Part shown: in pieces, positions 1 to 64,000 of the stretch | Position numbering within the stretch: the stretch's first letter is position 1 | How the letters are laid out: each line of letters begins with the position of its first letter | Assembly: GCA_003971905.1 (NCBI GenBank) | Contig: RSEE01000026.1 | Span: forward strand, 124,001 to 188,000 | Direction of reading: 5' to 3' | Source: Moniliella sp. 'wahieum' | Lineage: Eukaryota; Basidiomycota; Moniliellomycetes; Moniliellales; Moniliellaceae | Length of the DNA stretch: 64,000 bases | Program-made: the position numbers and the translations under genes | Notes under the pieces: model-generated | What the model was told of the DNA's origin: nothing | The model's database searches: none | Seen by the model: only the letters and a program-made list of their open reading frames with translations

Positions 1-2496
1 TCTCCTTCCTCATCCCTCGAGCTTCCCCGTACCTTACAAAAGAGCCATATGTCAGCCCATTCCCTTGCCAGGGCATCTCGGTTGAAGAGTCAGGGCCCAT
101 CAGCCAAGCTCGTCTCGTTCCTGGCACGGACCCTGCTCTACGCCCCATATCCAGTGCCGAGAACTTTTCGCGACTATCGAATGGTGCCTCCGCCACGCAG
201 CCTCTTCGTATCCTCCGCCCCCGGGTAAAAACGGTACGGCTACCCGCCAGGTACACCCTTGAGTCAGGATCGCCCACCTCGGTATCAGACAAGGAAAGCC
301 CCGCTACCTCCATCTCCTCTGACCCACAGACCACGGCTCCTCCACCACGAATCTCAGCTTGGGAGGGAAGGACAAGGGGACTACATCCATACGTATCTCG
401 CCTCGCACCCGAACGAGCCGAACGAGCCCAACGTTACTCTGTTCCCAGCCAATGTCCCTTCTCGCACCGATGAGGGCAAAGGTTTGTGGGACCTGATGCC
501 GGTGCCTATTGCGTGTGGCTCTGGTAAGGCCCCCCAATCGGTTTTGCGGTCTGCCTTGGCTTCTTCAAATGGTGTTACGTTTCCCTTCCGTTCGACATTG
601 CCGTTAGTCTACTGAAGCTCCTCCCCTCGGCCGCGTCCGAAAAAGAACAGGATTATGGATCGGTATTGACGGGGAGCGAGGTGGCTTTGTTGCGGGCCGA
701 GGTACAAGCATTGAAGCACCAACGTTCCAAAGAGCAGATGCAAGAAACAAGCCATCGGGAATGGTATCGAATGCACGAGGCCAAGACGTACGCGCAGCTT
801 CAAGAGTTGGAGAAAGGCATGGGCGCACCTACAGACCTCTTGTGAGCTCAAAGCGTCGGAACTGGCCGAGCTGACCGCACGAGCGGAAACTAGGGAACCT
901 AAAGGAGTGGGCATGGGTGGTTCCTACCCTCCCGTGGAACTGGGGCGCAACTTGTCCGTCGGCTCGAGCATGTTTCCCTCACCTTCCGCGCTGAGTTGAA
1001 TTCGCTTGTGGAGCAGCGGGACGCCATGCGGATCGAGGTGTCAGAGCTGGAACAGAACAAGGCAACTTATTGCAGGAGAAGGAAGCCTTGTCTCTGTTCC
1101 TCTCTTCGCTACAGCGTGAAAGAAGAGGAGCAGCGTTCGCTGGGCCATGCCAAGGTGTCAAGGCAAACATTGCGCTCGCTCCTTGAGCCTCCCGCGGGAG
1201 AAGCCTCATCACTTTCCTATCCTTTTCCGTCCCCCTTTCCCGATACATTCTCTCAAGGAGGGAAAATGTTCCGTTGATGCGTGGCACGGGTGGGCAGCGG
1301 GCGAGCACCACGGCATTCCCTCCACCTCTAAGCCCGGGTATGCTACATTCTCCCTCTGGTCTCTCCCTGTATTCGGCTCGAGTATCGGACCTGCCCCAGC
1401 CGAGCCGTTCTTCCACTTCGCTTTCCATTGGCGGGGGACTCTACTCTCAAGAGGGCGATTCGATGCCCAACCTAGTTTCTTCACATCCTAATGGGTCGGT
1501 GTCGTCAGATCTACCGTTGGGCACAGCTCGCTACGAGTGGAGCGGTTTGACATTTGGTTTGCCTCCTCCCCCCAGGGGAGGGCACGATTTTCATTCCTTT
1601 ACCGCAGTCCGTCCAACTCGATGCATGGTCTGCCAGCGGAGCATGTGGGGCCAGACCGAATTGCGATGCACGTTGCCTTGGCGCGATTCACCAGCGCTGT
1701 GTGGGGGGGCACATTTCCATATGTCAATCCAGCGAAAAAGAGGACAGCATCCGTTCTGTTGCTTCCCCACTTGCTGCCCTTGTCGGAGGAGAAGGAGGGC
1801 AAGGAGAAGTATCCCCAGCGAAGCACGAGGTCGGGTGCACGCTGGGCTGCGACCTCTCCATCCAACTGCCCTCGAAGGAAATGTGATTCCGCACATGCTA
1901 TCAAAATGTATCGAGGCCATTGAGGCCACCGCACTACGGTCTGAAGGCATCTATCGCCAGACGGGTGGATCCGGTCAAGTAACGCTCATCACCTCCCTCT
2001 TTGAGCGAGGGTGCGAATTTGATCTGCTAGATTCGAGTCGGTTCAACGATCCGGATGCAATTGGGTCAGTGCTCAAGAACTTTTTACGTGCTTTGCCCGT
2101 ACCGCTCATTCCCCCCTCCACCCAAGCTCAACTCTCGTCGCTTCTCGATTTGGGGGTGACTGACGTGAGTGAGGTGAAAGAGGTGGTTCGTATGCTCCTC
2201 CCTGTACACCAAGCTTCCGTGGCCCTGCTGATGCGCCATCTCAACCGCGTCCACCAAGCCCGCAATGAAAACCTCATGACAGCACGAAACCTAGGGACCA
2301 TATTTGGTCCCACCCTTTTCCGTTCGCTCACAACCGCCCAAGAATTGGCATAGATGGGCACCAATGCTCGGATTGTCGAGTGTATGTATTTTCGAGCGTT
2401 CTTCCTACTAGTCCATCCACTCACCCGTTTCGTTCCTTTTCTTCCTACCCAGACCTTTTCAACCCAGATGTCTTTGAGGCGACCTCTGACCTCTAG
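1..2496 (+). CDS. C1 + RhoGAP domain protein (5'-truncated by window edge)
   Basis: GTPase-activating protein for Rho/Cdc42-type GTPases, expected to act at membranes in cell polarity. Reading across frames: a Ser/Pro-rich stretch, then coiled-coil segments (about 620-840 and 990-1100, heptads such as SEVALLRAEVQALK and LNSLVEQRDAMRIEVSEL), a C1 zinc finger (about 1585-1740, HDFHSFTAVRPTRCMVCQRS then HQRCVGGHISIC), and a RhoGAP domain (about 1850-2490) with the arginine finger in SEGIYRQTGG and the block ARNLGTIFGPTLFR. A 71-bp intron (2382-2452, GTATGT...CCCAG) restores the ending NPDVFEATSDL and the stop at 2494-2496. Frame changes occur upstream of the C1 domain, inside it (about 1665-1685) and before the RhoGAP domain (about 1870-1885). 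An in-frame TAG (2352-2354) replaces the usual acidic residue before MGTNARIVE. Domain call is firm; whether the gene is intact is not. Confidence 0.85.
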
Positions 2497-3382
2497 CCAC
2501 TGGTGGGGGCCAAAATATACCCTGCTCTTGATATATATACTTCCTTATTATAGACTCACAGCCTCTATTAACCGTGGTTCTTGTCCTCGACGTCCTTTCG
2601 GCGCACATTGGTTCCGCACTGCTTTCCACAGGCTGCTTTAATGTGCTTTTGTGCCCACAACTTTCTCTGTCTTGAGCAGCGAGTACTTGCGCATTTTGAA
2701 TGAACTACGGCCAATGCAGGCCACGCCATCTCCTCCCCTCTGCGAATTCGAGATCGAGATGACATGTGGACCACGCCATGATGGGCATGATGGAGATAAG
2801 CATCGGCATGGTTAGAATCGCGGAGCGGGTCTAAGACTCAGCCACCAATCCTCGTTCGACGACTACTATATTCAACCCCTCTGTTTTCGCCGTCTATTGG
2901 ATTAAAAAGGCATATGCTGTTTTGTGATATGGCGTGACGCAGAGTCTTTCCTCTGGTGGCCTGGCCAGGGGAGGCCCCCTGTGGCGGACTCAGGCCTCCT
3001 GACCGGGCTTCACCGGCCTCATCCTTGCCGCTCAAACTGTGGCCAGGCCGCGTGTGCATGGCCTTGACGGGCTTGAAAGGCCGCGACGAAAGCCGCGGAG
3101 TTCCTTCCGATCCCCAGATGGCCCCAGGAACTTACTTGGCCTCCTAGGTCGCCGGTCAGCCTCAGAGTGTGAGAAGTGGATGGAATTGGGGTGTACAATT
3201 CATTTCTCGGTTGGGCGCCGTTCTGCTTCTCACATGCCGGCCCGGCGCTCGTTCGCCCGCCCTCGGGGCTGCTCGGGGAAGACCAGCTGCTGCTACCTAC
3301 TAAAGAGGCGTATACGGCGTGATACAGGCCGTAGGGGGCTCGCTCGGACACGGTCACAGTGGGTGACGTATGTGAGCCGCAT

Positions 3383-3460
3383 CATGCATGCATCATGCTT
3401 CATGCACCATGACATGCATGACGTTTCACGTTTCACAATTTACAAGTTACATTTCACATT
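3383..3460. repeat. Degenerate ATGCAT/TTTCAC short-word array
   Basis: Successive overlapping words (CATCATGCATGCATCATGC, then GACATGCATGACG, then repeated GTTTCAC and ACATTTCAC). It is one member of the palindrome-bearing heptamer arrays found throughout this window. Confidence 0.7.
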
Positions 3461-3600
3461 TCGATGCCATACGCAACAAATCAGTCGAAATTGGCCCTTC
3501 GGCGATCTGGAGGCCGCAGGCGAACACAACGATATATAGCCAAACGGGCCCACCGCCTCAAGTCCAATCCTTCCTCAACGTCCACGGTCGAGCCCGCTTC

Positions 3601-3637
3601 CCTCCCTCCACCTCCACCTCCACCTCCACCTCCACCT
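3601..3637 (+). repeat. (CCTCCA)n microsatellite upstream of glutathione peroxidase
   Basis: About six uninterrupted copies of a pyrimidine-rich hexamer, ending about 40 bp before the ATG at 3677. Pyrimidine-rich tracts are common close to fungal start sites; a role in transcription is inference. Confidence 0.8.
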
Positions 3638-3676
3638 ATTCTCAGCCACCCCCCTCTCACCCACTGTCTGCGTGCA

Positions 3677-4249
3677 ATGTCCGAGCTATACTCCCTCTCT
3701 GTGCCTTGGAAGAAGAGCACATACGACTTTGCCCAGACCAAGGGCAAGGTCTTGATATCTTCAATTCGGCGACCAAGTGTGGTTTCACACCTCAACTCGA
3801 TGGGCTTGAGAAGCTGTACGCTGAGTACAAAGACCAAGGGCGGAGGTGATTGGGTTCCCCAGCAACCAATTTGGGTCCCAAAACCCTCAGGATGATGAAG
3901 AACTGGTGCCTTCTGCAAGCTCAACTATGGTGTTCAGTTCCCCATGGTCAACAAGAGGTTGTCTTTATCCTAATTCTGTGTCCTGATCCCTTTCTTCTTG
4001 GCTCATGGCCACCCACTGCCGGAGGCTGACCACCTTTCTGATAGCGATGTGAACGGGAACGACACGAACCCGGTGTTCAAGTTCCTCAAGCACGAGAAGA
4101 AGGGTGTGCTGGGGGAGCGGATCGTGTGGAACTTTACCAAGTTCCTTGTGGACCGGCAAGGCAAGGTCTATGCTCGCTATGCCCCTACCACTTCTCCCGA
4201 GTCGATCAAGGGCGACGTTGAGAAGCTGCTAGCCCAGCCGGCTGCTTGA
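3677..4249 (+). CDS. Glutathione peroxidase (GPx family, thioredoxin-type fungal enzyme)
   Basis: Reduces hydroperoxides, in fungi usually with thioredoxin as donor and often as an oxidant sensor. Starts [13 protein letters not shown] at 3677. The peroxidatic cysteine lies in [11 protein letters not shown] (about residue 37), followed by the family blocks [13 protein letters not shown] and [12 protein letters not shown], and the tryptophan block [14 protein letters not shown] near the C-terminus. An 87-bp intron (3958-4044, AG|GTTGTC...GATAG) joins NK to [12 protein letters not shown]. Two single-base frame changes, near 3755-3765 and 3905-3910, break the reading and are most simply assembly errors. 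Length after correction is about 160 residues, normal for the family. No signal peptide is seen, so a cytosolic form is likely. Confidence 0.92.
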
Positions 4250-4512
4250 TTCCCCCCAATCCGGTCGCCAGGGACCATGATTTCTCCTGGCTCGTGTTTG
4301 CGCGTTCGGCCTTCGAATGATAGGACTCCTTATATCATATCTCGTGGTCTTATTTTTCGTGTTTCCGTCCTGCACTGGCTATGTCACTTTTTTGGCGTTC
4401 TGGTTTCTGCTCGTCATAGTGGCAAGCAAGGCGGAATGAGGAGGCAGAAACTTCTTGATCCATTTTGCATTCATGCAGGTTACTTTTGCCAGGGCGGGAC
4501 CCCCCTTCGTGT

Positions 4513-5492
4513 TTAGACGAACGGGGTTCCTCGGCTTAGCGAGACAAGAGAGGGATGGGATTTAAAAGGTCTGCGGTTCGGTAGATTGCTGAGGCTCCAT
4601 TGGGCAAGTCGATAATTGCGCACGGCCTGGGCCTCCTTGGTGATGAACACGCTTTCCAGCACTACGCTCGCCACAAAGACGACAGGAGCAAGCCCAAAAG
4701 GATGCTAATGCCCGTACGTTCCGCCTGCGTGAAAGGACGGGGCAAGACACCGGGGGAGAATCGGAAGACCCGCTTGCCATCAGGTCCCTTTACCCCGTCC
4801 AACGGCTCCACCGGGCAAAGAGCCCATTGGGAAGCATCGAATAAAAGTGATGGTGAGCCTGGTCATAAAACACCACCGCTTGGTGCGCCCAGGTCGGAGG
4901 CAGGCCCGCTTGTTGCAGACGTGCCACCCTCGGTAGGGTCGACCCTTTCTCGCCCCCCACCTCCACATCGCTCCCGATCTCCGGAGCGAGGGGACTGTGC
5001 ACGGGCGTGGCGTCGTCAATGGTGACCACGGGGGCGGGGCGTTTGATACCGTTCTCGGTCTTTCGGCTGCGTGGGCTCGGGTATGAATCAAGGGGATTGG
5101 GGGCGGTGCCAGCTTGGTGTGGCGCGGAGGAAAAGGGATCTTGACATTGAACGTTTCCGGCGATCTTGAGCGCCTGGGGAGGCACCCCAGGGGGTTCTCT
5201 CCAGCATAGAGGCTTGGTGGGCAGACGATCGTCATCCTGGCCCTCGCGGATGGACAGGGTGGCATCTGAATTGGGTGCAACAACCTAGTAGGGTCGATGG
5301 CCAGGTCCTTGTGCGCCTGGCTGGCATCCTCCAACATCGACGCCTTTTGGTCCGCAGGTGCATCGCGCGGAGGCAAGGCGGAGGTTGGAGCTGGTGTGGC
5401 AAGCCCCCCACCGGCACCCGCACCACGGACGGGGTAATATAACAGGCGGGACGGGTGTGGGCAAGGGCACGAAAGAGCTGTTGACGGAACAT
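4513..5492 (-). CDS. Putative mitochondrial membrane protein, unrecognised
   Basis: The product begins MFRQQLFRALAHTRPACY, a basic, acid-free N-terminus typical of a mitochondrial presequence. The start at 5492 was chosen for that reason over an in-frame ATG at 5582. The reading passes through three frames: a Pro-rich middle (AIDPTRLLHPIQ, then PPQALKIAGNVQCQDPF), then TWAHQAVVFYDQAHHHFY and GPDGKRVFRFSPG. A hydrophobic segment near the C-terminus (about 4650-4690) is followed by ITKEAQAVRNYRLAQWSL and a stop at 4513-4515. I do not recognise the family. Frame changes near 5185, 5340, 4800 and 4680 must be assumed, so exact length (about 300 residues) is uncertain. The coding case rests on protein-like composition and the presequence. 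Confidence 0.5.
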
Positions 5493-6311
5493 GGCGTGGG
5501 TGGACAGACGGTGGCAGAAAAACAAGCGGGGGTCGGATCGTGATGCCAGGCGATTCGACGATTCGCAGTACTCACGTCTCAACGCAGCCGCCCTGGGTCA
5601 GTTGCAGCCTCGGCGCTGAAGCTCACTAGCTCTGCAGTACTCGGTACTCAGTCTGAGGACTCCGACTCTGGCCTACTCCCCAAGCTGCCTCGATGACCAC
5701 GATGATCTGTGGAGTGCGCTGGCGGTGACATTGATGGATGATGGATGGGCATGGTGCATGATTATGATGCAGATGATGCGTAATGCATAATGCGAGTGCT
5801 AGTGCATAATGCTCTAAGCATCCCGCAATATAGGCTGGGGGCACGTCCTAGCATGTCCTAGTACACCCCACGGCCACGCGCACGGTCCATCCTGTGCCAC
5901 CGGCGGAGCTGCGCCTCTGTGCCTCAGCTGGTCTCAGCGATGTCAGCGCGTCAGCGTTGATTGATTAGATCTTAGATCTTGGATTCATTCGATCATCGAT
6001 CATCGATCACTTCCGCCCAGGTCGAGCCCAGGGCAAGGGCGGGGCAGATACTGCCCCCTTGCCTGGCTTTGCTCGTCGCTCTCCCCCCCTCCCGGTTTCC
6101 ACCGGGCCAGTAGGCGGAACCCCGCGTTACGAGCGGAATACTCAACGGAGTTGTGGCATTGATATATGGAACGTTCAAGGTTCCGGAAACCCCCATCACG
6201 TGCGCCTGCAGCCTAGGGTTGCACGATTACCAATCGGCCTGCCTCCGGCCAGGATGCGAGTGCCACCCGGTTGGCTGGCTCCACCACCACTCGGCTGGAC
6301 TGGCGGCTACC
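5493..6311. other. Intergenic with short palindromic repeats
   Basis: No gene seen. Contains ATGCAT/TGATGC words (about 5740-5815), AGATCT words (about 5965-5985) and a GATCATCGATCATCGATC run (about 5990-6010). Confidence 0.6.
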
Positions 6312-6673
6312 ATGGGGCGCACCGAACATGTTGTAGGCTGGGGCGTCGCCGGGTTGACCGTGCGCGTCATGCAGCAATTCATCAAGCGCCAACACCCTTT
6401 CGGCAGTACGTCTTGTTGTCGTGCGCTGCGCTGGCGCGCTGTTGTCCTTGCGCCTACTGACCTGCCCCTCCTCTAGGCATCGGCGCTCTCGTTGGCTTCA
6501 CGGCTGTCGGCGCTGGCCTTGGCTGGAAAGTGTTTGACTTTACGGTCTGGACCACGGAGGAGATCAACAGGCAGAGGCAGGAAGTCCTGGCCCGCCGCGC
6601 CACCTGGCTGCCGGCTCGCTCTAACAACCTTCCTCGCCCTTTTGTCCTCATGTCACCCGATGAGGTGAGTTGA
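6312..6673 (+). CDS. Small single-pass membrane protein, 96 residues, unrecognised
   Basis: Exon 1 (6312-6405) ends in RQHPFG and splices over a 71-bp intron (6406-6476, GTACGT...CTCTAG) to exon 2, giving SIGALVGFTAVGAGLGWKV, a glycine-rich hydrophobic segment that looks like a membrane helix. The charged tail TTEEINRQRQEVLARRATW ends with a stop at 6671-6673. The splice keeps phase and both exons are protein-like without any frame repair, unusual in this window. Short size and a GxxxG-rich helix recall accessory subunits of mitochondrial inner-membrane complexes, but I cannot name a family. The final GAG|GTGAGT resembles a splice donor, so a further exon is possible. Confidence 0.55.
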
Positions 6674-6879
6674 ATGCACCCTCTAAGCTCACCAAGTTCC
6701 GCGCACTGCATCTAGTGCATCGCATCCATCTGCTAGTTCGAGGAGGCTGCACTGAGCTGCGGACCCAAACGGATGCTGAGCACTGACTAGACACGGCAGG
6801 GAGATATGTGGGATGGTTATTGGCTAATGCGAGACAGGGAATGCAAGGACAAGAGGAAAACGAAGGTGGGTCGGCCGCA

Positions 6880-7560
6880 ATGCTAGAGTAATGCATGTGG
6901 TCGAGAAGAAGAAAAAGTTAAGTGGCAGTGGTACCACAAGCGCACCGTCAGAGTTGGGCTCGACAAAGGCGGCAAGGCGTCTAACATGTAGAACGTGGGC
7001 ACCAGGCCGCGCTTGCGAACACCGACCGTAGCGTTCCAACCAGTGTGGACCGAACGGGATAGCAGGACCTTACTCCGGATGATACCTGAACGGAGCCCAT
7101 TGAGCGTAGAACGTCCAGGGGCATAGGTGGACCACCAGGATGCCTGCAAGCGGTCCTGAGGGAAAGTGGGCCAGGAATCGGTTGCGACCCAAGCAGGTCC
7201 TCGTCGATCTTTTCTGGGATGGGGCTGGTGAACTCAACATTCAACCGACACGTCGGGCGTCGTTGGATGGCCCGCGATACTCCTCCGGGCTGCAGCTGGT
7301 GAGAGCACGAGCGTCGTGAACAAGCCACTTGCCCATGCTAGGGTAAGGGGATAGACCCGGCGAGGTAGAGTGCTTGACAGTCGAGTGTTCGAACGAGGGG
7401 GCAAAAGTCCCACTGGCGGATTGCAGTGAGAATCAGGGTCACAGCGGTAAGGAAAGTAGGTGACGCCTCCGTTGGAACAGAGACGGGAAGGAGGAGTAGT
7501 AACAGTCCAATCGGGCCGAGTGGAGGAAAGGGGTGAAGATGGAGGAGGGAAGAGGGGCAA
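6880..7560 (-). CDS. Coding-like region, product not recognised
   Basis: Several overlapping open stretches on the minus strand have protein-like composition, for example SNGGVTYFPYRCDPDSHC (about 7420-7470) and VEFTSPIPEKIDEDLLGSQ (about 7190-7240). They lie in different frames, and no start, stop or domain could be fixed. It may be the missing C-terminal part of the Per1-like gene to the right, or a separate broken gene; the Per1 C-terminal DAHALWH-type motif was looked for and not found. Confidence 0.25.
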
Positions 7561-7704
7561 GCTGGGCCGTGGTGGAGTACATCTGTTTTGGAATTCTGGA
7601 GCGAGAGGTTGGATTTGTGCGGGTGGGCTTGGAAAGACGCAGAAGGTGTCGAGACCGAGGGACGGTGGTGCAAAGTAAAAGGTTCGTTTGCTACCTTCAA
7701 TCCG

Positions 7705-8820
7705 TCAATCTGCGCTCCCTCTCCTCTTCTGGTCCTCCTCCACTGTCACTCGGGACTCAAACAGAGTACACTTCCTCGTATCTTCTTCGTCCCACGTTGA
7801 ATAAGGCTTCCATCCACCGGGGAAGAAGGCCTGATAGCGTAGAGGCCGAGGATGACTAGTTGGAAAAGAGTAACAGAAACGTAATGAGCGCGTTATACTG
7901 TTGGAGGGGCAACGGACCAAGGCAAAGCCAGCAGTATACCCTAGAGCCAGGAGGCAAGTAACTTCCACGATACCGTACTTCTTTGCGCAATTGTAAATGC
8001 GAGACGCTGGTGATATGGATGAGGGAGACAGCGGAGGCGACATAGTAGCAGCCGAACGGAAAAGAGAGATGCGCATGTAACGGGAAATGACGAGGAAGGT
8101 TGCATGGAATAGGACGGCAGCTTGACTGAGGTGTGCGCTCTTTGGGTCCAAGGTAAGTTGCGCGTATGAAGAAAGCAGACCAGAGGTGCATTCGCGCCAA
8201 TAGAGTGTGCAGGAGAAAGTTGAGCTTGATCGGGAATGCATCCGGGATCTGTTCTCGCAAGTTGCCGAAGAGATAGAATTGCATGAAAAAGTTGCAGATG
8301 CTGAATAGCACCCCAAGGGTTTTGGGTGCCATAGCGAATCAGGACCCAATTGCCGTAGTATTTAACCCTCCTTTTTCTGCACCGGCGCCAAAGCAGCCAT
8401 ACGTACGGCCAGAATCCTTCTCGCTTTGTTCTTCGGGAGACTCGCTTTTTACGAGACCGGCGGGCGACTTCCTCGCGCACTTGCTTCTTGAGTAACGCGA
8501 CGCGAGATTCAGCCTCGTTGCGAGCTGATGGGCACAGTGGTAGGCGCAGTCGTCTTGACACGTCCACTTGGTCCAGCGTATGGCCACGCAAGATGGATAT
8601 CGTGCCTCGTTTCCCGGCCTGTCTGCCCGTCATCCACGCCGTCCGGGCCACAGACATCAGCCAAGCAGGAGCTCACGCACTGCTTGAACTCGGGGGCCTG
8701 GTCGCCTTCTGAGGCACGCACAACCACACCCATCCTAGCCACCACAAGGAGAGCGACAAGGAGCAACCAGTTGCGCAGGAATGCGTTGCGTGTTGGGCGC
8801 GCCGAGCGAGGAGGGCGCAT
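7705..8820 (-). CDS. PER1: Per1-like GPI-phospholipase / lipid remodelling protein
   Basis: Per1/PGAP3 proteins are ER multi-pass proteins that remove the sn-2 acyl chain from GPI anchors. The gene starts MRPPRSARPTRNAF at 8820 with a hydrophobic signal segment (LLLVALLVVARMGVVV), cleaved before ASEGDQAPEFKQCVSSC, which matches the family's first cysteine block. After a frame change comes WTKWTCQDDCAYHCAH, the second block, then YGNWVLIRYGTQNPWG, FSICNFFMQFYLFGNL and the FHTRDLPWTE-like block, here FLHTRNLPWTQRAH. Hydrophobic segments follow. At least four frame changes interrupt it. The C-terminal third is not clearly identified, so the left boundary is provisional. The family call rests on the two Cys-rich blocks. 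Confidence 0.72.
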
Positions 8821-9370
8821 GTCGACCAGTGTGAGGCAGAGAAAGGGGCCGAGGCAAGGGAGCAATGTTGAGGAGTGGTGGAGAGGGAGAATTCTTGATG
8901 GGGTGCGGAGGTGGGGGTGGGGCAGGTACCGGCTGTGAGGGAAAAGAAATATGTGACCATTCCTATGGCGATCATAAGCGTATAGTGGCATCGCTTCATA
9001 AACAGTGATGATCGAGAATCGACAGACGAGAGGCTCGCAGCGATCGATTGCTGTATGGCTACCGTACGGTTACATGTTACAGGCTGGCTATCCGCGCGTT
9101 TCTTGGTCCCTGTCTTCAAGGTCTGCCAACTTGTGTGACTTCGTCGGAGTGGTTATTTGGACGGTGACCGGTGATGCAGGTGGGGCAAGAAGTATGCATG
9201 ATGCATGAGACAGCACAGTTGCCAGGGAAGAGGACAAGTGTGGATCACTGATCCTGCAAGTGAATGGCAGAGGATCGCAACAGACAGAGGATGTGTTGGT
9301 GTCCAGCGTTCCTGAGAAGTCGGGTGCACACCGATTGCCCCGTGTTGCCATGGACAGAGTGTTAAATATC

Positions 9371-9500
9371 AGAGAGCAGGCAGTGAGGGTGCATTGCATT
9401 GCACATGAGCTACAGAGGCTGGAGAATAATTCTGCCCTCCAGGAAGGGGTATTGCAAGAATCAACCGCGCTACTGTGGCCACTACGCCACTGCGGCTTCA
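9371..9500. repeat. Dispersed repeat family A, copy 1
   Basis: Shares ordered words with copies at 17215-17350 and 55597-55755: GAGAGCAGG, GTGCATTG, GCACATGAGCTAC, CTGCCCTCCA(A/G)GAA and a CCACTAC terminus. The copies are roughly 60-75% similar by eye, with small indels. Confidence 0.65.
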
Positions 9501-9599
9501 CACAAAGGCGATGGTCGAGGGCAGACGATGGCTCGACGTATTTTAATGGGCACACGAAGCGCAACCCATTTGGCCCCCCACAGGCACCGCTTCAGAAAT

Positions 9600-9650
9600 G
9601 AGCTTGAAGAGCTTGAAGCTTGAAGTGTGTGCCTTCAAGCTTCAAGCTTC
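9600..9650. repeat. AAGCTT heptamer array arranged as an inverted repeat
   Basis: GAGCTTGAAGCTTGAAG on the left and CTTCAAGCTTCAAGCTTC on the right, separated by about 8 bp. The strand could fold into a hairpin. Confidence 0.75.
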
Positions 9651-9964
9651 ACTGTCGTACCGTCGCCGGCGACTGTCCCTCGCACTCGCCAACTATCACC
9701 CATGAACATCACATGCCGCGCTTGGCTGGCATGCCCGCCCGGCGCCAGGTCTTACATTGGCCCTGCCCTGCTCTGCCCGCTCTGCCCCAGGCACAGCGCT
9801 GTCACATCCGCTCGCTTTTTTTTAGTCGGCAAGACAGCCTCTGTGCCTCGATATGCCGGAAGCGATCTGCGGAATCATTAATCCCAGGACCTCCCCCAAT
9901 AGAAATGACTTCCTCCTCGTCTGACTTCCCCGTCGGCACCCTTGGGCCCTACAGCACACTTCCG

Positions 9965-10145
9965 TCTGCCTCGGGCCTCAGCCTCACTAGCACTGCCTCA
10001 GGCCTCACCGGCCTCACCAGCCTTAGCGCCTCAGCGCCTCAGCCTCACCTGCTGTGAACGGCGGTTGAACGTGTACTGAGTAATACACTGAGTACTGAGT
10101 GTACTGACGAAGTGTACTGAGTACGAAGGAGTACTGCACACTCAC
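9965..10145. repeat. CTCAG and AGTACT short-unit arrays
   Basis: Runs of GCCTCA(G/C) units (about 9965-10050) pass into units of ACTGAGT/GTACTGAGTACT (about 10070-10145). Both are degenerate and contain palindromic cores. Confidence 0.65.
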
Positions 10146-11170
10146 TGAGTCTGGGCCGCTCAGTGCCGTTGAACTCCGCTGAGCGCGCTGAGGCTCAGCA
10201 GAGCCGCTGAACGTTGATTCAACACGAAAGTTGAATATCCGTTGAATGTCAACCACGTCAACACATTGTGTACCCATACCTCACAGGAAAGTGGATCCTC
10301 AACAGTACTGAGACTCAATACTCAGTTGAACGTTACGCGTTACGCCACCTCGATACATCATGAATCTTGTAGCTAGTGCAACCATGATCAGCATTCTCTC
10401 CAAATTGCATCCGGTGGCCATTGCCCAAGACCATATATTCTTCAGCCAGACATTGCCACCCTCTGGTCGACACCGACATTGTGATTACTCTCGCTGGCGA
10501 CTAGCCCGTGTTAGGCGTGTTACACGTCTTGGCTGGGGCCAATGTAAGAGGTTCCTTACATGAAATGAGTCAACAGCAACGTGGCATCTGATGCGTTAAC
10601 TTTTGTATACCCCCTGGATGTGCACAAGACGGCGAGTGCCACGGATATCATGATCGGCCTCGGGTACATATAATCAGGTGTTTACTACCCGAGAGACAGT
10701 GTTGCATTATAGATCAACATAAAGGCAGTGCTTGTGTGGGTTGGTGGAAAGGGATATGTTGGGGGGTCACACGACCTCAAGCTGAAGAGGGAGGTCTGCG
10801 AAGAGTACAGCGAAGAGTACAGTCCAGATATCTCCATACCAAATACCTTTCATCAACTCTCTTCTTCATCAGGTACGTCCATCAAGCTCATTTTTATTGC
10901 TCCTATACGATGCATCGGTGTCCCCGTCTCCGTCCTTCGTTAACTGGTCTAGAAAACGCTGCAGTGCACGCGAACCATCCTTTTCCTCCGGATTTTCCTA
11001 CTACTACACTGTCTCCCGGCATTTTTGGAGCTGGACAAGGGTAAATGACAGTGGACACTAAAAGATTCTTCCAATTGATTGGGCATTCTGGACATGGGGT
11101 GGGGGCGTGGGCACAGGGGGCGCTTGCTCGCTTCACCATGTCCAAAGAAAAAGACAGAAGGGGCGACCTT

Positions 11171-14100
11171 TTAGTAGACCTCGAGCACCCAGCGCTCATC
11201 TTCCTTGAGCTTCTCAAGATGTTCTTCGGCCTGGGCACGGGACAAGCCCTTGTGTTGTAGACTGCCAATGACAGCCTCAGTAATGTCGGGCACGGGCCAG
11301 GTCCTAAAACAGAAGAGAGGTTAGTAGGGAGCTCATGCAGTGAAGTGGGAGAGAGAGACGTACGGTCCACAGAGGTAGAAGTACCCCTTGTCCTTCTCCT
11401 CGGCTTGACCAAGGCGTCGGCCAGAGTGGCCACCTTGATCGTCCCGCCCGCAGCAGCAATCTCGGGGGCAAGGTAAGACGACATAATCTCGGCATCATGG
11501 GAAATCTTGTCTTGGATGTAGATCTTGTGCTTCTGGTCGCGCGAGAAGGCCAGCCCCAGGCGGGTGAGAATGCCGTCGGCTTGGAATGCCTCCAGCTCCT
11601 CGCCATACAGGTACTCTTTGCTGCGGTAGCGCGAACCAAAGTAGTACACCAGCGGACCAATTGGAAGACCCTGGGCCTTTGCACCGCACGAGCTTGGAGG
11701 AAGGCACGGAAAGGCGCTGCGCCAGTGCCCAAGCCGGCCATGATGATCGGCTGTTCGGACAGCGGAGGCAGTTTCATCACTGAGGGCGCACCGATACCGT
11801 CACCTTGTCGCCCGGACGGAGCTTGGAAAGGTAGCGTGTGCACTGGCCGTAACGCGGCGCCCCACTCGGCGTCTTCCAATCCACAGTAACAATCACAGGT
11901 GCACCGACTCTCCCACCGCAGCCTGGGCCGACGCAATGGAGTAGTGGCGCGGCTGAATGTCCTCAATGTGGGTAAGCAGATCGGTGACGGTAAAGTTGGC
12001 CAGCACCGAGGGGAACATCCGCAACACCTCAGCATACGTCACCGTCTCCACCTCGGCGTACTTCTTAAACGTGCTGTTGCCCTCGGCGAAGCGACAAAGC
12101 GGAGCCACTTGGCCTCGTTGGCGTTTGCCGCCTTGTCGGCCAAACGGCGTAAAAGTTCTTGCCAGGACGACCAAAGATATCTTTGCGTTGAAGCAGCAGC
12201 TGGAACACAGTAAGCGACTCTGCCTTGCCGCCCTCGGTCGGCACGCTGATGACCTCGTCAGGCTGGAAGCCCGTCCAGCGAATAAACTCGCGCACTTCGT
12301 CTTCGTCGTTCCAGCCGTGCACACCGAGAGCTTCTCCGACCTCGTACGTAAGATCCGTGCCCTTGGTCGACATCTCCAAGTGGAAGACATTGCGATCATA
12401 GTCCAGTGGGGTCAGACGACGATTCTCTGTCACTTCCACCTCCCAAAGCTTTTCGGGGGCCAGGTCGGCACGAAGAGAATCGGCTTGGAGATCATACGCC
12501 TCAGGGTACAGCTTTTGCCATGCGGCCGAGGCCCAAGAAGCAGTATGGGCCACAGGCTCAGCCACCGCCCCAGCGCGATCATCCAAACGGCAAAGCCAGT
12601 GTACTCCCAGTCCGGCAACACGGGCACCGACTTGCCCTCTTCCTCCTTGGCAGCGGCGAAAACGGCCGAGTCGTACGACACGGGCGCAAGAGCCTTGCCG
12701 ACAAAAGACACGAGCTCCTCCACCTTGATCCCGGAAACTTCGGCAAGAGTAGCTTGGGCCAGAGCAACCAGTGTGGCAGTGGCCTTGAGGTGCACCTGCA
12801 GCGCAGCAATAGCGAGGACCGCCGAGCCACTTCAGCGTCAAGCGAGACCTGCTTTGCCTTGGCATTGCCCGTTGTCAGAGACGCCTCGAGCTGAGAAACA
12901 ACCGATGCAGTATCGATGGCGACCAGCTTGAGGGACAAGGCGGCGATGGAGCGCTGTACGATCGGTGCCAACCGTTCCGAAAGAACCTCTGCAGCAGGAG
13001 CGTCCCAGCCCGATGTGTCGAGCACCACCGTACCCCCCAAGGCGGCGGAGGAAAGGATGTTCAGCGTCGAAGCAATTGATCCGCCTGGGCCAAGACCACT
13101 GTCTGGGCTTGACCATCCTGCGCCGCAGCAGCAACGGACAGGCTGCGCGGGCCAAGACAAGGTCCGAACGCACGATACCGCCGCCTGGGGGCCGTGGAAG
13201 TTGTCAAAGCGTTCGTCCGGCACGAGAGTGCCTTGGCCGCACCAACCCCGAGGCAGCTGCATCGGCAAAGATGCGGGCAATGATCTGACCAGCATAGGTC
13301 GTAGCACTCGATTCGGTGTCCAGGACGGTAAGCAGTTTTCCTGTCGCCGAAGCGGAGGCCGACGGAGCCTGATCGGCGCGCGCCACCACCTTGGACCACG
13401 ACGTGGGACCTGCAATGAGCAGCTCCAGCGCGGCCAGATCTGAGCCACTCCAGCGTCCGCAGGGGCGGCAAGGATGGAAACGTCGGTCGTGGTGTCAAAG
13501 AAAGCGGCTTCCACGTCCGCGGCAATCACGCCCTGGTCGATTTCCAAAACGGCAACACGCTTCGCACTGGCGGGCACGGCAGCTAGGAGGGCAGCCTCAT
13601 CCCAGGGGCGCACGATCCGCACAGCCAAAACAGCCGTCTTGGCCTTGGACTCGGCATTGAGACGGGAGTAGGCCAATTTGGCCGCGGCAGCGACGGAGGT
13701 GTTGGGGACAACGAGGACCACCTCCGGGTTTGCCGGGCCGACGTAGGAAAATGCGTCAAACTTGGCGGGCAAGCACATCGAGGACAGTTTCACCCTGGGC
13801 GCTCTCTACCTTGGTCGAGGGTGCAAGGCCGGGTCGATCTCACGGCCAGTAAGACGCCGTCGAAGATATGAGCCAGGCTGCCCTTTGTGGCTTTGTACGC
13901 AGCTGCCGCCACATCTGCCGCTTCATTCTGGTCCGAGGTGTAAATCACAGTCCACTGACCGTCCCCCCAGCCAATAGGGAGGCAGCCAGCAACGTAGAAG
14001 GGGCATTGTCGATAAGTTGCAGAGCTCCTTCGCCCGTGCCTGACACAGCGTGTCCAGCGCTCGACACCTGAGCCACAATCCGCCCGGAAGACTGGGCAAA

Positions 14101-14822
14101 GGCCAGGCAGGGGCCATAGCGACCAAGCCCTGAGCGTTGGTCAAGATGGATGCGGTGAGACCATCGCTGGTTAAAGAGCCGAAGTAGAGGCACCCGAGAG
14201 GTAACCCAAGACCGCGGTAGCCGCCCCTGCACGTGGTCTGGAGGGAGTAAACCTTGGTGGTCTTGGCGATTCAATACCCTTCTCATGAGCGGCCTCGACC
14301 CAACGACCAAAGGAGGTAGCATCCGAGTCGTACACAAACACACGTCGAACCGTAGTAGGATTGGCGTTCGATCAGGCCAACTCCCGTGCTGCCATTAAGG
14401 GGCCGCGATGCCCAGAGAGGAGCATGGTGCGAAGGCTCCGCCGCGCATCGCTTGTTCGGCGAGGAGGGAGGCGTGGGTTGCGTGTGCTTCGCGGGTGCCT
14501 CGGGGGGGGTGCGGCTGCTCAACGCCCGTGGCGCCCACGACGGTAGCGTTGTCAAGGTCGGTTGATCCAAGCGACTGGGCACTGGGGGCCGGGGTAGTGA
14601 GCTTGGGGACAGCATCCTCTGTTTTGGCAACACCGGGATGGCGCGGAGGTCCAGAGAGCGGGGGGTAGCGCGCTCGACAAACTCGACCGGCCCGAGGGAG
14701 GGAACGGGCTCATGCTTGGCAGCGACCTTCTGAGCCAGGATGACCGAGCCAACGCCGGCAGCCAAACCACCCGCGAAGATGGCGGCCGTCTGGGCGAAGG
14801 AGGCGGAGCGCTCGGACGTCAT
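11171..14822 (-). CDS. MET10: Sulfite reductase (NADPH) flavoprotein subunit, MET10 type
   Basis: Alpha subunit of assimilatory sulfite reductase, passing electrons from NADPH through FAD to the hemoprotein for sulfide and cysteine/methionine synthesis. The fungal architecture is visible: an N-terminal pyruvate-ferredoxin-oxidoreductase-like half (VRRVFVYDSDATSFGRW, about 14290; then AVLEIDQGVIAADVEAAFFD, about 13520), and the CPR-type FAD domain (ENRRLTPLDYDRNVFH, GEALGVHGWNDEDE, and RHYSIASAQ for FAD). The NADPH domain follows (MAGLGTGAAPFRAFLQ, GSRYRSKEYLYGEE, AFSRDQKHKIYIQD). A 59-bp intron (11304-11362) joins YLCG to PTWPVPDITEAV, and the chain ends in the family's aromatic tail ERWVLEVY. 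Start at 14822 (MTSERSASFAQTA) is the first ATG before a hydrophobic stretch. At least eight frame changes occur; the span is nonetheless continuous and near the usual 1,050-1,150 residues. Confidence 0.92.
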
Positions 14823-15330
14823 GGCGAAGCCTTGGAGAGGTCGAGTGGGGGGAGGGGAGGGAGAGGGGGGAGTGGAGGTGGGGGGGGGGGGGGACGGGAG
14901 GAGGAGTTAGAAGAAAAAAGAAAGCTAAGTCCGCGATTTGCTTTGACGAGCTTTAATTAATAGTTTAAGCACGCCATCTATGGCTTCCCGCCGGTAACTC
15001 ACTTGTGCTCACTGGAATCCGTCTTTCAAACTTGCAATGTTGCACGGCGCAGCCTGTTTCCAGCTCCAACCGCCCACGCCGAATAAAACTTTCAAGCGTA
15101 GCGCGCATATCCATCGCATCCACATCTCCGAGTGATTGCTTGCCAGCCCAGGCACACGGCGAACGCCGACCCCATCGTGATAAGCCAACGTGCCAACCCT
15201 CCAAGTAGGAAATGACTATCATCCCTCGTTCTCTGCTATCTGGATTGCGCTCCCCTCTGTTGTGCATGTTCCTGTCCCGCTCTACTACATACAAGACTGT
15301 AGTTGCATAGAACCTTTCAAGGTTGACAGC
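14823..15330. other. Intergenic, with a G-homopolymer
   Basis: A run of about 12-14 G near 14880-14893 and purine-rich flank sit directly upstream of the MET10 start and may be its promoter. No gene is seen. Confidence 0.6.
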
Positions 15331-16316
15331 CTATTCTCCGTATGCATTGCATGTTCCTCTTCTCGCTTCGTAATTGTGGCCTAGGCGTTTCATGCTGTCC
15401 CCCAGGGGCCTGCTGAACACGAAGCCCATGTGGCCCTTGTACAGCTCGCCGTATGGCTTGGGTGAGGTCCAGCCATCCAACACATCGCCCTCCAGATCAT
15501 ATCTTCCACGCCCAAGGGGCGACAGACTTCGAGACTCGCGTCTTCGCCCGGCTTGGTCCCTTCACCCCACATGGGCTTACTCAAGTCTCCACCTGGGCAG
15601 GCAGAGAGGGCACAGAGCAAATCCTGTTCGGCAAAGAACTCAAGGTAGTCTCCCTTCTTCGCCGGGCACGTCTTCATAAAGTACTTGTCTTCGGCATTGA
15701 GCCAGTAGCTTGGTGTACGTTCAAAACATCGTGCACGTCTTCTTCCCTCAGTCCGAATGGGATAATGGCGCGGGTCAGGTTTGAATGACAGTGGAAATCA
15801 AGTCTTCCCCCGTCAGCATGCGATTCACATAGGGATCGCATCGCGTGCCCAAAAGATCGTGAACCCTTCCCCCTCTCCATCGACACCGTACCAAGAAAGC
15901 GTGTCGGCGGTAATGGTACAAAGCGGACGAAGGTAAGGGAGAGTAGACCAGAGCCGGTCATACACGGAAACGTGCTGCCAAAATTCAAGGGGGTAAGTAC
16001 AATCCCCACCACGCGTTGACATCGCACGCACCGAACGCTGCAGTTGCCTCGTTCTCGCCGCCCAAAGACGTTCACGGGGGTTGTCGGCATTCCAGATGTT
16101 CAGGTCGCCCACCTGAGGGCCCTCCATCGCTACAATCCGACACACTTGCCCGGCCTTCACCTTCCAAGCGCGGCCACTGCGAATGGGCACGACCAGCTCG
16201 GAGGCTTTGGTGCGCTGGCTGGCTGCAATCTTATCGTAAAATGGCTTGTTGACATCAAGCGGCGTCCCCGGCAGGGCTTGGTACGCGGCCTCCGTCAGTC
16301 TGGATGAAGAAGCCAT
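15331..16316 (-). CDS. DUF1989 (urea carboxylase-associated) family protein
   Basis: Members of this family accompany urea carboxylase or amidolyase and aminomethyltransferase-like genes; fungal roles are poorly defined. It starts MASSSRLTEAAYQALPG at 16316. Recognisable family blocks in order: PIRSGRAWKVKAGQVCRIV, GPQVGDLNIWNADN, NPRERLWAARTRQLQ, LWSTLPYLRPLCTITADTLS, then NLTRAIIPFGLREEDVHDVLNV, KTCPAKKGDYLEFFAEQDLL and CALSACPGGDLS with the conserved Cys and Gly. The last part (GELYKGHMGFVFSRPLGDS) needs a frame change near 15470; others occur near 15700 and 15830. The corrected length of about 310 residues fits the family. No urea carboxylase gene is nearby, so context adds nothing. Confidence 0.85.
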
Positions 16317-16849
16317 GATGTTGATGTTGGTGGTGGTGGCAAGGACGGAGGAAAGAAAAGGTACAGACCGGTTTCTTAGCTCGACAAGCACGACATCTGC
16401 GCGGTTATCTGAAGAGTGCTCCCCACTTGCGCTGATCATATTACGGTCCCTGACCGTGTCCGACCATCGGCTGTTTTCTTCGGGTGATGTGTTCGTGGTC
16501 ACTACGTTGTTCAGGCAGTACCACAGTGTTCCCCCTGCGCCTCGTTAAACATTCGTCACATTTTTGTCACATCTGTCCATCACACTGTTTCACCGTGGCT
16601 ATTGTGAGTGGCACTGCTCTCTATATAGTTAAGAGGTTTGCTTTCGGCGTAGCCTGCGCCGCGCGCCCTATCCGTGGCGCCTCCACCTTGTTCCAATTGT
16701 AAGCCGCTCGCGTAGTAGGCGCTGCTGGCGCATTCCTCTGTTCTTCCCTAAGGCCTAAGGCGTAACACCGCCAACTCTTCGCTCAACGTGCGCTCAACTC
16801 GCTACCTCAGGCGATAGGCGTGGGTGAAAAAGGAGAGGAAACGTGACGT

Positions 16850-16877
16850 ATGACTAGTGACTAGTGACTAGTGACTG
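16850..16877. repeat. (GTGACTA)n tandem array
   Basis: Three to four perfect copies of a 7-bp unit containing the ACTAGT palindrome (GACTAGTGACTAGTGACTAG). Confidence 0.9.
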
Positions 16878-17214
16878 GAGGGGGAGATAAGAGAGATATG
16901 AGAGAAGACCTGGTGTGTGGGGAAAGAGTTTCTCTAACCTCTGTTTCCCATAGCTGCAGAAGACCTGATAATAAAAAGTTGGTGCATTGCATTGTAAGAC
17001 CGGAGGAACCCAAGGGGTTAGGTGATGAACCTCTGGAAACGTAAAGCAATGCAATCGCGGTGATGGTCTCGTTAGGTCGAAGCCTTATGCCACACCCAGA
17101 GGAGACAATGGTTCAAACAAGCCTGAGTATACACGTGGAGGCTTCGGAGGTCAACTAAGGGGCAAAGGGTGATAAGACGCCTTAGCCTATGTACGGGACC
17201 GCGGGTCTCAACAT

Positions 17215-17350
17215 GCATTATTAGCACATGAGCTACGGCATCGCGCTAGAGAATATTGCTGCCCTCCAAGAAAGGAATGTATTTGAAGGAGTGCGCCAGG
17301 AAAGGGGACTTGGGCTTGGGCTACTAACCGGTGCCACTATACCATAGTCT
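17215..17350. repeat. Dispersed repeat family A, copy 2
   Basis: Shares GCACATGAGCTAC, GAATATTGCTGCCCTCCAAG and the terminal GGGCTTGGGCTACTAACC with the copies at 9.4 and 55.6 kb. Read on the opposite strand the end is GTGGCACCGGTTAGTAG, similar to a tRNA A-box/D-arm. Confidence 0.65.
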
Positions 17351-18503
17351 GGCACCACAGTAGCTGATGGTCCTCGAGGGGGATGCGGTGGAATAATGGT
17401 GGCGGTTGCATGGTTATTAACGGTCAAGGCCAACCAACGACACCTACACAGGGACTTGCATCAAGCACAGCCACAGTTTCCACTGTATTATTTGTGGTTG
17501 CGGAACAAAGAAAGCAGACGCGAAAACCATCGGAGTTCCTAACGCCGAAAGGGACTGAGTACTGAAGGGACCTCTTAAGGCCCAAACCACGAGCCACCAT
17601 GTGGCTCAACAGATTCAAGCAGGGGAAAAAAGGCTATGGCTCCTATCATTGATACCGTTTGCAGAAAGAGTAGAGCTAAAAAAGCACAAAACAACGTGCT
17701 GCGCTATCATCGAATGAGGCTGAGGCGCTAAGGAGAGACCGCTCTCCATGGCGGGCGCATCGGAACACGTTCTTCATCTGCTGTTGGGAGCGCGTGGTCG
17801 AATACTGTGTTGTAACCGCGGTGCAACCCGCCAAAATCGCATCTGTACGAATGCATCATCAACCATGCATCAGCATCATGCGTCATTAGCATTGGAGACC
17901 AAAAGGAGGAAAGGAGGTTGGGCAGCTGTTATGCACGGTGTACTGTTGCTACTATTAGAGGTACTTGAAGCTTGGGAGAGGGTCTCGCTGTGGTGTGTGG
18001 GGATCGATGAGATCGTGAGAACGCCCAAACTCAACGGAGTTTGATTCCTTGGGGCCATTCCAAACTCTGCCCCAACTGAAATCGTCTCTGTTGAGCATGA
18101 AGGTGGCGGGCTGGCTGAGACCCTGCCTGTTGCCCAACTCAAGCGCTATTGGGGCCCCGCAAAGAGCTTGACACACTTAACCGCAGAGGACCAGTGTATC
18201 TGTGACCAAAGTTACCGCCGCACAAAGGCCCGCATAGGCAGGCGGGCAGTGAGCGAATACTGAAACATCGGAACCCTCGGGTGGCGGACGCGGCCAAACA
18301 TGCACGAGCCATCATGCATCATGCATCACTTGCCACCATTGTTGCTTTCTGTTGGCCGTTGGGGTATACGTCCTGGGACGTCCCAAGCCTGATTAGCAAT
18401 TGGGTACCAATGCATGCGATTATTTTTATCCCCAACCCGCCTTTGTCCTCTTCCTGGCTCTTCCTCCCACCACTACCACTACCACTACCCACTACCCACA
18501 GCG

Positions 18504-19011
18504 ATGCAGCCTGTACCTGCTGCCCACCCGCCCCTCCCAAATGACAGCGCACCTCCAGCGCCCAATACGCCACGCACCTGGTTCGCGGATGCATTCCTTG
18601 GTGCCGTCGAGGCCTGGTCCGACTTCAGCCTGTCGGACCCCGAATCGCCAACAGACGAGTTGATGCCCTCCAGTGTAGGAGACACTCTGTCCGGTCGTTC
18701 TACGGTTGGCTACTTTCTCCTGAAGTCGAACTCGACTTGAATTCCTGTACCATTTTCATCGCTCGCACACGCTTTCACGTATTTCTTTCATTCTCATTGG
18801 TGGTACCATTTACGCGGGGTTCAACCGGTCAAGGTGGAGGCTGAATATTCGGAATGCTGCGGATGGCAGCTCCGTCAACTGTCCCATGGTCCTGCGAAGG
18901 CCTTGTGTCCCACAAGCATTTTACGCATTGCATCACGTCAATACCGTTCCTGGTCCAGCCTATGGTCTCTCTGGTGTATACATGTCAAGCGAGGATCTCA
19001 GCCAGCATTAG
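18504..19011 (+). CDS. Unrecognised protein with one transmembrane segment
   Basis: Starts MQPVPAAHPPLPNDSAPP at 18504: a Pro-rich, acidic N-terminus with TWFADAFLGAVEAWSDFSL. After a frame change near 18725-18735 a long open stretch reads FHRSHTLSRISFILIGGTIY, giving one probable membrane helix, then a basic and mixed tail ending in YGLSGVYMSSEDLSQH. A further open stretch (about 19105-19314, with WVEVFVDRLGRRTIVSISF) may be its continuation in another frame. I do not recognise a family. The Pro-rich N-terminus, single helix and downstream beta-like segment would suit a mitochondrial or ER membrane protein, but that is a guess. Confidence 0.45.
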
Positions 19012-19514
19012 CTTCTTTTCGCCCTACCATGTCGAATGCTCCATGTCTTCTCCGATAAATCAATCGTCCCATCGCTCGCTCCGTCAGTATACTCTGTTCG
19101 TATGTGAATAAGAGATGAGCACAGGGCTACCCGCAGTGTTCCCTGGCACTCAGCGGGCACCAGGTTTCCTGGAGGGACTCGCCAAAGCGATGGCTGTTGG
19201 GTGGAGGTTTTTGTAGACAGGCTGGGACGCAGGACGATCGTCTCCATCAGTTTCAATCGTCCTCCCACGTGGCGCGTGATGGCTGTCCATGCACCACGAG
19301 GCACCCAGGGATGATGACCATCGCTGGGGCGGGTGTTACGTAAGGGCGTTTGGGTGAGGCGCTGGGACAGGCTTTTGCCTGGGGCGCTGGCGCTGCGCGC
19401 TGAGGTAAGAAGACCCGGCACAGACACTGGCGCCGTGCGCGCGCAGCCCGGGCGGGCCGAGGCGGGGGCGCTGGGATCGGACGCGTTGCACGCGTCCTGT
19501 GCGCGTCTGCTCCG

Positions 19515-22479
19515 ATGCGCACAGAGCCACCCACCTGCGTTGGTCTTCCCATCGTCTCATCACCGCCACCACCACCACCACCACCGCCATGGACGCTGCC
19601 TCGCCCATCTGCCCCAGCCCTCTGCCGGAAGCGCACCCACGCCATCCCCGGTGCCAGCCAACCCCACCCCGCACATGCCGCATCCGTCCTCCCCGGCGTC
19701 TCGGTATCGCCCGCATCTGCTGGTGCTGTTGCTGGCGCTGCTCCTTCGGCCTCTACGCCTGCTTCCACTTCTACTTCTGCCGCAGCCGCAGCCGCCCCTC
19801 TCGCTCCCCACCTGCCCTTATCGCAGCCCCATGCCGGCAATGCCGGTAGTCCTCCTTTGCCCAATCCCGCTCCCGCCACCTCCATGCCCCCACCTGGTGC
19901 TGGCAGTGGTACGGCGGGCGTTCCCGCAGGTGCTCGCCCCGGTGCCCCCGCAGGTGCACCCGCTGACGCGCCTCCTCCTGCTCGCATCTATCTTGCGACT
20001 TACTCGGTGTGCCGGTATACGAGCTCACGGTCCGCGGCATTGCGTGCATGCGGCGGAGAGCCGATGGTACCTTAACGCAACTCAGATCCTCAAGGTCGCT
20101 GGGGTGGAGACGCGGCGGACGAAAGTGTTGGACAAGGTCATTCTCACCGGCGAGCATGAGAAGGTGCAGGGCGGTTATGGCAAGTACCAAGGGACATGGA
20201 TCCCGCTCCATCGCGGGATACAGTTGGCAACCCAGTTCAATGTAGCCCACCTTCTCAAGATGCTCCTGGAGTTTGACCCTGCTGGTGAGAGTGCCCTCAC
20301 TGTCGCGCCCAAGGTAAGCGACCCAATCCGAATGCGCCGTCGCAGAGTGTCAACCGCCTCCCTCCCAAGCCGCCTCGTCCTCCCCTAACAATGGATCGGC
20401 AGCCGTCATGGCTGCCGCCGCAGCCGCCCTGCGGCGGTGCCCCAGAGCTTTTTCAGTCTCCCTCACCAACAGGCGGGCTACCGCACCTCCCCCGTCCTTT
20501 GCTCCGCCGCCCGATGCCAGTTCTGTTTCCACCGGACCGAGCCAGATTCCACGCTTCCTCACCCTTTGCCCCCCTTCGGACGAACCAGCAAACAAGCGAC
20601 AAAAATTTGCACCTCCGGGTTCAGGCTATCATCTGGTCCCCCTGCGGGCCCTCGTTCAGGCAGCGGAGAGGGTGAGCATTCAAATGTCTTGACGGGACTC
20701 GAACCCGTGCGGGATCTCAACACGCTTGGGCCTGATGGGGGCTTGCTTCGTGCTGCCGCCTTGACACCAGAGGATAGCAAGGGGGCAGATGCACTACGCA
20801 TGGGAAAGAGCGCACGGGTGATCATCGGCCCACCCGAAGCTTGGCGCATGACCCCACCGCCCGCTTTGCCGATCGTCCCCAGGCGTTCATCTCAACGGGC
20901 GCAGACGAGGCGCAGGCGAGCACTGAAGGATGTCTTGACCAACGTCTTCCTCGCCACCAATGGCGAAACCGACTCAAACAGCCAATTGGGTACGCCTACC
21001 ACCCAATTCCAAGCCCTCTTGGCTCGTATGTCGGCGGCTCTGGCTCAGGCTTCGGGGCCCTCCGTGTCAGTGCCTGCAGTGAGCGCCAACATTATGATTG
21101 ACGACCACGGTCATGCCCCCCTCCATTGGGCGGCTGCACTGGGCCAAGTGGGATTGGTCAAGATGCTGGTCGCTTTACCCTCCAGTCAGGGGGGGGCGAA
21201 CGTGCAAGCAGGCAATTTTGCTGGAGAGACAGCGCTACACCGTGCTGTGCTGGTAACGAACGGATTTGAGGCGAACGTCTTTCCCGAGATTTTGAACTTG
21301 CTGGGGCCTCCATTGCCACACGTGACTACAAACGTCGCTCCATCCTTCATCACATTGCCATGGTGGCTGCCTTGCGTGGGCGGGCCTCTTCGGCTCGATA
21401 CTATCTCGCCTCGGTACTTGACGTCCTGTTCCCCAACGCCCTGGTACGACGGCCACGGACACCAAATCCCCACCCATCATCCCCCCGGCCAAAGCACAGG
21501 AACTGCTGGACGCCCAAGACGACGATGGTGAAACGGCATTGGGAATCGTTTCTCGGATTGGGAACGCAAGTATGATTCGGATGTTGCTCGAGTGTGGGGC
21601 TCGCAAGGATATTCCCAACCACCTTGGTATTCGTCCATCCGACTGGGGGGTGGAGCTGGCTCAGATGGTGCCAACGAAGTTATCAACTCGGAAAGTGCAG
21701 GCGCTCTTCCTCCCATGCCCCTGGTGAAGAGCCAAGATGTGATGAAAGGTATGTCCTCCGTCTCTCCTTGTCCCGATGGAAGCTAACTACGGTCTGAATC
21801 AGACATCCATGCGATGTTGGAGGAACTCAAGGCACTCCATGCCGAGGAGATGAACAACAAACACAAGACGTTAGCAGAAGCCCAGGCAGCGCTGCAGGCC
21901 TCGACTCGCGATCTTGCTGCCCAACGGCGAAAACTTGCCGAAGCCCGCAAGCCGACGGGGAGATTGACCAAGCCAAGCATACTGTGGCTCACGTGGACCG
22001 GGTTGTGGCTTCCCTTGCCTCCTTTGACACGGATCCTCCTCTTGCTCCTGAAGACCAGGAAGAGTTGAATGTGCTCGACGCAGAACGAACGAAAGCAGAT
22101 CAAACTTGGGACCTGTTTCTCCGCCCCTACCTCTCTCCCACCTCTATGGAAGGCGAGGGGAGGAGGAGCTGGTACGATTGCGCTGGCTCGCTTCGGCGCT
22201 GGAGCAACAAGCCTCCAGCTGGACCACACGCGCTCAAGCCATCTCGACCAGGCCGCGGCGCATGCGGCGCAATGTCGCCGTGCGGTGGCCCTGTGCTGCA
22301 ACGTGGACGAAGCGCGAATCGAGGACATTCTCGAGGATCTAATTGTGGCGGTCGAATCCGATGGTCCGTCGGTGGATCTGGTTAGGGTGGCGGGCTTTAT
22401 GAATGTGGCCAAGCCCTTCCCCGATTCGGAACCACCCAACCCCATCCCCAGCCAGCCCACCTCGCCTGTCGAACCGTGA
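19515..22479 (+). CDS. MBP1: APSES/ankyrin transcription factor, Mbp1-like (MBF subunit)
   Basis: DNA-binding subunit of an MBF-type complex that drives G1/S genes through MCB (ACGCGT) elements. A Pro/Ala-rich N-terminus precedes the APSES/KilA-N domain (about 19985-20290): RIYLATYS, VYELTVRGIACMRRRADG, YLNATQILKVAGVE, VQGGYGKYQGTWIPLHRG, FNVAHLLKMLLEFDPA. After a disordered linker come ankyrin repeats (DDHGHAPLHWAAALGQVGL, GETALHRAVLVTNGFEAN, DDDGETALGIVSRIGNASM). A 54-bp intron (21749-21802, GTATGT...CAG) is followed by a coiled coil (IHAMLEELKALHAEEMNNK) and the Mbp1-type C-terminus (CNVDEARIEDILEDLIVAV, VDLVRVAGFM). Frame changes occur within the APSES domain, near 20000, 20070 and 20110. 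The start is provisional: the first ATG in the frame that enters the domain. A very short candidate intron lies at about 20315-20344. Confidence 0.92.
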
Positions 22480-23248
22480 ATCTAAATCAGCCTTATTGTA
22501 CATCTTTTTTCCCCTCGGAGCTTGAACGAGGAGTTCCCTCTCCTTATCACTCCTCTGTTCGATGCCATCTATTCTCATCTGTATCTCCCGTATGTTGGTG
22601 ACAAGGAGATGGGTGTAAACGTAACCGTAAGCTGTATGAGAGCTACAGGGATGTAGAGAGGTGTTGGAGACAACTAATGCGGGGTCAAACCAAGGCATTG
22701 GGCAACAGTAGTTTGAGTCTTCTGTCCGCTCTGAGCCACTTGTCCGCAGCACTATGCCTAATTCGAGCTGTCCGCTTTCCGTATGGGAAGGGCCGGGCCA
22801 ACATCATTTCAGGCAGCTAGCTATATAGGCGCACAATCAGGATGTGGTCTTACATCGTCCATGGGCATGACCATCATGACCAGAGTCTGACATGAACAGC
22901 AGTGCACTCACAGTATAGGATACACTCACATAAACAAGATCACTCTGATAACTCGAGGGGTAGATGCACAAGGGACCGGGTTGATTTTTGTGTGACAGAG
23001 GTACACGCGTGCTTGACTTAGGTGCTTTAACTGTGCTTTAACTGTTAGGTAGAGAGTTGAGAATTGAGGGTCGCCGAAGATGACGCACTGACGCGGTGAT
23101 GACAGATGAGCCAAAGGAAACGCACGAAAGCTTGACGTGTTGTATTATCGAGGCTCACGATGACGATAAAGGCGGGGTGGGGTGGGTGGGGGGAGAGATA
23201 ACAGGGAGAGGGGTGAGAGTGATGTGCACGGTGTGCTACAATCGCGAT
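22480..23248. other. Intergenic, convergent gene ends
   Basis: Lies between the 3' ends of the Mbp1-like gene (+) and the disordered protein (-). A, C and T-rich 3' sequence near 22505; no gene seen. Confidence 0.55.
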
Positions 23249-25108
23249 TCACGCAAAGGAGGCGGCGCAGAAAGGGTCGTCCTCATGAACCGGATCCACT
23301 TGGAGGGGGTATGGCAACGGCGGCATTTGAAGCTTGGACACGGGCGGGAAGTGGGTTTCCAAGGCGAGGCTAGGCACAGCGGATGAATGGGCGCGGCGGT
23401 GGCCGCATTTTTCCCGAAAAGGGGCGTGAGAGAGGGCAGGAAATTGGTAGCTTGGCGGAAGACTGTCCAAGCCTGACACTCCTGAGATGCCTAGACCGTT
23501 TGAAAAGAAGCGTGGAGAACTGTCTTGCTCGGTTAGTGTGGGCTCTGCGTGTGGCTCGGGCAGATCCGCCAAGGGCAAGGGGGGTGGCAAGGGAGATGGC
23601 TCACTGCTCGCGCACCCAGGCAGTGAGGGAGAAAGCGCAGGCAATTCCAGCTCATTCCTCCAGATGGGACGGGAGGGCCCGAGAGCATTCAGCTCCGTCT
23701 CCACGTTGCAAAGGAAATCGAGGTCAATCAAGGGTTGACACTCGGCCTCCTCTTCTTCCGATTGGGGATATACCCGCATCGTTGCCTGTCTCTTGAGGCA
23801 TTCCACCTTGTGCAACGCAGCCGCACTGAGGACCACGGCGCCTTCCAGCTCCGTCTGGGTCCTCCCTAGGTCCGACGAAGGGGATCCAGAAGAACGGCAA
23901 GAGGTGTCTCCTCTTCCTCCACATCCAGCGGGGTACTCTCCTCGATGACTTCGACTGGAAAACGAAAACGGACCGACTTTCCGTTTCTGCCCCATGAGCG
24001 ATCCGAACTGATCAACACGGTTTGCGTCTCGGCTTGCTTTAACGCCAAAGCCAACTCGGGGTCATCTCTCAGCCGAGCCGTCACGGGCGTAGGTGTGGGG
24101 GATGCCCCCAAAGCAGCGCTCAAGGTGTGCAGTTCAAGCCTCGGAGACGGCAACGGAGAGAGATCTCGCGAGTGAGGCAAAACAGGGGAAGCAGAGGGGA
24201 GGCTAAGGTAGCTTGGTCTTGCGAATCCGGCCCGGGCCCATTTGGGCCCATAAGCCCATTCAATGCAGCCTGGACTGAGCGATGGGCGCATTCTGCGTCC
24301 ACAGGAGCACGAAGCGAGATGGAGAGATTGACACTTTGAGTGTGGCGTCGGAAAGGACGCGAGCGTGACATCCCTGCTCCAGAGACGGGTGTAGGTGTAG
24401 GTGAAAGCGAAGCATTGGTATTTGTCCCCGGCACGAGTCCTGCTGGCACGCGGGGAAAACAGAAGGGGTAGATGAAGGTTTACCAAACGAGAATTGAGAC
24501 AGGCGGGTCTGTTCGTCAGTTTGTACGTCCTTGTGGACTCTCATGCTGTGAAGTGGTGGGTGTCGGCTGCAAAGTCCAGTCAGCACCGTTTTCCAGCAAT
24601 GAGAGTGTACCCCTTACCTGAGATCGTGGGAAAGACCAGCCACGCACTCCAGTAGGGCGAGTAGGCGTTGGGGCAGTAACAATGGGAACTGGTATAGGGT
24701 CCGAGTTTTGCAAACCAACTGGCCTTGGGGCGATGGCGAAGATGAAAGGTGGGTGGAGACACCAGAAGGTGCAAGTGATGGAGCAGCCAAAGGCAAGGCG
24801 GCAAAGGTGCGCGACTGAGAGCGGGAATGGGAGCGTTGGTGGGGTGGAGGACGAGTGAGAAAAGGAGGGGTGGTCGAAGAAGCTTGGAAGTTGTGTTCGG
24901 TTGGAGGTTCAGGCCGAGTCGGCAGCTGCAGTAATGTTGCTGACATCGCGGGTCACATCGAGCAAGGCACTGGATGAGGGCAGGGAGGTGGATGGAAGCA
25001 GGCGGTTGAGGGAGTGCGGGTTGAGCGTCTGGGCCCGGCGGTGGCGGCTGTGAGGCCGGTGCGGTGGGTGATGACACGAGTGGGCGAATGTGGAGATGGT
25101 TGCTCCAT
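23249..25108 (-). CDS. Large Pro/Ser-rich disordered protein, unrecognised
   Basis: Start at 25108 gives MEQPSPHSPTRVITHRTGL; a 51-bp intron (24567-24617, GTAAGG...TTTGCAG) follows FPRSQ. Downstream, across frames, are low-complexity Ser/Pro/Thr segments, a more ordered block (LRDDPELALALKQAETQTVL then GRNGKSVRFRFPVEVIEEST, about 23930-24090), an acidic stretch (SEEEEAECQPLIDLDFL) and the end VDPVHEDDPFCAASFA at 23249. Short basic-aromatic and acidic motifs like KSVRFRFPVEV resemble linear docking motifs of regulatory proteins. No enzyme domain is visible. At least three frame changes are needed. Convergent with the Mbp1-like gene. Confidence 0.6.
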
Positions 25109-25854
25109 CGTCAGTTCATCCGCGGACCCCACGGCCTGTGAGAAGAGATGGGACGAAGCAGGACGGAGGTGGTTAATAGGTGGGAAGATGGGGTTGCTGC
25201 TGCCAGGAAAAGCGTTGAGGGTGTTGGGTGAGGGGAGCAGTATGGGGGCATGATGGTGGGAGTGGTGGACGACCAGTTGGATGTGGCTGGATGGACCAGG
25301 CACAATAATTCAAGTCCTTCGGAGCATCTACTGCCGGGGCAAAAGCATCACATGTCGCTCTGCGGGATGATCGAGAGGTCAATCATTAATCATTAACCAT
25401 CGATCTCCCTTTCGATCATCGATCGATCTTCTGCATCAGTAGGTACATCCATACGTCAGTACACTCAGTACTGAACTACTGAACCATTGCAGTAGATGCT
25501 GGCGGATGTGGCCTGGGGCCTGTGGGGGGATGGAGAGTAGGTCGCGAAGAAAAACACCTACTAGTATGCTGGGGCACCAGCAAACCGCCAGCCAGCCCCT
25601 TGGATCGGCAGGGCGGCAGAACCGCAGTAAAACATTTTAGCGTTGCGAGACACCGCTACGCACATCCTCTCCCCCTAGGCCCGGCGCTGGCCTACTCCTG
25701 CGCCTGCCGCAGTGGGGATTGGATAGTGGAGCGTGCAATCTGCGATGCTTAATGCAATCGACCCCACGCCACGCCTGGTGCAAGCGTGACATGGACATTG
25801 CTGGTGGGGCGCGTGCACTGAGTGAGTATAAGTACTTGCTGAGTCCGTTCATTC

Positions 25855-25990
25855 AACCTCAACGTCAACGTTCAACGTTCAACCTCACTGCCTCCGTTGC
25901 GCATACACCTCCCCATAGCGTGTAGTAGCAGCAGTTCCTAATGGCGTGTGACATGTGACATGTGACGCGTGACATGTGACATGTGACACT
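25855..25990. repeat. AACGTT array followed by (GTGACAT)n array
   Basis: TCAACGTCAACGTTCAACGTTCAAC (about 25858-25882, partly) and then four to five GTGACAT units with one GTGACGC variant (about 25946-25987). Both have 7-bp periods with palindromic cores. Confidence 0.85.
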
Positions 25991-26137
25991 GAGATCGATG
26001 AGAGGTTGAGTGCACTCCATGGGAGCATTTCATATTGATCGATGATCGATGATCTCGTCGATCACGCATCATATATCATGCATCATGTCGATCATGCCAT
26101 CGAGTTCAGCCGCTCATATTCTTACTCCATGGATGGT

Positions 26138-26192
26138 CGATGGGCAGCGCTTGGCGCTTGCTTGCTTGGTGCTTGCTTGCTTGGTGCTTGAT
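26138..26192. repeat. GCTTGCTTG(G/C) short tandem array
   Basis: Two near-identical copies of a GGTGCTTGCTTGCTT unit of about 16 bp. Confidence 0.75.
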
Positions 26193-28079
26193 GAGACACT
26201 CCCCATCCTTCGCTTGCGCAGCGCCCCCGTCTCTCTTCAACACACCTGCAGGCAGTAGATGTTTGATGGTGATGCGGTAATGCAGGTGCATGGAATGGTT
26301 GATGAAGCTATGAAGGATGGATCGGAGGACAAGTGAACAAAATGATGCCTCCACCTCAGGCCTCAGGCCCCTCAGGCCAAGCGCAACGGGGCCGTGCTCC
26401 ATAGCCTTCCATGGCCCCAAAGTGCCCTTCCTGCTGCACGCTTGTGTGCCTCCAACGCCAGCTATGCCCAGCGCCCCGCCCACACGACAGCCGCTTTGTT
26501 ATTCTGCTGGCGTTGCAATACACAAGCTTATTCCTCCATCATTCATCACGCATCATGCATCGGCTAGTGACCAAGTGACGTAGTGCCTGGCGACTGAAAC
26601 CGGATCTACCTCTCTTAAGCTTTAAGCTTTACTGTAAGCTTTACACCGATCCGCCCCCCCTGTCCAAGCAAGGCAGTCTATCCAGCGCTCGGCTCCCAAT
26701 TTAACCGCAGTGCTCCCTAGTGCCTCTTGCTGATCCTCTGTGACCCCATGCTTCGTGTACCACGCATCACATGTATCATCGATTAATAATTGATCATCGA
26801 TCATCCACCATTGCATCCGCATCACGCGCCACGCGTCAGATCGGCCAGAGCGGCAAATACGATCGGAAGCAGGCGGAAGCTGCCCGCGTGCTGTGCCCAG
26901 TGTAACATGTGATCAGCACCGACAAGCCACGGGAGCAGTCCGCTCGGTGCTGGCGCTGCGGGCTTCTGCTGGACCCAGAAACTTCAAGGCACTGGATCGG
27001 CGCAAGTCGCAGTAGACAGGAACCCGCTCGGCGGTGCTGTCGTTTCTGTCGGTGTGGTGGATATGGCACAGCTCTTCCTTTCCTCTGTAACATGTAACCT
27101 CTCCGTTGGTCACCAATCGGACCCAGAAACTATAAACAGATGCACCTGACCGGACTGCTCTTTTGAGCTCTACCAACAACCAATCGTTAAACGATCCTTA
27201 TAAACACGAGCCTCAGAACCTTCCGCTCACCACACCGCGAGGACTGCACCTATGGCGTCTCCAAGTGCCTCAGAGAACGCTGCTCAGCCTGAGCGCTTGG
27301 CACATGTCAACACGTCCAACGTTCAACACTACGCTCACTCAATGTTTAACACGTTTAACCCTCCGTGTCGCTTGTGTCGCATGTGTCAACGTGATCATCG
27401 ATCATCGATCAACATCAAACAGCGGCTGGATTTTTTTCCACAGCTCATTAGGTGATTTCCACAGTGCCGTGGCCACAGAGAGACAACACTAAGGCCATTA
27501 AACCGGCTATTAACCGTTTTAAGTTGCTGTTTTGGCCAGAGGGAGTTTTCAAGATCTCACAACCCCACCTATTAAGGCCTAAGATCTAACCGGCATGATC
27601 ATTTCGGCTGTTCGGGGGCCTCCCGCAGCCTCAAAACACCACTTAATAGGGTGTCTAGGTTCTCTCTGTTGCGTTAAACAGAGTATACTGCAACTGTTAC
27701 TACCAACCCATATCCTCTCTTTTTTGGCTGGAAATCCAAAGCGGGGTCGTTGTCGGTCCACAGCATACAGCTTTTTACCAGGCCAACGGCGACGCTAATA
27801 TAGCGATGCAACTGTTGAGATTGGATTGCCATCATGTGTGTTTTCTGATGTATCACCTTCGGGTACGCCGGACGCGCCTCCTACGTTCCCAATCGCGCAG
27901 CGTGCGGTCCACCTCCATTCCTGATCCTCCGATTGATCCAGGTCCCATCACGCAGGAGTCAGTGCGCATTGCCTTCCTCCCACACCTCGTCTCATCCACT
28001 TCTTCCACGGTGGGCTCGTTGTGGATGTGGGTGTCGGGATGGAGCGCATGAGATGAAGAACGGCTCCGCCTGCTTCATG

Positions 28080-29000
28080 TAATGCACCAAACTTGGACTG
28101 GGTGCGGGTGCAGCTATGATGTGCTCAAGCAAGGACATGCTGCTCGTGGAGCAGGACCGCGTGCGGAGCTGCAAACCAATCTTGACCTGCTTTTATCGCT
28201 GAGCCGGAGGCATGGGGCTGCGACGGAGTTGAGGAGATCCAAGTGTGGTAGAGCTGCTTGCTGTTGCCGACCACGTTGCGACAATCGCCATCGTCAAACT
28301 TCTGGAGCATGTCGAAGCGATCATCCTTTGTACTTTGGGGGTCCTTATCGGCCCGGTTCCGTCTGAACTCCTTTCAGAACCATCAAAATCGGCCAGCATC
28401 GTCCAACTCGCCCTCGATCTGCATGTTTCGGAGCAGGTGGGGCAGCTTAGTCTGAGTACTGTGCCGCCATAGTAAGAGGCGTCCCTCACGGATGATGCCA
28501 TCAACTTTGGGCATGTCCTGCCTCAGGTTGGCAAGTGAGCCACGATCGGCGACAATCCACCCCTCCCACTCACACGTACCCACTGTACCTAGAGTCCATC
28601 TTCCCGAATCAGCTCCCAGTCTCGCTCGCTCGACGCTTGCGCAATTGAGTGCGAGGTCTGACGTGCCGTCTTCCAAAATTTCCGCAGCTCGGCCGTAATT
28701 CCTGGTTCTTGTCCGAAAAATGGTAATGTCATCCAGGTACGCCATCACAGTGCCTCAGCGGCAACTTCTCCTTTCTGCAATTGAGAAGAAAACCAGGGCG
28801 AGGGGATCGCCCTGCCGGATGTCCTCGCCGACACAACACCCGTCTCATTCCCGTCCGACACGACCCAAAGCTGGGTGTGAAACCATGATCCACCAGCCCA
28901 AAGAAAGGAGATGGACAAAATGATGGAGTGCGTTGGCGAGCATGCGACGGCTCACAGTGTTGAAAGTGTTGTGGTAACATCGAGCACTGGAATAGAGAAC
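28080..29000 (-). mobile_element. Decayed LINE-like (non-LTR) reverse transcriptase fragment
   Basis: On the minus strand, two RT catalytic-core motifs lie in the right order and spacing: EDIRQGDPLALVFFSIA (about 28778-28828, the RQGDPLSPxLF motif of non-LTR elements) and MAYLDDITIF (about 28720-28748, the YxDD active site). They are followed by about 600 bp that still reads protein-like in pieces (for example QKFDDGDCRNVVGNSKQLYH). Stops and frame changes interrupt the region; no endonuclease, RNase H, poly-A or target-site duplication was identified. A LINE-type RT is favoured because of the QGDPL motif. Limits are approximate. Confidence 0.6.
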
Positions 29001-30427
29001 ATGGGGCATTACCTCTATTACGGTTTGTCACTCACTGGATTTTACGCGACTACGGGGTTGTGGCTAGTGTGATGGGGGTAAAGGTTACCCCCAGTCTCCA
29101 CATCCTCATCATACGGGTTGAATACAACTGATCCACAAGAAGAGACGCCCGATATATATATGTGGAAAGCAAATCTGCTTGCGATTCCCATACATAGTAT
29201 GTGGTCTAAGGCACGTGGCCTCTCGCGCCAGTGTATAAATAAGGAAGATCCACTAGCCACGTGGCTCATTTATAGGAGAGCGAGAAGATGAGGTGGTCTT
29301 TTTGCGTCGTATTGTGGAGCCGATCAGGCTGATCGATGATCTCTCTTCCTATATACATCCAGCCCATCAGGCCCATGAGGCCTGAGGTGTCCTTATTGGA
29401 TGCCACGTGTCTCAACAGAGCTTAAGCCTTCAAGCTACTGTTCAAGCTTCAAGGAAGAAAAAAAGGGGCAGAGGGAGCGTGAAGAGAAGGACAGAGTGGA
29501 AGATGCACTCGCACATCATGCATCAACGTAGAAAAAGTATAAGCCGCATATTAGCCGTGCCTATACTATTAGTATTTTTGTATGTAAGTGTGGCTTATTG
29601 TTTCTGTATGCTGTGTTGGGAACCTTCTCCCACACGTGCGTGGTCACACAACATACATTGTGATCTTGATGAAGTTGAGATGGAGATACGGACCACATTG
29701 CATACAAGTCAAGGTGTCTTTCTCTTCATTACGCGTTACGTTCATCCACATCCCATATGCCCCCACTCTTCCGTCGGGAGGCGCAAGCTCGAGCGACTAC
29801 ACACACATACATAATGCGCTGTTCTCGGAAGAAAACAGCGACGCAGAAAGCTGCTGCTCGGTCACCCATATGGTCATGCATGGGTCGTGCGCATTTGCCC
29901 ACCAATGCTTTGGCCGTGTGCTCTTGCCACAGTGTGGAGCAGATAAGATAGGGTCTCTCGGCGGGTTCTGCCCTGCTCTGCCCTGCTCTGCCCCCGTGCT
30001 CGCGTCAAAAGCTTCGAGTGAACTGCGGTGTGGACAGTCCCGCCGTGCCGGATGTGCAGCCAGCACTTGCCAAGCCAAATCCAGCCATCACCCATCCGTC
30101 ACCCATCGCTGCGACCAATCGTGGCGCGATTCAGCCAACTATAGATGGAAGCACACGCTCGCACATGCACGCACTAGCAGCGGCACTGCATCCAATATTC
30201 ATACTTACCGCAGCCGCAGTACGGCCATGTGGGATTATATCGCTTTCCCCCATTCACAAGCCTCAAGGTGACATTCAAGGCCCCCCACATCGTCTTACCT
30301 AGGCCATACCGCGTCGCCTCCACATCTCCACCACACTCGATCAGTACGACCCAGTCCCAAAGGAATGCACACTAATAATAGACTCTCGTCGGTGTTTCCT
30401 GTCGCCTTGTCTTCTTGCCCCACCATC

Positions 30428-32404
30428 ATGTCGGAGTCCATCCACCACTCTGCGAGTCCGTCAGACAAGTCCCAGCTCCCCGACAGCGGATATGTCCCCA
30501 CCACACTCTACGACTCTCATGCCGCTCTCGCAGCAGCCGCGACGGATGAACAGGCCGACTTGGATGACAAAGTCTTATTCGACGAGAAGGTAGAGGTGAA
30601 AGTAACAAGTTGGACCAATTCGCAGGCAAGGTTCGGAGCTATGGCGATTTGTCTGGCGTGGATCCCGAGCTGGCCAAGACGCTCTTTGACCAAGATAATG
30701 TTCGAGAAGCGTTCACCTCCCGCCAACTTGCTATGATATCCTTGGCTGGTACGTCCCTTTCCTCTCTATTTGGCATAGTGTAGACGTCAGGCATTCATCA
30801 AATTAACCACAACCGGGGCAGGTTCTGTCGGGACGGGTGTTTTCCTTGGTGTGGGAAGGGCCTTGGCAACTGCTGGACCTCTTTCACTTTTGCTAGGATA
30901 CTTGATTGTGGGAGTGTTTGCCTGTTCGATGCTCTTCTGTCAAGCCGAGGTACGTTAGCCTCTCCCATCTGTATTCTGCGATGCAAAGCCTGACCCGTCC
31001 AGCTTTCCACGTTGGCACCAGTGAGCGGGTTCTATGTTCGCCACAGCGTATGTTTGTATCCAAGGGACTGGCATTTGCTAGTGGTTGGGCCATGCTGTAC
31101 GGTAACTTTGTCAGCCTTCCGGCAGAGTTTACGGCGGCAGCAGCGTTGGTCCAATACTGGAACGATAGCATCTCTCCGGCCGTGTTTATTACCATCTTTG
31201 GCGTCGTTCTCCTTGCAACCAATTTGACCTTCACGCGTCTTTACAGCGAGACGGAGTACGCCTTCTCCATCGTCAAACTCACAACTGCTATTGGCCTTGT
31301 CATATTCTGCATTTGTTTGGACCTTGGAGCCGGTCCCCATGGCCACATGACCGGTTTCCAGTACTGGCGCAATCCGGGCCCGATGGCTGAGTACTTGCTC
31401 AAGGGCGCCAGAGGTCGCTGGTTCGGTTTTGGTACACGCTCACCAACGCTGCGTACAGTTACCAAGGGATTGAAACCATCTGCGCTGCGGCAGCTGAAAC
31501 GCGCAACCCACGCCAGGCATTACCTCGTGCCGCCAAGCGCGTATTTATCCGCGTAGGAGGGATTTACATTTTGCTTGTTTTCTGTGTCGGCTTGGTGGTC
31601 CCTACACTGATTCTCGTCTTGTCAACTCGTCCGGTACAGCCTCGGCATCCCCCTATGTCATTGCTGCCTCCAACGCAGGTGTCAAAGTGTTGCCCTCAAT
31701 TCTCAACGCAGTCTGTATCACATCTGCGTATAGCTCCGGTGCGGCAGGTACGCTTGCTGCGTCCCGCTCCGCAATGGCCCTGGCCAACATGGGATTTGCT
31801 CCCAAGGCGTTTCTCAAGACCCATCGGTGGGGTGTGCCTTGGGTGGCGGTACTGGTTGTCACTGCGGGCTTCCCCTTGGGGTACACGGTGGTGAGCTCAA
31901 GTGCAACGCAAGTGTTTGGGTACTTGCAGAGTGTCGTCTCATCGCTTGCCTTGTACCAGTGGGTGGTCACATGCATCATTTTTCTGCGTGTGTATTACGC
32001 CATGCGTGCCCAAGGGATTCCCGTTCTCCCTGCCATGGCAAAGCTGGTTCCAGCCGTATCTGGCCTGGATCGGACTGCTGGGTCCTCTTTCTGTCTCTTG
32101 ACAGGGGTTTTGAGTTCTTTGTGACAGGCAATCAGGAGCCCCAAACATTCATCTCAGCCTATTGCTGCCCAATCGTCAATGTGCTTGTTTGTTGGGGTAC
32201 AAGTTTCACTGGAACACCCCTGTGGATCCCACTCAGCGAAGTCCCCATCCAACCGTGGATTACCCAGTTCCGCCAGAACCCGGAGCCGCTAGAGCCGAAA
32301 CCTACGGGTTGGATTCGTTTCGTGAGCTGGATCTGGTTTTGATGATACCCTTGCCCACTCATTGCAGTGTCATGAGGATGTACGGCATGACCTCCGGATC
32401 ATGA
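30428..32404 (+). CDS. Amino-acid permease (APC/AAT family)
   Basis: Proton-coupled amino-acid uptake at the plasma membrane. Starts MSESIHHSASPSDKSQ at 30428 with a hydrophilic cytosolic N-terminus, then SRQLAMISLAG before an intron (about 30749-30821, GTACGT...GGGGCAG) and GSVGTGVFLGVGRAL, the family's first helix. A second intron (about 30951-31001, GTACGT...GTCCAG) precedes LSTLAPVSG. Further blocks are NFVSLPAEFTAAAALVQYW, TRLYSETEYAFSIVKL, NAAYSYQGIETICAAAAET with NPRQALPRAAKRV, GFAPKAFLKTHRWGVPW and ALYQWVVTCIIFLRV. About 12 membrane helices are expected. Frame changes lie near 31040, 31420, 31610, 32050 and 32200. The end at 32404 is provisional, since ETYGLDSFRELDLV may be close to the true C-terminus. 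Substrate cannot be read from sequence. Confidence 0.9.
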
Positions 32405-33271
32405 TAGGAGTGACCGAAGGATGGTCTTGCATATACGTCCCCTCTTTCATTTTTTTACGTTCAACGTTCACACTTCCAATGCTCAACAGTTTCGGTGCCG
32501 GGCACCATCACTGTTTGTCCTTCTATAATGTGCACAAGCACCACACCGCAGACAAACTGAAGGGTGCAACTTTTCCCCCGACCTCCCTTTTATAGAAGGT
32601 AGCTCCGTGCCGCTTCCCACCCGGATTGATGCATCGCGGCGCAAAGCAATTTGTGAGGTGGCAAGGACGGTCTTCGAAGAGCTGCTAGGGTGTAGAACTG
32701 ATCATATACATCGTACGTACCGAAAACGAGACCGTTTTCTCTTCGGAATGCGAGCTATGAATAGGTGAGAAGAGAGTAGTCAGCACAAAAGGCGAGGGCC
32801 ATGGGGAGGTATTATTTCTCTCTTAGATTTGAGTTGAGAGAGACATCCACCAAAAAGGGGCACGGCTAACGTCCAAACCACTCTTTGCCATAGCCAATCG
32901 CCGATATTCTGCCTCGTATACTACCAGATGTGAGCGAAGAACCCACACTCCTAATAAGGGTTCCGGTTCACACCACCATCATATCCCGTTTGCTAACCGT
33001 ACTCTGCTGACAGTTGCGCCCACAGTGTAGTGATCGATATGAAGACAACATGCGACAATTCATCAACCAAAAAGGATGGAGAAGCAATATACATACGCTC
33101 ATCGCCCATTCAAGCTAAAGGGCAACCCCCGAAACCAGTCTGTCCCATACCTGCCGGGTAGGTATAGAGGCGTACATGCAGAGTGTGGCTGAATGAAACG
33201 TGTAAACGCGAATAATACAATGCGGGAGTGCGTTCACCTCCTCCTGGGACGGACAGTGAGCACACCATGGT
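32405..33271. other. Intergenic, convergent gene ends
   Basis: Between the 3' ends of the permease (+) and the Smr protein (-). Nothing gene-like seen. Confidence 0.55.
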
Positions 33272-35477
33272 TTACATCATAGTGGTACCCTTCCCGGTCC
33301 AGAGCGCCATAATGTTGGGTTTGATGACTGCAACGTTCTTGGGCGAGTGTCGACCTACACCCGTAATAATCTGCAGGTCACCCTTACCTGTCCTGCCCTG
33401 GCTCGTGTGTCCCAATCCCGCAACAAGTCTCTCGTCACCGCCATGGCCTCAGTGAGAGAGAGGTGGTGGAGATCAATCACCTCACCCGTTGGCTGGAGGA
33501 ATGGTTGACGTGACCCCCGTCTTGGCGCATGGCAACCAACGCATGGGCGGCCCGTGCACTCCATAACTTGATTTCTGCATCCAGCTCCTGAGCGCGCTGG
33601 GCATGGTGTGCGCTGGCACCCCCCCGGGCCAAATTGGCCGCCTTGCCCTTAACTCCAGGGCCTTTGCCCGAATGCGCAGCAGCTGCAGACTGAAGCGCCT
33701 CAGTACGAGCCTTACGCGCCGTGGCCTCCATCTGCCTGCACTGTTCGTACGTGTACCCCCCACTGCCTCCCCCGGGTGAACTCGAGGGTTGGCGCGCCGC
33801 CACAGCCGCAGGCACGCCCAGCGTCTGTGGCCCTGCCGCTGCCGATGGTAGCGATACGATCGGGGCTCGGGAGAGCTTGTCCAACAGCGTCTCCTCCTCT
33901 TCGCGGGCTACCTTACTGCCTGATCGACCAGAGAAGGTACCATTGTGCTTCTTGCCCGTGAAAGTAAAGGCGCCCTCACCTGGCTTGACTTGCTTTACCA
34001 CTCGCACAGAGGGTGCATCGACACGGACGAAATCGGCGCCAGTAGGGTCCGAGTTGCCCTTCTCGTTCGTGGACACGGTGGAAAGCCCAATCGCGGGCGG
34101 GCCATCGTTCAGTAGCTTCATTAGTGATACTGTGCCGTGTGCGTACGCTCTAAGAGATGCGCAAGTGTTGGGTCGGCAAGTCCAAGTCCGAGCCAGCCTG
34201 CATCGGGAAGCTCTTGGGGGGCACGACCGGTTGCTTTGCGCCAGCCGTGTACGGACTTTAACAGGTTCAGCAGGTCAAGCGCCTCGTCCTCCTGCGCTCG
34301 CACAGCGCGAAACACTACGCCCGCCAACTGCACAGGTTGTGCTACCATCGCAGCCAGGACGTGTACCTCGGGACTCCACTCTTTCCCTTGGGGGGAATTT
34401 TGGCGCAATTTGACGGGGCCTTCTCGGAGGAAGAGTGGACCACCACACGCACAGTCTCAGCCAAGTCCAGTCCAAATTTTCGATAGGTCACAGAAGGGCT
34501 TTCCTCCATGCCTGTTCGGGAGGGGGAAGGAGAGAGCCGAGTTGGTCAAGGATGGAGGAAGCGAAAGCCCACTCATTGTCCGTAACAAGTTTGCCCGTAT
34601 TGCTCGCTCCCAGGGACTGGGCCGGTGGGTCGGGCTCCGACGACAGACGAAGCGCAAACGCTTCGTCTGACTCCCCCTCCTGTGCCACGAGGGAGGAGGA
34701 TGAAGGCAAATCAGTTCCCTTGACGAGTTTTTCTGCTTTCCCCTTTCTGGACTGGCCCTTTCCCTTCGGCTTGGGGAGGGCCAAATCTGTCCCGCCTTGC
34801 CTTACATTCCCCATACGAACCACGGTGGCACCCTTCTTCTTCTTCTTGAAGACTTGCGAACGCGCATCACCGCCCCCTCCAACTGACATGGCAGGCGAAG
34901 TGATGCGGGGAGACTGGGGGGGGACAGGTGGACAGCCGACCGGCGAAGCCAGGGATGATGGAAGGGACGACTGAGGCGGTATCGGCGAAGTGAGAGCTGA
35001 CGAACTCTGACTTACAAGATAAGGGGACTGCGCCGAGGAAGATGAGACACTGGTGTCCAAAACAAGCGGGCTGCGCTGGGTTTGCGCAGCCCGGCGGGAT
35101 GACGCAGTAGGAAGGTGTATGGGCCGCATGGGGACCGCATCCAGTTCTTGTTCCCCTTCTGCATCTTCAGATTCTTGCACAGAAGAAGAAGAAGGAGATC
35201 TCGGTGATGCGGCGCCAGCTCCCTCTTGGGCGGCGAAGAGGATATCGAGGGCGGCGTTGAAGTCGCCATGGGCGGTAGCGAGGGCGTCCTCAAGGACGTC
35301 GAGGGGGTGTTCAGGGAAGACTGTGAGGAGAGAGACCAAAGCGTCGGAGCTGGCTTCGGCTTCAAACTCGCTGATGGTATGGCTCTGCTCAGGCGCATCA
35401 GACGGGGATGCCGGAGGTTGGAGCGCATTCTCGAGTTGCAGCTGCTGTGTTTGCTGGACTAGCTCGGCGCTTTCCAC
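33272..35477 (-). CDS. CUE domain + DUF1771 + Smr domain protein
   Basis: Smr-domain proteins are putative nucleic-acid nucleases; the eukaryotic CUE-DUF1771-Smr group is linked to translation quality control and no-go decay (Cue2/N4BP2-like). Start MESAELVQQTQQLQLEN at 35477. A CUE/UBA-like segment (about residues 45-85) reads VFPEHPLDVLEDALATAHGD; a long Ser/Pro-rich linker with KKKKKG follows. DUF1771 is at about 33520-33750 (TYEQCRQMEATARKARTEAL). The Smr core is VIDLHHLSLTEAMAV (about 33440-33480) and IITGVGRHSPKN (about 33330-33370). The usual DLHG is DLHH here, and the xGxG loop is TGVGRHS. Frame changes occur near 34490, 34130, 33490 and 33380. About 700 residues, within range for the group. 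Confidence 0.85.
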
Positions 35478-36484
35478 GTGCGCCTGGCGGGTGCGGGGCG
35501 TTGAGGCCAGTCAGCACTGCGGCCACGGAGGTGGTGGGAATTCTCCGGGGTCATCTGTGTGCTTTCGGGTCGGTGGAAAGGCACTTCATGTGCTCGCGAC
35601 GGTAGCATTGGTTGGTTGAAGGTTGATGCCGGTTCGGGGGCGCCGATGGAACAGCCGGGGGCGCTCGGTAGTGGGCGCTCGAAGCTCAAAGCGCAAATTG
35701 CTGCCAGAGAACGCAAGTGGCTTGAAAATCAAACTTGAACGTTCAACGTTCACGCGTCACGCGCCACGGGTCCCTCTCCCCCACCCTCCACGTGATAGCG
35801 CCTGATTGAAACAAGGAGCGTGTGATGATGTCGATGGCAGCCGCCTGCGCCTCTCGGGCATTCCTACCCTCTCTCGTCCCATGGCCTTGGAAGGGTCTGA
35901 GATCTGTCGGGAGTGGCGTTGCTGGGCTGCTGGCAGTCGGCAGTCTTTCTGCCCCGCCAGCAAACACCTTACTTTCCTGCCGCCACCCCTCACGTTCCTA
36001 GCATCACCGCCATCTCTGTTTGCGGCTGGTAAGAGCAATTAGGGGCCGCTGGGAAACTCTCCGGAATAAAAACAGTGCTGAACTCTTTCTTGTCGATCCT
36101 TTTCGATAGATCCCGAGATGATGAGACCCCCCCCTACTCTCCGCTTGTGAACTGACGAAGAGTCGATGACCCCGTCGTGCAATAAGTGGTAGGTGAATCC
36201 ACTTTTGAAAACACTGTGACTGTGTTGAGGCCGGCGATGAGGCACCATAACTTCAAACAGGAAATGTCCGATCCCGTTTCGCTCAATCTATACCCGTCCA
36301 TGAACTGCATGAACGTTTTGAACGACGGGGCATCAAGTGTGCCTGCAATCGCTGACCCGACCAATTACAACCAATCCCATCATGCCTTACGATTTGAAAA
36401 GAATTCTTGTAAATGATGGAAATGCACACACACATTTGCTGTTGGCAGAACGGTGAATGAGGAGAGCGATTGCAGATGGGCGCA
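35478..36484. other. Intergenic
   Basis: About 1 kb between two minus-strand genes. Holds AACGTTCAACGTTCACGCGTCACGCG words (about 35737-35765, broken) and nothing gene-like. Promoter of the Smr gene is expected at its left end, 3' end of nothing else. Confidence 0.5.
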
Positions 36485-38607
36485 TCACTCCTTTGGTCTT
36501 GGCGAGGGGGCAAAGCGGAGAGGCAAAACAACATTCTCACCTGGATTGATAGCAAGGAAGATAGGATCATTCCCGGATGGGTTATCAGGGAGCGGCGTAT
36601 CTAATGAACGAGCGAAGTTGACATGCCAGTCGCGGCAGGCCTGGCGAAGGCGGTGAAGAGAACGGCGCGCTTCGTCCGGATCCCCCACAAAGGTAGCCCA
36701 ATGGATGGCCAAGGCTACGGCCGGAGGACTGTTCTGGTCACTTGGACGGCGAAGGTCCATAAGGCGGAAGCAGCGGACCGCGTCCCGCGGTGTCATGTGG
36801 TTCGCGGCCGTCACCCCCTCATGCACGCCACAGGGAAAAGGGGACCAACCCGCAGGGAATGGGTCAAACCCTTTGAGGAAACTCAATGTTGCACCCACAC
36901 TGATGGGAAGCATGTTTAGATCAGGAGGACCCAGGCGAGTTGAAATCTCCTCAAAAGCGGGGCAACGGGGTACTTGTCTTCCGTTTGCGGTACACGACCT
37001 GAGCCCCTGTCCCGAGTGATAGGGAAAGTGGTCATAGTCCTTTCACCTCGGGGTCTTGGCCTGGGGGGGATAGGAGGGGGAAGCTCGGAGGCGGGAGAAT
37101 CGATTGCCACTGGCGAAGATGAAGAATCGGGAAAAACAGTAGTGACGGAGGTATTCAGACGGGGTGGGGCATGCGCATGTCTATGCGGGAAATGGGATGT
37201 CGCATCGTGGAGAAAAGGTGGATCCTCCACCTCTGAGGAAACGGAGCTGTCGGTTGGAGAAGATTTGTCACGCAGTCGATCCTCTCTCAAGCGAGCGAAA
37301 GGTGGTTTGGGTAGAGAGAACGGAGGCTGGCTGTTCTTCGCCTGTGCGTGGTGAGGGTCCTTCCTCTTCAACGTACTTAAAGACCCCGCGGAGTGAGAAC
37401 TTTCTTTACTCTGGACTCCACGAGATGAGAGAAGTTCTTCCCTCCTAGATTAGGTGCAGCAGTTTGACTCCGGGGAGGGCGATGTGGCCTGTATGGGATG
37501 GGGGACGAATCGCTTTCGGTCCCGTCCTCCTTTTTGGCTGTAGAGGGGTCGTGGAATTGAAAACCAGTATCGCCAGCGAAGAAGGCACGGAAGCTCTTGC
37601 CCTGGTCACCGGCAGCGATGGGTGGACGAGAGTAGGTGATATACCAGCTGCTCCACAAAGTAGAATCGGCATCAATCCCTGCTCGACCGGATCCATGCTG
37701 AGCAGGGGTGCAAGTAACCTTAACGGTTACCTCCTCCTCCTCCTCCATTTTCTCTTCAACCGTGTGCTTCTTTCTTGGGGGAAAAAAAGAACCGCCTCAT
37801 CCCACCAGTCGCACTCGAGCACATTATCCTCCTCCAATCCATGCTCTGTCAGGGAAGAAACGAACCACGCCTTGTTTCCAAGGGGAACAAAAAACTTGAT
37901 GTTGGGTCCGTTCGCAGCAAGGAGTGCGACAATTGTGTCAAAGTCCAAATGGTCATAGTGGGAGTGGGAAATCAAAACGAGATCAATCGGAGGTAGGTCT
38001 TCAACTGCAATTGGCACATCAAGAGACCGACGTGGACCAAAACGCTGTGTGGGGAGCAACGCTCCGAGAAGATGGGGTCAAAGAGTAAACGTAGTACCCC
38101 ATCTTTGGGAGAAGGAACAGGCAGTTCCAGCAGCACACTTGCATGACCAATCCACGTAGTTCGCGTCTCGTCTCGCCTAAGTGAGGAGGGCCACGAGGTG
38201 AGGAATTGGGTAGCGACCTGGTGCGTTGCGGACTGATCTTGGAGGGGCGGGGGCAGCGGCGAACTTTTCTCCTCCTGGTCCAAGCTGGGCCGGGCACTAG
38301 ACAGGGGCGAGTCAACCCATTCACCAGGCATGTTCTGTTCGGTATCTTGCACTGGATCCGTGCGACTGGGGCTCGCCTGAGCGCCACCGCCCCACTGGAG
38401 CCCGGACCAAAGTTGGAGCGGGCTGGGGTGGTGCCAGCTGCGCCAGGGGTTGCGGAATCCGGTGCGCACAGCATGCGCGGATGCCGTGTAGCGGGCAGAC
38501 GAGGGCTGGGCACCTTTACGTGCGGCCGGTGAGTTGCCGGCCGAGGCAGAGGCAACCCAGCTGGCTAGCCCCAGTGCGGGGGCCGGGAGCCAGGGGGCGG
38601 TGGGCAT
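36485..38607 (-). CDS. NAPE-PLD-like metallo-beta-lactamase-fold hydrolase
   Basis: Related to N-acylphosphatidylethanolamine phospholipase D and yeast Fmp30, a mitochondrial inner-membrane protein. Starts MPTAPWLPAPALGLASW at 38607, an acid-free hydrophobic/basic leader suited to organelle targeting. Ordered motifs: TTWIGHASVLLELP (about 38130), LLFDPIFSERCSP, then the metal-binding HSHYDHLD (about 37955), CTPAQHGSGR (about 37700), the metal-bridging aspartate in FFAGDTGF (about 37575), LPISVGATLSFL (about 36900) and the last histidine in AIHWATFVGDPDEA (about 36690). Between FAGDTGF and the C-terminal block lies an insertion of about 130-150 Ser/Pro-rich residues (36990-37500) that is absent from typical members. 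Frame changes occur near 38050, 37730, 37380 and 36920. Substrate specificity is inference. Confidence 0.88.
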
Positions 38608-39175
38608 TGTGACATGGTGGGGGGGCGGGGTTAGTATATGCGGGGAAAAACGGAGTGCGTAGACGGCATGCGCTGCGTACCCGGGCGCATGCTGACGGCC
38701 GCTGGCCGCATCCATCGCGCGGTGGGAGTGCGTGAAGCGGGTGGTGGGAGGAGAAGCGCAACCGCACAGCAGAGCCCGAGCGGATTCGGACGATTCGGAG
38801 CCCGCTCGGCGGGTTGGCGGTCGCCTGCAGGGGGGACGGGCGGTGCTTCCACGGATCTGCTCCACGTGCTTGGCTGTCGCTCGCCCCGCCGCACCGCGCC
38901 AGTGTTGTGCTCTGCTGAGGTAATTGCTTCCACCTCCGACCCGGGTTTTCAGCTGAGCGGGCCGCTTCAGCTTCATCGAGCTTCACCATGCATCATGCAT
39001 CATGCACCATCTGTCTGCATCATCCATCATGCATCATGCCAGCCGCTGGCCAGCGTTGAGCGTGTTGAACGTTCAAAAACCCACCGGCGTCTACACGCGG
39101 CTCTCAACCCTCCGAGGAGGAACACAGTCGCACCAGAGTCCCGTCCTTTCGCCCTGCAGCCGCCCCGCCCTCTGG
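38608..39175. other. Divergent promoter region with ATGCAT array
   Basis: Separates the NAPE-PLD-like gene (-) from the histidine phosphatase (+). It contains a CATCATGCATCATGCA array and one GTTGAACGTTC word near 39065. Confidence 0.55.
38985..39043. repeat. (ATGCATC)n degenerate array
   Basis: ACCATGCATCATGCATCATG followed after about 15 bp by CATCCATCATGCATCATGC. The unit is 7 bp with an ATGCAT palindrome. Confidence 0.85.
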
Positions 39176-40131
39176 ATGGCCACACCAACCACGCCCTCGG
39201 GACCCACGCTCGAACTACTGCTCGTCCGGCACGGGGAGACCGAGGCCAACGTGGCCAAAGTTCTGCAGGGCCTCACTGACTCACCCCTTACCCCCAGGGG
39301 GGAAGCTCAGGTGCGTCGCCTGGGCCAGCACTTTGCCACCAACTACACATTTCTCAGTGCTCAATCCAAGAAGAAGCCCATCCACCTCGTTGTAGCAAGC
39401 CCCCTGGGCCGTACTAAACGCACAGCCCAGGCGGTTCTGCACGCCTGGCACTGTTCTTCTTCACATCTCCCCTCGCCCGAGGAAGGGGAGGACCGGCTAA
39501 GAGTCGTGTCGGATCTGATACGTGCTTGGTCACAGGGACGCGGGATGCACTTTGTTGACGCCGGATTAGCAGAACGCTCGTTCGGTGCAAGAGAGGGCAA
39601 GTGCCGTGGAGTACGTGTTGCTGGATTTGAAGGAGGGGAAGGTGCAGGCGAATCGCAAGCAGACTTTGCTTGCCGTGTTAAACAAACAGCTGTGAAGTGG
39701 ATTGATATTGCCCTGAAGGCGTGCATGGACATGGCACTGCCACCGGACAGACGCCCTTCTGAGTCGAATCCTTCTTTGCCATTGGCCTCCAAGGCACCAG
39801 ATGTGGTGAGAATTGTGATCGTCAGCCATGGACTATGGATCAGGAAGTTCGCCTCCGTTTTTGTACCCATGGTCTGCCTGGGTCGGGGTTCCTAGTCAAC
39901 ACGTCGATCACTACATTTACTCTTTCCTCTCTCAGTCTCAAACCGGAAGGGAAATCCCTCATGGATGCAGCCACGTTGGGAACGAAGCGGCCTGCCAGCC
40001 CCCACGATGACGCTCCAGAGAAGAGCGTTGCACCACCTCGTCTGCATTTACCGAAAAGGATAACAAGAAGAACAACGCACCATGCTCGCTCGAAGGGAAT
40101 TACCTCTGGCATTGGCTGTGCAGGGGACTAA
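39176..40131 (+). CDS. Histidine phosphatase (phosphoglycerate mutase-like superfamily)
   Basis: Branch-1 histidine phosphatase, dephosphorylating a small phosphorylated substrate through a phospho-histidine. Starts MATPTTPSGPTLELLLV at 39176. Catalytic motif LVRHGETEANVAKVLQG (about residues 16-32), the QGLTDSPLTPRGEAQ block, SPLGRTKRTAQAV, the acid region GLAERSFGAREGK (about 140) and the second catalytic histidine in IVIVSHGLWIRKF (about 225). After a frame change near 39885 the chain continues FLVNTSITTFTLSSLSL, matching the conserved NTSxT block, to a Lys/Arg-rich tail. The end is chosen at 40131. Sequence features fit the fungal TIGAR/fructose-2,6-bisphosphatase-like or YOR283w-type groups; which one is undecided. 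Confidence 0.85.
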
Positions 40132-40685
40132 CGAACTCCTCACCTCAAACTGCCAGGGGTGCATCCAGATACCCGTCAATCGACCTTGCGAACGTTTTTG
40201 CAGCCCAAACGATGAGTCCTGCCTCTTAGCCATTGTAAAGTGATGGCCTTTCTATGCTGCCACGCAGGCCACTCACATGTTGATGTGTCCCACCCTAAAC
40301 TATGCTGATCGAGGTTACCATGATCCTTGTGAGAATGCTGCACATATATGCTTTGATAAAGTTTTGCGGCACCGCTGGGGAGTTGGACAGAATTGTGTTA
40401 CAGGGAATACCCATAACAAGTATAAATCCCAGATGCCATTTGGGCCTATTGTGTCCAGGAGGCTTAACAGCGTGCATGCGATTTGAGCGCCGAGCCAATG
40501 AATCGAACATATGCAAATGGGGTGGATTGTGCAGGAAAAAAACGGAGCAGGATGATGGCCTAGTGTAGGAAAGAGACAGGAAACGGGAATAACAGGGCTG
40601 GTGAGCCAATGCAACGGAAAGACACAGGGGGGGAATAAATGAGTGTCGATGGCCAGGCAAGTAGACGAAATTGTGTACGCCGCGG
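40132..40685. other. Intergenic, convergent gene ends
   Basis: No gene seen. A short open stretch at 40082-40243 with several Cys overlaps the end of the phosphatase and may be an alternative frame of its tail. Confidence 0.5.
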
Positions 40686-43523
40686 TTAAAACGCAGTCAG
40701 CGCCCACCTTCTCGATGGGCGCAGCTTATGGAGTTTGACCTGGCCCAACTCCACCTCGTTACCCACGTCCTCTTCGCCCAACTCATTGTAGGAGAGGTCC
40801 TCGTAATTGTGCCAACGGCTCTTGGACGAAGGACCGGGGGAGAGGTACTCCTTGTCCACCATAGCTCGGACCTGACCTGCGTGATACTTGATCCTGTTCC
40901 AAAGGCCGCGGGCGGATGTGTGGCCAACTTGGGCTTTACCTCGAGAGCAGCAAAATCGGTGCTCAGGCTGGCCAAGGTGGGCATGTTGTTCAGGTGGTGG
41001 TCATGCAGAGTGGCATCCATGGCTTCTTGGTACTCGTCCAGCGTCTGTGTCCTGGATTTGTCATACACTCGTCCCACCGCTCCAATCTTACTTACTGTCT
41101 CGAACATGACGAGAACAACAAGAATGCCGGTATGGACGCCGAGATAGTCGACTGTGCGCCAATCGGCTTTGATCGGGAGACAGAGGAAGACAACCGCGGC
41201 CAAGATCCGTGCAAAGATACGAGAGTGGTAGAGAACCACGCAGAGCCATACAGGTCCAAGCTCTCGTGTAGGCAAGCGATGGAAGCGATGCTGATCAGGG
41301 CGACAGCCAGACCGCCCGAGTAGTACCACAAGGTTCCTTGGTCTACCGTCTCGTTTGAAATCAGCCTAGGGATTACCGAAGAGAGCACAATTACACCACC
41401 GCATAGAGGCGCGTGGATATTGGTGAACTGGAGGGCATGATGGTAGTGTCGCCGTAGAGCATGCACAAAAGTGCGCGAGCCATCTGAGTCAAAGTAGATC
41501 CAAGCCAAAAGGAAAGAGTTGATAATCGTCAAGGACGATCGACCAGCAAGAACATCCCACCCGGTATGACCATGGTGCGCGTATATTCCCGTATAGGCCG
41601 AGTTCATAATCGTTTCCCCAATCACCAGAATCGTGAACAACATCATGCGCTCAGCCATATGCTCCACTGACTGAGCTGGAAAGTGAAAGCGGGACCGCCG
41701 ACGACGTTTGGAAACCTTATGCAAGCCCTTCTGTGCTGCTGCTAGACCAAAGCGGAGGAAGAACTCAAGCAAAACGCCCATCACGGCGAGGCTCATGACG
41801 ACCATTGGGTCACGGCTAAATATAAAGGGGAGAAAACAGGCAGTGCAAACGAGTGTGGCGCAAAGTTGAAGAAGCAGAGCAGCGCGGAAGTTGGGAAGCA
41901 TCACGGCCAACAACCCAAGGATCCACATCTTGAGAAACCGGGCTGTCAGCCAGAAGCTCATGGCACCTTTAAGGAAGATATGCCAATGCTCAGCAAAGTA
42001 GTAAGGACCAAACATATGAGCTTCAGGTCTGGGCGAACCGTCTCCTCCGCGCCCTCGGCACGAGGTAAGTTGGCCAAACGGGTGATGATGCATGGCATTC
42101 CTCGCCGCGGCCGGTGCTTTTTCTTCTGTACTTCCACCCTCTTCAGAAACGAATGTAGCAACTTTGACCCCGCTCGCATTGGAGACAAAGGCGTTGACAA
42201 GGATCATCATGGCCACCAGGTATGCCCTCTGGAAAATATCGTCACTACCACTTTGGTTAACCAGCATACGCTGGTCCAACCATAGAGTCCAGGCGAGGAG
42301 AAACGTGATGGAAAAAAAGGCGACCTGAATGACGCGGGTGGGTGCCATCATGAGGGAATCTGCAATCTTGTGTACCATGGCAACGGCTACTAGGTCGAAA
42401 AAGAGCTCCGTCCGGGACGGCGCTCGCTCGCTCGTTTCCCCAAATAATGGGAACCGTGTACCCATTGCCGGATCATGGGGGGCTTGAACAGATGTGCTAC
42501 TTTGACCGCCACATCTGGTCCCATCACTGCCACGTATTTTCCGGATGATGAATGAGCACGATCAAAGTAGGACTCGTCTTCGCTTTCGTCCTCGTGTTGT
42601 TCGATCCGGTGCCCATTGCTTTCCCGACCTTCTGCTGAGAGCGCATTGGGGAGGATATCCATTGTGTGTTGGCTATTAGCCAATATTTGGATGCGCTTCG
42701 AGTCCTTATTGGTGGCGTTCGTGCTCGTGCTTGTGCTCACACCCACAAATGTATTAGATTCCATAGTAATGGCTTCACTTTGGTCACGATGGCTGAGGTG
42801 CTGCTGGATATGGAAAGGGCGGAGAGAGTCATTTTCTGAATCGGTCGAGACGGCATGCCCACCACCCATATTGACCTCGGCATGTGGCAGGCCGGTAGAC
42901 GCCAGGGTAAGGGGACGGGTAGGTTCAGCCCAGCGGGAATACTGTGCGCGACGAGATGTGGTAGTCCTTATTGCAGCACGGGATGACGGTGAGGCGAGAC
43001 CGGCATTGTCGCGGATATGATGGTTCTTATCGCTGTCGTTCAGGTTATTGCTGTTACTGTCGTTGTTGCTGTTGCCGTCTGTGTCGTTGCTATTGCCGCT
43101 CAAGTGCAGTCTGGAGTCGGATGGGACCAGCACGTGGGTGGCAGTGTGAACCGCATGACTGATGGCCTCGCGTAAATGACTGGAATGGCGTTGAAGTGAC
43201 GAGGGAGGCCGGAAGTGCGCAGGCGAAGAGGGGGGTGCTGCCGACGGAGGAGTGTCCATTGGGTTCTCTTCAGCTGCCATTGGCGTCGCTTTTGTGCTGG
43301 TGGTTTGGTGTGGCCCCCACATCTTTTTTTGTGTGGTATTCAAAGGTAAAACGCTGTCGCGGAGAGCCGTCCAAAGAATAGTCGCGTGTCGCGCCTGACC
43401 TTCAACCAAAAAAGGGGGAAGCACCTTTTCTAGATCCACTAGACCAAGGCGCCGAGGTAACGGTGGGAATGAGGCAGGCGGTATTGGTGCAGGTGGGGTG
43501 AATGGCAATGTAGTGCCAGGCAA
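40686..43523 (-). CDS. LtrA (low temperature requirement A)-like multi-pass membrane protein
   Basis: The LtrA family is named from a Listeria cold-growth gene and is widespread in fungi with unknown biochemical role. The hallmark block LFGETSERAPSRTELFFDLV (about 42445-42385) begins the membrane part, followed by about ten hydrophobic segments (VIQVAFFSITFLLAWTLWLD, LKMWILGLLAVMLP, MLFTILVIGETIMN with the conserved GE, SLTIINSFLLAWIYFD). The C-terminus reads VDYLGVHTGILVVLVMFETV, ending ELGQVKLHKLRPSRRWALTA with stop at 40686-40688. The roughly 350-residue N-terminal part is disordered, with Asn/Ser/Asp repeats (about 43020-43110, SNNDSNSNNLNDSDKN). Frame changes lie near 42455, 41240 and 40870. 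The start at 43523 is uncertain; 43280 (MAAEENPMDTPPS) is the main alternative. Confidence 0.87.
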
Positions 43524-45374
43524 AGTTATATAAAGCGTGTCGTCACTTTTTGTTTAACGTTTTTTTGGTCTCTCGAGATCAGACCTCAGAGTGCGCCAAA
43601 AATTTGCACCAATAGCCCCTTCCGCACGCTGTGGCCCTGAGCGATGCTTCTAGACATCCTGCCACGTTCCCCACTCCGCAGCTCACTGCCTGAGCTCCTT
43701 GGATCTCGATCCCGCGGCTGCCAGTATACTCCGGACACTGCCGGCAGTATATACTCTCTTTTCCTCAATAATATATAGTATAAGTTCTATATCGGAGGGG
43801 GCACCAGAATCCGCGAAAACCCGTATGGCTCGCCCGCCTGAGCGTGACAGCTGGGCGGGGCTGGCTACGCCAACGATCTCTATCTCTAATCTCTAAGTTC
43901 TATATCGGGGGGGCACCAGAATCCGTTAACAACCTTATTGCTCGCCCGCCTGTTGTGCGTGACGCGTGACCGCTGGGCGGATGGAAGGTGGATGACAAGG
44001 TCGGAAGGTGAAGGGGAGGCAGCTAAGTGAAGACGAGGGGTTGTCTGTACTGAATCAATTGACTGGAAACGGTCAGGAGTTGGACAGGAAAGGCGGGAAA
44101 AGGACGAGAGAATGGATGGTGGGGAAAATGATCCCCACTGATTGAGCGTGCTGACTGTTGCTGACCCGGCTTTTTGGTAACCCCCTCCTGTCTATAAGCC
44201 CCATAGCGCCCTGGCATAGCTGTTGACATATCCAAGCAGACGAAGCAAATGAAGGCTGCGAAGGCTGCGAAGGCTGCGAATAAGGCTCCGAAGGCACTAA
44301 GAATATCATCCGATAGCACTCCTCGTATTACTTGTGTCTTCCTCATCACACCGACGTCTCACCGGCAGGGTAGATAGTAAGTGACTGTATTATGCCGTGT
44401 GACAGTTATACATGTGAAAATGCGACACGTGTAACGTGCATGTAACATTCAGTGGCCAGGGGACTATCTCAGACCTCCGACATGTTAACGCCACTACGAA
44501 ATAGTTACTAGTACTAGCTTCACGCTTTTCAAGAGCTTCGCTAGCTTCAAGCTTCACGAACGGAGGTTTTCCGGACGCAATTCATTGCCGGTGGAGGTGG
44601 CAAACCGTTTCCGCGGGTGGCTCAACAATAGTAAAAGCATGTGCATTTCGGCCGAAACGTCCCTTCAGTCCCTCCTCTGGCAGGCGTACGAGTTCCGTTG
44701 TTTCTCGCTTCTGGTTTCCTTGTTCCTCTCAGCCGAATGGCCCCTGATGGCGATGATTGGGTTTGATGCATGATGCATGATGGTCCTCTGTCGGCGTCGC
44801 TGGCTGGCTTCTTAGATCACCGCCACAACCAGTGCGATTGCATCACCCTCGAGGACCATCAGGACTCCAGACCTATCGATGCTGCCATGAGTTCTCCCCA
44901 GATATCCCGGCTCTGTGATTCTCAGATCAGGATCAGTGCACGTATGTTGGCCAGTAGGTCCCCGGCGGTATTCTCATACTAGTACTAGTAGCACCTTCTG
45001 TCATTCCTGGCATTGAGCACCAGACAGTAGTCCTTTATTATTACTAGGTGTAGTCAGGATCAGGTACTAACCGTCCTGAGTCTCTATCCTCAATCAGAGG
45101 CTATTACCTGCGGAATGTTTTCCTCTGTAGGGCACTTGCAGCACACAACTTTCGATGGGGTTCGTTTTGAGAGGGTGGATAAGAAAATGAGATCCCAAAG
45201 ATACATTAGCTGACCATATACTACGTGCCCAAGAGAATGGGTGTACAGTATGCCCCAGCAGACAGGCAAGCGTCTTGAAATGGTATAAGCGTCGCGGAAT
45301 CTGTCCACTTGAACGAGTCGGGTTGGCGGCGTAGTTGCCCTTTCCCGGTTTAAGATCTGGGTGGGGGCGGGAGA
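43524..45374. other. Intergenic region with tandem and short-word repeats
   Basis: No gene supported. Besides the two-copy repeat at 43783-43980 it holds GCTGCGAAG triplicate (about 44255-44282) and AAGCTTC words (about 44525-44560). Confidence 0.55.
43783..43980. repeat. Two-copy direct repeat, period about 112 bp
   Basis: AGTTCTATATCGG(A/G)GGGG followed by GCACCAGAATCCG, then GCTCGCCCGCCTG and GCTGGGCGG, occurs at 43783-43860 and again at 43895-43980 with internal differences. Too short and diverged to be a recent assembly duplication. Confidence 0.8.
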
Positions 45375-47803
45375 TTACTCATCCCATGTCCCGCATACGT
45401 GGCGATAGTCAGCACGGCGCTGGCGGTCTTGCAAAGCGTGGAGGAACTGATCCAGAGCGCAGAGGCCATCGGGGCGGGCAGGGCAGCCAAGGTCGGACAA
45501 TGGCACAACGGCATCGTTGAGCACATACGGACGTATGTACCGGCACGGTCCTGGTCGGGCCCACACGACAACCGCTCAAATACCATTCGCGCCGCAAAAG
45601 GAACAAGTTGACTGGAGCGGAAACGCGCCTGCTCGTTCTTCCCTTGAGGTGGGGGGAGTGTGTTGAGCTGAACGGCGCCGAGGGCGGCGAGAACGCTGGT
45701 GAGGACACTGTCATGGGTAAAGTCGGCAAAAACACGTTGGCTAGCATCGGTGGGGAAGCGGGTGGGATCAGAGTTGACCGTCGTGTTTTCACTGGTCTGC
45801 GTCGCTTCGTCCCAAGGTTGTTTGTCAGCCTCGCCAAGAATTCGTTGACCCAGCCGATGCCCTGCGCCGCACCGAGCGGGTGCCAGCACCATCGTAGCCG
45901 TGGAATTGCATGTCCCACAAATGTTCGTAGTCGCGCCATTCCTGCGAGGTGAACAGGCCACAGAAGTCGGATTGACCCAAAGCCACCGTTTCGTAGGAGC
46001 AGAGCTGCTGCATCGCATTTATCAACGAAGGAGTAAGTTTTCCATCCCATCGCTCTTCCTCCTTTTGGTCGTGGGAGACGGAGCGGACTTGGACATGCGG
46101 CTGGAGACGTTGCACCGCCTGTTGGAGGGTTGCCTCCTTGAATGCGTTGAGGTTCGCTGCTGTAGTCGCATTGCCCCGGTTAGCCGCCGGGCACGCAAAG
46201 TTACTAGCCAATGTCGTGTTCCACCCCTTGGCCTCTGGGTGAATCTGCAAGTCAATCCGAGGGCGGTTTTCATTTCCAAAGCGGGCGTGGAGGGAGCGGG
46301 ACATGCCGGATGGCGATGCCAGGTCGGCGTCGGGGGGGTACGCAAAATCATTCCACAACTGAGGACCGTAGAATCCCTGTAACCATGCCAGCGCCGAGTC
46401 AACGATCCGCCGCTGCGATCCTGCCCGCACTAATACAGCCCCTGGGGAGGAGGTGCTCCACCCCCATTGCCTCCGACTTGCTTCTCGTCGTTCGGGGATG
46501 GGATCGGGAACATGGCCCTGCGCCCCGCGAAACTGTTCGCCAAAGAGATGGGCGTACTGCATGTGGGCGTGGACCCCGCTGTGGTACAATTGCAAACGGC
46601 CGGGAGGAGTCAACAGTTCCGCGCCAAGCCGATACTGCCACGTTTGAAGAAACGCGAGAGGACCAGAGAAAGAAACGTCACCAAGGTCCCGTGCCCGGGC
46701 CAAGGCGGCGACCGAATGGGCAGGTGAATCGAAGGTGGGGTACCGAGCACCATGGCGGTGGAGAATATGGACTTGGTCGACAGAACACGTCCCTCTGCCA
46801 TTTTCATCTGGCATCAGTGCCGACAGATCACGGTACCGTACATTGTCCACGCCAAAGCCATCAGCTGACCTATAGGGGGAGAGGGGACCCATGTGGGTAA
46901 AAGGCGCCAGCTCTTGTACTTCCTTTGCCCCAGCCACAGCGGTCTGGATCACCTCGTGCCCTCTGGTCTGCGACACGCCCGACGGGAGCGCGGCAGCAGA
47001 TGCCCAAAAGGGCAGCGTGCCCGTTGCCATCGCGCCGGGCAGAGATTTGTACCATATCCCGGCTTCGCCTGGACGTAGATCCAGCAGACCATTTCCTTCT
47101 CCCAGTTCTGCCGCAGGAACCGCATCGGCCTCGACTTGGTGCTCTCTGCCATCTCCCCCATGCTGGTTGTTTCTCCATGACGTGAGTACTGAGCGGTGGG
47201 AAGGGAACAAGGCGAGAATCATCAACAGCACACCAGCCAATAAGAAGGCAATAAAAAACAAAATGCGCGCCCGTCTGCTTTGCTGTAACGCTTGGCGACA
47301 GGATACCAAGTACTCCTCTACCGAACGCTGAACCCCTCCCAGCCAAGTTTGCGTCTGTACCCGAGGTTTGGCACGATCGTGCGTGGAGGATGCTGACATA
47401 CTGTCATGTCCTAACAAGCCAATCTGGTCTTCATCCTCTGGATCATCCATCCCGAGCGCCTGGTATGATGCGCCGTCGTGGCTCTTGGTGGGGGGGGAGG
47501 GAGCGGCATCAGAGGCGAGGGCCTCGGTCCGGCGCAGCTGGTTCAGACTCACTTGAGAGAGCTGATGGCGGTTGACCATCTGGGTGTACAACTGGCTCGC
47601 CGTTAGGGCTGGTGCCTTTCCCTTGCTCTTTGTGCTCCGGGTGGGCGTGCGGCCGACTGAGACGAGGCACCCGGCATGGGATTGGTGGCAGGGCGACTGA
47701 CTGGGGTGCTGGGCTCGGCCTCGTCGTCGGAGCTAAGGCGGAAAACCACGTGCTTGGTGGTGGTGAGGGGGATGGCCTCCTCGGGCCGGGGCTTGCTGGG
47801 CAT
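45375..47803 (-). CDS. Histidine acid phosphatase, type-II membrane anchored
   Basis: Branch-2 histidine phosphatase (phytase/acid phosphatase/MINPP group). Starts MPSKPRPEEAIPLTTTK at 47803; a cytosolic Ser/Pro-rich region of about 150 residues precedes one membrane helix (ARILFFIAFLLAGVLLMILA, about 47220-47280), then the lumenal or external domain. Catalytic motif VDQVHILHRHGARYPT (about 46780) and the proton-donor motif VFADFTHDSVLTSVLAALG (about 45700) are both intact, so an active enzyme is expected. The chain ends DYRHVCGTWDE. Secreted family members have a cleavable signal peptide, whereas this one is predicted to stay anchored. Frame changes are needed near 47640, 45840 and 45560. 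The substrate (phytate, inositol pyrophosphates, phosphomonoesters) is not decided by the motifs. Confidence 0.9.
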
Positions 47804-48047
47804 GATGGTGGCGGTGATGGCGGCGCAGGAATGCGTGCGAGGAGGCGAGAAGTCCTCCCATCGAGGGCTGAGTCTGATTGGTCGGAGTACTCAGTCTGTC
47901 TGAGGATCGGAGGGGCTGCCAGCTGCTGGGTGATGATGACGATGCATGATACATGGCCCTCGCCTGGATTTCAAATTGCAGGTGGGAGCCAGTCGCCCTC
48001 GCCAGCCGGCCACCCGCACTCGATACTCCATCCCACCCGACGCGAGC
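47804..48047. promoter_or_regulatory. Divergent promoter between the acid phosphatase and C3HC genes
   Basis: Only 244 bp separate the start codons of the two divergent genes, so their promoters must overlap. No specific site is named with confidence. Confidence 0.5.
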
Positions 48048-49249
48048 ATGGTCGAGCCCAGCATCCAGGCCGCCGCCGACGTCCTCCGCGCCCTCGACCG
48101 CAGTCTGGACGCGTACCCGCTCCCCCCTGCCTTGCCTGACGACGCGGAGGGTGACGCGGCGTATGCGCCCACCAGCTTGTCGGCGCTGCATGCTCGCCTG
48201 GCCACGCTCCGACCCTCGGCCTACCGCCTCTACTTGGACCCCGCCCGCGTCGTTCCCCTAGCAGACTTTGTCAGCGTCGCACGCAGCTTGGCCTACGGCG
48301 CACCAGACACGATCCACGCCCAGACCCCCGACGCAGCTGGATGGGGACCCGTTTATGACACTTGGTCAGGGTGGGCCCGTGCACTGTTCGCTCCACTCCA
48401 GGTAGCCCGATGGGGATGGCGACGAGCACCGCCCGAGGTCAGCGATGTGAGCGCGGCCAGCTCAAGTGCGAGCTCGAGCGCGAGTGTACGGGAGGAAGCG
48501 CTGAACTGCCAAGTTTGTGGCAGCCGGTCCGAGGTTGGGTCAGTGCTGCGCGGGAGCATCCCGGATTTTCTCCTGAGCCCGAGGGCAAGGTGGCGTGCGA
48601 CACGGCAGTGTTGGACGCCGGTCTGGCAAAGTGGACGCGCACCCCGTCCCCCTCTCTCCCTGCATTTGCTCTTCCACATCAGCCGGGCTGTGCATGGCGG
48701 CTGGGTCCGTGCGACGGTACGTGCGCCCTGCTCTTCAATACAACGTGTACTAACTTCTAACTTCCTCCCTCCCTCCCGCCCTCTTCTGCATCCAGCTGAC
48801 ATCTTTTCACCCCCGAACTACTTCTCTCCCCCCCCGCTCGGGCCGAAGCTGCCGCCTCACTTAGCACCGCCCTCGCTGCTTCGTTGTCCGGGGACACGCT
48901 CCGCATCGGTCCAGACGACGCTTCTGGGGTGGCAGCGGAGGCCGATGCTGCTGCACAGCTGCTCTGGCCGCGGGGGTGGCGGCTTGTCACCCAAGGCGTG
49001 CTGGCCTGCAGCCTGTGTGCGCGCGAGGTGGGGCTACGCGGTACAGCGGCGACGAATGCGACGGTCAGTTTGGACCCAGTCGCGCTTCATGCCGATTTTT
49101 GCCCCTACCGCCACCTCGACGTACCACTCGGTCCGCCCGCCACTGCACCTCTCGTCCTAACTGACGGTCCACACACTGCTGCGGTCCGGCTCCTGGCCGA
49201 GGTATGGGGCGAAGCGACTGAGCCCGGGATAACAGAAGTGAGCACGTAA
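48048..49249 (+). CDS. C3HC-type zinc finger protein (Rsm1/NIPA-like)
   Basis: Homologues are fission yeast Rsm1 (mRNA export) and animal NIPA/ZC3HC1 (nuclear basket). Starts MVEPSIQAAADVLRALD at 48048. The family pattern is visible: ARLATLRPSAYRLYLDP, then VARWGWRR (where many members have Cys-Ala-Arg-x-Gly-Trp), LNCQVCGS, and LPHQPGCAWRLGPCD as the His-Cys part. A 79-bp intron (48717-48795, with a TACTAAC branch-like site near 48749) joins to ADIFSPPNYFSPP. The second zinc module reads GWRLVTQGVLACSLCARE then LDPVALHADFCPYR. The end is at 49249. Frame changes near 48530 and 48840. About 370 residues, as expected. Confidence 0.82.
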
Positions 49250-49601
49250 GGCACAGATGCATTTTCAGCTGAGCTCGCCAAGTTAGGAGATAGTGTCAAC
49301 ATTTTTTTCAGAAGATCTCAGCCCAAGCAACTGGGCAAAGGACACAAGGCTAGGGAGTGACAAGTAGGCATGTGACAACGAGAAGAGTGGGAGCAAGTGC
49401 AATCGAGAATGAAGGATGGGACGCGACGCGACGTGGGTTGAAACGGGAGTCACAAATGAGGGCCTACGATCCGTCAAGCAAGGCACGTAGGATCGTAGGG
49501 ATATTACATCGGGGTGAATCAGTAGGAGACGAGAAAATGATTGGGGCGCGGAGCGGTGCAGATTTGGTGGTGGGCGCCAAAATGGCAATCGGCGCGGTGC
49601 G
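49250..49601. other. Intergenic, convergent gene ends
   Basis: About 350 bp between the 3' ends of the C3HC gene (+) and the kinase (-); nothing else seen. Confidence 0.6.
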
Positions 49602-52210
49602 TCACTCATTGTCGCCATCGTGGTGCAGCGTGATGCACTCAAAGCCGGAAAAGGGACTGTTCGAGTCGGGCGTAAAACGCGCATCCCCATTGGTACCAGG
49701 CAGAGGATCAATATTGCGCGCTGAAGCGCTGGCAACGGGAAGGGAAGAAGTAAGCCCTGAGGCCGAAGAGCCTGCCGAGGCAGGCTTGGACTTTTCGCCC
49801 GCCCGAGCTTGTTGCGCTTCAAGAGCAGCGAGCACTTCGGCCGGTGGGGGGGATAATGGGCGGTTGACGGTTGCGAAGCAAACCCCAGTTGAGTGACGCA
49901 AACCAGCGGTGCTCCTTCACCTCTGACGCTCCTGAAACGGAGCCCAGGCGAGAGGTCTCGTCCTTGATGAGGAGTTTTTTGATCAAGCTCTTGCCTGCTG
50001 GGGATAGCGCTTGCACATGGTGACTCGACGACGGCTCGGGGAAGACCACCTCGCGCTTGAGCACGTTCGAAAAGGTGCCATTGCGCGACGAGCCTTTGAA
50101 CGGCGTGGTGGCATAAATCATTTCGTAGATCAAGATCCCCAGCGTCCACCAGTCCACAGCCGACGTGTGGCCGCAGCCTTTGATCACCTCGGGTGCAATG
50201 TACTCTTCAGTACCAACAAACGAATTGGTGCGCAAGTCACCAATGCAGGATCGTGTGTCGACCAGGGGCACACTCGTAGGCGTTGCCTGCCTGATCGCCG
50301 CCGGCGCTCCTCCCGAGGACCGGCGCGGGCGGAAAGATCAAAGTCGGAGAGCATCACGTGGCCCGACTCGTGCAATAGAATATTTTCGGGCTTCAGATCG
50401 CGGTAGATAAAGCCCATGAGATGAAGATACTCAATGGCAGCCGTTACTTCGGCCGCATAAAACTTGGCATCCTCTTCGGGCAGACATTTGCCCGGCAGGG
50501 ATTGGAGAGCACGGAAAAACTCTCCGCCCACACAGTACTCCATGCAGAAGTACAAGTACTCTTCCGATTGGAAGCTGTGGTAGAGCGTAATGATGAAAGG
50601 GTGGTTGAGCGACGCAAGGATCTCCTGCTCGGTCAAAACGCGCTTGATTTTGTTGCGCTTGATCATTTCCTTCTTGCTCAAGACTACCATCCAGGTTCCC
50701 ATATCAGTAACTGGCATTGAATCCCACTCAAAATGGAAAAAAAACGTACCTTTCATGGCAAAGAGTTTTTCCGACTTCTTTTCTCGTACCAGATAGACTT
50801 TGCCCACGTCCCCTTTGCCCAGAAGCTTGATCTTGTTGAACGAGCCAGGACCCACCTCGGCAGCCGCTACCTTGATCGCCGAGGCGGAATATGTACGGCG
50901 CCCCACACCGGGGGCAAAGGAAGATTCGGTCGCATCAAAGCATTCGGCGCAGAGGGGCAGTGAGCCAAACTAGGCAAGTGGCCTACTGAATACGAAGGTG
51001 GCTTGGACCGAGTCGAAGTGGGCGGTGAAGGAGTGCGAGGGGAGGGCGTGTTGATATGAAGCAGAGCCAACGATGACCCCAACGATCCCTTCCGCTTGGG
51101 GCGAAGTGGTGAGGAGATTGCCTTAGCTTCCTTGTCCCGACCCCGATGGCGCCAAAAAAACAAACTGCTGATCGGTCCGCTGCTCCCTCCTGATGGAGAT
51201 TCCGCTCCCGAGGCCAGGGAGGAGGCACCCTGCGCTCCCTCCTTGGACCCGCCGCTCGATGCTTGCGCAGCTGAGGCCGAATGAATCCTCTTCAGGGGGA
51301 CGGGCCGGGACCCGATCCCGATCCCGATCCCGATCCCGGTCCTGTCGAGCGGGAGCCCGGCCGCGAGACCGAACGCAAGAAGCCGCCTGTTGCTGCTGTC
51401 TGCTGCTGTGGCTCAAAGTCTTGCGAACTGAAGCTGAGCGCGTTGGCATTCATCGGCACATTCGATCCGGTAAAGGTAGGCCAGCGGTGCAGATCATCCG
51501 CTGGTGCAGGTACGAGCGTACTGGGTCGCAGGTGGAGTGGGTGTGCCACCTGAGGTGGACGCGCTGTACGGAGGCGGGAGGGATGCGTGAGCTTGGGCGG
51601 TGGGCGAGGCAGATGGGCTGGCAGGGTTCAAACCCTTAGCAGGGTCTGCCTCCTGGGGCGATCCCGATTGGGAAGCTTGGATCGCGCGTCGTGGTGGGCG
51701 AGACTGGAGGCATGGAATCAACCGGCTGCCCTAAAGCATGGCCCGTAGCGGTATGGAAGATACGCATTTGTTGCTCGTGGTACGTAGTGCTGGCAAAGGG
51801 GGAATGTGAATCAGGCAAGAAGGCAGAAGGATTGATGCTGGGCGGGACCATGGGGAGGACGGTGGGCTGCTCGGCAGACGAGACAGGGCTGGGGCGGTCG
51901 GAGAAGGTGCCGGCGCTGGACGCAGAGGGGGAAACCAGAGTCGAAGGCGGCTGGGAGGGCGGCACGGTGGGAAGACTCTGGAGAGGAACGGGCGGCTGGG
52001 AGGAGGCTGGGTCGAGGGTGAGCATGTGGGGGGGGATGTCGTCGCTGCGTTGGGAGGCGCTGCGAGCAAGAGACGAGCGCTTGGGAAGCCCAAGACAGAG
52101 CGCCACCTGCGATTGGGAGTGCCGCTGTCGGCGGGAGAGGGGGCAGGGCGAAGAGGCGAGCTGGCCTGGGTGGATGCAGGCGCGGGGTGTGGCTGCTGGG
52201 TACCCAACAT
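49602..52210 (-). CDS. AGC protein kinase, Nrc2/Fpk1 (flippase kinase) type
   Basis: Phosphorylates and activates plasma-membrane aminophospholipid flippases in yeast; Nrc-2 controls development in Neurospora. The N-terminal 550 or so residues are Pro/Ser-rich; the start at 52210 ([17 protein letters not shown]) is provisional. The kinase domain starts [18 protein letters not shown] (glycine loop, about 50830), FAMK with the catalytic Lys (about 50755), a 66-bp intron (50684-50749), [28 protein letters not shown] (about 50390) and LSDFDLS. The DFD in place of DFG is typical of this subgroup. Then [31 protein letters not shown] and [22 protein letters not shown]-terminal tail ends [13 protein letters not shown]. 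Frame changes lie in the activation-segment insertion (about 50290-50340), the C-tail (about 49890) and repeatedly in the N-terminus. Confidence 0.9.
51309..51340. repeat. (GATCCC)n hexanucleotide tract inside kinase N-terminus
   Basis: Five copies of a 6-bp unit, read on the coding strand as Gly-Ser or Asp-Arg dipeptides depending on frame. It lies in the disordered N-terminal region, where length variation should be tolerated. Confidence 0.8.
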
Positions 52211-53162
52211 GGCAGGGCGCAGGAATGACGATGGGTGGGGGTGGAGGTGGCAGTGGAGGTGGAGATGGAGGTGGAGGTGGAGATGGAGGTGGAGGTGGCG
52301 GTGGAGGTGCAAGTGGCGGGAGTGGGGGCGGGGGTTACAGGGGGGGGCGGTCCAAGTCGACGAGGGGACGGGGCAAGAGCGGCGAGAGAGCGAGAGTGGG
52401 GAGACCGACCCAAGACGACTCGGAGTATGCAGCACCGCAGCGCACAACCTGGGCACAGCCCAGCCTTGTGCGATGTGAGATCTGGGATCCGAGTATGGGC
52501 GTCTGAGTACCGAGCACTGAGTCTAGCCTGGCCGGCCCATTCGCCGCTGCATAATGCGTGCTGGGTGCTGGGTGCTGGGTGCTGCCTGCTGCATGGGCTG
52601 CACCCGCCTCATGCCCACCCAGCCCCCCCCCATCGCGTGCCCTCTGATGCCCCCGCCTACCCCGCCCGCCCCCGAGCCAGAGGAAGCACGACCAGGACGC
52701 ACAGCACAGAGGCAGTCTAGGAAGCCCCCCAGCAGCCAAACGCGCTGCCCCCAACTCCCGCACCACACCTGTGGGGGCGGCCCAGCCAGGCAGAGAGCTG
52801 CCCTGTGCCTGGATGCCGCCGTCGCAATGTCACATGTCACAAGTCACAGGTCGCCCGCCTAACATCCGCATCACCCATTAGGCGCTCGTCTACATGCATC
52901 AGCCATCAGTACTTAGTGACTAGAGTGACTAGTGAGTAAAGCTAGTAACTCCTCAGCGCCTCAGCGCCTCGGCGCAGCTCTATACGCAGTCCACATGTCC
53001 ACACAGTGCCCCTCCCTGCCTGCACAATGTGGGCGGCTTGGGGAAGCCAGTTTATTACGTAGGCACTCTGCGGCTGTCCTTGGCATCATCGATCATCGAT
53101 CATTCGATCATCGGCCAGCGCTGCACGAAGAATTGCACGATGCAAGAGACGGCCGGAGAATT
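52211..53162. other. Intergenic with microsatellites
   Basis: GGAGGT/GGAGAT trinucleotide-hexamer tract (about 52228-52310) just upstream of the kinase, GTGCTGG triplicate (about 52558-52582), GTGACTAG and GCGCCTCA words (about 52915-52975). No gene seen; the kinase N-terminus could start further right if frame changes are allowed. Confidence 0.5.
52228..52310. repeat. (GGAGGT)n-like microsatellite
   Basis: Imperfect GGTGGA/GATGGA hexamer units over about 80 bp, immediately 5' of the chosen kinase start. Confidence 0.85.
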
Positions 53163-53414
53163 GTTAGAGGGTACTGCTAGGGTTCTCCTGCGCGGCCCTC
53201 AATGGATCGGTGACGCTCGCCTAGCCGAGCGGAAGCGTTCCGCTCGCAGGCCGCGCACGCCCTGCTCGCTCCATCTCCCTTCTCTCTCTCCTTTCCTTCC
53301 CTTCAGACGTTGCTTGAAGACTTGTGGCTCACCACTTTGCCTTCACGCCTTGTCTGAAGGCTGCTTTGCAGCTGATCCATAGGATCGCGAGTGCTCCCAA
53401 GTCGTACTCTAGCA
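53163..53414 (+). repeat. Dispersed repeat family B, copy 1
   Basis: About 250 bp nearly identical in inverted orientation to 59387-59736, from GTTAGAGGGTACTGCTAGGG to AAGTCGTACTCTAGCA. No terminal inverted repeats or open protein were recognised. It could be a solo LTR, a SINE or a MITE-like unit. Confidence 0.88.
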
Positions 53415-53940
53415 AGAATGTGGGCAGAATGTGGGTCTATTCCAATGGAGAAGCCTTTCTGCGTCGGAAGCAGGGGGGATGCAGCGTGCACTGTCGGGGA
53501 CGCTCCATAGAACAGTGCCGAGGGGTTAGTGGCCACTGCTGGCCAGCCACTGCGTTGTGCACCTTTCCGCTTTCCTCACATTCACAGCTGCGGACCACCT
53601 GAGACGTGCTTGACCCGTACCTCTCTTGCAACATAGCGCCACCATCGTCGATCTCCCTGCTGCCTCAGTTGTAATGATTTCCGCTTTCGCACCATTGTTT
53701 CCACCTGGCTTTGTCAACTCATGTCAACGGTTTTGATGTGCAGAAGACTGCATAATGCAATTGATCTCATCACATCTTTTGGAAACAAACGCGAGCATCT
53801 GCGCTTTGATCTTCGGCATCACATCACTGCGTCATCACACGCCTCGCATGTCGAGCCAGACACCCATAATCTTGCACGATGAAGATTGGTATACATTTTC
53901 CTGGATATATATTTGGTACTACTGAGATGAAAGACCAATA
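53415..53940. other. Intergenic
   Basis: No feature recognised. Confidence 0.5.
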
Positions 53941-55147
53941 CTACAAGCCGTCATCTTCGGTGTCAGAGGAAGAGTCTCGGAGTTGGGTGAGCACTGAGGT
54001 CCAGATGCGGTCACACCCAGAGTAAAAGATGCGGTCTTGGCGCCTGTGCAGGGCCGAGGGTGTGTAGAAGAGACAAATGAGTACTAGCTGTGACGACAGA
54101 GAAATGCGGCCAAGGAGAAGGAGAAGGAGCATCTCTTAGAAGATTGATGTGTACCATGATTCTTGTCAGGAGACGGAGATGGGGGAAAGGGGCAGATGGA
54201 TTGCATACATCTATGGACGCAGAGGAGGTATATGACCTCCTCAGGAAGGGGCACAGTCGAGAGGTGGACACAGGATCTCCCAACTGATAGGAATCACGCC
54301 ATAGTGCCCATACGGGCCTAGTGGGCAAGGGCCCCCTAGCACGGGTGATTCTGACAGAAGACGATTGTAAGGGGGGGGGGGTGGTCTCCACCACGGTTGC
54401 GCTTTTGTGATATCCGGGAATTCGTCATGGCTACCTAGAGCTTATGGATCCAACGACCATATATAATCAGTTAGGCAACCGCACCCTGGAGATTACCCAT
54501 CGTAACAGGAGAGGATAGAGATGGGGGAAGGATGAGGATCATATTCATATAGTGGAAAGGGAGGGAGGTATATATGCCTCGGAGAAGAAGAGAACATGCG
54601 AGCTAAATCACATGGAGGGAGGGAAAGGGAGCACGATCCAAAGGGTAAAACAAGGTCTTTGTCATGGGGGGGTCCCGAGATGAGATCCCCCCCTGTAGTT
54701 TAGGGGTATAATATAAACCCTTGGACAGATCAATCGGTGGCTCGTACGTTAGGTCCTGCTCCAGATCCTGGTTGAACCGAATGGGCGTACTAGAGGCGAG
54801 GGAGAGATCCACTAGTTTGGGTGGCTGCCTGCGTGCAAAGGCCGCAGTCCAGACCCTCCGAGGTAGGAGCCGCGTACTTAGGTCGTTAGACCAGCTGAAG
54901 GGGTCCAGGAGCTCCGAAGTTATCCTCTGTTCCACCACACTCGGTACGCTGTAGCTGGCGGGAACAGACAGAGTCCTAAAGAAGAGCAAGCGCTACTGAT
55001 GAGAGTAACGGCGGCTTGCAGTGCACTCGACGTAAGTCGTAAATTCGTAAGCGTAAGGGTGGCAGAAGGTAGAAGGGTGAGAGAGGAACTGATAGTGGGG
55101 GAGCAAAGGTAGAAGACAGGATGGTCGACAAGGACCACCGCTAGCAA
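53941..55147 (-). CDS. Coding-like region, unrecognised protein, possibly broken
   Basis: The minus strand reads protein-like over 1.2 kb in several frames: VVLVDHPVFYLCSPTISS, SVPSVVEQRITSELLDPFSW (about 54900-54960), FARRQPPKLVDLSLASSTPI, DLEQDLTYEPPIDLSKGLYY, then after stops SRLCPFLRRSYTSSASIDV and an ending RRQDRIFYSGCDRIWTSVL at 53941. I recognise no family. It lies inside the inverted repeat pair, so an element-borne or fossil gene is possible; so is an unannotated host gene with errors. Confidence 0.35.
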
Positions 55148-56190
55148 GCCTTAGACATGGCTGCTTATATACAGCAGAAGGAACCAGGCCTCAAGTGCCT
55201 CATGACAGGTATAGACAGAATGCGGGACACTTCCCAGAGAGGTAAAGACTAATTCACAGCCCTTGCTTTCCAAGGTGCTGACGCTGCGTAGTCGGGCGCA
55301 GCAGGAAAGGTTCTATCAAGACTGGACGCAATGGACACAAAGATCGTATCGATAAGCCATGCGACCATGGCGGGCCGCGGATGATATCGGCAGCAATGAT
55401 AAGGTGTCGAACCGGCTCTCTCTCGCTAATCTAACCGGACTGACGCGTGTTGGGCTGAGATGTCTACGACATGCGGGGCTCAGCGTCCGGAGATAACCGG
55501 AGCGCCCGTAACAGCAGTCTAGAACAAATCAAGGGGGCCAGACAACTTGGTGACAAGAACGTGATCAGTGAGTCTGATCCCGACAAACTGTAGAATGCCA
55601 GAGAGCAGGAAGTTGATGGTGCATTGTTGCGTTTGCACATGAGCTACTAACAGGAGGCTACAGAACATTCCTGCCCGCCAAGAAGGAATATTATTGCAGG
55701 AATGAGAGAACGCGAAGGTTCCGGGCTTGAGCTAACCGCGCCACTACACAGCGTGGCGTCACAAGAAAGCCTCCTTGTGCAGACTGACTCTCTGGTCTCA
55801 GTTCTCTCAGTTCTCAGAAGTTCCACACTTTGGCGTTTACATGTTTACAGCGCCCCGCCCTGCTGGATGGGCCTGTGGAGAGACGCCAATTAAAATTAAC
55901 CCCGGACTCCCTAAGACATCATTTATCACCCATCACCGGTCACCATCATCGACTATGTATCAGCGTCACCTGTCATAATGCTTGATCTCAGAGGTCACCG
56001 GTCACCGGCCGGACACCCGCACATCTCAGGTGACTAGTGACGCGGACGAGAGATGATCGATGATCGATGACTAGGACTACTAGGACTAGAGATAGTGATT
56101 GCCACTGCGTGGTGCATGTGCCGATGCATGGATCGCGTTCAGATCGCGGCCCGATGTTCAAAGGCTTTTCTGCACGGCAAAATGAAAAAT
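55148..56190. other. Intergenic with a family A repeat
   Basis: Holds copy 3 of family A (55597-55755) and GATCATCGATCATCGATG words (about 56050-56070). No gene seen. Confidence 0.55.
55597..55755. repeat. Dispersed repeat family A, copy 3
   Basis: GCCAGAGAGCAGGAAG, GCACATGAGCTAC, CTGCCCGCCAAGAAGGA and a terminal GCTAACCGCGCCACTAC. The reverse complement of the end, GTAGTGGCGCGGTTAGC, resembles a tRNA D-arm/A-box. Best-preserved copy of the three for that part. Confidence 0.7.
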
Positions 56191-56286
56191 GACGAGAGTG
56201 GGATTCGAACCCACGCCCCGGAGGACTGCGGTTAGGGATGAACGTAATCCTTAACACAGCGCGTTAGACCACTTCGCTATCTCGCC
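56191..56286 (-). tRNA. tRNA-Leu(AAG) with a 17-nt intron
   Basis: The minus strand folds as a cloverleaf. The acceptor GGCGAGA (56286-56280) pairs with TCTCGTC (56197-56191) with one G-U. The D-arm is GCGAAGTGGTCTAACGC. The anticodon stem CTGTG pairs with CGCAG around loop TTAAGG(N), giving anticodon AAG. A class-II variable arm TCCTCCGGGGC and the T-arm GTGGGTTCGAATCCCAC (intact B box) follow. A 17-nt intron (56232-56248) sits at the canonical position one base 3' of the anticodon. CCA is not encoded, as normal in eukaryotes. A T-run terminator downstream is weak (TTTTTCATTTT on the minus strand, about 56180-56190). Confidence 0.95.
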
Positions 56287-56703
56287 CTTGTAATGAGAAG
56301 CTGATAGTCACCACACCCATGCAGCTGAATACACTCCATGTCATCTACGGATATAACGTACGGATGTGACAAAGCAGTATGCAAAACCGTACTAAATTAT
56401 ACGAGAGAAGACAGGGAGAAAGGAACCGAAAGACCGTATGAAAGTCGTTATCAGTTATCGAAATCAAGCGCGACGTCGATGATGATATAATAGCACCAAG
56501 TTTGGGAGTTTAGTGGTAGGGAGAGTAAGCTTCTGTTTGACATCGTAAACACACGAAGAGACATGGCCCGTGGACGGGCCTCGCACCATGCAGCATCATG
56601 GCATTACACGCGTTACACAGCTTGGGTAATGAGCGAGCGCCACCAGTTACACCGTGCACCACGGCCGCCCTCCCACGAGTAAGCATCAGCGACAGTGAAG
56701 TTG
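56287..56703. other. Intergenic
   Basis: Promoter-side flank of the tRNA and 3' flank of the esterase gene; nothing further recognised. Confidence 0.5.
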
Positions 56704-58518
56704 TTACTCAGTCCTTGGACTGGCATAATAAGTGGTACCTAAAGGGGGGTGGAACTTGTGGCGTCTCGCATGGCCACCGGTCTGATTGAGATTGAGGAAG
56801 CTGAAGCCCGGGCCGATTCCTTTGGACAGACTGGTTGCCGGTACTAGGCCAAGCACAAAGGGCAGCGTTGCTGCTCTCTGCTGCTGGCCCCAACCCGCTA
56901 AGGGCCGTGGCTTGAACTTGGCAGGCCTGTGAACGTGGGTTGTTCTCAGAGATAAAATCAGTCCAGAATGTTGGAAAGCAGTCGCGAGTTCAGGTCCGTG
57001 GAAAGATTGAAGAGCAGTAGAGGGGAATATAAGTGAAAGGTCGGAGGTATGGAGAGCAGGTACGACAGAGTACTGATATGCGAAGCCATTCGTACCGTAC
57101 GCCTGCGCTAGCCACAAGCTGGGGCAAATAATATCGGCCTCGGCCCAAATGTTGGAAAGACGAGCGTGCGGGCCAAGGTGGAAGTGGTGGAGGAAGCGGT
57201 GGGTAAACTAGTTCCGGAGGTAGCAAAGTTTACGTCCACGGAATCGTCGAAGGGGTATTGACTGAGGACATCGGCTGTTGTGGTATTGCCCCCAAGGAAA
57301 GGCATAGACTGCGCCAACCATGCCGCCGAATCCGTGTCATTCGTCACAGAGTTTGGTACAAAGGCGGTTCCCTCCTCAGCGTTATGGCCGACCATGGCAT
57401 ACCTGCCGTTCACTTTGCCTTGGGCCAGTAGAGTGGCAGGTTGATCCGTCAAAAAGAAACCGTCAATCACAGGATTGAAAGGCCATGTGCCATTTGGGCT
57501 CCTGTTGGTAAGGTTCTGACTCAATACCTGGATCTCGTCAAAAGAGAGCTTCCTTAGACAGTCCACAGCAGATCCCGAGCCGCACTGGGCTGCCTCAGCC
57601 ACATCGGCGTAAAGCTTCTCGACCGTGGATGAGTTGAACCATCCGTCTTAGGCAGACCGGGGGAGGGAGGAAGCAATTATTCCCGTGAAGAGATTGGTGC
57701 CGAGTGAACCGTTGTAACTAACGCTGTGGTGCAACACCGCACCACCACCAGCTGATTGACCGGCAATAGTAACCCGAGTGGGGTCTCCACCAAATGCAGT
57801 GATGTGGTCATGGACCCACTGGAGCGCCGCATTTTGGTCAAACAGGCCCACATTCGCCGTACCTGCGTTCTGGGATAGATCCGTAGAGGACAGATAGCCA
57901 AGAATACCTAGTCGGTATTGTACTGCAACGAAGACAAATTTGGAGGTGCTGGTCTGCATAAGGCTCGTGGGGTCATACGAACTTGCACTCCCAGATGCGT
58001 ATCCTGCACCAAAGCAATTACGCTGCGTCAGTATATGCAACCTAGATCAATTTCAGAGCACTTACCTCCACCATGGAACCAGACTAACACGGGGAGGTTG
58101 GTTGCATTGGAAGGCGAAACGACGTTAACATATAGGCAGTCCTCAGAGGAGCCTGTGTTATCGGCGCTGCCCAGGCCGGACGCAGGTTGCTGGAGACAGC
58201 TGGGAGGAGGAATCAGGGCTGGGACTGTCAGGTTCTCCACTCGGGTGGTGACGGTGTTTGCCAGCGCGTTTCGGGTGTTGCAGGGGCAGCGTAACGGATG
58301 CCCTGCCAGGAACGCAGTTGCGTTGAGGGATTGACGGAGCCCTGGTAGCGCACATAACCCAGATCGACCAGTGCATCGGGCGAGATGGTGTTGGAGCGGG
58401 AGTGGATGAAGTTCGAAGGTTGAGGAAACGTGGGGGCTGCCAGCACTGATGGAGCAGCCGCGGCAGTGGAAAGGATGGCGAGCCCAAAATACGACAGCAC
58501 CATCGCACGCAGGGCCAT
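56704..58518 (-). CDS. Secreted type-B carboxylesterase/lipase
   Basis: Alpha/beta-hydrolase acting on esters outside the cell. Starts MALRAMVLSYFGLAILST at 58518 with a signal peptide ending around AAAAP. Family blocks: SWQGIRYAAPATPE, the type-B signature GSSEDCLYVNVVSP, LPVLVWFHGG, a 62-bp intron (58004-58065, GTAAGT...GGTGCAG), FVAVQYRLGILGYLSS, the nucleophile elbow VTIAGQSAGGGAV (Gln where Glu is usual), the acid in GHNAEEGTAFVPN and the histidine in FHGPELATAF. N-glycosylation sequons are frequent (NLTV, NATN, NGSL). Frame changes lie near 58250, 57655 and 57120. The C-terminus after about 56930 is less certain. About 570 residues, as in Candida rugosa-type lipases. Confidence 0.9.
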
Positions 58519-59386
58519 CGGATGGATGAATGGCGGTGGTTGCGTTCGCGATGAGGTTGATGAAGCGGCGGTAGCGAATCGGATAGTTTTTTTTTGCTGG
58601 TTCGGTCAACCCGGCGAACGCATGTGTCACAAATGTCTTGCGTCAAAAAGCCTGAGCCTGAGCCTCAGGGCAGTCTCAGGCTCTTCGGGGCTTGCGAGGC
58701 GCTCCAATTACGTGTGTCATCGATCATCGATCCTCTTGCATCATGCATCATGATCAAGGATCCTCGATCCGGCCCTTAAATGAATCAATTGAAAATAGCC
58801 ACCGACGGGATGACGTGTGATGCAGGGCGCATGATGCATGACGCGTGGCGTACGCCTACTGACCTCATTGAACGTTTAAATTACGTCGCTTACTTATCAT
58901 GCTGCTGTCTGCATCATTATCAGTTTGTCACGTTTCCGCGCCCTATGCACTGCCACATTTGTCACACGGCGTTTCCATGCTAATGCAGTGCACCACCACT
59001 ACTTGAACGGGTCCTGCAAGGTCCTCCTCTTGCGTCTTTGGTAGTGGGAGAAGACGGTATACGTGCATTACTGCGGGGCTGTGCCATCATAAGTTGAACG
59101 TGATTTGATGAACTCGTCGATCGATGAATCAGCTGAACGCTGAATTTCAGCGGCTGAATATTGGATTTTCTCAGCTCTCTTCATGTCTTCAATAAGCTTC
59201 ATCAGGCCCAGGCCTCGTGGAAGATTCACATGCATCGAGCCCGGGTAGTGACGCACAAGATGCATGAGGCATTGCATGATGTTTGATGATCGTCGGGGCG
59301 GCGACCAGTGGTATATGGTGCTTGGGTGATGAGTAGTTGCAGCGTTTTGCACACTTGAAGCTTATTCAATACTCGATGGTCGAGAG
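58519..59386. other. Intergenic with short-word repeats
   Basis: Contains GCCTGAGCCTGAGCCTCAGG (about 58649-58668), GATCATCGATC and CATCATGCATCATGATC words (about 58718-58755). No gene seen. Confidence 0.55.
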
Positions 59387-59736
59387 TGCTAGACTGCGAC
59401 TTGGGAGCACTCGCGATCCTATGGATCAGCTGCAAAGCAGCCTTCAAACAAGGCGTGAAGGCAAAGTGGTGAGCCACAAGTCTTCAAGCAACGTCTCATT
59501 GTGAGAGCAACAGGTCAAGAAAGGAAGCAGAGGCGTATCTTCAGACAAGGCATGAAGGCAAAGTGGTAAGCCACAAGTCTTCAAGCAACGTCTGAAGGAA
59601 GGAGAAAGGAGAGAGAGAAGGAAGATGGAGCGAGCAGGGCGTGCGCGGCCTGCGAGCGGAACTCTTCCGCTCGGCTAGGCGAGCGTCACCGATCCATTGA
59701 GGGCCGCGCAGGAGAACCCTAGCAGTACCCTCTAAC
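59387..59736 (-). repeat. Dispersed repeat family B, copy 2 (with internal duplication)
   Basis: Reverse complement of the unit at 53163-53414, but about 100 bp longer. A 48-bp segment (59449-59496) is repeated at 59546-59593 with a spacer of about 50 bp. Outer boundaries match those of copy 1. Confidence 0.88.
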
Positions 59737-59808
59737 AAAAGGGGAAAGGGTCTTAGCGCCGCCCATCGACTGTGTGCGACATATATAAAGCTTCGTACCC
59801 CTAATCCG

Positions 59809-60260
59809 TCAACTGTGAATCTTAAAGTTAAAGCCAATATAGACCGAACCACTGTTGGCAACAGTCCAGGTCGGAGCTAAGGAAGATTGCATATAGGCAA
59901 TCTCTAGTAGACCCAACATAGTGAAGTGTTGGTAATTCTCTTCAGCGGCAGGATCGGCCGCCGCAGCACCCAACATGTGAGGAATGGAATCGACCGACAG
60001 CTTCTCATCTCCTTCTGAGGTCAAGTTTTTCCCACAACATCAACCGTCGGCTTGCTCAAGGCATCGAACGCTTTCATTGTGTTTTTGATGATTGGTGCCT
60101 TTTCCACATGGCGGAGTTGTTCATGATGGCAGGGAATTGCAGGTTTGTGTGGATGTCCAGGAAAGCGTGCGTGTGGTTTTGTAGTAATCCTCTTTGGAGA
60201 ATTGCTGACATTTTTGTCGGACTGAAGGCCGTCGGGGGCTGTTGTTAGCAGATAGAGCAA
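59809..60260 (-). CDS. Coding-like region, unrecognised
   Basis: Two adjoining open stretches join with one frame change near 60022: HEQLRHVEKAPIIKNTMKAF and DALSKPTVDVVGK, then SVDSIPHMLGAAAADPAAEE, NYQHFTMLGLLEIAYMQSSL and the end NSGSVYIGFNFKIHS. Composition is protein-like and the join is in a TTTTT run. No family is recognised, and the start is not fixed. Confidence 0.35.
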
Positions 60261-60815
60261 TACATACGATACACATATTCAATGGTGCTCGAGAAAGTTT
60301 TGGAAGTGATGGGTGGTGCGCATGACAACCCGGAGCTCACAAAGAACGTACACTGAACAGCTGTTGTGGCCAAGGCATTGGACACAGTGATGTGCAGGAG
60401 AGGTAGGATAGCGACGTGTCAGAGGGATATCAGTGGGTTCGCGTGGAGTGACGGACAACGGCCCGAAAATGTTGTGCCCATCATATACAGGCTCGGTGGT
60501 CTCCTAATGTCATGTGTGTGCAAATGTGCACAATGCAACTACTACTATTACCTGCATTACATCTAGCGCCTGAAAGCCATACTGAGTCATGAGGTCTGAG
60601 GTTGATCATAGCCATGATGCACTTTTGGGGGCGTTGTAATCTCAGAAGGCCAGAGCAAAAAGGTGCAGTCCGACCTACACTCCGTTGCAAGGCCAGAGGG
60701 GGTAAAGACCCTTCTTGCTGGATGGAGAAAGAGCGACTATAACCCCTTCAATCAGGCCTCGCGTTCCCACGCACAAATGCAAAAGGAAGGGTGGCCTAGT
60801 TGCAAGAGAGAACAC
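60261..60815. other. Intergenic
   Basis: No gene recognised; 3' flank of the eL27 gene. Confidence 0.5.
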
Positions 60816-61224
60816 TTAGAAGCGGAGGGGTGTGAAGAACCAGCGGTTCTTGCCGGTCAAGTAGCGCTCCTCAAACAGCTTCTTGACGGCCCTTCGAGTC
60901 CTTCTTGCTAGCCGGCTCCTTAAGCGCGTCGGCGGTGACAACACCCTTGAGACCTTCGAGCTCAAGAGCATAGCGGGTAGGCATCAGGTGGTTGTAGTTA
61001 ATGGCCTTGACAAAAGGCTTAACCTTGCTGCGCCGCGAAACCTTCTTGGCGTCCATGGCCTTGGTGACCTTGCGGGGGTAGCGCTCAATACCGGCGACAA
61101 GAACGTGAGGGTAAGGGCGTTCCTTGGTCCCGTCGTCATGCTGCTTGATCACGACGACCTTCTTACCGGCTTGGCGGCCGTGGAGGACAAGAGCAACCTT
61201 CCCAGGCTTGTAGATGCGCGCCAT
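60816..61224 (-). CDS. RPL27: 60S ribosomal protein L27 (eL27)
   Basis: Structural protein of the large cytosolic ribosomal subunit. Starts MARIYKPGKVALVLHGRQAG at 61224 (KOW-type N-terminus), followed by PHVLVAGIERYPRKVT and KPFVKAINYNHLMPTRY, all standard. One frame change near 60890, in a GGG run (AAGGGCCGT), separates PASKKDSK from the family C-terminus AVKKLFEERYLTGKNRWFF, ending TPLRF with a stop at 60816-60818. With one G removed the protein has its usual length of about 136 residues. Upstream sequence TGTGCAG|ACACA before the ATG looks like the 3' end of a 5'-leader intron. Strongly biased codons are seen. Head-to-head with RPS23. Confidence 0.96.
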
Positions 61225-61957
61225 TGTGTCTGCACAACCGATAAAACGTCAGTTTCCCATCTCATACGCAGTGACGTCCATCCTGGTCCGTCTCCCCATG
61301 GGCAGAGTTGGGGAATGGCAACCAGTGCCAGCCTGCACATCGGCCGCAGGCATCTCCTATCGCCCTGCAGCGTCATCTGTGCGGCAGAGGACATCCACGT
61401 GTTAGGGAACGTAGACGGACCTAGATATGTGCGATGGAGGTGACACAGAAAGGTGTAAGGTAAACCGTCCACTTGGGCAGACAGTGGGGCCTCCGTGCCG
61501 TAGGATCATAGAGAAACAGCATTGAGTGGGACATAACACTTCCCCTGCTAACATTCAATTCCCATCAACCTAAGGAGCACTGCAGCAGTTTCTATAAAAA
61601 ACGAAAATAAGCAAATGCGCCGCAGCGCATCATATTCACAATAGGGTTGGATTTGTGCTCATGCACCAAGTACCACCTTAACCCCAGTCGAAGTGCCTGC
61701 TCACCACCGGTCGATTCAGTAAGTGCATGCCTGCGGCTACGCCTTGCTGCCCGCTGCCACGAAGCCCTAGACACCCTTCCTTGCGAAGTCGGCTTGCTTA
61801 TTTGCTTGCATATGCTGGTGGATTGGCTGCCTATGCAAACTTTGGGGGTCGGTACTGGGGCTGAGGTTACGCAGGTGGGGCAGTGGGGGGGCGCCGGCCG
61901 TCACTTCGGGCTGTGGTTTTGAAGGAGCATACGGCTGACCCCGACTTTGTAGGCACC
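61225..61957. promoter_or_regulatory. Divergent promoter shared by eL27 and uS12 genes
   Basis: About 730 bp separate two divergent ribosomal protein start codons. Both starts are immediately preceded by splice-acceptor-like sequence (TTTGTAG|GCACC before RPS23, TTGTGCAG|ACACA before RPL27), suggesting 5'-leader introns. No specific factor site is claimed. Confidence 0.6.
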
Positions 61958-62443
61958 ATGGGTAAGCCTAGTGGTTTGAATGCAGCGCGCAAGCTGCACA
62001 CGACCCCCGTGAGAACAAGTGGGCCGACAAGGCATGGAAGAAGCGCGCCCTCGGCAACTTCTACAAATCATCCCCTACTGCTGGCTCTTCTCAGGCCAAG
62101 GCATCGTTCTTGAGAAGGTTGGTGTTGAGGCCAAGCAGCCCAACTCTGCCATCCGCAAGTGTGTTCGTGTCCAGCTGATCAAAAACGGCAAGAAAGTTGC
62201 CGCCTTCGTTCCCCACGACGGTTGCCTCAACTTCGTTGATGAGAACGATGAGGTGCTCATCGAGGGTTTCGGCCGTAAGGGTAAGGCCAAGGGTGACATT
62301 CCCGGTGTGCGTTTCCGTGTTATCAAGGTGTCCGGGTCGGTACGTACCTCTTTCTCCCTTGGTTTTGACGACTTGGACTGACATTCTGCACCCAGGTCTG
62401 TACGCCACTCTTCCGTGAGAAGAAAGAGAAGCCGCGTTCTTGA
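61958..62443 (+). CDS. RPS23: 40S ribosomal protein S23 (uS12)
   Basis: Decoding-centre protein of the small subunit. Starts [15 protein letters not shown] at 61958. A frame change in a CCCCC run near 62005 separates this from [20 protein letters not shown]. The conserved [19 protein letters not shown] (with the Pro that is hydroxylated in fungi) and [38 protein letters not shown] follow. A 56-bp intron (62340-62395, GTACGT...CACCCAG) precedes the ending [10 protein letters not shown] and stop at 62441-62443. The junction reads GSVCTPLF where the family has a VSLxALF-type sequence, so another small base error at the splice junction is likely. Length about 145 residues after correction. Confidence 0.96.
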
Positions 62444-63046
62444 ACAATACACACATTATGTATGATGAGCTGCATCCACACCATTAATCCCTGTTTGAGC
62501 GGCATTGCTTCTTCTGCATCTCCGTATGACGATTGGTTTCACTATGTGCCTCGCCCGAAAAATGTGTCTGAAACCCCCAACTCACCATGGTGATTTTTAC
62601 AGGGTTTTTGCGTAGCTTCGCGAAGTCAAAGCAGGAGTCGTAGCTGTTTACTAGTAGCATCATTGGAATGAATCACTACTAGTACTAACATGTTGATAGA
62701 AGGCCCATCCGGGGATAATTGATTCATCCCCTGTTTATACGCGCCTACGAATTTCCTTTTCCAACTCCCCCGCCACCGGGGCTGTGGAATCCATAGCAGT
62801 ATCATGCCATCTCGGACTGATGCGATCGCTTTGCCTTAGAACTACGGAGAAAATAAAAGGACAAGCAAAATGAGCTAAAGGTTTAAGGGAAAAGGAAAGG
62901 GAGCCGCAGTCGGTGATATCATTCAGGGGCATGCATCATGAGAATGACGCCGGGCGTGAAGCGCAAGGCGTAAAACATGAGGCAACAAGCTCTTCGAGCT
63001 TACTGGGGTAAAAGAAACAAAAGTTAATGGCGCTGAGCGGCTGAGC
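62444..63046. other. Intergenic, convergent gene ends
   Basis: Between the 3' ends of RPS23 (+) and the sugar transporter (-). CTAGTAGCATC/ACTAGTACTAAC words near 62650-62690; no gene seen. Confidence 0.55.
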
Positions 63047-64000
63047 TCAGTCGGAGCACATCAATGGACCGTGGCAAAAAATCACAGGGGGACCGAAGTG
63101 GAGAAAGGGACGTGAGACCGAGAAGGGGCACGTAACAACAGGTGGGATCGTGAGATCAAAAGACACCAATGAGACACAAAAAAGAGAGTTTGGCACGTAG
63201 AGCACTGAGTGACGTTGGAAGTTTTTAAATGGAAGGCTCAGGGTCTTCTCGCCCAGGGAGGATTCGGCCATCTTGCCCTCCTGCAGCTTCTCCTCACCAA
63301 TCTTCTCCATGTCCTCAGCCGTGACGAGGGCGGCGACTTCTTTGCCAGTGACAAGAGCGCGGCGGGAAGTGTAGCCAGGAGGGCACCAGCTACGGCTGTT
63401 CCAGGGCTTGCAGCTGGGGTCGTGGTACATGAGGTCGACTTGCTCCAGACTGAGGCCTTGGGTCTCACGCACAAAGAAGAAGACGATGAACGCGTTCACA
63501 ATGTTCCAGGCGGCAAAGATGAAACCGTAGGCTGAGGAGAATCGTGTTAACGAAACAACGTGAAGAACAGGAAAAAACGTACCATAGCCAATGTTGCCAG
63601 TAATGGCTGAGTGAGAAAGCCAAGGCAAAGTTCCACGCCCAGTTGGTGGCCGTCGACAAAGCTGCTGCTTGGCACGAGTGCGCGAGCCGAAGTTCTCACC
63701 GCACCAGACCCACACGGCCGGAGACCAGGTGCAGGCAAGGCAGAAAACGTAGAAGCAACCAGCGCAGGTCATGAGGTCACCGATGGACTTGGAAACGTGG
63801 GGGTCGCCCATTTTGTGACTTTCGTTACCCGCAACACCTGCGATGGCGAACACGAACAGCCAGATAGAGCACCCAACGGAACCGTACAAGAGGGTGTTGC
63901 GACGTCCCCATGCTTCCACCATCCAGAGACCAGGAGCAGTGCAAACGAAGTTGACAGCACCAAGAATGATTTGAGTGACGTACGAGTCAGGCCGGCGTTC
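63047..64000 (-). CDS. MFS sugar (hexose) transporter, C-terminal half (gene runs off the right edge)
   Basis: Sugar porter of the major facilitator superfamily. Visible part: AGVAGNESHKM, helix with FYVFCLACTWSPAVWVWCGE (helix 10 region), NFGSRTRAKQ, STATNWAWNFALAF, then a 51-bp intron (63532-63582, GTACGT...CCTCAG) and AYGFIFAAWNIVNAFIVFFF, VRETQGLSLEQVDLMYHD (the PETKGxxLEE-type motif at the end of helix 12) and a cytosolic tail with KEVAALVTAEDMEKIGEEKL. Frame changes lie near 63660 and 63600. The true stop is probably close to 63225-63235 in another frame; 63047 is the stop of the frame read. Confidence 0.88.
   Translation of the reverse strand, partial: ERRPDSYVTQIILGAVNFVCTAPGLWMVEAWGRRNTLLYGSVGCSIWLFVFAIAGVAGNESHKMGDPHVSKSIGDLMTCAGCFYVFCLACTWSPAVWVWCGENFGSRTRAKQQLCRRPPTGRGTLPWLSHSAITGNIGYGTFFPVLHVVSLTRFSSAYGFIFAAWNIVNAFIVFFFVRETQGLSLEQVDLMYHDPSCKPWNSRSWCPPGYTSRRALVTGKEVAALVTAEDMEKIGEEKLQEGKMAESSLGEKTLSLPFKNFQRHSVLYVPNSLFCVSLVSFDLTIPPVVTCPFSVSRPFLHFGPPVIFCHGPLMCSD

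Follow-up and report, generated by a model that had tools for sequence, protein, structure and literature searches.

Gene-free DNA of the genome studied here contains numerous arrays of 7-bp units that follow one rule: TNA, a 4-bp palindrome, and the same TNA again. The data point to a regular, previously undescribed mutational process that builds these repeat arrays. It is proposed that the arrays are accumulated products of a site-directed insertion, which occurs at TNA and takes its template from the flanking bases, most likely via a tiny hairpin; we give this reading a probability of about 55%. Most units are neither products of plain slippage nor binding sites.

Palindromic cores between identical TNA triplets

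The window, i.e., the whole 64,000-nucleotide stretch analysed, is bases 124001-188000 of contig 26 in a eukaryotic assembly of 69.5 Mb and 223 contigs. The initial annotation described intergenic arrays consisting of a 6-bp palindrome plus one base, and this observation was confirmed and is stronger than first described. Period 7 is prominent among exact tandem arrays: with a poly-G run excluded, 45 such arrays of at least 14 bp were found in the window, and 33 of them contain a 6-bp palindrome plus one base, versus one to five arrays, none of them palindromic, in each of five surrogates matched for dinucleotide statistics. The sites named in the initial annotation carry AAGCTT (9610-9651 and 26615-26631), AGTACT (10087-10100), ACTAGT (16851-16876), ATGCAT (38987-39039), and AACGTT and ACATGT together with ACGCGT (25865-25988). 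At 3383-3460, ATGCAT words are present, but the arrays passing the cut-off there, ACGTTTC (3421-3436) and ACATTTC (3449-3462), are not palindromic.

The excess over dinucleotide-matched sequence, on which the initial annotation had made the pattern depend, was found also outside the window. Twenty 10-kb stretches from 13 contigs (200 kb) contained 122 arrays, 54 of them palindromic, versus 9-14 and 0-2 in surrogates, and the motif TCA-N4-TCA-N4-TCA-N4-TCA occurs 6448 times on both strands of the 69.5 Mb, versus 1198 for the reversed control. Two long heptamer arrays without palindromes, GCACCAA (L009:9014-9123) and GACACAG (L027:5257-5357), are of a different kind. The pattern was read from a single assembly and could in principle be an artefact of assembly or sequencing; this is the least credible of the explanations considered, with at least four palindromic TNA units in 17 of the 20 stretches outside the window, units in various states of decay, and many units common to two diverged copies of one locus.

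The 87 palindromic arrays of the window and the 200 kb use 14 different palindromic words, all of the form A....T, with C or G as the odd base in 77 arrays and T or A in 10. TNA followed by a 4-bp palindrome describes the unit better than a 6-bp palindrome with one added base. The main counting sample was 264 kb, i.e., the window and loci L009-L028; L001-L008 were omitted from the counts because they had been fetched via an array word. In this sample, the N4 between two identical TNA triplets is palindromic in 216 of 409 cases (TGA 94/168, TCA 91/173, TAA 16/33, TTA 15/35), versus 400 of 7111 for the other 60 flanking triplets together; ATG, the best triplet outside TNA, reaches 23/166, and order-3 surrogates give 3-8 palindromic cores among 113-129 TNA-N4-TNA sites. 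Of the XnY flank classes, only TnA is rich in palindromes, the 15 others ranging from 1.7 to 8%. The middle base has to agree on both sides, as pairs of TNA and TMA, with M differing from N, enclose palindromic cores in only 28 of 245 cases. Four is the sole core length in clear excess among single-unit lengths of 2-10: lengths 2, 3, 5, 6, 7, 9, 10 and 12 are near chance, length 8 is slightly above it (4/143), and length 11 (41/235) corresponds to two units. Among 85 events, the T and A enclosing N are the only fixed bases, with no other position clearly off background (largest chi-square 7.5), and a target preference beyond TNA was rejected. Near-matches with one outer base changed exist and suggest decayed units. 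The T-A symmetry of TNA makes the exact break points ambiguous.

Arrays of the window include the following (listed without strand; cores in lower case):

9610..9651: two AAGCTT-based arrays, 9610-9625 with spacer G and 9633-9651 with spacer C
16851..16876: TGA-ctag array (TGACTAG), word ACTAGT
25949..25986: TGA array in which the cores switch, TGA-catg-TGA-catg-TGA-cgcg-TGA-catg-TGA-catg-TGA; its leftmost core agrees with the left flank (tg) and its rightmost core with the right flank (ca)
26069..26085: TCA-tata-TCA-tgca-TCA, two differing cores
26354..26369: TCA-ggcc array (CCTCAGG), exact tandem array
26615..26643: TTA-agct units (TTAAGCT), word AAGCTT; the exact array part is 26615-26631
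27393..27411: TCA-tcga array (GATCATC), exact tandem array
38987..39039: TCA-tgca arrays (ATGCATC), word ATGCAT
53085..53113: TCA-tcga array (ATCATCG), exact tandem array

The initial annotation held that different words sharing one design would not arise by ordinary slippage, and the palindromes indeed switch within single arrays. Among 36 multi-core chains, 27 are homogeneous and nine mix palindromes with a constant N, e.g., TCA-gatc-TCA-gatc-TCA-cgcg-TCA or TAA-acgt-TAA-ccgg-TAA-ccgg-TAA; within mixed pairs, neighbouring units differ in the inner four bases but share the odd base and the outer A/T. Pairs of 6-bp palindromes spaced 7 bp apart are in excess when the words are identical (62 versus 0.7 expected) and also when two A....T words differ (16 versus 1.7 at 7 bp, 14 versus 0.3 at 14 bp). 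Plain replication slippage or tandem duplication of chance palindromic heptamers, hairpin-aided as with triplet repeats, is improbable as an explanation of such arrays. It cannot make cores that switch while N stays constant, it leaves the restriction to TnA flanks unexplained, and the exact 7-mer duplications centred on TNA comprise 66 with a palindromic core and only nine without. What slippage does account for is seen in the comparison of locus copies below.

The arrays were described from the start as lying in gene-free DNA, which agrees with the distribution of units in the window: 65 in the 35.9 kb outside long ORFs and four in the 28.1 kb of long ORFs. This scarcity probably reflects selection against 7-bp frameshifts, and an insertion process combined with such selection would leave the units mostly outside long ORFs. 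A Pfam scan of ten long ORFs in the window returned clear matches for four (RhoGAP, histidine phosphatase, LtrA, sugar transporter) and weak matches for two; the phosphatase ORF is similar to fungal phytases. A eukaryotic rDNA unit was found elsewhere in the same genome. Its rRNA spacer looks fungal, perhaps from an early-diverging lineage, and the genome is taken to be fungal. There are 14 rDNA (5.8S) loci, with varying scores, on 13 contigs (C2, C6, C21, C33, C37, C39, C41, C83, C89, C103, C137, C178, C195), at least eight of which lie no more than 3 kb from the end of a contig; they are perhaps dispersed subtelomeric rDNA. The excess of palindromic units, about 200 in 264 kb (about 0.8 per kb), extrapolates to roughly 50,000 genome-wide.

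Two interpretations were offered in the initial annotation, a mechanism generating palindrome-centred repeats and protein-binding sites. The first is supported by the switching palindromes and by the single events between copies described below; the second is not. Selected protein-binding sites, or structured RNA elements, would fit the palindromic form of the units and their position in the window, for the most part outside long ORFs. However, the cores are many (14 words), no conserved recognition word was found, nothing but the T and A on either side of N is invariant, and sites that deviate from the unit at one outer base point to decay. Strand-wise clustering was also rejected, as neighbouring events show no clear order of orientation (41 same, 31 different). 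Together with the gain of units in copies of a dispersed repeat, these data make selected sites a very improbable explanation.

Flank templating and single insertion events

What the initial annotation did not contain is the TNA-NNnn-TNA unit itself, the constancy of N along an array, and the dependence of the palindrome, in most cases, on the flanking dinucleotide. Among 133 single-core chains, half of the core equals the adjoining outer dinucleotide in 115 (left only 36, right only 49, both 30), and 18 match neither flank; the chance of a match was roughly estimated as about 12% for either side. In six of the nine mixed chains, both ends agree with their flanks, the first core with the left and the last core with the right. 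A site a2a1-TNA-b1b2 is thus usually extended by a unit copied from a2a1 or b1b2. With TNA sites outside ORFs of at least 150 aa as background, copied dinucleotides of A/T only are depleted (three versus 16.8 expected, binomial p = 2.7e-5), which supports physical pairing, as a base-paired intermediate predicts. Those with a strong inner and a weak outer base are in excess (39 versus 25.3), and all-G/C dinucleotides are near expectation and not in excess (20 versus 23.4), a point against the proposed process.

Single events can be observed between homologous copies. Window 23800-36123 has a second copy at C15:866001-879400, about 12 kb long and 95-97% identical without gaps, and many units are common to both. 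The two may represent haplotypes, homeologs or a segmental duplication. Homology in C15 stops about 165 bp from an LTR-like repeat copy. The features that differ between copies, and the repeat used as a clock, are the following:

25859..25883: TCA-acgt array; the homologous copy on contig C15 is shorter by one 7-bp unit
26036..26054: TGA-tcga array; the C15 copy is shorter by one unit
27573..27589: TAA-ggcc-TAA-gatc-TAA; C15 has a single TAA, without the gatc-TAA unit (27583-27589), and the gatc core matches neither flank
29330..29339: TGA-tcga-TGA; a single TGA in the C15 copy
29516..29525: TCA-tgca-TCA; a single TCA in the C15 copy
35743..35759: TCA-acgt-TCA-cgcg-TCA; the left core matches the left flank and the right core the right flank, and this site has 25 bp more in the C15 copy
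54659..55515, plus strand: one copy of the dispersed, LTR-like 858-bp repeat that served as a clock; units were gained in other copies (L051, L054, L058)

The alignment of the window with C15 contains ten 7-bp indels and two 6-bp indels, and 8-bp indels are absent; end gaps of 67 and 617 bases are untrimmed overhangs, not indels. Six of the ten are canonical, i.e., TNA in one copy corresponds to TNA-NNnn-TNA in the other (+7 bp), and four do not fit. Three of the canonical indels lengthen or shorten an existing array by a single unit, showing that slippage or re-use of a site also acts. The other three do not copy a neighbour: TAA to TAA-gatc-TAA, TCA to TCA-tgca-TCA, and, in the C15 copy, TGA to TGA-ggcc-TGA. 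The last of these (window 35799) follows a stretch alike at six of seven bases, so that a near-copy is possible. BLAST self-comparison, restricted to alignments of at least 200 bp and at least 78% identity (35 repeat pairs; duplicates L004, L005 and L031 excluded), gave 14, 8, 15 and 5 indels of 5, 6, 7 and 8 bp, respectively. Of the seven-bp rows, 11 are canonical, including double counts where loci overlap, and they add a fourth distinct new event, TCA-tcga-TCA. The core matches a flank in three of the four new events; the gatc event matches none and joins the 18 single units as an exception to templating. Such gains at a lone TNA, with a core that was absent before and not copied from a neighbouring unit, already contradict slippage as the whole story. 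Another dispersed repeat, at window 27844-28740 (L033-L040), has 39 further matches listed at 72-85% identity and is perhaps an old retroelement fragment.

The direction of change was settled with the 858-bp repeat, which has LTR-like TG...CA (TGT...ACA) ends and 37 other copies listed besides that of the window; the copies look like solo LTRs of a recent retrotransposon. Twenty-two copies were compared, i.e., the window's own, a shorter one in L041 and 20 more (L041-L061 besides the window), with 466 substitutions and a mean difference of 2.5% from the majority. Relative to the family, two 7-bp insertions (L054, L058) and one of 14 bp (L051) are present; they are the sole insertions of 7 or 14 bp, and all are canonical, which shows that the units are gains. 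Their cores come from the left (L054), right (L058) and left (L051) flank. No 6- or 8-bp insertion and no 7-bp deletion was found in the 22 copies, and the insertions of 4, 5, 9 and 10 bp that are present are not canonical. The rate is three insertion sites (four units) per 466 substitutions. At the L051 site, the family has TCG and the copy TCA, so a prior point change to TCA may have been needed. The 10-bp insertion of L050 (C24:80435-81315) is irregular; in its context, TGAAGCTAGTTGAAT, the insertion is like a canonical unit with three extra bases, and it is possibly an irregular product of the same insertion process.

A proposed hairpin-templated insertion and a rival transposon footprint

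In most cases, the growth shown leads from a2a1-TNA-b1b2 to a2a1-TNA-[a1'a2'a2a1]-TNA-b1b2 or to a2a1-TNA-[b1b2b2'b1']-TNA-b1b2, where primes denote complements, with 7 bp added per unit. TNA is copied unchanged, with N kept, and the 4-bp palindrome consists of two bases from one side and their complements. We infer a tiny hairpin as the intermediate from which the new stretch arises. The end of a strand beside TNA would fold back and two bases would be copied from its own neighbours; on this route, a 7-nt hairpin, a2a1-TNA-a1'a2', would be extruded, sealed and later replicated. Alternatively, a 7-nt staggered cut centred on TNA might yield hairpin ends that are opened two bases off the tip, similarly to the origin of P nucleotides. 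Rejoining would duplicate TNA and the next replication would fix the insertion. If the same TNA or one of its new copies is hit again, and slippage also acts, homogeneous arrays could result, and a left-flank event followed or preceded by a right-flank one could give arrays with two cores. It may be speculated that a sequence-specific enzyme, transposase-like or nickase-like, sets both the TNA preference and the fixed two-base length.

The exactness of the product (seven bases per unit, a four-base core, N kept) and the flank templating require a fixed geometry. Little variety of junctions and the scarcity of non-palindromic duplications argue against ordinary end joining, and the near-absence of junction variety argues in the same way against a break-and-rejoin route. 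Polymerase snap-back should copy varying numbers of bases, which is at odds with the fixed two-base copying. The most stable 3-base hairpin loop is GnA, and GnA flanks are not enriched for palindromic cores (34/461); the site must therefore depend on more than the stability of a hairpin. We favour a putative enzyme specific for TNA, acting together with copying through a hairpin, whatever the order of the steps.

The most serious competitor of such an insertion is a set of excision footprints, left by a cut-and-paste transposon with a 7-bp NN-TNA-NN target duplication. The flanking ends would be sealed as hairpins and then opened two bases behind the tip. Each end would bring the 7-bp target with it, the joining of 4-base palindromic overhangs would give a left or a right palindrome, and core halves derived from the flanks, as in the 115 of 133 chains, are what hairpin footprints lead one to expect. 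This geometry has precedents: P-nucleotide insertions occur among Ac/Ds footprints in Candida albicans and have been attributed to hairpins (PMC5873905), Artemis usually opens hairpins at 2 nt (PMC3528771), and fungal hAT7 and Kyakuja elements produce 7-bp duplications (PMC12730594). One match to DRMBL (Pso2/Artemis family) was found in the genome, weak but above the cut-off (E 1.3e-4). Nevertheless, the Ac/Ds footprints in Candida are varied, with 28 kinds among 128 (PMC5873905), whereas here one product dominates, without the deletions and differing palindrome lengths of such junctions. No excess of TNA-flanked inverted-repeat elements was found in the 264 kb, although elements without inverted repeats would escape this count, and no element was met in a TNA site within the fully read 0.4% of the genome. 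Searches of the genome for PIF, MULE, hAT dimer and KDZ domains gave no matches, those for hAT and KDZ being silent also in control genomes. Excision footprints are rated unlikely, though well ahead of slippage. Cores as ends of TNA-inserting, PIF/Harbinger-like elements were rejected: that idea predicts a few fixed words, and the cores follow the flanks, with no excess of terminal inverted repeats in the 264 kb.

The more specific form of the insertion reading, a transposon-free machine acting genome-wide that recognises T-N-A, copies two neighbours via a 7-nt mini-hairpin and inserts exactly 7 bp, is put forward tentatively, at somewhat less than even odds.

Relation to known systems and consequences

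The initial annotation knew of no named repeat class with this rule, and a search of the PMC full-text literature, outside of which lie most subscription papers and bioRxiv preprints, found no class or paper with the TNA rule. In 50 kb of E. coli, palindromic TNA cores (7/48) are somewhat above its other triplets (45/663) and far below 53%. Eleven IMG/VR loci gave 28/152, but 23 of the 28 carry the core of a searched word. The 7-bp period is shared with ordinary heptanucleotide repeats, such as the intergenic STRR of cyanobacteria. Arrays of TCAAGCT are present in many Pseudomonas and other bacteria (at least 120 stretches), and the nearby DNA lacks the TNA rule: in the 80 listed loci (L074-L153), chosen for a homogeneous array (631 kb), TNA-palindrome-TNA outside that array is no commoner than chance predicts (19/278).

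In PIF/Harbinger or IS1031-like insertion, TNA is likewise a 3-bp target duplication; here, unlike in a PIF/Harbinger footprint, the 4-bp insert mostly matches the flank, 14 words occur among 87 arrays, and the PIF domain search was empty. P nucleotides of V(D)J joining (RAG hairpins, Artemis) are similar in being short, palindromic and complementary to the end that they adjoin, usually with two nucleotides added (PMC3528771); they differ from the present events, which have a fixed length, duplicate TNA as well and are spread over the sampled genome of a fungus-like organism. The hairpin-explained palindromic changes at the join of hAT (Ac/Ds) excision in fungi and plants (PMC5873905) are also alike, whereas one dominant product with a four-base core is found here, no element was seen, and the hAT dimer search, silent in controls too, had no match.

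If a transposon-free machine of this kind exists, it would constitute a self-seeding mutational signature, with tens of thousands of units by extrapolation, that shapes intergenic DNA. To our knowledge, insertion mutations are otherwise slippage copies, transposon footprints or untidy products of end joining. The 7-bp gains seen here are dominated by one product of fixed length, made at a target of three bases and usually templated by the flank; the resulting arrays resemble microsatellites but are not microsatellites. A process so frequent should have an enzyme that can be found by genetics and biochemistry, and it offers a concrete route to asking how new short tandem repeats and palindromes originate.
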